Below, piece by piece: positions 1-37,282 of a stretch of 37,282 bases of DNA. The translations under genes were made by a program, and so were the position numbers. Where the stretch lies: positions 1-37,282 of IMG/VR virus record IMGVR_UViG_3300036770_006325, one strand, 5' to 3'. Source of the DNA: a virus. Position 1 is the first letter of the stretch, and each line of letters begins with the position of its first letter. The notes beneath the pieces were generated by a model that had not been told where the DNA came from, did no database searches, and was given only the letters and a program-made list of their open reading frames with translations.

Positions 1-5
1 ACACA

Positions 6-203
6 ATGGAAGGAAAAGAATTTAAATTTGAACAAGGAAGGGATTACTACCTTGAAAAAGGTCGGATAATCATGACAGAATCTTATTTGGCTCGAAGAGG
101 CAAGTGTTGTTCATCAGGTTGTCGCCATTGTCCCTTCGATCCTATTCACACAAAAGGTAATAGTGAATTAAAAAAATATCTAAAAGATATTGACGAAGAA
201 TAA
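6..203 (+). CDS. Small Cys-rich protein, DUF5522-like
   Basis: A 65-residue protein with a compact cysteine cluster, CCSSGCRHCP (residues 34-43), after a YLARRGKC stretch. The CC-x3-C-R-H-C-P pattern is what I associate with the small DUF5522 family, common in Bacteroidetes, which probably binds a metal; its function is unknown. It starts at the first ATG of the window, so an upstream start outside cannot be excluded. Its last codons contain the TTGACG box of the promoter for the RNA cluster that follows. Family assignment is from memory of the motif and is moderate. Confidence 0.7.
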   Translation: MEGKEFKFEQGRDYYLEKGRIIMTESYLARRGKCCSSGCRHCPFDPIHTKGNSELKKYLKDIDEE

Positions 204-220
204 AAAAGTTTGTATATTTG
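190..220 (+). promoter_or_regulatory. Bacteroidetes-type promoter of the first RNA cluster
   Basis: TTGACG (190-195), a 17-bp spacer, then TATATTTG (213-220) match the Bacteroidetes -33/-7 consensus (TTG and TAnnTTTG). Transcription would begin about 5-8 bases downstream, just before the first tRNA-like element at 241. The -33 box lies inside the 3' end of the upstream gene. Confidence 0.75.
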
Positions 221-240
221 TATTGTTCTTTGAAAAACAC

Positions 241-437
241 GCCGAGGTGGTGAAACAGAAAACACGTTGTCTAACACACTCTTGAATAGTATTAGTGTAT
301 TTGGTAAGCACAACCCTTTCCAAAGGGTAAGAGTAGGTCCGATTCCTACATATGAAACTAATGGGTGATGATAATGGTCGAAAAAGTTCCTTTGGGAACA
401 ACAGTAGACTTTGGAGGTGCAAGTCCTTCTCTCGGTA
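241..437 (+). ncRNA. Oversized tRNA-like element with Leu-type 5' half
   Basis: The first 26 bases (GCCGAGGTGGTGAAAC, then a D arm closed by GTG/CAC) are those of a bacterial tRNA-Leu. A matching 3' acceptor strand TCTCGGT (430-436) lies nearly 200 bases away, preceded by a T-arm-like hairpin GGAGG/CCTTC (413-429) and followed by A-CA. Between them is a second complete T arm, GTAGG TCCGATT CCTAC (333-349), with an upstream D-arm-like segment (295-311) and a hairpin with a TCC loop (312-328), like a degenerate tRNA-Gly. The insert is too short for a normal group I intron and I found no matching intron core. It may be a nested or fused tRNA remnant or a new structured RNA. Confidence 0.4.
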
Positions 438-444
438 CAAACAT

Positions 445-517
445 TGCGGGGCAGAGAAACGGTTACTCATTGGGCTCATAACCCAAAGACAGTGGGTTCG
501 ACTCCCACCCACCGCTA
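445..517 (+). tRNA. tRNA-Met (CAU), initiator-like
   Basis: Anticodon arm TTGGG CTCATAA CCCAA carries three G-C pairs next to the loop, the mark of initiator tRNA. D arm GAG/CTC and T arm GTGGG TTCGACT CCCAC are clear. The acceptor pairs GCGG with CCGC, with U opposite U at 1:72 and one extra C (509) before the 3' strand. A lost 1:72 pair is also an initiator feature. The gene ends A73-CA. Confidence 0.8.
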
Positions 518-569
518 CAAATGTTAGGAGTAATTAACCTAGCACTGAGTGATTCGAAGCACTCGGATT

Positions 570-700
570 TGATTATGGTGTATGGGCACATGGGCCCCCT
601 GACCGACAATAGTCGGCAACGATATCCCTAATGGGAAACAATAGCCGGCAACGATAGGAGTAAGGGTCTGGGGATTAAGGTTCAAATCCTTATTAATCAG
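570..700 (+). ncRNA. Oversized tRNA-like element with internal repeats
   Basis: Acceptor strands TGATTAT (570-576) and TTAATCA (693-699) pair in six of seven positions. A good T arm, TAAGG TTCAAAT CCTTA, occupies 676-692, and G73-CA follows. A D-arm-like GTG/CAC hairpin is at 578-589. Between D and T arms, where about 25-40 bases are normal, are about 86 bases: a helix CCCC-CT-GACC / GGTC-T-GGGG encloses two near-identical 19-base repeats (606-624 and 638-656). No anticodon can be assigned. It could be a tRNA with an insert in the anticodon region or a tRNA mimic. Confidence 0.45.
606..656 (+). repeat. Two 19-base direct repeats inside a tRNA-like element
   Basis: ACAATAGTCGGCAACGATA (606-624) and ACAATAGCCGGCAACGATA (638-656) differ at one base and are separated by a small TCCC/GGGA hairpin. 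They sit in the expanded middle of the tRNA-like element at 570-700. Confidence 0.85.
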
Positions 701-732
701 CAAAAACACAAGCCCTCCCTTGTGTACGATAT

Positions 733-805
733 TGCGGGATAGTGGCAGTGGTAGCCCGCAAGGCTCATAACCTTGAGGTCGGTGGTTCGATTCCATCTCC
801 CGCTA
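733..805 (+). tRNA. tRNA-Met (CAU)
   Basis: Anticodon arm CAAGG CTCATAA CCTTG, T arm GGTGG TTCGATT CCATC, acceptor GCGGGA/TCCCGC with U opposite U at 1:72, A73, and an encoded CCA (806-808). The anticodon stem has only two G-C pairs next to the loop, so this is more likely the elongator. A lysidine-modified Ile(CAU) identity cannot be excluded. Confidence 0.85.
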
Positions 806-810
806 CCAAC

Positions 811-833
811 AAGGGACTTCGGTCCCTTTTTTT
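811..833 (+). terminator. Intrinsic terminator of the first RNA cluster
   Basis: AAGGGAC-TTCG-GTCCCTT stem with a very stable UUCG tetraloop, followed by a T run. It ends the transcript carrying the two Met tRNAs. Confidence 0.9.
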
Positions 834-885
834 ATGGCTTGACAAAATAAGTCACCATAACGATATTTATATAAAAAATAAAACT

Positions 886-1458
886 ATGGGAATTTTTGAT
901 AATGATGATGAATTTAATGACGATTTTATGAATCGTTGGGAAAAATTTAATAATCGTATGATGAACGATGAAGAATTCAAAAGAGAAATGGAAAGAGCAC
1001 AAAAAGATTTTCAAGAACTTATGCGAACACTTCTTTCCCAAAGAAATTATGGAACACCTCTTGATTTTAGAATTATACCATTAAATCAAAAAGATTTTGG
1101 TAATGAATTTAAAATCCCTGACAATGAAATGGATGTTGAAAAAGGTCAAGATGAAAGTGGTGAATGGGAAACTAAGAATTGGACATCACCAGATGGCTCA
1201 ATATCTTTCAGTTCTTTTAGTAGATCATCAAGTATTGGTGATATGTTTGACCTTCCTGATGAAATCGCAGAAAGATGGAAAGAAAGGTATACTAAGAAAA
1301 GAGAAATTAAAGATAACTCGGAAGAACTTAAAAAAATTAAACTAGCAAAACTTAAAACAGCTTTGGATAGAGCAGTAGAACAGGAAAAATATGAAAAGGC
1401 TGCTGAAATTAAAAAAATGATGGATGAACTAAAATCCGAAAAAAAAGAAAAAAATTAA
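886..1458 (+). CDS. UVR-motif protein of unknown function
   Basis: A 190-residue acidic protein beginning MGIFDNDDEF. The frame is open upstream into the tRNA-Met, but ATG 886 is the first start outside the RNA gene and terminator. The C-terminal 35-40 residues form a UVR-type helical hairpin (LKTALDRAVEQEKYEKAAEI), the motif of UvrB, UvrC and McsA, where it mediates protein contacts. No catalytic domain of those proteins is present. The rest is charged and low in hydrophobics. It may be an adaptor for a DNA-repair or Clp-type partner, which is inference. It lies alone between two RNA units. Confidence 0.7.
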   Translation: MGIFDNDDEFNDDFMNRWEKFNNRMMNDEEFKREMERAQKDFQELMRTLLSQRNYGTPLDFRIIPLNQKDFGNEFKIPDNEMDVEKGQDESGEWETKNWTSPDGSISFSSFSRSSSIGDMFDLPDEIAERWKERYTKKREIKDNSEELKKIKLAKLKTALDRAVEQEKYEKAAEIKKMMDELKSEKKEKN

Positions 1459-1487
1459 TTGACAAATAAAAAAACTTTAGTATCTTT
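1458..1487 (+). promoter_or_regulatory. Promoter of tRNA operon 1
   Basis: TTGACA (1458-1463), 16-bp spacer, TATCTTTG (1480-1487): a near-ideal Bacteroidetes promoter. It starts a transcript reading the leader peptide, the attenuator and eight tRNAs. Confidence 0.85.
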
Positions 1488-1521
1488 GTATCATATTTAT
1501 AAACAAACAATAATTACAACA

Positions 1522-1608
1522 ATGAAAAATTGGCATAACATATCGATAAACATTAGTAACCGAATTAATTCGGACTATATGAGGTGTGTTTTGTCTAATC
1601 TGAACTAA
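1522..1608 (+). CDS. Leader peptide of tRNA operon 1 (28 aa)
   Basis: A 28-residue ORF starting about 30 bases after the promoter. Residues 3-17 read NWHNISINISNRINS, using only the six amino acids served by the eight tRNAs downstream. The codons also match the isoacceptors: ATA for Ile-UAU, ATT for Ile-GAU, TCG for Ser-UGA, AGT for Ser-GCU, CGA for Arg-ACG, TGG, CAT, AAT/AAC. Residues 20-23 (codons ATG AGG TGT GTT) are one strand of an antiterminator. This is the layout of the trp and his leader peptides. The product itself is probably irrelevant; its translation would be the sensor. No database family is known to me. Confidence 0.8.
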   Translation: MKNWHNISINISNRINSDYMRCVLSNLN

Positions 1609-1665
1609 AGATAGGATTATAAAAATTAAAGGAACCCACCTCATGAAAATGTAGGTGGGTTTTTT
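1579..1665 (+). promoter_or_regulatory. Transcription attenuator of tRNA operon 1
   Basis: ATGAGGTGTGTT (1579-1590, inside the leader peptide) can pair with AACCCACCTCAT (1633-1644), 11 of 12 positions. The same 3' strand is the left arm of an intrinsic terminator, AACCCACCT/AGGTGGGTT (1633-1661) with a T run. The two structures exclude each other. A ribosome stalled early in the leader would leave 1579-1590 free and allow read-through into the tRNAs; a ribosome reaching the stop at 1608 would favour termination. Confidence 0.8.
1633..1665 (+). terminator. Intrinsic terminator in the leader of tRNA operon 1
   Basis: AACCCACCT (1633-1641) pairs with AGGTGGGTT (1653-1661), with a further CAT/ATG step in the loop, followed by a T run. 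It stands about 28 bases before the first tRNA, so uncontrolled it would silence the array. Confidence 0.9.
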
Positions 1666-1693
1666 GTTATTTGAAATATTGGAAATTAAAAAT

Positions 1694-1776
1694 GGAAGAG
1701 GTCCGAACGCACGAGGACACCGTCTTGAAAACGGCTGGGTGTAAAAACTTTGCAGGTTGGATTCCTGTCTCTTCCG
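1694..1776 (+). tRNA. tRNA-Ser (UGA)
   Basis: Acceptor GGAAGAG/CTCTTCC, anticodon loop CTTGAAA, long variable arm, T arm GCAGG TTGGATT CCTGT, G73 (typical Ser discriminator), followed by CA. First tRNA of operon 1. Confidence 0.92.
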
Positions 1777-1781
1777 CAAAT

Positions 1782-1856
1782 GGTGTCTGTAGACGAATGG
1801 TAAAGTCACTACTCTGTGAAAGTAGAATTTTGTGGGTTCGAGTCCCATCAGACACC
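1782..1856 (+). tRNA. tRNA-His (GUG)
   Basis: Encoded G-1 opposite C73, acceptor GTGTCTG/CAGACAC, anticodon arm CTACT CTGTGAA AGTAG, T arm GTGGG TTCGAGT CCCAT. The extra G-1:C73 pair confirms His identity. Confidence 0.95.
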
Positions 1857-1863
1857 CAAATAA

Positions 1864-1935
1864 GGATTGGTAGCTCAGAGGCAGAGCAATTGACTGTTAA
1901 TCAATAGGTCGAGATTTCGAAATTCTCCCAGTCCT
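1864..1935 (+). tRNA. tRNA-Asn (GUU)
   Basis: Acceptor GGATTGG/CCAGTCC, D arm GCTC/GAGC, anticodon arm ATTGA CTGTTAA TCAAT. The T stem GAGAT/TTCTC has one T-T mismatch next to the loop. Discriminator T, then CA. Confidence 0.9.
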
Positions 1936-1941
1936 CAAAAT

Positions 1942-2014
1942 AGTAACGTGTCTGAACGGTTTAGGAACCATGCTGATACCATGGGAAAAGTGGGTTCGAT
2001 TCCCACCGTTACTA
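1942..2014 (+). tRNA. tRNA-Ile (GAU)
   Basis: Acceptor AGTAACG/CGTTACT, anticodon arm CCATG CTGATAC CATGG, T arm GTGGG TTCGATT CCCAC, A73-CA. Confidence 0.93.
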
Positions 2015-2020
2015 CAAAAT

Positions 2021-2091
2021 GCGTCTTACAGACAAGGTGTCGGCAGAGCCTCCAAAACTCTAGCGGGTGGGTTCGATCCCTACAGGACGTG
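2021..2091 (+). tRNA. tRNA-Trp (CCA)
   Basis: Acceptor GCGTCTT/AGGACGT, anticodon loop CTCCAAA on an AGAG/CTCT stem, T arm GTGGG TTCGATC CCTAC, G73 (expected for Trp), CA. Confidence 0.9.
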
Positions 2092-2096
2092 CAAAA

Positions 2097-2179
2097 GGAA
2101 GTGTACCCAATCGGCAAAGGGGCGAGTTTGCTAAACTTGTAGGTCTTAGGATGAGTGGGGTCGGCACCCACCACTTCCG
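2097..2179 (+). tRNA. tRNA-Ser (GCU)
   Basis: Acceptor GGAAGTG/CACTTCC, anticodon arm CGAGT TTGCTAA ACTTG, long variable arm, G73-CA. It complements Ser-UGA so that both serine codon boxes are covered. Confidence 0.92.
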
Positions 2180-2184
2180 CAAAT

Positions 2185-2257
2185 GGAGATGTAGCTCAGG
2201 GGTGAGAGCAGGATGCTTATATCATCAAGGTCGTGGGTTCGATTCCCTCCATCTCTA
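2185..2257 (+). tRNA. tRNA-Ile (UAU)
   Basis: Acceptor GGAGATG/CATCTCT, D arm GCTC/GAGC, anticodon loop CTTATAT, T arm GTGGG TTCGATT CCCTC, A73-CA. A UAU anticodon reads AUA directly, avoiding the TilS-dependent CAU tRNA most bacteria use. AUA is a likely common codon in this AT-rich genome and occurs twice in the operon's leader peptide. Confidence 0.9.
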
Positions 2258-2262
2258 CAAAT

Positions 2263-2336
2263 GGTTCCATGGTGTAATTGAATAACACGCAACATTACGG
2301 ATGTTGAGACTGAGGGTTTGAATCCTTCTGGGACTA
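2263..2336 (+). tRNA. tRNA-Arg (ACG)
   Basis: Acceptor GGTTCCA/TGGGACT, D stem GTGT/ACAC, anticodon arm CAACA TTACGGA TGTTG, T arm GAGGG TTTGAAT CCTTC, A73-CA. A34 would be edited to inosine by host TadA to read CGU, CGC and CGA. Last tRNA of operon 1. Confidence 0.9.
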
Positions 2337-2340
2337 CAAT

Positions 2341-2364
2341 AACCCACCTTTTGGTGGGTTTTTT
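2341..2364 (+). terminator. Terminator of tRNA operon 1
   Basis: AACCCACC-TTTT-GGTGGGTT followed by a T run, five bases after the CA of tRNA-Arg. The stem is nearly the same sequence as the attenuator stem at 1633-1661. Confidence 0.92.
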
Positions 2365-2379
2365 ATTTACATAATAGTT

Positions 2380-2402
2380 ATATGTGAATATATTTCACAT
2401 AT
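2380..2402 (+). promoter_or_regulatory. Perfect 9-bp inverted repeat at a gene start
   Basis: ATATGTGAA (2380-2388), five bases, TTCACATAT (2394-2402). The symmetry and position over the presumed promoter/start region of the next gene suggest an operator for a dimeric regulator. This is inference; no regulator is identifiable. Confidence 0.45.
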
Positions 2403-2898
2403 GATTAAAAGAAAAATCAAAGAACATTCAATGAAGGTTATCACCAAAAGTCCGATAATTTATCGTGATACTAGTGAAACACTTTATAGATACCCCCACA
2501 GGACGGTTATGTTTATTGAAGATGATAACAATCGTAGATTTGGTTTTTGGGTTAAAGTGGAATCTGGACCCAACCTTGAAGCTGAACGTATAAATTTAGC
2601 GGATTTTGGTCCCATTACCACAAGATATAATTGGTTCCCCGTCCAACTTACAATCGTAGAAACTTTAACTTCATGTGAACCTGATATAATCGAAGCACAC
2701 CAATTTTTAAGAGATTGGATGATGTCTGATAGTAAATACGATGTTACATTAGAAAAATTAGATCCTACAGGTCTTACATTACTGAAATGGTCATTACTAG
2801 ATTCTTTTATTCAAGAAATGCGTCACGAACTTGTTTATGATAGAACAGTGAATGATATCACAATAAGATTAAATTATAATCACGCTTTATTAACTTAA
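2401..2898 (+). CDS. Hypothetical protein
   Basis: 165 residues, no signal peptide or membrane segment, no family I recognise. A later ATG at 2431 (MKVITKSP) is a credible alternative start, because the first ATG overlaps the palindrome that may carry the promoter. The sequence alternates charged and aromatic residues as in a soluble globular protein. It opens a short co-directional run with the two following genes (gaps of 5 and 1 bases), so the three are probably co-transcribed. Confidence 0.7.
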   Translation: MIKRKIKEHSMKVITKSPIIYRDTSETLYRYPHRTVMFIEDDNNRRFGFWVKVESGPNLEAERINLADFGPITTRYNWFPVQLTIVETLTSCEPDIIEAHQFLRDWMMSDSKYDVTLEKLDPTGLTLLKWSLLDSFIQEMRHELVYDRTVNDITIRLNYNHALLT

Positions 2899-2903
2899 AA
2901 AAT

Positions 2904-3167
2904 ATGAATAAATATGTAACTTTTTTATTTGGTCTAGGATTAGTTATTTGGTTCTCGACAGCAATTTATTTATCTTTGAATTCAATGATAGATATATTTT
3001 ACAACACAAACCCTTATATTGCAAAATATATTTTAACCGGTAGTTTTATATGGACGGTAATTATAGGTACATATAACTACTATAAAGTAGGGGATTTTAC
3101 TAACTTAAACACAAAAGGTAATAAACAATCACCAAAAACTGGTTGTAAAACTTGTAAGCAAAGATAA
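2904..3167 (+). CDS. Small membrane protein with two TM segments
   Basis: 87 residues. Residues 5-25 and about 40-62 are hydrophobic (FLFGLGLVIWFSTAIYL; YILTGSFIWTVIIGTYNYY), and the short hydrophilic tail ends in TGCKTCKQR with a CxxC pair. This fits a two-pass inner-membrane protein with a cytoplasmic or periplasmic tail. Function unknown; small phage membrane proteins may act in lysis, superinfection exclusion or membrane remodelling, but nothing here decides. Confidence 0.65.
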   Translation: MNKYVTFLFGLGLVIWFSTAIYLSLNSMIDIFYNTNPYIAKYILTGSFIWTVIIGTYNYYKVGDFTNLNTKGNKQSPKTGCKTCKQR

Positions 3168-3168
3168 A

Positions 3169-3630
3169 ATGGGAATGTTTGATAATATAATTGTAGACGC
3201 CACCATTCTCCCTGACTTAACCGAGGGAGAAAAATCCCTATTAAATCAAGTTGGTGGTTGGCAAAGCAAAGATTTTGAAAATATTTTAACCGATGTTTAT
3301 ATTGTTAAAGACGAATCTTTAAATTTTAAACATTCTTTTGTTGATAAAATTTTTCCATACAAGTTACAAATCAAAGAATTTGAATGGGAGGAAACACCAA
3401 CTGATGCTAAACCTTTTCCTAATGCAGAAGAAAATAGTTTGGAATACCTTATGGGTTCAATGAGGGAAACAAATGTTAGAATTGTTGATTTAAATTATAA
3501 TGGTATATTTATATTTTACACTAGTGTTCAGGAAAATATAAGTGAAGCGGCCAAATCAACCAAATGGTATGAATTTAAAGGTCAAGCAGAAAACGGGAAA
3601 ATAATTTCAATAACGCGGTTGACGAATTAA
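3169..3630 (+). CDS. Hypothetical protein
   Basis: 153 residues starting MGMFDNIIVD one base after the previous stop. It is rich in acidic and aromatic residues with no membrane segment or known motif. The last codons carry the TTGACG box of the next promoter (3619-3624), as happens at the first gene of the window. Function unknown. Confidence 0.7.
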   Translation: MGMFDNIIVDATILPDLTEGEKSLLNQVGGWQSKDFENILTDVYIVKDESLNFKHSFVDKIFPYKLQIKEFEWEETPTDAKPFPNAEENSLEYLMGSMRETNVRIVDLNYNGIFIFYTSVQENISEAAKSTKWYEFKGQAENGKIISITRLTN

Positions 3631-3648
3631 ATAAAATACATATCTTTG
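3619..3648 (+). promoter_or_regulatory. Promoter of a very short transcript
   Basis: TTGACG (3619-3624), 16-bp spacer, TATCTTTG (3641-3648). It points into a stretch that ends in a terminator within about 50 bases. Confidence 0.65.
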
Positions 3649-3654
3649 TATCGT

Positions 3655-3702
3655 TAAGTTAGAGTTGACAATCTGTTATAAAACCTTCGGTTTCTTTTTC
3701 TT
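3655..3702 (+). ncRNA. Possible 45-nt small RNA
   Basis: Between the promoter at 3619-3648 and the hairpin AAACC-TTC-GGTTT with a T-rich tail (3681-3700) lies room only for a RNA of about 45 bases with no ORF. It could be an abortive leader, an sRNA, or an upstream promoter for tRNA operon 2 with its own attenuator. Confidence 0.35.
3681..3700 (+). terminator. Weak intrinsic terminator
   Basis: AAACC/GGTTT stem with a TTC loop followed by CTTTTTC. The stem is short, so some read-through into the operon 2 leader is likely. Confidence 0.5.
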
Positions 3703-3723
3703 AACAAAAATTTAACACAAGCG

Positions 3724-3754
3724 TTGACAGTTAACAAAAACTTTTATATCTTTG
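3724..3754 (+). promoter_or_regulatory. Promoter of tRNA operon 2
   Basis: TTGACA (3724-3729), 17-bp spacer, TATCTTTG (3747-3754). Same architecture as the promoter of operon 1. Confidence 0.85.
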
Positions 3755-3773
3755 TGTATATTTATTAAATGAA

Positions 3774-3848
3774 GTTGTGGTTCTGAAAATGGGTTTCAGG
3801 AACTACCCCAAAACAAAAGACAGGTATAGTACGGGGTCTGTCTACAAC
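3774..3848 (+). promoter_or_regulatory. Structured 5' leader of tRNA operon 2
   Basis: GTTGT (3774-3778) can close with ACAAC (3844-3848) around two hairpins: CTGAAA/TTTCAG (3783-3799) and GACAG/CTGTC (3819-3842). CCCC (3806-3809) is complementary to GGGG (3833-3836) in the second loop, a possible pseudoknot. GTTGTGG (3774-3780) also matches the antiterminator sequence, so this domain may compete for the terminator arm. Whether it binds a ligand is unknown. Confidence 0.45.
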
Positions 3849-3880
3849 GAAAACCCTTAAAAACATAAACGATTAAACAA

Positions 3881-3982
3881 ATGAAAAAGACTTATACATA
3901 TCAAGTTAACGCACCGAAAGGGAAGGCCGATTATAAAGGCTGTCCTGTGAATGGTTGTGGTATGTACGATTCCGTCTCATAA
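3881..3982 (+). CDS. Leader peptide of tRNA operon 2 (33 aa)
   Basis: A 33-residue ORF starting MKKTYTYQVN. Residues 11-22 read APKGKADYKGCP, all amino acids served by tRNAs of this operon (Tyr, Gly x2, Pro, Asp, Ala, Cys, Lys). Codons match isoacceptors: GGG for Gly-UCC, GGC/GGT for Gly-GCC, CCG/CCT for Pro-UGG, TAT, GAT, TGT, AAA/AAG, GCA. Codons 25-27 (GGT TGT GGT) contain the antiterminator strand. Thr, Gln, Val and Asn codons also appear; Asn is served by operon 1, and the others may correspond to the two undecoded tRNA-like elements here. Probably acts only through its translation. Confidence 0.75.
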   Translation: MKKTYTYQVNAPKGKADYKGCPVNGCGMYDSVS

Positions 3983-4050
3983 AAGTATACGAGATTAAGA
4001 GTTTAAAACCCCACAACCGAGTAGGAAATCCGAAAAAGTTGTGGGGTTTT
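3953..4050 (+). promoter_or_regulatory. Transcription attenuator of tRNA operon 2
   Basis: GGTTGTGG (3953-3960, inside the leader peptide) is exactly complementary to CCACAACC (4011-4018), which is also in the left arm of the terminator at 4007-4048. The upstream GTTGTGG at 3774 could compete as well. The order leader codons, antiterminator strand, terminator, tRNAs is the same as in operon 1, with unrelated sequence. Confidence 0.78.
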
Positions 4051-4051
4051 T
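4007..4051 (+). terminator. Intrinsic terminator in the leader of tRNA operon 2
   Basis: AACCCCACAAC (4007-4017) pairs with GTTGTGGGGTT (4038-4048), 11 bp, with a small GGA/TCC hairpin in the loop and a T run. It precedes tRNA-Tyr by about 20 bases. Confidence 0.92.
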
Positions 4052-4069
4052 GTTTATGTTAAAATATTT

Positions 4070-4151
4070 GAGAGTGCGCCAACGCTGGAGGGTTGGGCTT
4101 GTCTGTAAAACAAGTATTTAGGTCTAGTGGGTTCGAATCCCACCACTCTCA
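4070..4151 (+). tRNA. tRNA-Tyr (GUA)
   Basis: Acceptor GAGAGTG/CACTCTC, anticodon arm CTTGT CTGTAAA ACAAG, long variable arm, T arm GTGGG TTCGAAT CCCAC, A73 and encoded CCA (4152-4154). First tRNA of operon 2. Confidence 0.93.
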
Positions 4152-4157
4152 CCAAAC

Positions 4158-4275
4158 GGGTGGATGGCAATGATCAGGCTATTCAGGGTAGCTCCCTAAG
4201 TCGGTCGGCAAGCAAGGTAAGCAGTACACTTACTTCCTTTAATGGATATTGTTCGTTCGAATCGAGCTCCACCCA
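4158..4275 (+). ncRNA. Oversized tRNA-like element, anticodon unclear
   Basis: Acceptor GGGTGGA/TCCACCC pairs perfectly, with T arm GTTCG TTCGAAT CGAGC (4251-4267), A73 and CA. The total is 118 bases. A second D-arm-like sequence (TAGCTC...GGTCGGCAAGC) follows about 25 extra bases after the acceptor. A hairpin GTAAG CAGTACA CTTAC has a 7-base loop but lacks U33. It may be a tRNA with an insert, a decayed Tyr-like copy, or a tRNA mimic. Confidence 0.5.
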
Positions 4276-4297
4276 CAAAAACGTTCATTGAAATAAA

Positions 4298-4403
4298 AGA
4301 ATAGAAGCGGAGAAATGAGTTACATCGGTAAAACATCAATCTGTAAATTTGACTAAGTGGTTCGAATCCACAATAAAAATACTCTTTCATTATTCTCTAT
4401 TCT
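4298..4403 (+). ncRNA. tRNA-like element with displaced acceptor strand
   Basis: AGAATAG (4298-4304) pairs with CTATTCT (4397-4403). Inside are a Tyr-like anticodon arm TCAAT CTGTAAA TTTGA (4336-4352) and T arm AGTGG TTCGAAT CCACA (4356-4372). About 24 AT-rich bases separate the T arm from the 3' acceptor strand, where none are expected. A damaged tRNA or one with an insert in the acceptor arm are both possible. Confidence 0.4.
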
Positions 4404-4408
4404 TTAAT

Positions 4409-4481
4409 GCGAATGTAGCTCAGCTGGTAGAGCGGGACCTTGCCAAGGTTCAGGCCGTGAGTTCGAACCTCATCATTCGCT
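4409..4481 (+). tRNA. tRNA-Gly (GCC)
   Basis: Acceptor GCGAATG/CATTCGC, D arm GCTC/GAGC, anticodon arm GGACC TTGCCAA GGTTC, T arm GTGAG TTCGAAC CTCAT, T73-CA. Confidence 0.95.
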
Positions 4482-4487
4482 CAACAA

Positions 4488-4562
4488 CGAGTAGTGGGCT
4501 AATTGGTAAGCCGCCACATTTGGGATGTGGACATCATGTCGGTTCAAGTCCGGCCTACTCGA
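4488..4562 (+). tRNA. tRNA-Pro (UGG)
   Basis: Acceptor CGAGTAG/CTACTCG, D arm GGCT/AGCC, anticodon arm CCACA TTTGGGA TGTGG, T arm GTCGG TTCAAGT CCGGC, A73. Confidence 0.95.
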
Positions 4563-4570
4563 CTAAAAAT

Positions 4571-4643
4571 GGATACGGCGCATAACGGCTGGTGTACCCG
4601 ACTGTCTATCGGGATTTAGAGGGTTCGACTCCCTTCGTGTCCG
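4571..4643 (+). tRNA. tRNA-Asp (GUC)
   Basis: Acceptor GGATACG/CGTGTCC, anticodon arm CCCGA CTGTCTA TCGGG, T arm GAGGG TTCGACT CCCTT, G73 as expected for Asp, CA. Confidence 0.93.
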
Positions 4644-4703
4644 CAACAGATAAAATTCGAACTTTTGACGAATGAAACATATTTATTAATAAATAGTTCG
4701 AAT

Positions 4704-5378
4704 ATGAAAAATTGTGAAAATTGTAATATAGAAATAGATGGTTCTTTTGGTTCTGGAAGATTTTGTTCAAGAAAATGTGCATGTTCTTTCAGTACAAAAG
4801 AAAAAAGAAAAGAAATAAATAAAAAGATTAGTAAAAAATTAACTAAAGAGAGAGTAAAAAAATCCTGTATAGAATGTGGTCTAACATTTGAAAGCTATGT
4901 TTCTAGAAATAGAAAATACTGTTCAAGAAAGTGTTCAGACAAAAATACTGGAGGTTGGAAAAATCATAATAATGTTAATTGGGAAGTTGTTAATAAAAAA
5001 TCTTATAAAGATGGTAAAAATTATGTAGCTGGTGGGACAACAAAATGGATAGATGTTGAAACTTTAAAAGGTGTTATTAGAGTTCAAGGTTCCTATGAAG
5101 TTAGGACTTGTAAAATATTAGATGAATGGCTTAAAAAAGATGAAATTAAAGATTGGTGGTATAGCAGGGATAGATTTAATTATGTTGGTGTTGACGGTAA
5201 AGAACATACTTACATAACCGACTTCAAAGTATTAAAAAATGACGGAACATTTTATTATATAGAAACAAAAGGTTATATAAGAGAAAATGATGAATTAAAA
5301 TGGGAATCTGTTAAAAATTTAGGTCATAAAATTGAAATTTGGTTTTTAACGGATATAAAAGAAAAAGAATGTAGGTGA
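4704..5378 (+). CDS. Zinc-finger PD-(D/E)XK-like homing endonuclease in the tRNA array
   Basis: 224 residues from ATG 4704; the frame is open further upstream but only from a TTG. The N-terminal half has two zinc-finger-like units, CENC...CSRKC and CIEC...CSRKC. The C-terminal half has the order of a PD-(D/E)XK nuclease: an aspartate in ITDFKVL, then DGTFYYIETKG, where E-x-K would be catalytic. Such free-standing nucleases in phage tRNA clusters are usually homing endonucleases cutting tRNA-related sequence. It lies between tRNA-Asp and tRNA-Gly in the same direction, and its last 8 bases including the stop form the 5' acceptor strand of tRNA-Gly(UCC). Confidence 0.75.
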   Translation: MKNCENCNIEIDGSFGSGRFCSRKCACSFSTKEKRKEINKKISKKLTKERVKKSCIECGLTFESYVSRNRKYCSRKCSDKNTGGWKNHNNVNWEVVNKKSYKDGKNYVAGGTTKWIDVETLKGVIRVQGSYEVRTCKILDEWLKKDEIKDWWYSRDRFNYVGVDGKEHTYITDFKVLKNDGTFYYIETKGYIRENDELKWESVKNLGHKIEIWFLTDIKEKECR

Positions 5379-5444
5379 CGCATAAAAGGTGGTGCATCTG
5401 ACTTCCAATCAGAAACAGAGCGGGTTCGATTCCCGTTACCTACT
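5371..5444 (+). tRNA. tRNA-Gly (UCC)
   Basis: Acceptor GTAGGTG/TACCTAC, anticodon arm TCTGA CTTCCAA TCAGA, T arm GCGGG TTCGATT CCCGT, T73-CA. Its first 8 bases overlap the end of the endonuclease gene, so RNA processing here would destroy the endonuclease message. Confidence 0.92.
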
Positions 5445-5450
5445 CAACAT

Positions 5451-5523
5451 GGGGTGTCATGTACCAAGGCTGGCGAGGATGATTTGCAATCAACCTGGGA
5501 GGATTCGATTTCCTCACGCTCCA
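5451..5523 (+). tRNA. tRNA-Ala (UGC)
   Basis: Acceptor GGGGTGT/ACGCTCC contains the G3-U70 pair that identifies alanine tRNA. Anticodon loop TTTGCAA, T arm GAGGA TTCGATT TCCTC, A73-CA. The anticodon stem has one A-A mismatch. Confidence 0.88.
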
Positions 5524-5527
5524 CAAT

Positions 5528-5598
5528 GTTCGGTTGGCCGAGTGGTTAGGCAACAGTCTGCAAAACTGGAAACGCAGGTCCGATTCCTGTACCGAACT
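5528..5598 (+). tRNA. tRNA-Cys (GCA)
   Basis: Acceptor GTTCGGT/ACCGAAC, D arm GCC/GGC, anticodon arm CAGT CTGCAAA ACTG, T arm GCAGG TCCGATT CCTGT, T73 (typically U in tRNA-Cys). Confidence 0.93.
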
Positions 5599-5619
5599 CT
5601 AAAAATAAATTAAATGAAA

Positions 5620-5666
5620 CGAAAACGTTAGAGACCCTCTAACTCCAATAGAGTTACGGTCGTTAA
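5620..5666 (+). other. Folded spacer between tRNA-Cys and tRNA-Lys
   Basis: GTTAGAG/CTCTAAC and TAACTC/GAGTTA are overlapping hairpins that cannot form together, and GACC and AAC can pair with GGTC and GTT further out. Whether it is a processing element, a damaged tRNA or chance is open. Confidence 0.3.
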
Positions 5667-5675
5667 AATACATAT

Positions 5676-5748
5676 GACTTCGTAGCTCAATTGGTGGAGC
5701 TTCTGGCTTTTAACCAGAAGGTTGTGGGTTCGATTCCCACCGGGGTCA
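5676..5748 (+). tRNA. tRNA-Lys (UUU)
   Basis: Acceptor GACTTCG/CGGGGTC, D arm GCTC/GAGC, anticodon arm CTGG CTTTTAA CCAG, T arm GTGGG TTCGATT CCCAC, A73. Last tRNA of operon 2; it abuts the end of the convergent gene with no clear terminator. Confidence 0.95.
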
Positions 5749-5949
5749 CTAGTTTAAAACCTCAACTGATTCAAAAAGATTTTTGTGAAGTTGGTTTAAA
5801 TGAACTTTTTTTGATTCGTATTTTAATTCTAAAGCAAGTTCATTGTGTTCTTTGTCTAGAATAACAACACCTGTTGAAAAAACATCTAAAGGTACACTTA
5901 ATTCGTGACCTACTTTAATTTCTTTACCGTTTTTATCTTTTAACCCCAT
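5749..5949 (-). CDS. Small YopX-like protein
   Basis: 66 residues. The start MGLKDKNGKEIKVGH resembles the DKNGKEIYEGD opening of YopX-domain phage proteins, a small beta-barrel of unknown function. No membrane segment. The stop codon directly abuts the 3' end of tRNA-Lys on the other strand. It follows the metalloprotease-like gene in the same direction with a 14-base gap, so the two are probably co-transcribed. Confidence 0.6.
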   Translation of the reverse strand: MGLKDKNGKEIKVGHELSVPLDVFSTGVVILDKEHNELALELKYESKKVHLNQLHKNLFESVEVLN

Positions 5950-5963
5950 AACAACTATATTTT

Positions 5964-6938
5964 TTATTTTATAAAATGTGTTACATCTTTAATTCTAACA
6001 TCATGTGATGTCATTAAATGGATGTGTAAATCATTAATCAAATGACCAATTTCTCTTTCATTATAAACAGATACATCTAATTTATAAGGGTTATGTATTC
6101 CACCATTACCACCTGAAATTTCATTTATTTTAACACCCCTTCTTTCTAAAAGTTCCACTAAGATAGGTTTTAAATCTTTATTGGCATTAGGTGCGTCAAA
6201 ATTAATTACCGCGTGAATCTCAGGTTTCATATAAGAAGGTTTAAAACCAACCTCTGTTATACGTTCTTCATCACTATAACCTAATTTTCTGTCAAATGTT
6301 TTTGGTAGGTGTTTTTTTGCGTAAGCAATCCAAGCGTTTTTTATTTGTTCAGCCTCATCTGCAGTTAAATGACCGGAATTAACTCTTTCATCCAAGTAAT
6401 TCCACCAGTCATCTAAAATAACTTTTAAAGGTTGTTTTAATGTTTTAGCCTTTCTATAAAGACCTCTAACATAAGCTTCAACTTCATAAGGTTCCATCAA
6501 GTACTCAAAGTAATTAATGTCTTCAGGATAACCACGTCTTGTTGAAAAGAAATTTTTTCTTTCTCTATCGGTAAATTTGTGTTGAGCAACATGCTCAATT
6601 TCATGTCTGATGGTATTTTTAAGTTCTGGGACTAATACGGATAAACTTCTATTTCTAAGTTCCATATCATTAGGTATCTCAACGTGAAAAACTATTCTTT
6701 TATTTTTATAGATTTTTCTAATACCTTTTGGGTTTATATATGTACCAGCATAAACTTGGGGTTCTAAATTATCGTCAGAATAGTGAAGATAAAAACTAAC
6801 ATCAACCTTTGTACGTGAAAATAAAGTAATTTGTGTTTGATACCTTTTAATACCTCTTTTAACTGCACCAATAATTTCTCTTGATAATTCTGTTGTTACT
6901 TGGTCGTATCTACCTTCTGTGATTAAATTTTCCATCAA
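5964..6938 (-). CDS. HExxH metalloprotease-like virion protein candidate
   Basis: 324 residues. HEIEH at 112-116 is a zincin motif, followed by EVEAYVRG (152-159), which could supply the third zinc ligand. The same order (RHEIEH, then a glutamate, then G-[FL]-Y-R-[RK]-A-K) occurs in the last 200 residues of the polyprotein at 27940-31404, so the two are paralogues. The N-terminus reads NLITEGRYD; the polyprotein has LLNEGRYD. Both fit a T4 prohead-protease-type site (L/I-x-E|G). Activity and substrate are unknown. It is divergent from the glycosylase gene. Confidence 0.65.
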   Translation of the reverse strand: MMENLITEGRYDQVTTELSREIIGAVKRGIKRYQTQITLFSRTKVDVSFYLHYSDDNLEPQVYAGTYINPKGIRKIYKNKRIVFHVEIPNDMELRNRSLSVLVPELKNTIRHEIEHVAQHKFTDRERKNFFSTRRGYPEDINYFEYLMEPYEVEAYVRGLYRKAKTLKQPLKVILDDWWNYLDERVNSGHLTADEAEQIKNAWIAYAKKHLPKTFDRKLGYSDEERITEVGFKPSYMKPEIHAVINFDAPNANKDLKPILVELLERRGVKINEISGGNGGIHNPYKLDVSVYNEREIGHLINDLHIHLMTSHDVRIKDVTHFIK

Positions 6939-7013
6939 TTATAAATATTTCGGGCTGTTCTAAAATAAGAATATTTCTTATTTTTATAAATATTACATAA
7001 TCAAATTAAAACT

Positions 7014-7826
7014 ATGCCTGAATGGAGTGAAGTAAAAATAATGTCCGAGTATTTTAATGAAATAACCAAGGACAAAAATTTTGTTAATATAAGAAAATCT
7101 GATGTTAGTAAAGTTAAAACTGAATTAAAGACAGGGACATGGTCTCTTGGTTTTAGTATGACATCTAAAACAAGGGGAAAGGAATTTTTAATTGAATTTT
7201 GTCGAAAACCTGTTTGTTTTGAACACTTTGACCACCCAATAATGATTTGTAATATGGGTATGTCGGGTAATTGGCAAATTACACCAAGTAATAAATTACC
7301 AAAACATGCACACTTAATCTTTGATACCGATGATGGTATGTCAGTATCACTTGTTGATATGAGAAGGTTTGCTCGTTGGCAATGGTCCGATGGGTTTTCT
7401 ATAAAACGTGGTCCTGATCCTGTAGAAGAATGGGACACATTTGTTGCTAATATTAATAAGAACCTAAATAAAAAACTTTTTGAAAAACCTGTTTATGAAG
7501 TTTTAATGAGTCAGGAGTATTTTAATGGTCTTGGTGCTTATTTGGTGGCCGAAATTTTAGGTCGCTGGGATAAAAATCCGTTCCAAGATGCGAGGACGGG
7601 TATTGATACCGATTTATTAAATCTTTGTAAAAGCGTACCACAAGAGGCTTACGACCGTAATGGTGGGCAATTAAGTGATTGGGAAAACCCCTATGGTGAG
7701 GAAAAAGATACTTTTGAAGATTGGATGTTGTTTTATCAAAACAAAAGAACTTGTTATAAAGTTCTTACAAAAAAAGATAAAAGAGGTATTTGGATTAACA
7801 AAAAATGGCGAGAATTTGAAAAATAA
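7014..7826 (+). CDS. Formamidopyrimidine-DNA glycosylase / endonuclease VIII-like protein
   Basis: 270 residues of the Fpg/Nei family, base-excision enzymes that remove oxidised bases and nick DNA. It starts MPEWSEV, so Pro2 would be the Schiff-base nucleophile and Glu3 the catalytic acid after Met removal. NMGMSGNW and LVDMRRFARW are typical of the N-terminal beta-sandwich, and the QEYFNGLGAYLVAEIL segment of the helix-two-turn-helix. No C-terminal CxxC zinc finger is present; as in zincless members, KRGIWINKKW may replace it. The start is well defined by the family. Confidence 0.85.
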   Translation: MPEWSEVKIMSEYFNEITKDKNFVNIRKSDVSKVKTELKTGTWSLGFSMTSKTRGKEFLIEFCRKPVCFEHFDHPIMICNMGMSGNWQITPSNKLPKHAHLIFDTDDGMSVSLVDMRRFARWQWSDGFSIKRGPDPVEEWDTFVANINKNLNKKLFEKPVYEVLMSQEYFNGLGAYLVAEILGRWDKNPFQDARTGIDTDLLNLCKSVPQEAYDRNGGQLSDWENPYGEEKDTFEDWMLFYQNKRTCYKVLTKKDKRGIWINKKWREFEK

Positions 7827-7829
7827 TTG

Positions 7830-7837
7830 TATATTTG
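7830..7837 (+). promoter_or_regulatory. -7 box just before a gene start
   Basis: TATATTTG ends 4 bases before ATG 7842, so the transcript would begin at or near the start codon (leaderless mRNA). Confidence 0.55.
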
Positions 7838-7841
7838 TCTT

Positions 7842-8033
7842 ATGAGTAAAATGAAAAACAAACACTTCGATGAAATTAATTACGGTATGGAAAAGGCAAA
7901 ATTCCAAAAAGTTTTAGCCGAATGTCCTGCAACCGATTTTAGCCCAATTTATTTAGTAGATAAACTTTATGGTAAATTTTATTTAACCAAAGAAGAAATG
8001 ATTAAAATAGTTAGAGAGTTTTATAATTTTTAA
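7842..8033 (+). CDS. Hypothetical protein (63 aa)
   Basis: A short soluble, slightly basic protein (MSKMKNKHFDEINYG). The ATG at 7842 is chosen because the promoter -7 box TATATTTG lies immediately upstream, excluding the earlier in-frame ATG at 7827. The C-terminal KEEMIKIVREFYNF looks like an amphipathic helix. No family recognised. The next gene starts one base after its stop, so the two form an operon. Confidence 0.65.
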   Translation: MSKMKNKHFDEINYGMEKAKFQKVLAECPATDFSPIYLVDKLYGKFYLTKEEMIKIVREFYNF

Positions 8034-8034
8034 A

Positions 8035-8319
8035 ATGAGTAAGTTTAGTAAGTACAGACAAAAGTCAAAATGGGGCCCCAAAGAAGGGGTTATGATGTTA
8101 TCCAATGGTGGAGCTGTTTTTAAATTAAGTAAAATTTTTGAATTAGAAGGTGAAAGGGTTGTTACTTTAACAATGACACATGGAGATGAAGAGGTGGAGG
8201 TTTATCCACCATATCCTGTTAGGGATGTTATACAATATATTAGAAACGGTACTTGGAAGATTGTTAAAGACGGCCCAATCGAACCTGAAAAAATTTTAAA
8301 ACAATTTAATTTTATTTAG
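8035..8319 (+). CDS. Hypothetical protein (94 aa)
   Basis: 94 residues, basic N-terminus (KFSKYRQKSKWGPKEG), then a likely beta-rich core and a helix. No signal, membrane segment or known motif. The phrase RNGTWKIV recalls NGTWRLV in the polyprotein at 27940, but this alone does not show homology. Followed by an RNA gene with its own promoter. Confidence 0.65.
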   Translation: MSKFSKYRQKSKWGPKEGVMMLSNGGAVFKLSKIFELEGERVVTLTMTHGDEEVEVYPPYPVRDVIQYIRNGTWKIVKDGPIEPEKILKQFNFI

Positions 8320-8327
8320 ATTAATTC

Positions 8328-8358
8328 TTGACAGTATCAAATCTTTTTTGTAATTTTA
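8328..8358 (+). promoter_or_regulatory. Promoter of an orphan small RNA
   Basis: TTGACA (8328-8333), 17-bp spacer, TAATTTTA (8351-8358). It resembles the tRNA-operon promoters, with A instead of G at the last position of the -7 box. Confidence 0.65.
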
Positions 8359-8365
8359 TATTAAC

Positions 8366-8540
8366 GAAAAAGCTGAGTGGTGGAAGATATACACGGGCCA
8401 TCGACGGATGGGTTGGTCACATATCATAAGGTGTTATTAGGTACCCTCGTAATTGACACACGAAATGAGGCATTGGAGTGGTGAGAGTCCCTCCCTCAAC
8501 AGTTTTAAATCCCTGAGAATTTTTCTTGGGGATTTTTGTT
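8366..8540 (+). ncRNA. Orphan structured small RNA
   Basis: A unit with a promoter upstream and a terminator at 8507-8540 but no ORF of note. The 5' part GCTGAGTGGTGGAAG plus GTG/CAC arm resembles a Leu/Ser-type tRNA start. GCTGAG (8372-8377) can pair with CTCAAC (8495-8500) except at one position. Inside are a strong hairpin CCATC-GACG-GATGG and the repeat GAGTGGTG (8375-8382 and 8476-8483). No anticodon or standard T arm is evident. It may be a tRNA-like RNA or a regulatory RNA. Confidence 0.55.
8507..8540 (+). terminator. Terminator of the orphan small RNA
   Basis: AAATCCC (8507-8513) pairs with GGGATTT (8529-8535), followed by Ts. Confidence 0.85.
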
Positions 8541-8582
8541 TTTTCAAACATTTGTAGTATATTTGCTTAATAAAAGGTCGTC

Positions 8583-8738
8583 ATGGAAAAAGAATATAGA
8601 TTAACAACAAAATTCGGTGAAACCATAAAAAAAGTAAAAGCATCGAGTCTTGAATTAGCGATTGAATTATTTTCAAAAATAAAAAGATTAGAACCAAAAG
8701 ATTTATTAAAAACGTTTAAAGTAGAAGAAGTAGAATGA
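8583..8738 (+). CDS. Small hypothetical protein (51 aa)
   Basis: A 51-residue basic, helical protein (MEKEYRLTTKFGETIKKVKA start). A promoter -7 box TATATTTG lies at 8558-8565. Its stop overlaps the ATG of the phosphoesterase gene (ATGA), which argues for translational coupling and supports a real gene. Function unknown. Confidence 0.7.
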   Translation: MEKEYRLTTKFGETIKKVKASSLELAIELFSKIKRLEPKDLLKTFKVEEVE

Positions 8739-9535
8739 AAAAACCGTTATTGTTTTTAGGTGATATACATGGTAATTTTAACCACCTTAAGTGGCACATT
8801 AAAGCCCATGACATAAAAGATTGTACCATCTATCAGGTTGGTGATTTTGGTATTGGGTTTACCACTGAGTATAACGATATGACCACCCTTGGTGATTTAA
8901 ATAGGTTTTTAAAAGAACGCAATATCCAAATGTATGCTATTCGTGGCAATCATGATAACCCAAAGTTTTTTGATGGTCATTTAGCTAACCATTTTGATAA
9001 TCTTCATTTGTTAGCCGATTATACTATTATCGATATTGAAGGTACTAAAATTCTTGGTGTGGGTGGTGCTGTAAGCGTTGACCGTAGACCTCGTATGAGA
9101 GAACAACTTGAATATGCAAGAGTTGGTCGTGAAGTTGAACTTCATTGGTATGACGAAGTTTTTGTTCTTGATGAAGAAAAACTTAAAACTTTTGAGAACA
9201 TTGATATTGTTGTAACCCATACCGCACCTGATTTTTGTGCACCTGATAATAAAAAAGGTTTTGGTTATTTAGTTGAACAGTTTGCACAAGATGATCCTAA
9301 ACTATATGATGATTTACGAGAAGAACGTACACTTTTGACCAAAATGTGTAAAATTTTAGAAGAAAAAAATAAACCTGATTATTGGTTTTATGGACATTTC
9401 CATAGAAATTGGGTTGGTAATGTAGAAGGTGTTAATTACCGTCTTTTAGAAATTAACGAATTTTACGAATATCGTAATTGGAAAGATTATGAACCTGATT
9501 GGGAAAATGATTTAAAAGAAAAAGGGACTGAATAG
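8735..9535 (+). CDS. Calcineurin-like metallophosphoesterase
   Basis: 266 residues with the metal-binding motifs in order: GDIHGN (9-14), GDFG (36-39), RGNHD (70-74), a histidine in VVTHTAPD, and GHFHRN near residue 220. These define the calcineurin-like phosphoesterase fold, which uses two metal ions to hydrolyse phosphate esters of proteins, nucleotides or nucleic acids. The substrate cannot be deduced. Translationally coupled to the 51-residue protein. A second, shorter member is at 12691. Confidence 0.88.
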   Translation: MKKPLLFLGDIHGNFNHLKWHIKAHDIKDCTIYQVGDFGIGFTTEYNDMTTLGDLNRFLKERNIQMYAIRGNHDNPKFFDGHLANHFDNLHLLADYTIIDIEGTKILGVGGAVSVDRRPRMREQLEYARVGREVELHWYDEVFVLDEEKLKTFENIDIVVTHTAPDFCAPDNKKGFGYLVEQFAQDDPKLYDDLREERTLLTKMCKILEEKNKPDYWFYGHFHRNWVGNVEGVNYRLLEINEFYEYRNWKDYEPDWENDLKEKGTE

Positions 9536-9548
9536 CCCCTTTTTTTTT
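9521..9548 (+). terminator. Terminator between convergent genes
   Basis: AAAGGG/CCCCTTT hairpin containing the TAG stop of the phosphoesterase, followed by a run of Ts. A run of As on the other side means it can also serve the convergent gene. Confidence 0.7.
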
Positions 9549-9804
9549 AAATTTCAGTACCTGGTAGCGGTGTTCGAAGTTTTTTCTCATCTAAAGGCCA
9601 TTGTTTGTTAAATTCATCCAAAGCCTTCCAATAGTCATCACGATAAAGACGGTATCTATCAGTAACAGAATCAACAATATCCCTAAAAGGACCAAATGTC
9701 ATACCACCTTTATAACCAATTTCATTAATAGATTTTTCTTCTTTAATGATTTTTTTAACTAATTTTTCTATATCTTTTTCATTTAAACGAACTACCTTTT
9801 TCAT
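9547..9804 (-). CDS. Small protein with shared N-terminal targeting-like helix
   Basis: 85 residues from ATG 9804 (an earlier TTG in frame is less likely). The first 22 residues, MKKVVRLNEKDIEKLVKKII, closely match the start of the protein at 22953 (MRKVIRLNENDIEKLVKKII), while the rest is unrelated. The helix is followed by KEEKSINE, which contains possible (I/L)xE sites. This suggests an exchangeable leader such as the capsid-targeting sequences of T4 internal proteins. The remaining 60 residues have no recognised family. Confidence 0.7.
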   Translation of the reverse strand: MKKVVRLNEKDIEKLVKKIIKEEKSINEIGYKGGMTFGPFRDIVDSVTDRYRLYRDDYWKALDEFNKQWPLDEKKLRTPLPGTEI

Positions 9805-9874
9805 AATCAATATTTATTAATAAATATTTGGTTTAAACCAATAATTTCGTATCTTTGTAAAATAAATCAAAACC

Positions 9875-10309
9875 ATGAGAAAATTAATTAACATCTTTAT
9901 TTTTGTATTAATTAGTACTTTTTTTATTTCTTGTAAAAAACAAGATTACCACAAAGTATCTTTTGAAATAACATTTTTGGGTACGCCTAATACTGGTTCA
10001 TCTAACTTTATTGAAGTTTACGCTCTACCAAATTATTCTGATAAAAAACCAAATATTGATAGATTCAACGTCCCCCAAGTTTGGAAATATGAATACATTG
10101 GTTTAGAGAAAGGTGATAAAGTTTATTTCCTTGTTAGAGGTCAACTTTCATATTATTTTGAAATGAGAGTTTTTATAGATGGTGTTCAAAAATCTTATCG
10201 TAGAGTAATTGTTAGTGATAATTCTTACTATGACGACCATGTTGAAGAATCTTACGGTCTTAATGATAAATCAGACCAAGACACAGGTATAATTGAATTT
10301 ATCTATTAA
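9875..10309 (+). CDS. Secreted lipoprotein
   Basis: 144 residues with a lipoprotein signal: basic MRKL, hydrophobic INIFIFVLISTFF, lipobox ISC with Cys20 followed by KK. The mature part is rich in beta-forming and aromatic residues. It would be lipidated by the host Lgt and anchored in the cell envelope. In phages such proteins often alter the host surface or block superinfection, but nothing specific is visible. It has its own -7 box TATCTTTG (9850-9857) and a terminator at 10313-10336. Confidence 0.75.
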   Translation: MRKLINIFIFVLISTFFISCKKQDYHKVSFEITFLGTPNTGSSNFIEVYALPNYSDKKPNIDRFNVPQVWKYEYIGLEKGDKVYFLVRGQLSYYFEMRVFIDGVQKSYRRVIVSDNSYYDDHVEESYGLNDKSDQDTGIIEFIY

Positions 10310-10312
10310 AAC

Positions 10313-10338
10313 AAAAGGGACCAATTGGTCCCTTTTTT
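10313..10338 (+). terminator. Terminator after the lipoprotein gene
   Basis: AAAAGGGACC-AATT-GGTCCCTTTT, a perfect palindrome usable from both strands. Confidence 0.92.
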
Positions 10339-10357
10339 ATTATTGATGATTAACAAT

Positions 10358-10392
10358 TATTATCGGTTATTACCAGTTATTACCAGTTATTA
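10358..10392 (+). repeat. Short tandem repeat between convergent genes
   Basis: Three imperfect copies of a 10-base unit, TTATCGGTTA then TTACCAGTTA twice, directly after the terminator and reaching the end of the convergent gene. Confidence 0.7.
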
Positions 10393-11211
10393 TAACCTAT
10401 TTCCACAACCCGCACAGAAATTATCAGCAGGTTTTCCTTTTTTACCACACTTGGTACAGTATCTACCCATCTTATTGATGTCTTTAGCTTCTAATCGCAT
10501 TTGTGATGTTGGTTTTATATGGAACTCCACAACATTGGTTGTAAAATAGTGAAACTTTTTATTTACTGTTTGAAAAGTTTGGTCTGATTGTGAACCTTGT
10601 TCAACACGACCTGTTTCAGTGATGGAACTTCTTTTTCTTTTTAAAGAAGCTGGTCTAACACTACTACTGTCAACAGATTGTGACACACTACCTCCAATAG
10701 TACTGTAACTTAATGAGGTGGTGTAAGTCATATCACCAAAATAAGGTGAACCTGTAGTATGGTTATAATTTCCTCCTGGTGAATTTGTAGTATAGGTGTA
10801 AGTTCTTGGTGTATAATCACCAATAGTTAAAGTATTAATACCACCAGTCAAAGTAATTTGAGGGGTCGTATCTTCATTATAAAATTCAACCTTAATTAAA
10901 CCATTCTTTTCAATGGCTTTTTTAATTTCTTCAGCATTACCACTAACATTGTAGGTTTCAAACTTAAACCTATTTGGGTTATCGAGATAACGTTCTAAGA
11001 ATACTCGTTCACCAGGACGTAAAACAACGCCTGAATAAGAGATTAATTGATTATTTACTGAGATTTTTGATAGAACCGTGTTTTGAGTTGGATTGTATAA
11101 TTCGATTTCGAATTCGGTTCCGTTGTCCATAAAGACAACACCATTTTTGATTTTTTTTCTGCCTTTGTTGACCGTAATATAGGCCATAGGCTTGTCTGTA
11201 ATGTTTGCCAT
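10390..11211 (-). CDS. Zinc-ribbon protein, possible virion component
   Basis: 273 residues. The first 110 residues look like a beta-rich domain (PMAYITVNKGRKKI...VLRPGERVFLERYLD). The middle is low-complexity, rich in Ser, Thr, Tyr and Gly (about 130-190). The C-terminus is a zinc ribbon, YCTKCG...FCAGCGNRL, with two CxxC pairs. Proteins with this order occur in large phages but I cannot name a function. A structural or host-surface role fits the Ser/Thr-rich linker. Single gene on the minus strand. Confidence 0.65.
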   Translation of the reverse strand: MANITDKPMAYITVNKGRKKIKNGVVFMDNGTEFEIELYNPTQNTVLSKISVNNQLISYSGVVLRPGERVFLERYLDNPNRFKFETYNVSGNAEEIKKAIEKNGLIKVEFYNEDTTPQITLTGGINTLTIGDYTPRTYTYTTNSPGGNYNHTTGSPYFGDMTYTTSLSYSTIGGSVSQSVDSSSVRPASLKRKRSSITETGRVEQGSQSDQTFQTVNKKFHYFTTNVVEFHIKPTSQMRLEAKDINKMGRYCTKCGKKGKPADNFCAGCGNRL

Positions 11212-11387
11212 TTGTTTTTTAACTTAATTACTTGTTATTGTAACCCATTCTAATAGTTTTGTTACCTGACCGACCGAATCGGGGATAACTCTACAGAGAT
11301 TTTCTCTGACTACCAAAAAGGTGAGTTAATCATCAATTATAAATATATGGGGTTGTATTTATTTGTAAATATTACTATACTTAACAC

Positions 11388-11855
11388 ATGAATTTTGCAG
11401 CAGTAGTCGCACACGACAAAAATAGATTAATAGGTGGTGATAACAAGTTGTTATGGCATTTACCTGAAGATTTAAAAAACTTTAAGAATTTAACTTTAAA
11501 TTCAACAGTTATTATGGGTCGTAAAACTTACGAATCAATAGGTAAACCTTTATCTAAAAGATTAAATGTTGTTTTAACTAGAGACAAGAATTTTAGACCA
11601 CAAAAGATTATGGTTTATGAAGATGTTAGGGATATTATTTCAGATTTTGCAGAAGATCCAAAAGTGTTCATAATTGGCGGTGGTGAAATTTATAAAGAAT
11701 TTTTCCCATTTATTAAAAGAATTTACGTAACTTTGGTGGACGGTGAATATAAAGGTGACACTTACTTTCCTGAATATGGTGAACATTTAGGTTGGAAGTG
11801 TTTTTTTGAGGAACAAAAAGAAGGTTTTAAATTACAAACTTGGATAAGAAAATGA
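11388..11855 (+). CDS. folA: Dihydrofolate reductase
   Basis: 155 residues, the normal length for bacterial DHFR, which reduces dihydrofolate to tetrahydrofolate with NADPH. Landmarks are all present: AAVVAHDKNRLIGGDNKLLW at the N-terminus (Met20-loop region and catalytic acid in the HLPEDLKNFK helix, D28 class), VIMGRKTYESIGKPL (NADPH binding), NVVLTRD, and FIIGGGEIYKEF. In phages DHFR supports thymidylate synthesis. The next gene overlaps by ATGA. Confidence 0.95.
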   Translation: MNFAAVVAHDKNRLIGGDNKLLWHLPEDLKNFKNLTLNSTVIMGRKTYESIGKPLSKRLNVVLTRDKNFRPQKIMVYEDVRDIISDFAEDPKVFIIGGGEIYKEFFPFIKRIYVTLVDGEYKGDTYFPEYGEHLGWKCFFEEQKEGFKLQTWIRK

Positions 11856-12307
11856 AAAAGAAAATTTATTTAGATGACGTTAGAACGCCAATTGATAAAG
11901 ATTGGTTAGTAGTTAGGAATTTTTACGAATTCGTTAATTTGGTTAATAATATCGGTATATCCAATATATCTTTAATATCTTTAGACCATGATTTAGGTGA
12001 TAGTGCAATGCAGGAGTATTTTGACAATGTGTCTAAAAATTATAAGTTAGATTATAATAATATACAAGAAAAAACAGGTTATGATGCGGCAAAATGGTTG
12101 GTGAGTGAGTTTTACGCATTAAATGAGAATCGTATTAATATGTCTAGATTTGATAAAAAACAAAAACCTATTAAATTTCCTGAAGTTGTTGTACACTCAG
12201 CAAACCCAATTGGTTCTGCTAACATTATGGGTTATATAAACAATTTTTTAATGAATGAAGGGCAGGAACAAAATTGTGTTAGAGTTAAAATAGATCATAC
12301 TGTTTAA
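11852..12307 (+). CDS. Cyclic-phosphate processing receiver-domain protein
   Basis: 151 residues from ATG 11852, which overlaps the DHFR stop (ATGA). Motifs YLDDVRTP (6-13), SLDHDLG and VVVHSANPIGSANIMGYI match the receiver-like domain family predicted to process cyclic phosphates on RNA or nucleotides. The acidic pair DD and DHD would bind metal as in response regulators; the HSANP histidine is characteristic. Coupling to DHFR suggests co-expression rather than a common pathway. The family role is a prediction from the literature, not proven here. Confidence 0.75.
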   Translation: MKKKIYLDDVRTPIDKDWLVVRNFYEFVNLVNNIGISNISLISLDHDLGDSAMQEYFDNVSKNYKLDYNNIQEKTGYDAAKWLVSEFYALNENRINMSRFDKKQKPIKFPEVVVHSANPIGSANIMGYINNFLMNEGQEQNCVRVKIDHTV

Positions 12308-12331
12308 TTTTGCCAAGTATATTTATATCCA

Positions 12332-12339
12332 TATCTTTG
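12332..12339 (+). promoter_or_regulatory. -7 box just before a small gene
   Basis: TATCTTTG ends 4 bases before ATG 12344, which implies a leaderless transcript. Confidence 0.6.
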
Positions 12340-12343
12340 TCTT

Positions 12344-12520
12344 ATGAAAACGATGAAAATAAAAATAAATAAAGAGACCCTTAGAAAAATGGATAAAGCT
12401 GCTCACAGAAAAGCTTTAATCGAAGCCGGTCTTTATTGTCGTCCCGCTCATAAAGTCCACAAAGGTGCGAAAGATTATACTCGTAAAGTAAAACATAAAA
12501 AAAATTTACTTGAAGATTGA
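12344..12520 (+). CDS. Small basic phage protein (58 aa)
   Basis: 58 residues, strongly basic, from ATG 12344 immediately after a promoter box. The middle LIEAGLYCRPAHKVHKG and the end DYTRKVKHKKN are the kind of conserved small basic protein seen in many large phages without known function; nucleic-acid or ribosome binding is plausible from charge alone. An alternative start at 12353 removes three residues. Confidence 0.7.
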   Translation: MKTMKIKINKETLRKMDKAAHRKALIEAGLYCRPAHKVHKGAKDYTRKVKHKKNLLED

Positions 12521-12529
12521 TTTTTAAAA

Positions 12530-12658
12530 AAACTTTAACTATTTAATTAAAGTCGATGATGTAATCACTCCTGATAGTTTATACTTTATAACAAATTTTA
12601 TCTAGGTTTTCATCGACACTACATTTAAAAGGGACTAATCGAAAGACTAGTCCCTTTT
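12530..12658 (+). ncRNA. Possible small RNA or 3' UTR structure
   Basis: GTCGATGA (12552-12559) can pair with TCATCGAC (12610-12617) around about 50 AT-rich bases, followed by a strong terminator. No ORF is present. It may be a separate small RNA or only the folded 3' end of the preceding message. Confidence 0.3.
12627..12658 (+). terminator. Intrinsic terminator
   Basis: AAAAGGGACTA (12627-12637) pairs with TAGTCCCTTTT (12648-12658), 11 bp with a 10-base loop. Confidence 0.9.
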
Positions 12659-12690
12659 GCGTTTTAAAGAGGTTATTAATAAATTTATAT

Positions 12691-13323
12691 ATGAAAACAG
12701 ATTATCAAATACAAAAAGTAAACTACCAAAAACAAAACATATTTTTCATTAGTGATTTACATCTTGGGCATCACAATGTTTTAAAATTTGATGGTAGACC
12801 GTTTAAAGACGTACAAGAAATGCACGTTGAATTAATTAAGAACTGGAACTCGGTTGTGGGTGACGAAGATGTTGTTTACAACCTTGGTGATTTATCATTT
12901 GGTAATGATGAACTTGCTAAATGGTTCTTATATTCTGTTAAAGGTAAAATTCACCACATCATGGGTAACCATGATAAATTGAAAGATATCAAAAAGTTAG
13001 ATAGGATTGAAAAAATCTATGAATATGGTACTGAAATCACTGTTGAAGATGAACTATCTGACGACAGAGGTGGTAAAAGTCATATTATAATGAGCCATTA
13101 CCCAATTCTTAGTTGGAATAGAGCTCATCACGGTTCATTACATCTTCACGGTCACTGTCATGGCAGTCTTATGAAAAGTAACCAAGATTACTACAAAAGA
13201 AGAGTGATGGACGTTGGTTGTAATGTTATTGGTTACACACCAATATCTTATGAAGAAGTAAGAAAAACTCTATTGAAAAGAAAAATTTCAGAAGTGGATA
13301 ATCACTATGAAAAGAAAAGTTAA
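12691..13323 (+). CDS. Metallophosphoesterase (short type)
   Basis: 210 residues with SDLHLGH (21-27), GD (66-67), MGNHD (91-95), SHYP (135-138) and HGHCHG (153-158). These are the metal ligands of a calcineurin-like phosphoesterase of the small phage type. Substrate unknown; related phage enzymes hydrolyse nucleotide or RNA 2',3'-cyclic phosphates in some cases. The receiver-domain gene two genes upstream is also predicted to act on cyclic phosphates, which hints at RNA-end processing. Its end overlaps the convergent nuclease gene by 4 bases. Confidence 0.88.
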   Translation: MKTDYQIQKVNYQKQNIFFISDLHLGHHNVLKFDGRPFKDVQEMHVELIKNWNSVVGDEDVVYNLGDLSFGNDELAKWFLYSVKGKIHHIMGNHDKLKDIKKLDRIEKIYEYGTEITVEDELSDDRGGKSHIIMSHYPILSWNRAHHGSLHLHGHCHGSLMKSNQDYYKRRVMDVGCNVIGYTPISYEEVRKTLLKRKISEVDNHYEKKS

Positions 13324-13964
13324 GGTTTAAAAGTTAAAGTATTTTTATTTAACTTTAACAATTCGTTCAATTCTTTAATACTAGTTTTTATAACTTCACC
13401 ATTGATGTTCGAACCAATCCATGCATAAGTTAGCTTTTTTACTTTTATGAAAAGTATTTTGTAAAAGGAAATAGGCATCTTTACCTGACTTTTATTTAAA
13501 AAAGTTTTTTTATTGTTATCGTAAATTACTCCTGTGATAATGGTAACATCAGATTTATATTTAGATATGGAATCTTCTACAGCTCTTTCTAATCTTGCCC
13601 ATTTACCTCTATTAAATCCGGCTAATTGTGGTGCTTGATTATAAAAACTAAATGAATGGTAATTAACTTTATTATCGTAAGAGGTAATGTGTGACGGAGT
13701 TAAATGACCTAAATCATAACCTGAATATTCATATGGTTTTTTTGAATAAGGCCCTTTTATTTCTGAATGCCAATTATCATCACGTTCAGAATCTAATTTT
13801 AAAAAATCAGTAAACTTTAATTCTTGTTTACTAACAAAACTGTTATTATCTTCATCAAGATAAAATGTTAAAACTTCATGTTTAACTTGTGTTTTTGGTT
13901 CATTGAATGTTACCTGACCAAGAGTAACAAAACTAATTAATAGGAATAAAAAACTTAATTTCAT
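13320..13964 (-). CDS. Secreted DNA/RNA non-specific endonuclease
   Basis: 214 residues. A signal peptide (MKLSFLFLLISFVTLGQ) suggests export. The core is a beta-beta-alpha metal nuclease of the NUC family: YDLGHLTP (83-90, with His87 as general base in place of the classical DRGH), NQAPQ (109-113, Asn109 as metal ligand), then FNRGKWARLE with the usual trailing Trp and Glu residues. Such enzymes degrade DNA and RNA outside the cytoplasm. In a phage it might remove extracellular DNA or competing genomes. It is translated 4 bases overlapping the HNH gene. Confidence 0.85.
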   Translation of the reverse strand: MKLSFLFLLISFVTLGQVTFNEPKTQVKHEVLTFYLDEDNNSFVSKQELKFTDFLKLDSERDDNWHSEIKGPYSKKPYEYSGYDLGHLTPSHITSYDNKVNYHSFSFYNQAPQLAGFNRGKWARLERAVEDSISKYKSDVTIITGVIYDNNKKTFLNKSQVKMPISFYKILFIKVKKLTYAWIGSNINGEVIKTSIKELNELLKLNKNTLTFKP

Positions 13965-14350
13965 ATTTTTCTTTTTATTTTTTTTAAAACTTTATAGGAC
14001 TCATTTGTTAATTTATGACCTTTTCTCATGTTAACCGTAGATCTAATAAACCTTAAGTTCGATAAACCACCAATTTTTTCTGCAGGTATTTTACTATAAT
14101 AACCGTGTGCAATTGGTACAATGTGATCTAAATGAAAACAGGATGGTCCCCTAAAACAACGTTTATCATGGTTTTTCAAAACATGTAATGGTTGGGATTC
14201 TGTTATAACCCATACTTTTATATAATATAAACGTTTTTCCAAATCCGATATTAAATGTAATTTACGTTTTTTAATGTTTGGGTTTTCCTTTAATAACCTT
14301 TTACATTCGGTTAATAAAGCCTGATCCTTTTCTTTTAATAAAATCTTCAT
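13961..14350 (-). CDS. HNH endonuclease
   Basis: 129 residues. HLDHIVPIAHGY (73-84), GGLSNLRF (Asn98) and STVNMRKGHK (Asn107, KG) form a complete HNH motif. RCF...C just upstream offers one cysteine pair but not the two CxxC of zinc-type HNH. The N-terminal 60 residues are basic and helical, probably for DNA binding. It precedes the secreted nuclease with a 4-base overlap, so the two nucleases are co-expressed. It may be a homing endonuclease or a DNA-processing enzyme. Confidence 0.85.
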   Translation of the reverse strand: MKILLKEKDQALLTECKRLLKENPNIKKRKLHLISDLEKRLYYIKVWVITESQPLHVLKNHDKRCFRGPSCFHLDHIVPIAHGYYSKIPAEKIGGLSNLRFIRSTVNMRKGHKLTNESYKVLKKIKRKI

Positions 14351-14393
14351 ATATTATAAATATTACAGATAATTATATATAAATACTGTTATT

Positions 14394-14594
14394 ATGAAAT
14401 CACAAGAAATGAGTAGAGAAAAAAAAGCACAAATGTTTGAATCTTTGTTAGTAGAACACGACAAACTAAGTCGTCAAGTAAGTGTATTACAATCTAAATT
14501 TGATTTAACTCGCGAAGATGAAAAGAAAATCGAAGAGTTAAAGAGAGAAATGAATCTTTTACAAAGAAAAGCAGCAAATTTAGGTAGTTATTAA
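14394..14594 (+). CDS. Small coiled-coil protein
   Basis: 66 residues, almost entirely heptad-like with Leu/Ile/Val/Met spacing (SLLVEHDKLSRQVSVLQSKF; KKIEELKREMNLLQRKA), so probably a coiled-coil dimer. No other motif. It stands alone before the tmRNA gene. Function unknown. Confidence 0.65.
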   Translation: MKSQEMSREKKAQMFESLLVEHDKLSRQVSVLQSKFDLTREDEKKIEELKREMNLLQRKAANLGSY

Positions 14595-14595
14595 T

Positions 14596-14626
14596 TTGAT
14601 AGTTTTAAGAATTGTTATTATATTTG
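14596..14626 (+). promoter_or_regulatory. Promoter of the tmRNA gene
   Basis: TTGATA (14596-14601), 17-bp spacer, TATATTTG (14619-14626), about 20 bases before the tmRNA 5' end. Confidence 0.75.
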
Positions 14627-14754
14627 TAATGTTCTTTGAAATTATGGGGGCGCCTTGGAATTGATTGGCTAATATCATTTATGGGTAAGCATGTCGAGAC
14701 TTGTCAGAATGGCTCGTAAAAACCAACTTTCAAATTTTGACTGGCGATATTTTC

Positions 14755-14808
14755 GCAAACGCAACTGTAGGTCACTTTGTGACTGAAGGTGCAGAAGTTG
14801 TAGCTTAA
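14755..14808 (+). other. tmRNA tag reading frame
   Basis: Likely resume codon GCA at 14755, giving the 17-residue tag ANATVGHFVTEGAEVVA and a TAA stop. The resume point is inferred from similarity of TCGCAAACG to the region of the enterobacterial tmRNA; an earlier resume codon in the same frame would add GDIF to the tag. Confidence 0.65.
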
Positions 14809-15022
14809 TCTAAGATTATCTCAACATCGGGTCGGTGGACACATAACCCAGGAACAGAAGTCTGTAATAGGTGTGGTTTCTATCTTAAAAGGAACAAGTG
14901 GAGGATTAGTTCTCAGTAAACCGAACCACTATAAAATAAGGGAATTGTGAAGTTTTGGAAAGTTAGCAAACTTTAACCTAAGCATGTAGAAGACGTTTTT
15001 GAGTTGGAACAAGACGAGGGTT

Positions 15023-15250
15023 TAATTCGGACCCATTTAACGGTGACGTTATTTTAAAAATCGGATGAATTGCTGGAACACTAAGTTATATTAAAATATA
15101 ATATGTCAATCAGCAGCCAAGCCTACAGAGTTAGGAAGGTTCAGAGACTATTGGGGTTTGTAGCGATACAAAGTAATACCAACTAGAGCTTCCGACATCT
15201 CAATGAGATGATGATATAGTCCAAACAATAATGAAAATTATTGAGTTTAG
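15023..15250 (+). ncRNA. Group I intron in the tmRNA T loop
   Basis: 228 bases without ORF. The 5' exon end GGGTT (15018-15022) pairs with the guide GGACCC (15029-15034), with the obligatory U-G at the splice site (P1). The adjacent guide bases TTCG (15027-15030) pair with the 3' exon CGAA (P10). The intron ends in G (15250). Core elements R (GTTCAGAGACTA, 15139-15150) and S (GATGATATAGTCC, 15209-15221) are clear, with P7 complementarity. Joining the exons restores TTCGAAT in the T loop. Group I introns at the tmRNA T loop have been reported in bacteria, so the site is known but the phage case is notable. Confidence 0.88.
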
Positions 15251-15283
15251 CGAATCCCTCCGCCTCCACTGGAACTTTAGTTT

Positions 15284-15303
15284 CCTTGTTTAGAAAAACA
15301 AGG
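15284..15303 (+). other. Hairpin downstream of tmRNA
   Basis: CCTTGTTT-AGAA-AAACAAGG, 8 bp, in the 72-base trailer between the tmRNA 3' end and the terminator. It may guide 3' processing. Confidence 0.5.
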
Positions 15304-15340
15304 TGGTGGAACCCGAAACATAACCGTTCGGCCCTAACAA

Positions 15341-15367
15341 AAACCCCTGAGATTGTCAGGGGTTTTT
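15341..15367 (+). terminator. Terminator of the tmRNA gene
   Basis: AAACCCCTGA (15341-15350) pairs with TCAGGGGTTT (15356-15365), T run following. Confidence 0.92.
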
Positions 15368-15370
15368 TAT

Positions 15371-16459
15371 TTATTCTATTTTTATAATTTTTTCGATTTT
15401 ATTACCACACTTTCTTAGATATAAACCAGGTGGTGCCTCCTCGTATTTAATTTCAACACCTGATAAAGTATAATAAATGTAATTTTCACATTTAATATCA
15501 TCTTTAGACTCAATTTCAATGATTTTAAAATACTCTTTTTGACCATTAAAATCTGTCTGTGATAACCTATAATAATTTATAAAACCTTTTTTAAATGAGT
15601 AATCTTTGTAATTATAATAATTAGGGGTTGATACGGTACCGGCACCTTCTTTTGTGGTAATAACCTTCCAATCAATACCTTCAATACTTCTTTCTAATGT
15701 AAAATAATGATTATTAAATTCAGTTGCGGTAACCCAAGTTAAAGTATTATAATTTTCGTTGTTGTAACCAGAAAATTCAACCAACTCAATCGGTAACGGA
15801 TTACAAGGCGCTATTTCAATTAGTTGTATATTATCTAACCACCATTCTTCACCGTTTGCGTTTACTCTACAAAGAATATCAATCGCTAGTTGGGAAATAC
15901 CTGTTAAAGTTAGTGTGATATCCGAATACCCATCACCTGTTGTTGTTCTATTTCCACCACCGGCTGGAGCATATGTGGTTAAAACCCCAGAAGCTGTTTT
16001 GTTTATCACACCTACCGTATTGTAGTCCCAAGTTGCGTTGTTGTTTCCTGTAATACGGATTTCAGATGTATATGAAATTTCACCATCTGTACTAACTTGA
16101 ACTTCAACCAAATCAGCTCCATCAACACCTCTAGATGTTGCTGTAGGGTTACTAAAAACATAACTACCTAGTCGCATTTTAAATTCATAAGTGTAAGAAG
16201 GGTTAAGGTTTGTTATATTAGGAAGTACGTACCAATCTTGTTCTATTGTTGAACTACCAGCACCAGCACCATATACTACGGCACTATTAGATGTTGAAAC
16301 TGATGCGTTATTAAAATAACCATTATTTAAGGTGTTACCAAACCAAGACCCGGCCCAAGTATAAGTTTCTATGTTATCATAGGCAATAACATTTGGGCAA
16401 TTTTGTGATTTTGAAATTGTAAAAATATTTAACAATGTAAATAATAATATCCACCTCAT
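15371..16459 (-). CDS. Secreted protein with Bacteroidetes type IX-like C-terminus
   Basis: 362 residues with a signal peptide (MRWILLFTLLNIFTISKSQ). Residues about 20-215 form a Gly/Ser/Thr/Asn-rich beta domain ending in WWLDNIQL, as in carbohydrate-binding-like jelly rolls. Then comes LPIELVEFSGYNNENYNTLTW-type sequence, a linker domain very common in proteins exported by the Bacteroidetes type IX system. The end GLYLRKCGNKIEKIIK resembles the last strand of the type A sorting signal, though shortened. Its presence in a phage-like genome suggests a host-derived surface or virion-decoration protein. Function unknown. Confidence 0.75.
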   Translation of the reverse strand: MRWILLFTLLNIFTISKSQNCPNVIAYDNIETYTWAGSWFGNTLNNGYFNNASVSTSNSAVVYGAGAGSSTIEQDWYVLPNITNLNPSYTYEFKMRLGSYVFSNPTATSRGVDGADLVEVQVSTDGEISYTSEIRITGNNNATWDYNTVGVINKTASGVLTTYAPAGGGNRTTTGDGYSDITLTLTGISQLAIDILCRVNANGEEWWLDNIQLIEIAPCNPLPIELVEFSGYNNENYNTLTWVTATEFNNHYFTLERSIEGIDWKVITTKEGAGTVSTPNYYNYKDYSFKKGFINYYRLSQTDFNGQKEYFKIIEIESKDDIKCENYIYYTLSGVEIKYEEAPPGLYLRKCGNKIEKIIKIE

Positions 16460-16494
16460 ACCAATAAATATTTGTTTTTAATAATAAAACATAT

Positions 16495-16502
16495 TATATT
16501 TG
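16495..16502 (+). promoter_or_regulatory. -7 box of the nucleotidyltransferase/PcfJ gene
   Basis: TATATTTG 18 bases before ATG 16521, in the 61-base divergent spacer. Confidence 0.6.
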
Positions 16503-16520
16503 TATTAAATAAAATTCAGT

Positions 16521-18512
16521 ATGAAGAAAATAGATAAATTTCTTAATTCCGAAAAAACATTTTCTAAAGTATTAGATATATTAAACCAACACGGTGATAT
16601 GTCAATAGTTGGTTCTGATTTTGTCGCAGGTGGTTCTGTCGCGAATATTATATACCATTTAATTTATGGTAGTAAATTGATTATAAACGACATTGATGTT
16701 TATAAAAGAGTTAACGTTGAAGATTTAAAAAAACCAAAATTTTCAGACAAAGAAGTTTTAACTAAAAGTGTAGATGTATGGTACCCAACCACTTACGTTA
16801 ACGAGGAAGGTCTTGAAATCCTTGACGATAATTATGGTAGAACTTATGTTTCCGAAACAGGAGCGAGAATGCGAATTGTAAAACATTCAAGAAAAGGTAT
16901 TTTTAATAATATCGATTATATTTTTGAAGAAGGTCACCCAAAATCTAAAACTAAAAAAACAAAAGAACTTGTCATAATCGAAGGGTTTGATTTAAATTGT
17001 TGTAAAGCGGGTATTGATATAACTAATGGTAAGATTATTTACACCCCTGAATTTGTAGAGTTCTTAGAAACTAAACAAATGAAAGTTACCAACCCTTGTG
17101 CACCTGTTCAAACTACTATTAGAATTTATAAGAAATTAAAAGATATTGAAGGTATCCATTGTGACGTTAAACATGAAATGCTTTTCTTAACTGTTGCGTC
17201 AAAACATCTGCACGGTAGTCAAATAACTAAAATTATTGGTCCTGAAACTAAAGAAAAATATGATAGAATAAAACCTTTTATTGAACAGTATTTTAAAATA
17301 CGTAAACCTGAAAAGATGGAAGAAGTTGGTTACGGAGTGAGTGATAGGTATTTCACCAATAACAAACTTAATTCTGACGCTCAAATATGGATTTTTGATC
17401 CTGTTTTAGATTTTGATATTATAGAAAATATCCAAAATATAAATAATTTAAAAAGAGTTTGGGAATTACTTTATACGTTTAAGAAAAAATCTGAACAAGA
17501 TAAAATTAATAAGATTTTTTATAAAAACATCTTTTTAGGTGATATGAAGGAGGACCAATGGACTCGTAGAGTTTATGAAAGTAACAGTGAGTGGTTATCT
17601 GGTGATTCGGGATATACCGACGAACCACATTACAATTCCAATAGGTTTACATATCACATGATTTTAAGTAAAAAAGATTATTACAAATGTGATTTTACCC
17701 TTAAACATGTCGATGTCATAGATAAATTTAGTAAAGAACACTATGGTGTTAATAGTATTTTAAAGTACTGTGATAACCTAACACACCAATACAATGTTGT
17801 AAAATACATTAAAACTTTAGCTAAGAGGGAAGGTGATTGGATTATTGGTTTATTAGAAAACATTGATTGGAATAAATATAATAACATCTTTGACGGTAAA
17901 ATCACAAAAGAATTTATTTCAAAAATTATTGAAAGTGAAAAAGAAGTTAATAGTGTCGAACTAACTACTAAAATTGAACTTTCAAATTTTGAATACAGTT
18001 CTTGTGTTAAAGAACTTAATACGGTTATTGACTTAAGAATGGAAGGTAAAAAGATGGGTCACTGTGTTGGTGGTTATGCTTCATCTATTAAATCAGAACA
18101 TTCACGTATTTTTCATATCGATTGTGACGGTATTGGTTCAACTATTGAGGTTTACTTACCCGAAAAAGAAAAATATTGTAGAGTACAAAAAAAACACTGT
18201 AAAATCGTGGAGGTTTACCAACCAAAAGAACTTACATTTGATAAATTTAGAAATACCTTCAAAGATTTAGAAAAATGTATAGTTTTTTATGAAGGTGGTA
18301 CTAGTGAAGAACTTAGAGTTAGGGACGTTGTTTATCGCCAGGCACAACATTTTGGTCGTTACCCTGAAAAAGGTAACCTAGAACCAACAGCCACTAACAA
18401 AAATGTAGCAAAGGAGTTGATTAAATATTTAAATAAAAACCACCTACCAAAAAATTATAAATTAGTTGATAATAATTTGGTGGCAGAAGAAGAAAACGGT
18501 ATCTTTGTGTAA
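16521..18512 (+). CDS. Nucleotidyltransferase-like and PcfJ-like fusion protein
   Basis: 663 residues. The N-terminus has the signature of a nucleotidyltransferase fold: AGGSVANII (36-44) followed by NDIDVY (56-61), GGS plus D-x-D. The C-terminal part carries the PcfJ-like motif: LRMEGKKMGHCVGGYASSI (HCVGGY at 514-519), then an I-E-V strand. PcfJ proteins occur on conjugative plasmids and phages with unknown biochemistry. The middle 300 residues are unassigned. A possible reading is a nucleotide-transferring enzyme with a Cys/His-containing partner domain. The combination is unusual; each half is a moderate-confidence assignment. Confidence 0.65.
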   Translation: MKKIDKFLNSEKTFSKVLDILNQHGDMSIVGSDFVAGGSVANIIYHLIYGSKLIINDIDVYKRVNVEDLKKPKFSDKEVLTKSVDVWYPTTYVNEEGLEILDDNYGRTYVSETGARMRIVKHSRKGIFNNIDYIFEEGHPKSKTKKTKELVIIEGFDLNCCKAGIDITNGKIIYTPEFVEFLETKQMKVTNPCAPVQTTIRIYKKLKDIEGIHCDVKHEMLFLTVASKHLHGSQITKIIGPETKEKYDRIKPFIEQYFKIRKPEKMEEVGYGVSDRYFTNNKLNSDAQIWIFDPVLDFDIIENIQNINNLKRVWELLYTFKKKSEQDKINKIFYKNIFLGDMKEDQWTRRVYESNSEWLSGDSGYTDEPHYNSNRFTYHMILSKKDYYKCDFTLKHVDVIDKFSKEHYGVNSILKYCDNLTHQYNVVKYIKTLAKREGDWIIGLLENIDWNKYNNIFDGKITKEFISKIIESEKEVNSVELTTKIELSNFEYSSCVKELNTVIDLRMEGKKMGHCVGGYASSIKSEHSRIFHIDCDGIGSTIEVYLPEKEKYCRVQKKHCKIVEVYQPKELTFDKFRNTFKDLEKCIVFYEGGTSEELRVRDVVYRQAQHFGRYPEKGNLEPTATNKNVAKELIKYLNKNHLPKNYKLVDNNLVAEEENGIFV

Positions 18513-18528
18513 ATAAAAAGAACATACC

Positions 18529-19461
18529 ATGAAAAACATCATCTTAAACATTTTTATCGTAATTTTGTTAGTGTTTGGTTTTACTTCTTGTAAAAAAGAG
18601 GCAATTGAACCCACCAACCCGCAAACTACTATTAATAACCCAGCCAACGTTAACCCCATTGGTTACACTTGGGAACTTTATAGTGGTCGTGTTTTTGTTA
18701 AAAATCTTGACAACAACATAACTTTTTATTACGACCATTTTGGTCCTTCTAAGAACTCAAGTAACCTCGATATTTTTTTACCCTCTTGGTTACCTATTGA
18801 CATAATCACCAAAGGTTCGACCACTTGGAAGTTTAATAGTTCAAATCAATTTGTTTTAGATGGTGGTTCTACCTATAATTATAATGTTAACACTAACGGT
18901 ATTTTTAATGTTTACGGTTTAGAAAATGGTTCAGCCCGTAATATTGAAGTTTTAAGCTCCACCAACGATTATATGAACGTTAAAGTGTTTGAAGGTACAG
19001 GTAATGACGGAACTTATAACTATTCTTTTTATACTGTATTGACCTTTGTTAAAGTTGGTTTTACAGGTACGCCTGTTCTCTCTAATGTACCAAATGGTTA
19101 TAGTTATAACGGTGTTATCGGTAGTTCCACTCCTGTGACTACAAGTTTGGTTGGTACTAAATGGGTTGTAACTAAGTTTATTCAAAACTTTGTTTCTACT
19201 TATCCTAGTGATACTTTAGAGTTTGTTTCTAATACTCACTATAAAATTAACGGTTTAACATTACGTACTTACAATCTTAGCGGTATTGTAGGTAACAACA
19301 TGAAAAGTTTGTCATTATATTCTTTCACAACTCTTGGTGGTGATTGGAGTGGTCAAGTACAAAGTACTTTCATAAATGATTGGACAATCAACAATTCTGA
19401 TTTCACTAACATTATGAATACAAATTCAAATGTTAAATTGTGGATGGTAAGAATACAATAA
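18529..19461 (+). CDS. Secreted lipoprotein
   Basis: 310 residues. Signal MKNIILNIFIVILLVFGFTSC with a lipobox ending at Cys21 followed by KKE, as in the lipoprotein at 9875. A Pro/Asn/Thr-rich linker (EPTNPQTTINNPANVNP) leads to two beta-rich repeats, each beginning with a G-T/Y-x-W motif (IGYTWELYSGR and VGTKWVVTKF), reminiscent of lipocalin-like Bacteroidetes lipoproteins. Anchored in the envelope; function unknown. It follows the PcfJ-like gene with a 16-base gap. Confidence 0.75.
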   Translation: MKNIILNIFIVILLVFGFTSCKKEAIEPTNPQTTINNPANVNPIGYTWELYSGRVFVKNLDNNITFYYDHFGPSKNSSNLDIFLPSWLPIDIITKGSTTWKFNSSNQFVLDGGSTYNYNVNTNGIFNVYGLENGSARNIEVLSSTNDYMNVKVFEGTGNDGTYNYSFYTVLTFVKVGFTGTPVLSNVPNGYSYNGVIGSSTPVTTSLVGTKWVVTKFIQNFVSTYPSDTLEFVSNTHYKINGLTLRTYNLSGIVGNNMKSLSLYSFTTLGGDWSGQVQSTFINDWTINNSDFTNIMNTNSNVKLWMVRIQ

Positions 19462-19462
19462 T

Positions 19463-19657
19463 TTAATCGTTTTTCTGACGTTTTTTCTGACCATAAATCG
19501 CTTTCTTTACGAGATTCCTTCTTTTAACAGAAGGTTTTTCGTATTCTTTTCGGTCTTGTAGTTCTCGCATTTGACGAGTTTTGATAACCTTGGATTTTAA
19601 TTCTTTTAGGGCTCTTTCGATACCACCTTTCCCTTCTTTTACTTTTACTTTTAACAT
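19463..19657 (-). CDS. rpsU: Ribosomal protein bS21
   Basis: 64 residues from ATG 19657; start MLKVKVKEGKGGIERALKEL followed by the typical basic helix with R-x-L-x-x-R-K-E-Y and KKAIYGQKKR near the end. This is the size and pattern of bacterial bS21, the small-subunit protein next to the anti-Shine-Dalgarno end of 16S rRNA. In Bacteroidetes bS21 contributes to sequestering that end, so a phage copy may change which mRNAs are initiated. Phage bS21 genes are known from very large phages. The gene is convergent with the lipoprotein gene, one base apart. Confidence 0.92.
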   Translation of the reverse strand: MLKVKVKEGKGGIERALKELKSKVIKTRQMRELQDRKEYEKPSVKRRNLVKKAIYGQKKRQKND

Positions 19658-19853
19658 ATATAAATAAATATCATCTTTTAAAACCAAAAACTCAATAATT
19701 AAATAATTTAAGTGTGGACTAAATTATACTTAAAATTTTTGGTATATTTATTATTATAAAACTTAACCATGTTAAGTACTATCCCAAATATCAAATTGTT
19801 TCAACCCAAATTCTTTGGGGAGGAAAATAAGTCTCAAAAAAAAGGTTTAAAAA

Positions 19854-20435
19854 ATGGATATCATCAGAATCACCCTTGCGGGTCAAGGTTACGATGTAAT
19901 AAGGGGCATTGTTGCAAAAAAAGAATACAACAAAATCAAAAATTCTCTTAATAATGTATGGGTTAAAGATTTAAACAAAAGAATAACTAAAAATTTAAAA
20001 GGTTTTATAAAAGAGTTTCATGATTATGGTATAGCAAAAGGTGATATGGTAATAACCGTAAACAATCAAGAGTTTGTTAATTTACCTATTAGTGTTTTAG
20101 AAGGTTATAGTTTTAATGGTGCTGATTTAGTAGATTTGGAAGGTTATTCTTACCCTATTGTTGACGATGATGTTGTTATAACTTCGGTACAAAGTCTTGA
20201 AGGTGTTTTTATGGATGTCATGTTTGTTACTAAAGATGATTTTGATGTTAACAAATTAAAGTTTATCGAAAAGGAAATTCAAGATGAAAAAGAAAACGTT
20301 ATTATAAGTTCTTTAATCTCTGAGGTTTTTTACGATGGCGAACAGATTATGTTTACTGGAAATAACACTGACTTAAGAATGAGTAAAATCTATTATGACG
20401 ATAAATCAAGTAACAGTCAGTTAAAAACAAAATAG
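19854..20435 (+). CDS. Hypothetical protein
   Basis: 193 residues, acidic, no signal or membrane segment. ATG 19854 is preceded by an in-frame TAA, which fixes the start. Alternating hydrophobic strands (DMVITVNNQEFVNLPISVLEG) suggest a beta-barrel-like first half and a mixed second half. No known family. A TATATTTA box lies at 19742-19749, so about 100 bases of 5' UTR are expected; they hold a 60-codon frame I do not trust. Its end overlaps the convergent endonuclease gene by 19 bases. Confidence 0.65.
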   Translation: MDIIRITLAGQGYDVIRGIVAKKEYNKIKNSLNNVWVKDLNKRITKNLKGFIKEFHDYGIAKGDMVITVNNQEFVNLPISVLEGYSFNGADLVDLEGYSYPIVDDDVVITSVQSLEGVFMDVMFVTKDDFDVNKLKFIEKEIQDEKENVIISSLISEVFYDGEQIMFTGNNTDLRMSKIYYDDKSSNSQLKTK

Positions 20436-21145
20436 GGTTTAAAAATACTTTCAATATCTATTTTATTATCGTAATTTATTCTAATTAAAGTTATTTTTTT
20501 CTTTAAACAGAATTTAGATTTAATTTCATCTCTTTTTTTATTAAGGTCAAAACTTTTTTTACCACCCCAAGCTTTTATGGGTTTATGGTGTTGGATTCCA
20601 TCGTATTCTATACAAACATTGTAATCTGGTACATAAAAATCAAACCTTAAAGCTATTTTATCTTTACACCCCTCAAAACTGTGTTGTTGTATATATTTTA
20701 CCCCAAGAGTGTCTAAATAATCTTTAATCATTAATTCACCTTTTGAAATACAACAATTTGGACAACCGCTACCTAATAAGTGGTAATAAGGTACTTGTTC
20801 AAAAACACCGTGTTTAGGACAAATTATTTTAATTTTTGTATTATAATTTTTATAATCAGTTAAAGAATACTGGTATTTACCTTTATGCACACCTATTGCT
20901 TTTTCAATAAAATGAGAGCTGTTATATTGATGTTTTTCAGCTATTAATTTTGGCCTACAAATTGGACACCCACCCCTACCGTTTATGTGGTCATAAGGTA
21001 TAACTTCAAACACATCGTGACTTGGGCATATAACCTTAACTTTGGTTTTACTGTTCACGTATTTTGTTAATGAATAATCAAATTTATCTTTGTGAACTTT
21101 TTTTGATTTTAAAATAAAATCTTCAGTAGTTACTTTTTTTGGCAT
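20417..21145 (-). CDS. Vsr-like homing endonuclease with zinc-ribbon repeats
   Basis: 242 residues. Two tandem modules of about 65 residues share KVHKDKFDYSLTKY...ICPSHDVFE...GCPICR (second: VHKGKYQYSLTDY...CPKHGVFE...GCPNC), each with C...H...CxxC likely binding zinc and contacting DNA. The C-terminal part, RFDFYVPDYNVCIEYDGIQHH, is the nuclease core of Vsr/EDxHD homing endonucleases. Free-standing mobile gene. A 47-residue basic peptide gene lies just upstream and overlaps its start by 23 bases. Confidence 0.82.
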   Translation of the reverse strand: MPKKVTTEDFILKSKKVHKDKFDYSLTKYVNSKTKVKVICPSHDVFEVIPYDHINGRGGCPICRPKLIAEKHQYNSSHFIEKAIGVHKGKYQYSLTDYKNYNTKIKIICPKHGVFEQVPYYHLLGSGCPNCCISKGELMIKDYLDTLGVKYIQQHSFEGCKDKIALRFDFYVPDYNVCIEYDGIQHHKPIKAWGGKKSFDLNKKRDEIKSKFCLKKKITLIRINYDNKIDIESIFKPYFVFN

Positions 21146-21266
21146 GATATCTCTTTTTATTCCTTTCTTTTATAATTTCTTTGTTACGTTCGTAGTGTTC
21201 CATGCACCAACGTTTTTGAGCCTCTAATTTTTCTTCTTCTGTTAAGTATTTCTTTTTTCTCCCCAT
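21123..21266 (-). CDS. Basic 47-aa peptide upstream of an endonuclease
   Basis: Starts MGRKKKYLTEEEKLEAQKRW and continues CMEHYERNKEIIKERNKKRY, with a tail that overlaps the endonuclease start in another frame. A paralogue with the same first 15 residues sits at 36062-36214, overlapping an unrelated GIY-YIG endonuclease. Tyr/Asn/Lys-rich sequence of this type is common in mobile-gene DNA-binding regions. It may be a translation-coupling leader or a small DNA-binding partner. Confidence 0.7.
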   Translation of the reverse strand: MGRKKKYLTEEEKLEAQKRWCMEHYERNKEIIKERNKKRYHAKKSNY

Positions 21267-21320
21267 AAAGTATTATTATATAATATAAATATATAATAAC
21301 TTGGAAAAAACTTGTAAAAA

Positions 21321-21551
21321 ATGAAGAAAATATTGATTGACAATTTTAGAATTAACGATAATGTATTAATCACTTCTTATAATCCACCGATTAAGGCTAA
21401 AATTATGGATATGTATGAACTAGATCCAATGATGGTTGACGATGAATCTTTAAGGAAAAAATACCCAAAAGGTATCCCAGTGTTTGAAGTTGTGTTAGAA
21501 GATGATAGTAAATTACGTTCTTTTGTTAAAGACGTGGTTAAGAAAGCTTAA
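21321..21551 (+). CDS. Hypothetical protein (76 aa)
   Basis: 76 residues, MKKILIDNFRINDNVLITSY start; the pattern NDNVLITSYNPPIKAKIMDM...VFEVVLEDDSKLRSFV looks like a small SH3-type barrel in which the ends of the strands are conserved, as in YopX- or KOW-like proteins. Not assignable. Overlaps the end of the convergent gene by 14 bases. Confidence 0.6.
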   Translation: MKKILIDNFRINDNVLITSYNPPIKAKIMDMYELDPMMVDDESLRKKYPKGIPVFEVVLEDDSKLRSFVKDVVKKA

Positions 21552-22293
21552 TGAAGTAACCTTCTTGGATGTAATCAAGAACATCCTTAGTACCCCAATA
21601 ATAAGGTCCTTCCATTTTATCTAACATACCGGTGTGATATTCTAACTGTTTAACTTCATGTTTAGCCATGTTTATGTAATCACCCATTACAACATTTTTT
21701 AAATCTTTTTCAGGAACATCACGGTAGTTATTTAAATCAAAAGCTATCCAATAAGTCATGACCTCAACCTGATTATTATCTTTAAGGGTTATATAATATA
21801 AATTACCGTATAACATTGAAACTCTTTTAACCGGTTCTGATACATACCACCCATTAATATCATAATCTCCCAAACCTTTAGCCCATTCAAACTCATCAAT
21901 AGACTCTTTAATTATTTTTTTAAACCTAGATTCGTTTAAAGAATTAAAAACATCATCAGTGTTTAAAGGTTTGTGTATCATTAAAGACCAACCATCAACA
22001 ATCTCAACTTTTTTACCTTGTCTTTCGTATGCTTCTGTATCCTCTTTACTCCAACCACTTGTGTACATTAAACAATCGTTTTCTCGACCATAATGTTTAT
22101 CATACATTAAAGCACCGATTCCAATCATATATCGGTTATTTAAAGCACCTGTAAGTATATCTTCCCTTTTTCTAACAGTAGGTGTACCTGTATTACCACA
22201 CCATGTCCAATCGGGAAAAACTGCTTGTACTTTTGGTAAGACCATTTTAAAATGTGATTTTTCTAATGGTGGGTCAAAGTGAACTATTATCAT
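21538..22293 (-). CDS. Two-part protein with internal cleavage-like motif
   Basis: 251 residues. Residues 1-110 form one domain (PPLEKSHFKMVLPKVQAVFP...). At about 117-140 is NESRFKKIIKESIDEFEWAK, which contains the helix plus (I/L)xES...FEW signature found at the N-terminus or inside six other proteins here. Residues 141-251 form a second domain. The arrangement suggests two modules joined by a proteolytic site, as in the large polyprotein at 27940. Both domains are unknown. It follows the membrane protein with a 4-base overlap. Confidence 0.65.
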   Translation of the reverse strand: MIIVHFDPPLEKSHFKMVLPKVQAVFPDWTWCGNTGTPTVRKREDILTGALNNRYMIGIGALMYDKHYGRENDCLMYTSGWSKEDTEAYERQGKKVEIVDGWSLMIHKPLNTDDVFNSLNESRFKKIIKESIDEFEWAKGLGDYDINGWYVSEPVKRVSMLYGNLYYITLKDNNQVEVMTYWIAFDLNNYRDVPEKDLKNVVMGDYINMAKHEVKQLEYHTGMLDKMEGPYYWGTKDVLDYIQEGYFIKLS

Positions 22294-22895
22294 CTTTTAA
22301 TAACGTTTTTAATTGCATAGGCTCCTGCAGACAAAGTTAGACCCATTAATAAATCATCAACACGGTCAATATTAAAACCTTTAGCGTCAGCTAAGTCTCG
22401 CATAATGCTCATTACTGGGATAGATAAAAAAGTAAAAGCTAAAATATCTGTTAAAGATTGGATAACTATACCAAATTTTTTACCCACTATTTTAAATAAA
22501 CCAACAGTTTTTGTTACAAATCTTAATACAGGTTTAACTTCAGAATTTAAATCTCTACTTTTAATTTCGTCCATTAATTTTTTTATATCTTCATTTGATT
22601 TGGTTAGTAAAATATAAAAAACAACAACCAATAAGAGTGTTACATCATACTCTGTAATACTAATTCCTTTATTTTCTAGAAGAGTTTTAACAGGACCAAT
22701 AAAACCTGAAATACCTGCACTATATGTGAAAATAAAGTCAGCGTTTAATTTAAAATCATCAGCAACTTTCTTAACCAAATGTTTTTCTTTTGGTTCCACT
22801 TCTTCTTTCATAATGTTTTCATACATTGTATTAACTAAACCTTGAACATAAACTTCTTCAGTTAAAAGATTTAATGATATTTTAGATAAATTCAT
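22290..22895 (-). CDS. Membrane protein
   Basis: 201 residues from ATG 22895. Hydrophobic stretches at about 52-70 (FIFTYSAGISGFIGPV), 80-97 (VTLLLVVVFYILL), 145-165 (VIQSLTDILAFTFLSIPV) and 180-195 (LLMGLTLSAGAYAI) suggest three or four membrane segments. The N-terminus NLLTEEVYVQGLVNTMYENI is amphipathic and contains LTE, a possible prohead-type site. No known family. Confidence 0.65.
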   Translation of the reverse strand: MNLSKISLNLLTEEVYVQGLVNTMYENIMKEEVEPKEKHLVKKVADDFKLNADFIFTYSAGISGFIGPVKTLLENKGISITEYDVTLLLVVVFYILLTKSNEDIKKLMDEIKSRDLNSEVKPVLRFVTKTVGLFKIVGKKFGIVIQSLTDILAFTFLSIPVMSIMRDLADAKGFNIDRVDDLLMGLTLSAGAYAIKNVIKR

Positions 22896-22952
22896 ATACA
22901 ATAAATATGCTTTGTAATTATACTTGGGATATTTATAAATAAAATATTCTTT

Positions 22953-23609
22953 ATGAGAAAAGTAATCAGACTTAATGAAAACGATATTGAAAAATTGGTG
23001 AAGAAAATCATCAATGAAAACGAAGAATCCGTTGATAACATGGAAGAAGGTTCTAGTCGTTATATGTTCTTTTCAAACTTACAACAAATTAAAAGACAAT
23101 GTGAGTATCTATTAGAGTTTGATGAGAATCAAATTTCAGAAATACTAGAAAATGGGCATGATTGGGCTCAAGACCACATTGCCGAAGCAAAAAACAACAT
23201 GGACCAAGTGTTTGATTTCTTAATGAACGAAATCAAAGGTGATGGTGACAAACAAGATATGGTTATGGAACCACAAATGGAGGCTTACATAGAAAAACAT
23301 AGAGATAGAATAATTCATATAGACGAGTTCGGTTTTACCGAATTACTACCAATGAATGAAGATGGGGGTAAAGGTGCTTGTGCTAATAGAGGTTTAAGTA
23401 AACCATGGTCAACACCTGGTGGACCTAAAAAACGTTCTGTTTGTGTAAAAAACGGAAGTGGTAATGTGGTTAAAGTAAACTTTGGTGATCCAAACATGAG
23501 AATTAAAAAGTCTAACCCAGAAAGACGTAAATCTTTTAGAGCAAGACATAAATGTGATAACCCAGGTCCACGCTGGCGTGCACGCTATTGGTCCTGTAAG
23601 TTCTGGTGA
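22953..23609 (+). CDS. Leader-bearing protein with Cys/Arg/Trp-rich C-terminus
   Basis: 218 residues. The N-terminal 22 residues (MRKVIRLNENDIEKLVKKII) match the gene at 9547 almost exactly. The centre is acidic and helical. The last 60 residues hold a conserved module: GDPNMRIKKSNPERRKSF, RARHKCDNPGPRWRARYWSC. I recall this module from structural or head-associated proteins of large tailed phages, without a known function; the Cys residues may bind metal. Its 3' end overlaps the convergent GIY-YIG gene by 25 bases. Confidence 0.65.
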   Translation: MRKVIRLNENDIEKLVKKIINENEESVDNMEEGSSRYMFFSNLQQIKRQCEYLLEFDENQISEILENGHDWAQDHIAEAKNNMDQVFDFLMNEIKGDGDKQDMVMEPQMEAYIEKHRDRIIHIDEFGFTELLPMNEDGGKGACANRGLSKPWSTPGGPKKRSVCVKNGSGNVVKVNFGDPNMRIKKSNPERRKSFRARHKCDNPGPRWRARYWSCKFW

Positions 23610-24490
23610 TCTAATACAATACCTTTATAAGATTTTAACTTACCTTTAATAACTTTATCTATATTTGACCTATCTAAATTATTTTCTTTACAAAATTTAG
23701 ATAGGTCGTGTTTTAATATCCTCATAGTTAACTTTTTTTCTCTGTCGTATAATAAAACAGATTCAAAATTTAAACTATCGTATTCCTGACATTTTTCTAA
23801 AATCTCACTGTCAGTTTGTTTAGTATCTAAAAAACAATAATAACCCATATGTCTTTTAACACTTTTTGTATGCCCTCTTAATATATTAACAAAAAAATGT
23901 ATCTGTAAACTATTTTGTTCACAAAAACTTTGTAGATTTTTTATTCTGATGATGTTATTTTTTTCGTCAACCAATATCCAACTTTTTGACTTATTTAAAT
24001 TTTGTTCTACTAATCTGGCCGTGTTTTTCTGACGTATTTTATCTTTATGTTCCTCAGTGAATTTTTTACCCTTATTATACCCAATAAATTTAGTTCTAAT
24101 TTTTTCTTGGTATTCAATACTATTTAAAGTTTTTTGCCATTTTTCTGAATTTTTTAAACCTTGAGAAACTCTTTTGGATAATTCTTCCGATACAATTATT
24201 TTTTTCTGACCACCACCTAAGACATTATAACCATTAGGTACTAAAGAATTATAGTTGTCTATCCAATATATTTCTTTTTCATCTAATTCATCTAAAGTTT
24301 TTGCTTCATCAATAATCTCCCATTCAAAATTTTCAATACCGTATTTTTTTATAGCATTAAGAAATGGTCTATCAGTTTTATTTGACCTAGATTCTTTTAA
24401 ATGACTTTCAACTCTTTTATTTAAGTCTTGAACTGTTTGACCTATGTAAATCTTACCGTTTATTTTGTTTTTGATTTTATAAATTACCAT
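23585..24490 (-). CDS. GIY-YIG homing endonuclease with NUMOD domains
   Basis: 301 residues. N-terminal GIY-YIG domain: MVIYKIKNKINGKIYIGQT (catalytic Tyr residues), an Arg in NKRVESHLKE, and E of DEKEIYWI with NGYNVLGGG. Then NUMOD3-like DNA-binding segments (GYNKGKKFTEEHKDKIRQ) and C-terminal NUMOD1-like modules (IIRIKNLQSFCEQNSL and KLTMRILKHDLSKFCKENNL). Free-standing mobile gene, convergent with and overlapping the upstream gene. Confidence 0.9.
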   Translation of the reverse strand: MVIYKIKNKINGKIYIGQTVQDLNKRVESHLKESRSNKTDRPFLNAIKKYGIENFEWEIIDEAKTLDELDEKEIYWIDNYNSLVPNGYNVLGGGQKKIIVSEELSKRVSQGLKNSEKWQKTLNSIEYQEKIRTKFIGYNKGKKFTEEHKDKIRQKNTARLVEQNLNKSKSWILVDEKNNIIRIKNLQSFCEQNSLQIHFFVNILRGHTKSVKRHMGYYCFLDTKQTDSEILEKCQEYDSLNFESVLLYDREKKLTMRILKHDLSKFCKENNLDRSNIDKVIKGKLKSYKGIVLDHQNLQDQ

Positions 24491-24555
24491 AGTTATAGAC
24501 TATTTATTATATAAATATCCATAACTTTTAATGGAATTGTAAATTTTGGTAGATA

Positions 24556-25410
24556 ATGAAAAAATTAATAAAAAAAATATTAAAAGAATCGGAAGAAGAT
24601 TTTAAATGGATATCACCTAAAGTTAATTTAGATGATACTATAATTTATTTTGATAAAGGTTTAACCCCTACTCAGTGGGTTAAATTAAAAAATATTTTCA
24701 GAAGTGAAGGTGTTAATTATATAAATGGGGATTTAAACGATTTAGACAACCAAGTTCTTCATATCAGCAAAGGTGGTTTTAGAATTGATAAAGAAAAAAC
24801 TATACTTTGGATAAATTTTAGTAGATTGGAATCACAAAGTTTAGGTGGTACGTATACGATACACGAACTATTGGGATCTTCCGAATTTAAGTTGTTTAAT
24901 GCATATCATTTAATCGATTATTATGAAACTTTAGAAAACGATGGACATGAACACAATATTATTGAAAATGTGATTGATAAAGTTAAAGAAATCCTATTAC
25001 AAGAGGCTAAGAAAAAGAAAGCTGACCGTTGTACAAGAATCGCTAAACGTAAGTATGATGTTTGGCCTTCTGCTTACGCTTCAGGTGCTGTGGTTAAATG
25101 TCGTCAAGGCAAGATTTGGAAAAACGAAAATTTAGAGTATGATTTAGATACTTTGATGGAAAACAATGAATATGAGGAATTGTTAAATGAAGAACCTAAA
25201 AGAGACTTCTCAAAAGAAAAAGAAAAAGGCTTACATGGTTGGTTTGAACGTAGAGGTGGTAAAGGTAAATCAAAAGGTTGGGTAGATTGCAACACTTGTC
25301 GTGATGGTAAGTGTAAATCTTGTGGTAGACAAGAAGGGGAAAAAAGATCCAAATACCCAAGATGTCGACCAACGCCGTCACAGTGTAAAGGGTATAAAAA
25401 ACCTGATTAA
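24556..25410 (+). CDS. Leader-bearing modular protein, possible internal virion protein
   Basis: 284 residues. N-terminus MKKLIKKILKESEEDFKW: a basic helix ending in ILKE|S, like T4 capsid-targeting leaders. Residues 25-140 form an unknown domain. At 167-183 is KYDVWPSAYASGAVVKC, a motif I associate with large-phage and giant-virus proteins. The C-terminus has KGLHGWFERRGGKG and a four-cysteine cluster (C245, C248, C253, C256) plus C270 and C277. Internal LLNEE (209-213) is another possible cleavage point. First of four leader-type genes in a row, 2 bases before the next. Confidence 0.68.
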   Translation: MKKLIKKILKESEEDFKWISPKVNLDDTIIYFDKGLTPTQWVKLKNIFRSEGVNYINGDLNDLDNQVLHISKGGFRIDKEKTILWINFSRLESQSLGGTYTIHELLGSSEFKLFNAYHLIDYYETLENDGHEHNIIENVIDKVKEILLQEAKKKKADRCTRIAKRKYDVWPSAYASGAVVKCRQGKIWKNENLEYDLDTLMENNEYEELLNEEPKRDFSKEKEKGLHGWFERRGGKGKSKGWVDCNTCRDGKCKSCGRQEGEKRSKYPRCRPTPSQCKGYKKPD

Positions 25411-25412
25411 AA

Positions 25413-25844
25413 ATGAAAGAATTAATAAAGAAAATATTAAAAGAATCAGAAGAAGATTTTAGTTGGTTTGATACTAGTGAACCTGAATTAGTTCGAGACG
25501 GCGAACATCGATATGATATAATTGTAGATGTTATAGGTAAGGTTAAAGAATACAAAGGTTGGAGAATATCCCAAGATAGATTTGACGGTGTTGTTTATTG
25601 GACAGGTGTGGGTGGTTATACAGGTATGGCAACACCCGAATGGTCTGAATCTTTTGAGATTCCTGTTGATATCTCTTACGGTCCTGATGAACATGACAAC
25701 GTAACTGTAATTAAAACACCTAAATTTAAATACGTAATTGAAGTACAGGATTGGTATAGAAATAATTACTTTAAATTGGTTGATAAGGTATTAAAAGATT
25801 ATATAAATGAGGAAGAAGTTCCTGGCATAATTGAAACTGAATGA
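25413..25844 (+). CDS. Leader-bearing protein, unknown domain
   Basis: 143 residues beginning MKELIKKILKESEEDFSW, the same leader and cleavage-like site as the previous gene. After the site comes one domain of about 125 residues, rich in Trp, Tyr and acidic residues (DRFDGVVYWTGVGGYTGMA), not recognised. ATGA overlap with the next gene. The same unit, leader motif plus about 100 residues, is what the polyprotein at 27940 repeats. Confidence 0.68.
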   Translation: MKELIKKILKESEEDFSWFDTSEPELVRDGEHRYDIIVDVIGKVKEYKGWRISQDRFDGVVYWTGVGGYTGMATPEWSESFEIPVDISYGPDEHDNVTVIKTPKFKYVIEVQDWYRNNYFKLVDKVLKDYINEEEVPGIIETE

Positions 25845-27343
25845 AAAATTTAATTAAAAAAATATTAAAAGAAGAAATCTATCAGATTTTTGAGGCAGAT
25901 GAGATTTTTGACCCATTAGGTCATATCGGCGGTAAAGAACAAACCGATTTATCTGAACCTGAAGAAATGGGAATTAATGTCACCAAAGATTGTGTATTAA
26001 ACTTCTCAAATGGTAATATGAAATTACAATGGCCTTATTTCTCACTACCAGCTGGATATACATGTCCTTTTGCAACCCAATGTAAAACATTACCAGCAAA
26101 ATGGAAAGGTACTGCTAAACAAGGTAAGTTTGAAAAACCCGCTAGTTGGGAAAAAAATTACCAATTAGCTAAAGGTGCGAAATATCTTTGTTACGCAGGT
26201 CGAGCACAAGCTCAATACCCTGGAGCAAACATCCAAGCTTTCAGTAATTTAAATTTATTAAAAAAGTTTAAAACTAAAGAAAAAATGGCTGATTTAATTG
26301 TTAAATCCTTAAGATACCACGGTTTAGAAAGTACAGATTTATTTAGAATTCACGAGGCCGGAGATTTCTTCAGTCAAGAATACTTTGATGCTTGGTTAGA
26401 AGTTGCAAGAAGAATGCCAGGTACTTTGTTTTATGCGTATACAGTATCTTTACCGTTTTGGTTAAGTAGAAAAGGACAAATTCCTAAAAACTTTAAATTA
26501 ATCGCTTCAATGGATGAAGATAACGAAGAATTAATTAACGCAGAAGGTTTAAGATATGCGAAAGTAGTTGGTTCTACTGAAGAGGCAAGGGAACTTGGTC
26601 TAAGAATGGATGTTGATGATATGTTAGCTTGGGGAACTGATGATAGTTTTGCTTTACCTTTACATGGTTCACAACCAAAAGGTTCTGAGGCAGCTGAAAT
26701 CAGAAAGAAACAAACTAAGAAAGATGAAACAGGTAAGTCTTTTGACGAAAAATTAAAAGATGCGAAGAAAAGAAATCAAGATTATAAAAATAGATTACGT
26801 GCACAAGTTAAATCACAATTAAGAGGTGAGTTACCTTTTGACGCACCACCAACGGAAGGTGATGATGATTTTGATTTGGAAATTGAAGAATCGTATTATG
26901 GTTTAAACTATAATAAAAATTTCATTAACGAAAATTTAGAATTTGGTTCTGAAAATGTATTATTACAAGGTCATAAAGGTTATGATGGAAAAGTATTTGT
27001 TCATAGAAATTTAAACAAACCACCTTATTGGACAATAAAAGCAAGAAACGGTGAAGACGCTGGACTTGTTATTGGTTATGATAAAAGTGTTCATTTAAAG
27101 AATGTTGTATTTGTTGTTGGTGAGAAGTCACGTCAAAGAGTATTAGCATCAGGTCAAAAAAATGTTCACGCTGGTGTTGTTGGTGATATTGTTGATGGTG
27201 GTATGAATACTAATGGTTGGATCCCTGTAACATACAACCCTTATACGAACAGAACATTCGTAAGAGTAGATAACGGAGAACCTATTTTTAAAGCAAAAGA
27301 GGCAATCCTAAAAAATGAGAAAGAAGTATACGTTAAATTGTAA
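25841..27343 (+). CDS. Gp88-like protein with leader
   Basis: 500 residues. Leader MKNLIKKILKEE. Residues about 45-260 match the Gp88-type phage domain: YTCPFATQCK (C75, C81), YLCYAGRA (C117), LFRIHEAGDFFSQ (169-180) and TLFYAYT (195-201). The cysteines and R-I-H-x-x-G-D-F recall metal-binding enzymes, but the activity is not established. Residues 270-345 are a charged linker. Residues 365-500 form a second domain (ENVLLQGHKGYDGKVFVHRN...). FINENLE at about 361-367 is a possible cleavage site between them. TAATG overlap with the GIY-YIG gene. Confidence 0.72.
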   Translation: MKNLIKKILKEEIYQIFEADEIFDPLGHIGGKEQTDLSEPEEMGINVTKDCVLNFSNGNMKLQWPYFSLPAGYTCPFATQCKTLPAKWKGTAKQGKFEKPASWEKNYQLAKGAKYLCYAGRAQAQYPGANIQAFSNLNLLKKFKTKEKMADLIVKSLRYHGLESTDLFRIHEAGDFFSQEYFDAWLEVARRMPGTLFYAYTVSLPFWLSRKGQIPKNFKLIASMDEDNEELINAEGLRYAKVVGSTEEARELGLRMDVDDMLAWGTDDSFALPLHGSQPKGSEAAEIRKKQTKKDETGKSFDEKLKDAKKRNQDYKNRLRAQVKSQLRGELPFDAPPTEGDDDFDLEIEESYYGLNYNKNFINENLEFGSENVLLQGHKGYDGKVFVHRNLNKPPYWTIKARNGEDAGLVIGYDKSVHLKNVVFVVGEKSRQRVLASGQKNVHAGVVGDIVDGGMNTNGWIPVTYNPYTNRTFVRVDNGEPIFKAKEAILKNEKEVYVKL

Positions 27344-27939
27344 TGGCTATAGTTTATAAACATATAAGGTTAGATACCAATGAAGTTTTTTATGTTGGGA
27401 TAGGTAGAACTAATAAAAGACCTTATAATTTTGTAAAAAGAAGTTTACATCACAAGAATATAATAAAAAAGGCTGGTGTAGAGGTTGAAATTGTTTGTGA
27501 AAATATTACGTGGGATGAAGCTTGTGAAATGGAGATTAAATTAATAAAAGAATACGGTAGAATAGATTTAGGTAACGGCCCTTTAATTAATCGGACAGAT
27601 GGTGGAGAAGGCTCAAGAAATTTTGTTTTTTCTGAAGAAGAAAAAAATAGAAGAAGTGAATATGCTAAGAGACAACACAGAGAAGGAAAGATAGATTATA
27701 ATAAAATTTCTAAAACATTAAGTAATAAAACACTATCTAATGAACACAGAAAAAAAATATCAGAAGGTGTTAAAGGTAAAAATTCTAAACTAACTGAGAA
27801 TGATGTTAAATTAATTAAACTAAAATTGAAAAATGAACCCCATCTATCTGCCAAGAATATTGGTGACATTTTTGGTGTTAGTAAGTATGTAATAAAACAA
27901 ATAAGAAGTAATAACTCTTGGAAATACGTTCAAATTTAA
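27343..27939 (+). CDS. GIY-YIG homing endonuclease (variant)
   Basis: 198 residues. VYKHIRLDTNEVFYVGIGRT is the GIY-YIG start in the form found in many phage proteins; NKRPYNFVKRS and KLIKEYGRIDLGNG follow, then NRTDGGEGS. SNEHRKKISEGVKG is a NUMOD3-like DNA-binding repeat and SAKNIGDIFGVSKYVIKQI a helix-turn-helix. It is inserted between two leader-type genes in the same direction, with TAATG at its start and the next ATG directly after its stop, so it can move without breaking the operon. Confidence 0.88.
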   Translation: MAIVYKHIRLDTNEVFYVGIGRTNKRPYNFVKRSLHHKNIIKKAGVEVEIVCENITWDEACEMEIKLIKEYGRIDLGNGPLINRTDGGEGSRNFVFSEEEKNRRSEYAKRQHREGKIDYNKISKTLSNKTLSNEHRKKISEGVKGKNSKLTENDVKLIKLKLKNEPHLSAKNIGDIFGVSKYVIKQIRSNNSWKYVQI

Positions 27940-30900
27940 ATGCCTTACGAAATAGATCCTAATAATAGAAAATGTGTGAGAAAAGCTGACAGTAAAAAAC
28001 GTGTTGGTTGCACAAAAGGCTCTGTTAAAAAATACCTTGCTGCTCTTCATGCCAATGTTAAAGACATTAAAGAATCTGAAGAATTTAAATGGGTGGATTG
28101 GGTCGTTGATAAAACGAATCAAATACCAACAAATATTAATGATTTTAAAATCGGACAAAAATTTGTTATTGATAAAGATGATAATAACCGAGGACCTTAT
28201 AGGGTTGAAGTAATAAAAACTAATGTTATAGATTTTGATGGGTACGGTAACAGAAGAACAGACACCATTAAAGTAAAATCATTAGACGATTTTACAAAAA
28301 AACTATGGGGTGATAATTTTTTAGTACGTCCAGATTACATAATAAACAATATTCTTAATGGTACATGGAGATTGGTTGATGACATTAAAGAATCTGAAAA
28401 AAATGAATTTGAATGGGTTAAAGACATATCAATGATGTTAGGGTTTGATGATTTAAAAATCGGTGATATTGTTAAACTTAAGGGTTACGACCCCAATGAT
28501 TGGGAAGTAGTGGACATATATATGACCGCTTCCTATATGACGGGTAAACCATCAGAAAAAAGAATCAAATTCAAAAGAACAAAAGGGAATTCATACGGTA
28601 ATTCATATTTAGAATTATGGAAGTCGTCATTAAATTCTGAAAATTATTTTGAATTAGTTGATAGAAAACTTTTTGAATCTGAAGAAGGTCAATTTGATTG
28701 GGTTAAAGATTCAATCAGTGAATTTGAATCTAGTCCGGCTTTTGGTTACTATCAAGAAATCAAAAATTTACTACAAGATGATTACAACATTAAAATAGAA
28801 GAATCAAGAACTTCTAAATCTAAAGTTTTTAAGATTTACGATTTATACGGTGATATAGTTGATGCTTGGAGTGAAAGACATTTTAGACCAGAAATAATAG
28901 AAGAAGATTTAAAAAGTCAAACAGAGTTCTATAGAGATAGGATTTCGGTATTATATGAATTGTTAGTACCATTTTTTAAAAAACACGGTTTAATTAAAAA
29001 TATTAATGAATCGGAAGAAGATGATTTTGAATGGGCTAAAGAAACTGTCAAAGGTTCTTTTTTAGAGTACAGGCATAAAGAAATTATGATAGATATTAGA
29101 GAACTTAGTCTTGAAGAATTAAAAAAGTTATATGATATAGTTTTACCTTACACAAATGATAAGGGTATTTTTATAAATGATGAGGGTGAAGAAATTTATT
29201 GGGGTGATCATTTACAATGTTTTAAAAACATAGTAGATGGTTCACTTAAGAAAAAAGCTATTTCTTTACACTGTGGTATTGAAGATAATGAGTATCAACC
29301 TTTAAAAGGTGCTGTTTGTTGTTTAAATAGTAGCTACGAAAATGAACCTAACAAAGAAAATATCATACCAATAAACGCTAGAGAACTTATTGGTGGTAAA
29401 ATCAACGAATCGGAAGAATGGTATAATGAAATTTTATCAGAAAAACCTTTATTAAAATTTGATGATTTAATGGTTGGTGATGTCATAGTTAATATTTCAC
29501 CTAACTTTTTAACAAGAAGCCCAGAATCTAAATTTCAATTAACATATTTTAATGTTTTATCATTTGAAGATGGGAAAACTTGGCGTAATGCTTACGAAGA
29601 ACCTGAAAAATACGTAATTTGTAATTTGGTTAAGGAAAACCCTGATACTGGTAATTTTATTCCAGTAAGTAGAACCGATTTAAAATTTCCTAGAGGTACA
29701 AACCAACCAATTTGGACTTTAATTTATCGTGAAGGTGTTCTTGAGGAATCCGAATGGTTTGAAGATGTTGTGAGTGATCCAATAATGTTAAAGGTTGAGG
29801 ATTTAGAAATGGGTGACATTGTAATCCCAACTTGTGTAAAAGAAGGGGAATATATTGTTAATGGTAAAGGTACTTCAGTTAAATTACTCGACGCACCGAC
29901 ACATTGGGTTACTTTAAAAAGACGCACCAAAGCAAACACAGGAGGTATTTTTATTGAGCATGATACGGAGATTGGTAAAAATTGTAGATTTAAATTGATA
30001 CATCGTGAAAATGATATAATTGAAGAATCTGAAGAAGATGATTTTGAATGGGTAGGGGACATTATTAAACCAACAGTCGATAATTTGAAATATTTGAAAA
30101 TTAATCAAGAGTTCATTATTAAAAAACCAGCCGGAGCAGATTCTTGGAACTCAAATCCAAAACCAATGAGGTTGAAAATTGTTAAAAAATCGGTTTTTGG
30201 TGATGATTTATATTATGTCACTAGTTTTGATTCTATAAATAAAAAATGGAGGGATTCGTTAACTCCTTTCAGTGAATATAGAATAATAGAACTTATTACT
30301 TCTGGGTATTGGACTCCTATTAACGATATAAAAGAATCTGAAGAGGATTATGATTGGACAAAGGAAATAATAGAGTCTGCATCAATATTTGATTACAATG
30401 GTAAAGAAATTATGATTGATATTTCTGATTTAGATGAAGAAGAAATTAATCAAGTTATTGAAATTATAAAACCATATATTTTACATTTTGATGCTACCAA
30501 ATGGTCTTGGTTTAAAAACGATGCGGGTGAAGAGATTTCTTGGAAAAACGATTGTTTAAAATCAAATGTTGGATATACAAAAAAAACAATTTCATTACAT
30601 TGTGGGGTTGAAGAAAATGATTATAAACCTCTTAAAGGAGCTGTTTGTTGTTTAAGTACTGGATATCATGATGAACCAGAAGAAGTTAAAGACCAAATTA
30701 TAAATGTAGATATTAAACCATTCTTAACACCTAAGAGGTTGGAAGAATCTGAAAAAAAACCTTTATTAAATGAAGGTCGTTACGATGCAATAACTAGAAG
30801 GGTTGTTAGAGATATTATGAAAGTTTTAACAACTAACCCTGAAGGTGGTGATTATGATTTACCGTATGATTTAGATGAGAATGAACATGAATACCAACAA

Positions 30901-31404
30901 CTAGGCTTAGGTTTTAGTCTTGAGGTACAAATAATCAGGACTGATGAAATGGAAGATGATTTTTATATTGATGCATCAACTTCTGATGATGACGAATACG
31001 AAAACGTTATGTTGATGACTATCTTTTTAAACGATAATTTTAGTGAAAAAAACTACCAAAAATTATTTTATAAGTTACAAGAAGTTGTTAGACATGAAAT
31101 AGAACATTTTACACAACAAGGTACTTATAGAATAGAAGATAGACCAATATACAAAGGTAATACAGTAAACCTTAAAACCGTTTATGGTCACCATAAAAAT
31201 GTTATCGAAGTTCCCGCTTTAGTACATGGTTTTTATCGTCGAGCCAAATTAGAAAAAAGACCTTTAGATGAGATTATGATGGAGGATTTGGATTCTGAGA
31301 TTGAAAAAGGTTTTTTAACAAAAAACCAAGCTGAAAAATTACTTTCAATTTGGATTGATTACACTAAGAAAAATCTTCCAGCAGCTATATACAAACAGAA
31401 TTAA
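27940..31404 (+). CDS. Giant modular polyprotein ending in a zincin-like domain
   Basis: 1154 residues. After an N-terminal segment (VGCTKGSVKKYLAALHANV, 22-40), the motif (I/L)x(E)SE...W occurs nine times, at residues 43, 149, 244, 355, 488, 601, 694, 797 and 934, for example IKESEEFKW, INESEEDDFEW, IEESEEDDFEW. Spacing is about 95-135 residues. Modules 4 and 8 are paralogues (both contain KEIMIDI, ISLHCG, PLKGAVCCL); several others share a D-[LF]-x-[IVM]-G-D-[IV]-[IV] barrel-like start. The last part, after LLNEGRYD, has HEIEH (1052-1056) and is a paralogue of the gene at 5964. The pattern suggests proteolytic release of nine or ten small domains. Confidence 0.78.
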   Translation: MPYEIDPNNRKCVRKADSKKRVGCTKGSVKKYLAALHANVKDIKESEEFKWVDWVVDKTNQIPTNINDFKIGQKFVIDKDDNNRGPYRVEVIKTNVIDFDGYGNRRTDTIKVKSLDDFTKKLWGDNFLVRPDYIINNILNGTWRLVDDIKESEKNEFEWVKDISMMLGFDDLKIGDIVKLKGYDPNDWEVVDIYMTASYMTGKPSEKRIKFKRTKGNSYGNSYLELWKSSLNSENYFELVDRKLFESEEGQFDWVKDSISEFESSPAFGYYQEIKNLLQDDYNIKIEESRTSKSKVFKIYDLYGDIVDAWSERHFRPEIIEEDLKSQTEFYRDRISVLYELLVPFFKKHGLIKNINESEEDDFEWAKETVKGSFLEYRHKEIMIDIRELSLEELKKLYDIVLPYTNDKGIFINDEGEEIYWGDHLQCFKNIVDGSLKKKAISLHCGIEDNEYQPLKGAVCCLNSSYENEPNKENIIPINARELIGGKINESEEWYNEILSEKPLLKFDDLMVGDVIVNISPNFLTRSPESKFQLTYFNVLSFEDGKTWRNAYEEPEKYVICNLVKENPDTGNFIPVSRTDLKFPRGTNQPIWTLIYREGVLEESEWFEDVVSDPIMLKVEDLEMGDIVIPTCVKEGEYIVNGKGTSVKLLDAPTHWVTLKRRTKANTGGIFIEHDTEIGKNCRFKLIHRENDIIEESEEDDFEWVGDIIKPTVDNLKYLKINQEFIIKKPAGADSWNSNPKPMRLKIVKKSVFGDDLYYVTSFDSINKKWRDSLTPFSEYRIIELITSGYWTPINDIKESEEDYDWTKEIIESASIFDYNGKEIMIDISDLDEEEINQVIEIIKPYILHFDATKWSWFKNDAGEEISWKNDCLKSNVGYTKKTISLHCGVEENDYKPLKGAVCCLSTGYHDEPEEVKDQIINVDIKPFLTPKRLEESEKKPLLNEGRYDAITRRVVRDIMKVLTTNPEGGDYDLPYDLDENEHEYQQLGLGFSLEVQIIRTDEMEDDFYIDASTSDDDEYENVMLMTIFLNDNFSEKNYQKLFYKLQEVVRHEIEHFTQQGTYRIEDRPIYKGNTVNLKTVYGHHKNVIEVPALVHGFYRRAKLEKRPLDEIMMEDLDSEIEKGFLTKNQAEKLLSIWIDYTKKNLPAAIYKQN

Positions 31405-31410
31405 TTTTTG

Positions 31411-31418
31411 TACATTTG
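31411..31418 (+). promoter_or_regulatory. -7 box TACATTTG
   Basis: TACATTTG 19 bases upstream of ATG 31437, opening a short operon of small genes after the polyprotein. Confidence 0.55.
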
Positions 31419-31436
31419 TGTATAAATTAATTTAAA

Positions 31437-31622
31437 ATGGGAAAACGTAAGAAAGAACACCGTAAAAGAGTTGCTGCACGTAATCAAAGAATTAAACAAG
31501 CACAAACAACCTTTAAAAACAAATTTCAAGAAGAATTGTTAAGACAAATTGAATTGGAAAAACAAAGAATTGCTGAAAATGGTGGTGCACCACCTGTAAA
31601 CCCTGAAACAGAAGGAGAATAA
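31437..31622 (+). CDS. Small basic phage protein
   Basis: 61 residues: a strongly basic start MGKRKKEHRKRVAARNQRIK followed by an acidic amphipathic helix and a Pro-rich tail. This layout is familiar from small proteins of large marine phages without known role. RNA or DNA binding through the N-terminus is plausible. Two bases separate it from the next gene. Confidence 0.65.
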   Translation: MGKRKKEHRKRVAARNQRIKQAQTTFKNKFQEELLRQIELEKQRIAENGGAPPVNPETEGE

Positions 31623-31624
31623 TT

Positions 31625-31825
31625 ATGAAAGATTTTTTAAAAACATTACCCTATAAACAGGCTTTGGCTGTTTATTTACTTTTATTTTTGGTATTGACCA
31701 TAGTAGGTAGATGCCTTGGTTATGATTGGTATGGGTTTAAATTTAGTATACCAATCATATCAATAACTCTAATTATTGATTTGTTGGCCACATATAAAAT
31801 ATACAAAAAATGGCGGAAAAATTAG
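31625..31825 (+). CDS. Small membrane protein with two TM segments
   Basis: 66 residues. ALAVYLLLFLVLTIVG (14-30) and FSIPIISITLIIDLLATY (39-57) are membrane segments joined by a short loop, with a basic C-terminus (KIYKKWRKN), which predicts a cytoplasmic tail. Overlaps the CYTH gene by 16 bases. Function unknown. Confidence 0.65.
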   Translation: MKDFLKTLPYKQALAVYLLLFLVLTIVGRCLGYDWYGFKFSIPIISITLIIDLLATYKIYKKWRKN

Positions 31826-32277
31826 AGTTTGAAAGAAAATTTCTTCTTCTAAAAAAACCGGTTTTAAAACCTGATGTTGTTGCCAGAATTGAACAACATT
31901 ATTTTGGTGATGAAAGAATTCGTCGTAAATCTGAAGAAGGTAAAGAAGATGTTTTTTATCATACCATTAAAAAAAATCTTAGACCTGGTGTAAATTCTGA
32001 GAATGAAAGAATAATAAATCGTGATGATTATTATTCTTTTTTAGAAAAATCAAAATACTTTATTGTTAAACATCGACATTATTATTTTATTGGGCCACTC
32101 AAATGGGAGGTTGACGTTTTTGAAGATATAAATTTGGTTGTAGCTGAAGTAGAGTACCCAAAAGAAGACTATAAACTCAAAATACCTAAATTTATTGAGG
32201 ATGTAACAATAATGGAAGTAACTAACTTTAGAGAGTTTAGTAATAAAAATATAGCAAAGAAAAAAATAACATATTAA
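31810..32277 (+). CDS. CYTH-domain protein (triphosphate tunnel fold)
   Basis: 155 residues. EFERKFLL (6-13) is the ExExK signature, followed by charged strands typical of the tunnel: ERIRRKSEEG, FYHTIKKN, KHRHYYF, KWEVDVFE, LVVAEVEY. CYTH enzymes bind triphosphates with divalent metal and hydrolyse inorganic triphosphate or thiamine triphosphate, or make cAMP. This short form most resembles the triphosphatase type. One base from the Nudix gene, so the pair likely work on phosphorylated metabolites in the same operon. Confidence 0.82.
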   Translation: MAEKLEFERKFLLLKKPVLKPDVVARIEQHYFGDERIRRKSEEGKEDVFYHTIKKNLRPGVNSENERIINRDDYYSFLEKSKYFIVKHRHYYFIGPLKWEVDVFEDINLVVAEVEYPKEDYKLKIPKFIEDVTIMEVTNFREFSNKNIAKKKITY

Positions 32278-32278
32278 T

Positions 32279-32902
32279 ATGGAAAAAATAATCGAAGAAT
32301 ATGAAATTACCAATCGGGAAGTAAAATATAATGGTTACTTTCAAGTTGAAGAATTAACTATTAAAAATAACAATAAAGAAATTAAACGTGAGGTTTTTAA
32401 GAGAGGTAATGCTGCCGCAGCTTTAGTTTATAATACCGAAACTAAAAAATACCTTTTTGTGGAACAATACCGTCCAGGAGCTGAAGGTGTATTAGTTGAG
32501 ATTGTTGCTGGTGGGATTGAGGAAGGTGAAAAACCACAAGATGCCATCAAAAGAGAAATCGCTGAAGAACTAGGTTATAAAGTAGATAAACTTTTACATA
32601 TAACTGATTGTTACGTTTCACCTGGTGCAAACAGTGAAGTTTTCGCTTTGTTTTATGTTGAGGTTAGTGAAAAAATCGGTGAGGGTGGTGGAATTGACGA
32701 TGAAAACATAAAAGTAGTCGAAGTTTCTGATTTAGGTCTTAATGGTAATTTATTTTTTGATATTTCTGATAACGGTGACATTATTCCACCTTATAAATTA
32801 ATAGATGCAAAATCTATCTTGGCGGTTAGTTTACATGTACAGGCTGAAATGATGAAAAAACTTTGGTCAACATTGTCTGATTATAAAATGAAATCTCTAT
32901 AA
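32279..32902 (+). CDS. Nudix hydrolase, ADP-ribose pyrophosphatase-like
   Basis: 207 residues. Nudix box G-x5-E-x7-REIAEELG runs from Gly79 to Gly99, with REIAEE at 92-97 as the metal-binding helix. VEQYRPGAEGVLVEIVAGG before it and CYVSPGANSEVFALFYVE after it are typical of ADP-ribose pyrophosphatases, which split ADP-ribose to AMP and ribose-5-phosphate. Cleavage of ADP-ribose would fit NAD turnover during infection; the isochorismatase-like gene two genes on belongs to a family containing nicotinamidase. The substrate is inferred from family resemblance. Confidence 0.85.
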   Translation: MEKIIEEYEITNREVKYNGYFQVEELTIKNNNKEIKREVFKRGNAAAALVYNTETKKYLFVEQYRPGAEGVLVEIVAGGIEEGEKPQDAIKREIAEELGYKVDKLLHITDCYVSPGANSEVFALFYVEVSEKIGEGGGIDDENIKVVEVSDLGLNGNLFFDISDNGDIIPPYKLIDAKSILAVSLHVQAEMMKKLWSTLSDYKMKSL

Positions 32903-32909
32903 TTTTTAT

Positions 32910-32917
32910 TATTTTTG
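32910..32917 (+). promoter_or_regulatory. -7 box just before a gene start
   Basis: TATTTTTG ends 5 bases before ATG 32923, another apparent leaderless start. Confidence 0.45.
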
Positions 32918-32922
32918 TCGTT

Positions 32923-33252
32923 ATGATGTCAGAAAATTATTTTAGAGAAATAGTAGACGAAGTCCTAAGAGAAGAATCTCGTGAGGAAGGATTTCAAATT
33001 CTACTTATTGGTTCACAAAACCGTGGTGAATGGGAAAAGTACTTAAAAGATGCTGTGGACAACTACGTTCAAGGTGTTGAAGAGGGTGAAGATAGTAGTA
33101 AATACAATATTGTTTGTATGGCTTTAGATTTTGCTAAATACCACCTAGTTAATGCTAACTTAATGGAACAAAAACCAAGTGACTCTTTTGGTGCAATAGA
33201 TTGGATGTTTAATTTGGGGTCTTCAGACAACGATGATACAGAAAAAGATTAA
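32923..33252 (+). CDS. Small acidic protein with targeting-like N-terminus
   Basis: 109 residues starting MMSENYFREIVDEVLREESR; the amphipathic helix ending in VLREES resembles the leader motif (I/L)xE seen in neighbouring genes, though it is more acidic. The second Met (32926) is an equally good start. The rest is helical and acidic, ending DNDDTEKD. No family known. Confidence 0.6.
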   Translation: MMSENYFREIVDEVLREESREEGFQILLIGSQNRGEWEKYLKDAVDNYVQGVEEGEDSSKYNIVCMALDFAKYHLVNANLMEQKPSDSFGAIDWMFNLGSSDNDDTEKD

Positions 33253-33255
33253 AAA

Positions 33256-33455
33256 ATGGTGTCCTATTAAAAAAAGTTAAAAAACAAGGGAAAAATAGGG
33301 TTCAACGCATCATTAATGCTTTTGAACAATGAATAGATTAACATTTCAACCTTTATAAAATTAGGGATAACACTTATATTAGTAATACTAATTGCTCTAA
33401 CCTTTTCTTTTTTAAAAAAAGAATCGGAAATACTAGAAAAATACATTAAATAAAT
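33256..33455 (+). pseudogene. Possible remnant of a membrane peptide gene
   Basis: One frame runs from ATG 33256 to the TAA at 33453-33455 and is interrupted by TAA and TAG. Between and after them it reads KKLKNKGKIGFNASLML and FIKLGITLILVILIALTFSF, the latter a good membrane segment. The standard code is used elsewhere, so these stops are real. It could be a decayed gene; no strong evidence otherwise. The remaining sequence shows no RNA structure that I can see. Confidence 0.25.
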
Positions 33456-34073
33456 ATGAATAAAATAGTTTTTTGGAACGTCAATACACAAGAAGACTTC
33501 TTCAATGATGGTCCTATGAAAGTACCGAACTCAGAAAGCATTAGACCTAAGTTAAGAGCTTTAACTGAATTTGCTAAAAATAAAAAAATAAAAGTAATTA
33601 ACGTACTTAGTTGGAATGACCCAAAGGCAAAATGGATTTCAACAACTCCCGACTACACTAAAACATTCCCATCACATTGTATAGCAAATACTGCCGGAAC
33701 CAATTTCATTTCTGAAACTTTAGTTGATGGGGACTATTTTTTAATAAAAGCTGACGCACCTTATATTGTTTTCCCTGATATTCACAAACACCGTAATATT
33801 CTTTTGTTTAAAACTGAGATGAGTGTTATTGAAGGTAATAAGTTTGCCGACAGTGTTTTAAACAACTTAGGTACGGTTATGATGCAAAGACCTGATTACG
33901 TTTTGTATGGTATTGGTGCAGGTTTAGTTGCTAGAGAACTTGCTCGTAGGGGTTATGAAGTTGTTGTTGTCACTGACGCAACCATCGAATTTACAGGACT
34001 ACCAATCAATTATGAAGAAATCGGTATCGGTCAAATAACAACAGAATCGTTGTTTTCGACCGAAACAGAATAA
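33456..34073 (+). CDS. Isochorismatase-like protein lacking the catalytic cysteine
   Basis: 205 residues. The start IVFWNVNTQEDFFNDG is the nicotinamidase/isochorismatase opening with the catalytic Asp (D14), and FPSHCIANTAGTNFI is the substrate-side motif. The family's nucleophile normally lies in a Y-G-V-x-T-x-x-C-V segment; here the matching region is YGIGAGLVARELARRGYEVVV, with no cysteine. Either it is inactive or uses another residue. If active, it would release nicotinic acid from nicotinamide in NAD salvage. Confidence 0.72.
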   Translation: MNKIVFWNVNTQEDFFNDGPMKVPNSESIRPKLRALTEFAKNKKIKVINVLSWNDPKAKWISTTPDYTKTFPSHCIANTAGTNFISETLVDGDYFLIKADAPYIVFPDIHKHRNILLFKTEMSVIEGNKFADSVLNNLGTVMMQRPDYVLYGIGAGLVARELARRGYEVVVVTDATIEFTGLPINYEEIGIGQITTESLFSTETE

Positions 34074-34096
34074 TTAAGATATTTATTTAATATAAA

Positions 34097-34711
34097 ATGG
34101 AGTATACAGAAGAAGAAATACTAGATATTGTACATAGATGGGAGAATAGTGGATTACTTTATGGGTTACCTTTATATGAAAAACAAGAGTTAGCACCTAT
34201 ATTTGACAACGTTTCAAGAATCGCTTTATCTAAGACCGACAAGGGTCAAATATCGATGAATTTGTTAGAAGATTTGGAAAACACAATGTTCCCAATTTGT
34301 CGTAGACTTTATCGTAGAGTGGGTTCAGATTTTGACATTGAAAAAATGATGGACAATTTAATTAAAGAAATTAAAGAAAAACAAGAATTTTTAAAAGGTC
34401 CTACTGATAGTAAAACAACGCCTTTAGTGCAATTCTGTATTGAATTTGCTGACTCCTATGAAGATGAAATCATTAGTAAAAAACAGTTTAATGAAATAGA
34501 ATACGAAGAAAGAGTTGAAAAAGTATTAGAAACTTTACGTAATATTTTATTAAACAAAGAAATGGTTTCGTTCGTTGACAGAACAAACTCTGATTGGAAA
34601 ATTATGTTGTCTGACTCTAAAAAGTCACCAAAACAAACACGTTATTGGAATCAACGTATTGCCAAAGAAGTTTTAACGTCGACATTACAAGATACTAATA
34701 AAGGAATATAA
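34097..34711 (+). CDS. Hypothetical protein, probably structural
   Basis: 204 residues, mostly helical and acidic with scattered Arg; no signal, no membrane segment, no cysteine motif. It is coupled to the following gene by TAATG, and both are of the length and composition of phage neck or connector proteins, which is inference from context only. The end, KQTRYWNQRIAKEVLTSTLQ, is a likely helix. Confidence 0.6.
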   Translation: MEYTEEEILDIVHRWENSGLLYGLPLYEKQELAPIFDNVSRIALSKTDKGQISMNLLEDLENTMFPICRRLYRRVGSDFDIEKMMDNLIKEIKEKQEFLKGPTDSKTTPLVQFCIEFADSYEDEIISKKQFNEIEYEERVEKVLETLRNILLNKEMVSFVDRTNSDWKIMLSDSKKSPKQTRYWNQRIAKEVLTSTLQDTNKGI

Positions 34712-35451
34712 TGGAATGGTTAAAAAAAGGTGCGGTAACTTTTTCTTTAGCTTTAGGTAAGTTAGAAAAAGATGTGTTCGCCCAAAACGGAAGTGAGGAT
34801 ATTTTAAATCAAAATGTAGGAATTGTTAACCCTTACGTTTCAAATAAATTAATGAGTGACCTTAAAGAAGGTCGTTTAACACAACAAGTTAAAGAATTTA
34901 GAAAAAAACATTATGAGATTCTTAAAGAATCTGCCAAATATAAATTCAAAGACGGTCAATTAATGACTGAACAAGAAGTTCGACAGTCAAAAATAACTCA
35001 AGGAGATCCTTACGATTCCTACCAAGTTGAAGTTGTTTTCGATAACAAAGCTTTAGGTAAGAGTTTATTTGAAGAGGGTGAGGTTAGACCTATGAAAATT
35101 CAAAGAGGGGTTGTGCCAAAACATAAAATTGAAAATTATGTTTCTAATGTTCATATTAGAGATATTGATGGTAAAAATAAATTAATTGATTTTTATATCC
35201 CAAATAAACCCGGTAACGAATCTATTATTAGAGAAATTAACCAAATTAGAAATAACCCAAGGGTTACTGATTTAACTAATTTTATCAAAATGTCTTTTAC
35301 AACTCAGGACGCTGAAATGTTAGTTTTTGAATATAAAATGTTGGCCTTTGACCGCGTAGTTGAGTACAACAACAATTATATCATTAAAATGTTTGCTGAG
35401 TGTACCGTAGATGGAAGATGGGCGGCCGAATGGACTCAAGTAATTGATTAA
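34711..35451 (+). CDS. Hypothetical protein, probably structural
   Basis: 246 residues, soluble, with mixed alpha/beta pattern: a helical N-terminus (KEFRKKHYEILKESAKYKF) and a beta-rich C-terminal half (VEYNNNYIIKMFAECTVDGRWAAEW). Overlaps the previous stop (TAATG). The contig of two coupled mid-sized genes fits virion assembly proteins, but no motif proves it. Confidence 0.6.
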   Translation: MEWLKKGAVTFSLALGKLEKDVFAQNGSEDILNQNVGIVNPYVSNKLMSDLKEGRLTQQVKEFRKKHYEILKESAKYKFKDGQLMTEQEVRQSKITQGDPYDSYQVEVVFDNKALGKSLFEEGEVRPMKIQRGVVPKHKIENYVSNVHIRDIDGKNKLIDFYIPNKPGNESIIREINQIRNNPRVTDLTNFIKMSFTTQDAEMLVFEYKMLAFDRVVEYNNNYIIKMFAECTVDGRWAAEWTQVID

Positions 35452-35460
35452 AAAAGAAGG

Positions 35461-36093
35461 TTAATTAACCTTCTTTTTTCTATTTTTTGCTGCTTCAGAC
35501 AATTTTTTTTTATGTTCTTCTGAAAATTTTTTACCTTTCATAGGTGATGGTCTACCTTTCATCTTCTCACTTAAATTTTTTCTAAACTTTTCACTTCTCT
35601 TCTTACCCCTGTTATTCTCATTTCTTTTTTTGGCAACTTCTGGGTTTTGTTTTTTACCTTTTAACGACTCACTCATTTTTCTTTTGGATTCTTCGCTATG
35701 TTTTCTACCCCACATTGGGTGATTTTTACCAGCTTGTAGGCCAATATGTAATTCACTTAATTTTTGTTTTAACTCATCACTTCTTTTAACACCCAAAGGA
35801 CTACCAGCTGTGGGTGAACAATTATAACCGTTTTTATATGAATTTAATTCATCAATCCAGTATTGTTCCCTCTCTATTAAAACACTTCTATCACACTCTT
35901 CAATAACTTCAAAAATAAAATCAGAAGTATTATGTTTATTGTAACTCCTTTGTAATGTTACAGAGTGATGTTTATTGTTAGATAAAGTCCTAATATGTTC
36001 ACGCCATCTTTTATCAATATCAACAGCACTACCAATATAAATCTTACCTGTTACCGTATTTTTAATTTGATATATCCCTGTTTTTGTTGCCAT
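35461..36093 (-). CDS. GIY-YIG homing endonuclease
   Basis: 210 residues. TGIYQIKNTVTGKIYIGSAV is the full GIY...YIG motif; Arg in DKRWREHIRTL, Glu in LIEREQYWIDEL and Asn in NGYNCSPTAG complete the active site. The C-terminal 100 residues hold three or four NUMOD3-like DNA-binding repeats (W-G-R-K-H-S-E-E-S-K-R-K-M type). Free-standing mobile gene, convergent with the preceding structural-type gene. A 50-residue peptide gene overlaps its start. Confidence 0.92.
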   Translation of the reverse strand: MATKTGIYQIKNTVTGKIYIGSAVDIDKRWREHIRTLSNNKHHSVTLQRSYNKHNTSDFIFEVIEECDRSVLIEREQYWIDELNSYKNGYNCSPTAGSPLGVKRSDELKQKLSELHIGLQAGKNHPMWGRKHSEESKRKMSESLKGKKQNPEVAKKRNENNRGKKRSEKFRKNLSEKMKGRPSPMKGKKFSEEHKKKLSEAAKNRKKKVN

Positions 36094-36214
36094 AGTACCT
36101 ATCCAAATTTTTCTTTTTTAAGACTTCCTTATTCCGCCAATAATAATCCATTTTCCATTTTCTTTTGGCTTCTAATTTTTCTTCTTCGGTTAAATATTTT
36201 TTCTTTCTTCCCAT
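36062..36214 (-). CDS. Basic 50-aa peptide upstream of an endonuclease
   Basis: Begins MGRKKKYLTEEEKLEAKRKW and continues KMDYYWRNKEVLKKKN. Nearly the same N-terminus as the peptide at 21123-21266, which precedes a different endonuclease family. It overlaps the GIY-YIG start by 32 bases in another frame. See the separate finding. Confidence 0.7.
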   Translation of the reverse strand: MGRKKKYLTEEEKLEAKRKWKMDYYWRNKEVLKKKNLDRYYGNKNRDISN

Positions 36215-36296
36215 ATTTATATAAATATTATAATGTTCTGAAAAAGTTCTAAAAATTATTTGAATTTTATTCTGTATTAAATGATATTTATAATAA

Positions 36297-36677
36297 ATGA
36301 AAAATATAATCCGTAAAATATTAAATGAAGAACTTAATGAATTTGGCTTTGATACTGAAATAGATCCTGCAACAGAATTTCTTTATAACAAATTCATGGA
36401 ATGTAAATTGGAAAAAGTAGAATCAAAAAAATGGTTGGGTTGGACTCGTTACGTTGATAAAAATGGTAAAATTTTATTCCTAGATAATATTAATACCGGT
36501 GATAAAAATACTGTTTTATACTTTGATTATGGTGAGATTTATAAAAAACTAGAAGAAATGGGATTAAATTATGAAGAAATGAAAAAACTTTGTGTTGATA
36601 TGTTGTATGAAACCCACAAACGAAAAGCATTAACAGCTTTGAAAAGAATTTTTTTTCCATTTGATATTGTTGTATGA
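36297..36677 (+). CDS. Leader-bearing small protein
   Basis: 126 residues. N-terminus MKNIIRKILNEELNEFGF: basic helix followed by ILNE, the closest match in the window to the T4-type L-N-E cleavage site. The remainder is one domain of about 110 residues with GWTRYVDKNGKILFLDN, not recognised. A 31-base direct repeat begins inside codons of the C-terminus (LYETHKRK) and recurs at the stop. Confidence 0.65.
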   Translation: MKNIIRKILNEELNEFGFDTEIDPATEFLYNKFMECKLEKVESKKWLGWTRYVDKNGKILFLDNINTGDKNTVLYFDYGEIYKKLEEMGLNYEEMKKLCVDMLYETHKRKALTALKRIFFPFDIVV

Positions 36678-36692
36678 AACCCACAAACGAAA
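36595..36692 (+). repeat. 31-base direct repeat at a gene end
   Basis: TTGATA followed by TGTTGTATGAAACCCACAAA and CGAAA at 36595-36625 recurs at 36661-36692 with one extra T. The second copy spans the gene's TGA stop. Confidence 0.85.
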
Positions 36693-36752
36693 GGTGTTGA
36701 CTAATTAATTTATTGTTAATATATTAATTAAAAATAAACAAAATCATTTTTA

Positions 36753-37277
36753 ATGAATAAAAATAAAAATTCCCACAGAATTAACGAGGCTATTAGAAAT
36801 CCTCAAATTAGAATTGTGGGTGACGGAATTGAATCAAAAGTTTGTTCAGTCCAAGAAGCGATGAAAATTGCTGAACCATTAGGTGTTGATGTGGTAGAGA
36901 TAAACCCAAACTCAAACCCACCTGTTTGTAAATTAATTCGTTACGACAAATTTCTTTACGAAGAAAAAAGAAAACAAAAAGAAATTGAAAAGAAAAACCG
37001 TGAACAACGTGTTGATCTTAAAGAAATCGGTTTAGGACCAAACACTGATACACATGATATTGATTTTAAACTAAAACATGCAATAAATTTTTTATCAAAA
37101 GGTGATAAAGTTAAACTTGTAATGAAATTTAGTGGTCGTGAAATGATGTTTAAAGAAAGAGGGGAAAAGTTAGTATTAGAATTTATTCAAAGATTAGAAG
37201 AATATGGTGTCGCAGAATCTTTACCCAAATTTGAAGGTAAAAGAATGTTTGTTACTATAAGATCTAAAGTAAAATAA
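36753..37277 (+). CDS. infC: Translation initiation factor IF-3
   Basis: 174 residues, full length for bacterial IF3. The N-terminal domain has RINEAIRNPQIRIVGDG and VDVVEINPNSNPPVCKLI; the linker is lysine-rich (EEKRKQKEIEKKNREQ); the C-terminal domain includes LKHAINFLSKGDKVKLVMKF and GREM. IF3 binds the 30S subunit, keeps subunits apart and checks the start codon and initiator tRNA. It starts with ATG, not the autoregulatory AUU of many cellular infC genes, so the usual feedback on its own start would be absent. No rpmI/rplT follow within the last few bases. Confidence 0.96.
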   Translation: MNKNKNSHRINEAIRNPQIRIVGDGIESKVCSVQEAMKIAEPLGVDVVEINPNSNPPVCKLIRYDKFLYEEKRKQKEIEKKNREQRVDLKEIGLGPNTDTHDIDFKLKHAINFLSKGDKVKLVMKFSGREMMFKERGEKLVLEFIQRLEEYGVAESLPKFEGKRMFVTIRSKVK

Positions 37278-37282
37278 AAAAA

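Follow-up and report, generated by a model that had tools for sequence, protein, structure and literature searches.

Leader ORFs with codons matched to the downstream tRNA genes suggest attenuation control of tRNA operons in phages of Bacteroidota

From the 37,282-nt sequence studied here (IMG/VR virus record IMGVR_UViG_3300036770_006325, positions 1 to 37,282; hereafter the window), and from the tRNA arrays of other phages, it is clear that short leader ORFs stand upstream of phage tRNA genes and carry codons read by the very tRNAs that follow. This leader–tRNA correspondence, originally predicted for one operon of the window, is correct and general. Judging from sequence, the leaders are very probably ribosome-mediated transcription attenuators that sense a shortage of the aminoacyl-tRNAs of their own operon, with stalling and read-through being inferred.

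The anatomy that had been claimed for operon 1 is all present (Table 1), including a promoter of the Bacteroidota −33/−7 type, an ORF of 28 codons and an intrinsic terminator. The proposed pairing of the antiterminator strand with the 5′ arm of the terminator was reproduced and was equalled in none of 300 leader shuffles, while the leader as a whole has a folding z of −4.4 (0/200 shuffles as stable). The eight tRNA genes also stand, six of them being called by ARAGORN. Using simple wobble rules from the anticodons of the downstream tRNAs, codons 3–17 of the leader (1528–1572) were found to be readable by these eight tRNAs at 15 of 15 consecutive positions, Arg CGA included, as the original prediction had it. 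At the codon usage of the window, 15 matched codons in a row among 27 have a probability of about 1e-8; simulated runs reached a maximum of 10 in 400,000 tries, and the runner-up short ORF in the window has a matched run of only 6. A possible pause hairpin lies directly 5′ of the antiterminator, and hairpins in this position are enriched across leaders.

The same window contains a second operon, absent from the original prediction, which has its own leader matched to its own tRNAs. The codons of leader 2 cover all 8 amino acids that the tRNAs of operon 2 carry, and its Thr codons agree with the probable tRNA-Thr(UGU), a gene with an unusual 3′ part.

Table 1. Features of the two tRNA operons (positions refer to the window).
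Feature	Position	Strand	Support or remark
Promoter 1: TTGACA 1459–1464, 16 nt, TATCTTTG 1481–1488	1459–1488	+	Sequence and consensus scan
Leader peptide 1 ORF, MKNWHNISINISNRINSDYMRCVLSNLN	1522–1608	+	ATG 1522, 28 codons, stop 1606–1608
Hairpin CCGAATTAATTCGG, possible pause hairpin	1560–1573	+	Sequence
Antiterminator strand 1 (region 2), ATGAGGTGTGTT	1579–1590	+	Pairs with AACCCACCTCAT 1633–1644, 11/12
Intrinsic terminator 1 (regions 3 and 4)	1633–1665	+	
tRNA-Ser(UGA)	1694–1777	+	By eye; Rfam tRNA-clan match 1694–1775, below cut-off; missed by ARAGORN
tRNA-His(GUG)	1783–1857	+	ARAGORN, Rfam
tRNA-Asn(GUU)	1864–1936	+	ARAGORN, Rfam
tRNA-Ile(GAU)	1942–2015	+	ARAGORN, Rfam
tRNA-Trp(CCA)	2021–2091	+	By eye only; no ARAGORN or Rfam call
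tRNA-Ser(GCU)	2097–2180	+	ARAGORN
tRNA-Ile(UAU)	2185–2258	+	ARAGORN, Rfam
tRNA-Arg(ACG)	2263–2337	+	ARAGORN, Rfam
Terminator, end of operon 1	2341–2364	+	
Promoter 2: TTGACA 3724–3729, TATCTTTG 3747–3754	3724–3754	+	
Leader peptide 2 ORF, MKKTYTYQVNAPKGKADYKGCPVNGCGMYDSVS	3881–3982	+	
Antiterminator strand 2, TGGTTGTGG	3952–3960	+	1/300 shuffles as good
Intrinsic terminator 2	4005–4050	+	
tRNA-Tyr(GUA), first gene of operon 2	4070–4154	+	ARAGORN
Probable tRNA-Thr(UGU)	4299–4403	+	Rfam 27.0 bits at 4318–4371, cut-off 29
tRNA-Gly(GCC)	4409–4482	+	ARAGORN, Rfam
tRNA-Pro(UGG)	4488–4563	+	ARAGORN, Rfam
tRNA-Asp(GUC)	4571–4643	+	Rfam; anticodon by eye
tRNA-Gly(UCC)	5371–5445	+	ARAGORN, Rfam
tRNA-Ala(UGC)	5451–5523	+	By eye
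tRNA-Cys(GCA)	5528–5599	+	ARAGORN, Rfam
tRNA-Lys(UUU)	5676–5749	+	ARAGORN, Rfam

Further leaders were called blind in huge phages that encode IF-3, using position and RNA pairing as the only criteria. This yielded 46 leaders, whereas 10 rounds of shuffling of the 234 upstream regions yielded none; 38 of the 234 array starts were called with a leader, many of the uncalled ones being internal to operons. The blind caller recognised no leader for several tRNA arrays of these phages, and most of its failures contain a matching ORF in another frame (for example, MKAMILSLCLSLSLSLQKL 5′ of Leu/Ser/Cys tRNAs). As in an attenuator, a terminator separates the leader ORF from the tRNA genes, 20–35 nt past the leader stop, and none was found there in shuffles. 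The leader peptides gave no matches when used as direct queries; no relatives of the protein at 2401–2895 were found in a search of viral contigs, nor of the protein at 5967–6938 in a search of phage records.

The sequences of regions 2, 3 and 4 change together among leaders, and the covariation of antiterminator and terminator that had been proposed as a check is thereby seen. Folding and co-variation agree that the antiterminator excludes the terminator through its 5′ arm and is freed by upstream stalling, the folding model giving a mean 2:3 pairing of 0.90–0.92 with a stalled ribosome. Some leaders of phages phi38:1 and phi4:1 lack an 8-bp antiterminator under the pairing rule and have a shorter pairing only. 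With a ribosome resting on the stop codon, 2:3 pairing is blocked in only about half of the leaders; in the others, blocking has to happen as the ribosome passes over region 2. When folded co-transcriptionally without a ribosome, most leaders are still predicted to form the 2:3 pairing, and an operon should therefore also come on when initiation fails. A 1:2 protector helix is not general across the leaders folded; leader 1, folded at full length, has it in the minimum-energy structure.

These features suggest the following mode of action. RNA polymerase would start at the promoter with a ribosome following on the leader ORF. With all cognate charged tRNAs in good supply, the ribosome would quickly reach the last third of the ORF and cover region 2, letting the 3:4 terminator form and leaving the tRNA genes untranscribed. 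When any one tRNA is scarce, it would stall at a matched codon, at least three codons before region 2; region 2 could then pair with region 3, no terminator would form, and the entire array would be transcribed. The leader would thus act as a multi-input OR gate through which the tRNAs exert negative feedback on their own synthesis. Its presumed purpose is to make up for host tRNAs that cleavage, shut-down or codon mismatch takes out of use during infection, because extra tRNA would not cure amino-acid starvation. The anatomy, the codon–tRNA match and its position, the co-variation with array content, the structural alternatives and the conservation are observed; stalling, read-through and purpose are all inferred, as there are no expression, translation or stalling data.

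In 33 non-redundant leaders, all outside the window, codons 3–14 lying 5′ of region 2 match at 66.4%, compared with 24.2% when leaders are permuted among arrays (z = 11.8, 0/50,000), whereas codons in and after region 2 are at chance (22.6% versus 21.9%, z = 0.2). The match is thus restricted to codons 5′ of the antiterminator, which is where stalling would free it. The hold-out loci alone give z = 4.6, and hold-out leaders unlike the training set still give z = 3.2. Leaders rich in Gln, Leu, His/Phe, Cys/Phe or Gly/Thr/Pro/Ala each precede exactly those tRNAs. In within-family comparisons the leader tracked its array (49 higher, 10 equal, 9 lower); in L085, for example, leader and array together have lost His and gained Tyr, Cys, Ile and Val. 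The proposed check that leader codons should follow the tRNA content in related phages was therefore strongly passed. Support for matching at the isoacceptor level, over and above the amino acid, is weak (98/5000, p ~0.02), and no TAG-codon leaders were seen for amber-suppressor tRNA(CUA) genes, though several of these phages carry such genes. It could be argued that AT-rich short ORFs, being rich in Asn, Ile, Ser and Lys, merely seem to match, and the matched N, I and S residues of leader 1 are indeed common in AT-rich genes; the hold-out test, the 15-codon run, the permutation, the chance-level 3′ part of the same ORFs and the leaders of quite different composition refute this, and we give it practically no credence. 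Nor do we put much faith, though marginally more, in the ORFs being functional small proteins whose composition suits the tRNAs by coincidence, with a terminator that only separates transcription units. Several small ORFs near the tRNAs do lie within or next to annotated hypothetical-protein genes, but the leaders have no common sequence or fold, their composition follows the array, and their C-terminal part is constrained by RNA pairing, with the antiterminator copy sitting in the ORF.

Harder to set aside, if still improbable, is a general test of translation, in which poor or no leader translation gives read-through, efficient translation gives termination, and the codons tune speed without any specific sensing. 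The predicted 2:3 pairing without a ribosome, which makes failed initiation an on state, fits this. For such a test, however, codons that follow the tRNAs of each individual array would be unnecessary, and the match stops roughly at the position from which a ribosome would cover region 2. Direct binding of uncharged tRNA to the leader RNA, with the codons as specifier sequences, would likewise be a terminator/antiterminator switch driven by tRNA, in the manner of a T-box. In the window, however, no T-box or other cis-regulatory Rfam family was found at the gathering threshold and none was convincing below it (T-box gave no match in gathering or E-value mode), and the matches share one reading frame having a start and a stop codon; we consider such binding scarcely conceivable.

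The leader–terminator design is also seen in the cultured Cellulophaga phages phi38:1 and phi4:1 and in Maribacter phage Panino, three genera in all. It was not found in 19 chromosomal tRNA clusters of Bacteroides ilei, Muriicola jejuensis and Winogradskyella echinorum, where the single leader call was rejected as spurious since its peptide does not fit; Vibrio phage 6E35.1a (25 tRNAs) and crAss001 (about 23 tRNAs) have no such leader.

Ribosome-mediated attenuators are well known in the amino-acid operons trp, his, leu, thr and phe and in the multivalent ilvGMEDA. The phage leaders share with them a short ORF loaded with regulatory codons, a choice between antiterminator and intrinsic terminator that is inferred to depend on stalling, and the terminator spacing. 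They differ in controlling tRNA genes instead of biosynthesis genes, in covering up to about ten amino acids each instead of one to three, in having region 2 inside the ORF, and in occurring in phages of Bacteroidota with several operons per genome. To our knowledge, the targets of trp/his-type attenuators are genes of amino-acid biosynthesis, transport or synthetases, and in this respect the phage leaders do not qualify. The pheST attenuator of E. coli also controls a gene of the translation machinery, but it responds to a single amino acid and its target is an aminoacyl-tRNA synthetase operon. T-box riboswitches similarly pass on tRNA status through a terminator/antiterminator switch, by direct tRNA binding without a translated leader. 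Covariance models of the Rfam Trp, His, Leu, Thr and Phe leader families have no match in the window. In trp, the 1:2 protector helix gives termination without translation. The original attenuator reading is thus supported by anatomy, codon match, tracking and the cultured phages, but not in one respect, since in most cases an untranslated leader is predicted to read through, unlike trp; we treat the phage leaders as a variant form that operates as attenuators do, despite having no general 1:2 protector.

The huge phages LR756501, LR756504 and LR756500 are phages of Al-Shayeb et al. (2020, PMC7162821), where arrays of up to 67 tRNAs are reported; the passages of that paper available to us do not mention leader or attenuator control. 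One proposal for phage tRNAs is that they stand in for host tRNAs that have been depleted (van den Berg et al. 2023, PMC10264068; Yang et al. 2021 as cited there); the main text of the former does not mention attenuation, a leader peptide or a promoter. The leaders would add a sensor to this tRNA counter-defence. No earlier description of such control of a tRNA array was found in the open-access full-text literature (subscription journals and preprints being outside its scope), consistent with the novelty claimed for viral arrays.

Why and when phages use their own tRNAs is debated, codon compensation and resistance to anticodon nucleases being competing answers. A built-in sensor reveals which tRNA shortages the phage is prepared for, and the leader, as a genetically encoded readout of the shortage that triggers expression, makes the question testable. 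Attenuation would thereby be extended from amino-acid synthesis to tRNA supply, with a single leader able to monitor up to about ten tRNA species. The leaders are also ready parts for tRNA-shortage reporters and, as a leader predicts its array, can point to tRNA genes that are unusual or were overlooked. Taken together, we are inclined to think, with some reserve, that phages infecting Bacteroidota divide their tRNA genes among several operons, every operon being a closed-loop, multi-input sensor of the tRNAs it encodes. A phage with dozens of tRNA genes would in this way have a demand-driven supply that starts once host tRNAs have been cleaved or shut down or do not suit the phage codons; this would counter defences that deplete tRNAs and be a kind of tRNA gene control not described before. 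Leader control of phage tRNA clusters looks like an undescribed form of supply on demand that can be tested in cultured phages.

The features of operon 1 (tRNAs Ser-UGA, His, Asn, Ile-GAU, Trp, Ser-GCU, Ile-UAU and Arg-ACG) all lie where the original prediction had placed them. Its leader ORF (leader 1, 1522-1608) starts with ATG AAA, followed by codons 3-17 (AAT TGG CAT AAC ATA TCG ATA AAC ATT AGT AAC CGA ATT AAT TCG) and then by GAC TAT ATG AGG TGT GTT TTG TCT AAT CTG AAC TAA. It is clear that, as had been claimed, 15/15 of codons 3-17 are readable by the eight tRNAs downstream. With the codon usage of the window itself, the probability that a codon is readable by this tRNA set is 0.25, and the chance of 15 readable codons in a row is ~1e-8 per ORF; the longest run in 400,000 simulated leaders was 10, and the runner-up among the 259 short ORFs of the window had a run of 6.

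Operon 2, with tRNAs for Tyr, probably Thr, Gly, Pro, Asp, Gly, Ala, Cys and Lys, has a layout like that of operon 1, comprising a promoter, a leader ORF (leader 2), an antiterminator and a terminator. All eight of its amino acids are present in leader 2, where fitting residues make up 72%. In both leaders, 13-19 nt separate the end of the antiterminator strand (region 2) from the stop codon, and a further 20-22 nt separate the stop codon from the start of the terminator (arms: regions 3 and 4).

Features of operon 2 and its leader
Feature	Position	Sequence
Promoter of operon 2	3724-3754	
Leader 2 ORF	3881-3982	MKKTYTYQVNAPKGKADYKGCPVNGCGMYDSVS
Antiterminator of leader 2	3952-3960	TGGTTGTGG
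Terminator 2	4005-4050	

Other elements were seen nearby. The 5' portion of the leader 2 transcript (3774-3850) can be folded into a three-way junction, pseudoknots being possible (ACCCC/GGGGT and AGACAG/CTGTCT), and contains another occurrence of GTTGTGG, the antiterminator core; it has no Rfam match and is possibly an extra regulatory element. Just upstream of operon 2 (3619-3705), a promoter (TTGACG...TATCTTTG) followed within ~60 nt by the terminator-like AAACCTTCGGTTTCTTTTTC marks a possible small RNA. A tRNA-like sequence of ~120 nt (4156-4277), with good acceptor and T arms but lacking a clear anticodon arm and any call by ARAGORN or Rfam, is perhaps Leu-CAG.

Related phages were collected using IF-3 as an anchor, which gave 46 viral contigs, and arrays were located by searching these contigs, plus three named huge phages, for tRNAs (loci L053-L124). 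Leaders were called from position and pairing only, requiring a terminator ⩽700 nt from a tRNA, an upstream segment pairing with the terminator 5' arm, and an ORF (ATG start, 10-60 codons) spanning that segment. The caller was designed after examples from L053-L088 had been seen, and L089-L124 were fetched ahead of its first run. It called 46 leaders, and none in shuffled upstream DNA (234 regions, ten shuffled sets). Among them, MNNNISNMIQQQQQTYV precedes four Gln tRNAs, MNNILHINLLNSLCLLGIKLIG five Leu tRNAs, MKTVNTNIAIVEIAVIGGAEEGV.. Glu, Ala, Ile, Val and Gly, ..TPAPAVAFRRGTGTGTGTCVPAGCG.. Arg, Thr, Val, Ala, Gly and Pro, MKNLTNIFWHFHFKATRRL.. His and Phe, and MLQTSKHSKHFSSSSKWF.. Trp, His, Phe, Lys and Ser. 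Several IF-3-bearing huge phages (loci L063, L067, L073, L086, L090 and others) also have amber-suppressor tRNA(CUA) genes, which are not under leader control.

In 33 leaders (window excluded, similar leaders removed), codons 3-14 upstream of region 2 matched their own operon in 66.4% of cases, versus 24.2% after permutation of the leaders among operons (z=11.8, 0/50,000). Codons in and downstream of region 2, which are an internal negative control inside the same 33 ORFs, matched in 22.6% versus 21.9% (z=0.2). The codon match persisted when the hold-out loci were taken by themselves (z=4.6) and for leaders unlike every training leader (z=3.2). At 4-10 codons upstream of region 2 the per-codon match was 0.71-0.74; it dropped to 0.40 two codons away and to 0.22-0.24 at 0-1 codons, about where a ribosome would start covering region 2. 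These figures are conservative: for most of the low-scoring calls, the true leader lies in a different reading frame, as with MKAMILSLCLSLSLSLQKL (upstream of tRNAs for Leu, Ser and Cys) and MKNVTIYIPEYIYGGYEENYLFGGEP (upstream of those for Glu, Tyr and Pro).

Within three homologous leader families, an amino acid was more frequent in the member with the given tRNA than in the member without it in 49 comparisons, equal in 10 and less frequent in 9; no p-value is attached because members are related. By both measures, leader codons track tRNA content in related phages, as the original prediction implied. The clearest case is six homologous leaders, ..SKHSSSSKSFKFWF.., preceding Lys, Phe, Trp, Ser and His tRNAs; in their relative at locus L085 the array has lost His and gained Tyr, Cys, Ile and Val, and the leader reads ..FKYIVCSISVKWFYFIKSF. 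The suggested covariation was also borne out in this family, region 2 and both terminator arms varying in concert (GAGTTTGG/CCAAACTC/GAGTTTGG, AAGGTTCGG/CCGAAC/GTTCGG and TTCGGGGTT/AACCCCGAA/TTTGGGGTT).

Cultured phages carry such leaders as well. There are three in phi38:1, a phage of Cellulophaga baltica: MKTIMNIATDIRTKGVKLLGRSRVL precedes Ala, Lys, Ile, Gly, Met, Asp, Thr, Val and Arg (9/9 amino acids covered), MKTNMTYNNFSWYSNCSFSSYN.. precedes Tyr, Ser, Ser, Asn and Phe, and MNVTLLHQEPLEQLRLPSRVP.. precedes Pro, Glu, Gln, His, Leu and Arg. The first and third leaders were read by eye, outside the caller output; so was the opening tRNA in each of arrays one and two. Equivalent leaders of differing sequence occur in phage phi4:1 and Maribacter phage Panino, for the Pro/Glu/Gln/His/Leu/Arg (MKIQRLHLQELEQPIISGG and MKTQRLHQELEQPTNIGRD), Ala/Lys/Ile/Gly/Asp/Thr/Val (MRAATGIAIIGRTKDKPLG) and Tyr/Ser/Asn/Trp/Phe (MKTNYCTYNNSNWSFSYD) operons. 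Searches of Vibrio phage 6E35.1a, crAss001 and three Bacteroidota genomes (19 tRNA clusters) yielded no such leaders. The cultured flavophages (L125, L131, L132 and L133; three genera) all distribute their tRNAs among operons in the same way, roughly according to the first letter of the codon (CNN + Glu; ANN/GNN; TNN + Asn + Ser-GCU). The hypothetical gene gp067, which in the annotation runs antisense to a phi38:1 leader (L125, 8501-8632), is probably a mis-annotation.

The window, a virus record of 37,282 bases, encodes the translation initiation factor IF-3 (36753-37277), whose closest relatives are from huge phages, including LR756501 (735-kb) and LR756504 (636-kb). Bacteroidetes hosts have been predicted for the five genomes over 634 kb (Al-Shayeb et al., PMC7162821). 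The host very probably belongs to the Bacteroidota, since nearly all of the best bacterial IF-3 matches are from that phylum and both tRNA-operon promoters follow its pattern (TTGAC...TAnnTTTG). A group I intron (14996-15243; Rfam RF00028, 102 bits) lies close to homing-endonuclease-like ORFs.

A ribosome stalled on the leader would let region 2 pair with region 3 as the antiterminator, stalling and read-through themselves being inferences. When leaders were folded as they stand once region 3 has emerged, pairing of region 2 with region 3 was predicted for the stalled complex (mean 0.90-0.92 of bases), and a ribosome at the stop codon was predicted to block this pairing in about half of the leaders. 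With no ribosome, the antiterminator is still predicted in most leaders, so the default state may be ON, unlike in the trp attenuator. Many leaders have a small hairpin directly upstream of region 2 (mean z -0.9 to -1.2; elsewhere +0.2), a candidate pause site. When leader 1 is folded at full length, the minimum-energy structure also has region 2 paired with AACATATC, a stretch within the codon run and a possible protector strand; such pairing is not general across leaders.

This type of switch is already known as ribosome-mediated attenuation, for example in trp, his, ilvGMEDA and pheST. No account of tRNA genes controlled by a leader that spells out their own amino acids emerged from open-access full text (subscription papers and preprints were outside the scope), nor, within the same limits, did any description of such control for a viral tRNA array, in line with what had been supposed. 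Because its output is tRNA, the loop would suit tRNA loss or codon mismatch, not amino-acid starvation. Such loss could arise from cleavage by defence nucleases or from host shut-down, and phage tRNAs have been argued to counter tRNA depletion (Van den Berg et al., PMC10264068). Our inference is that the leader loop serves as an answer to tRNA loss or codon mismatch.
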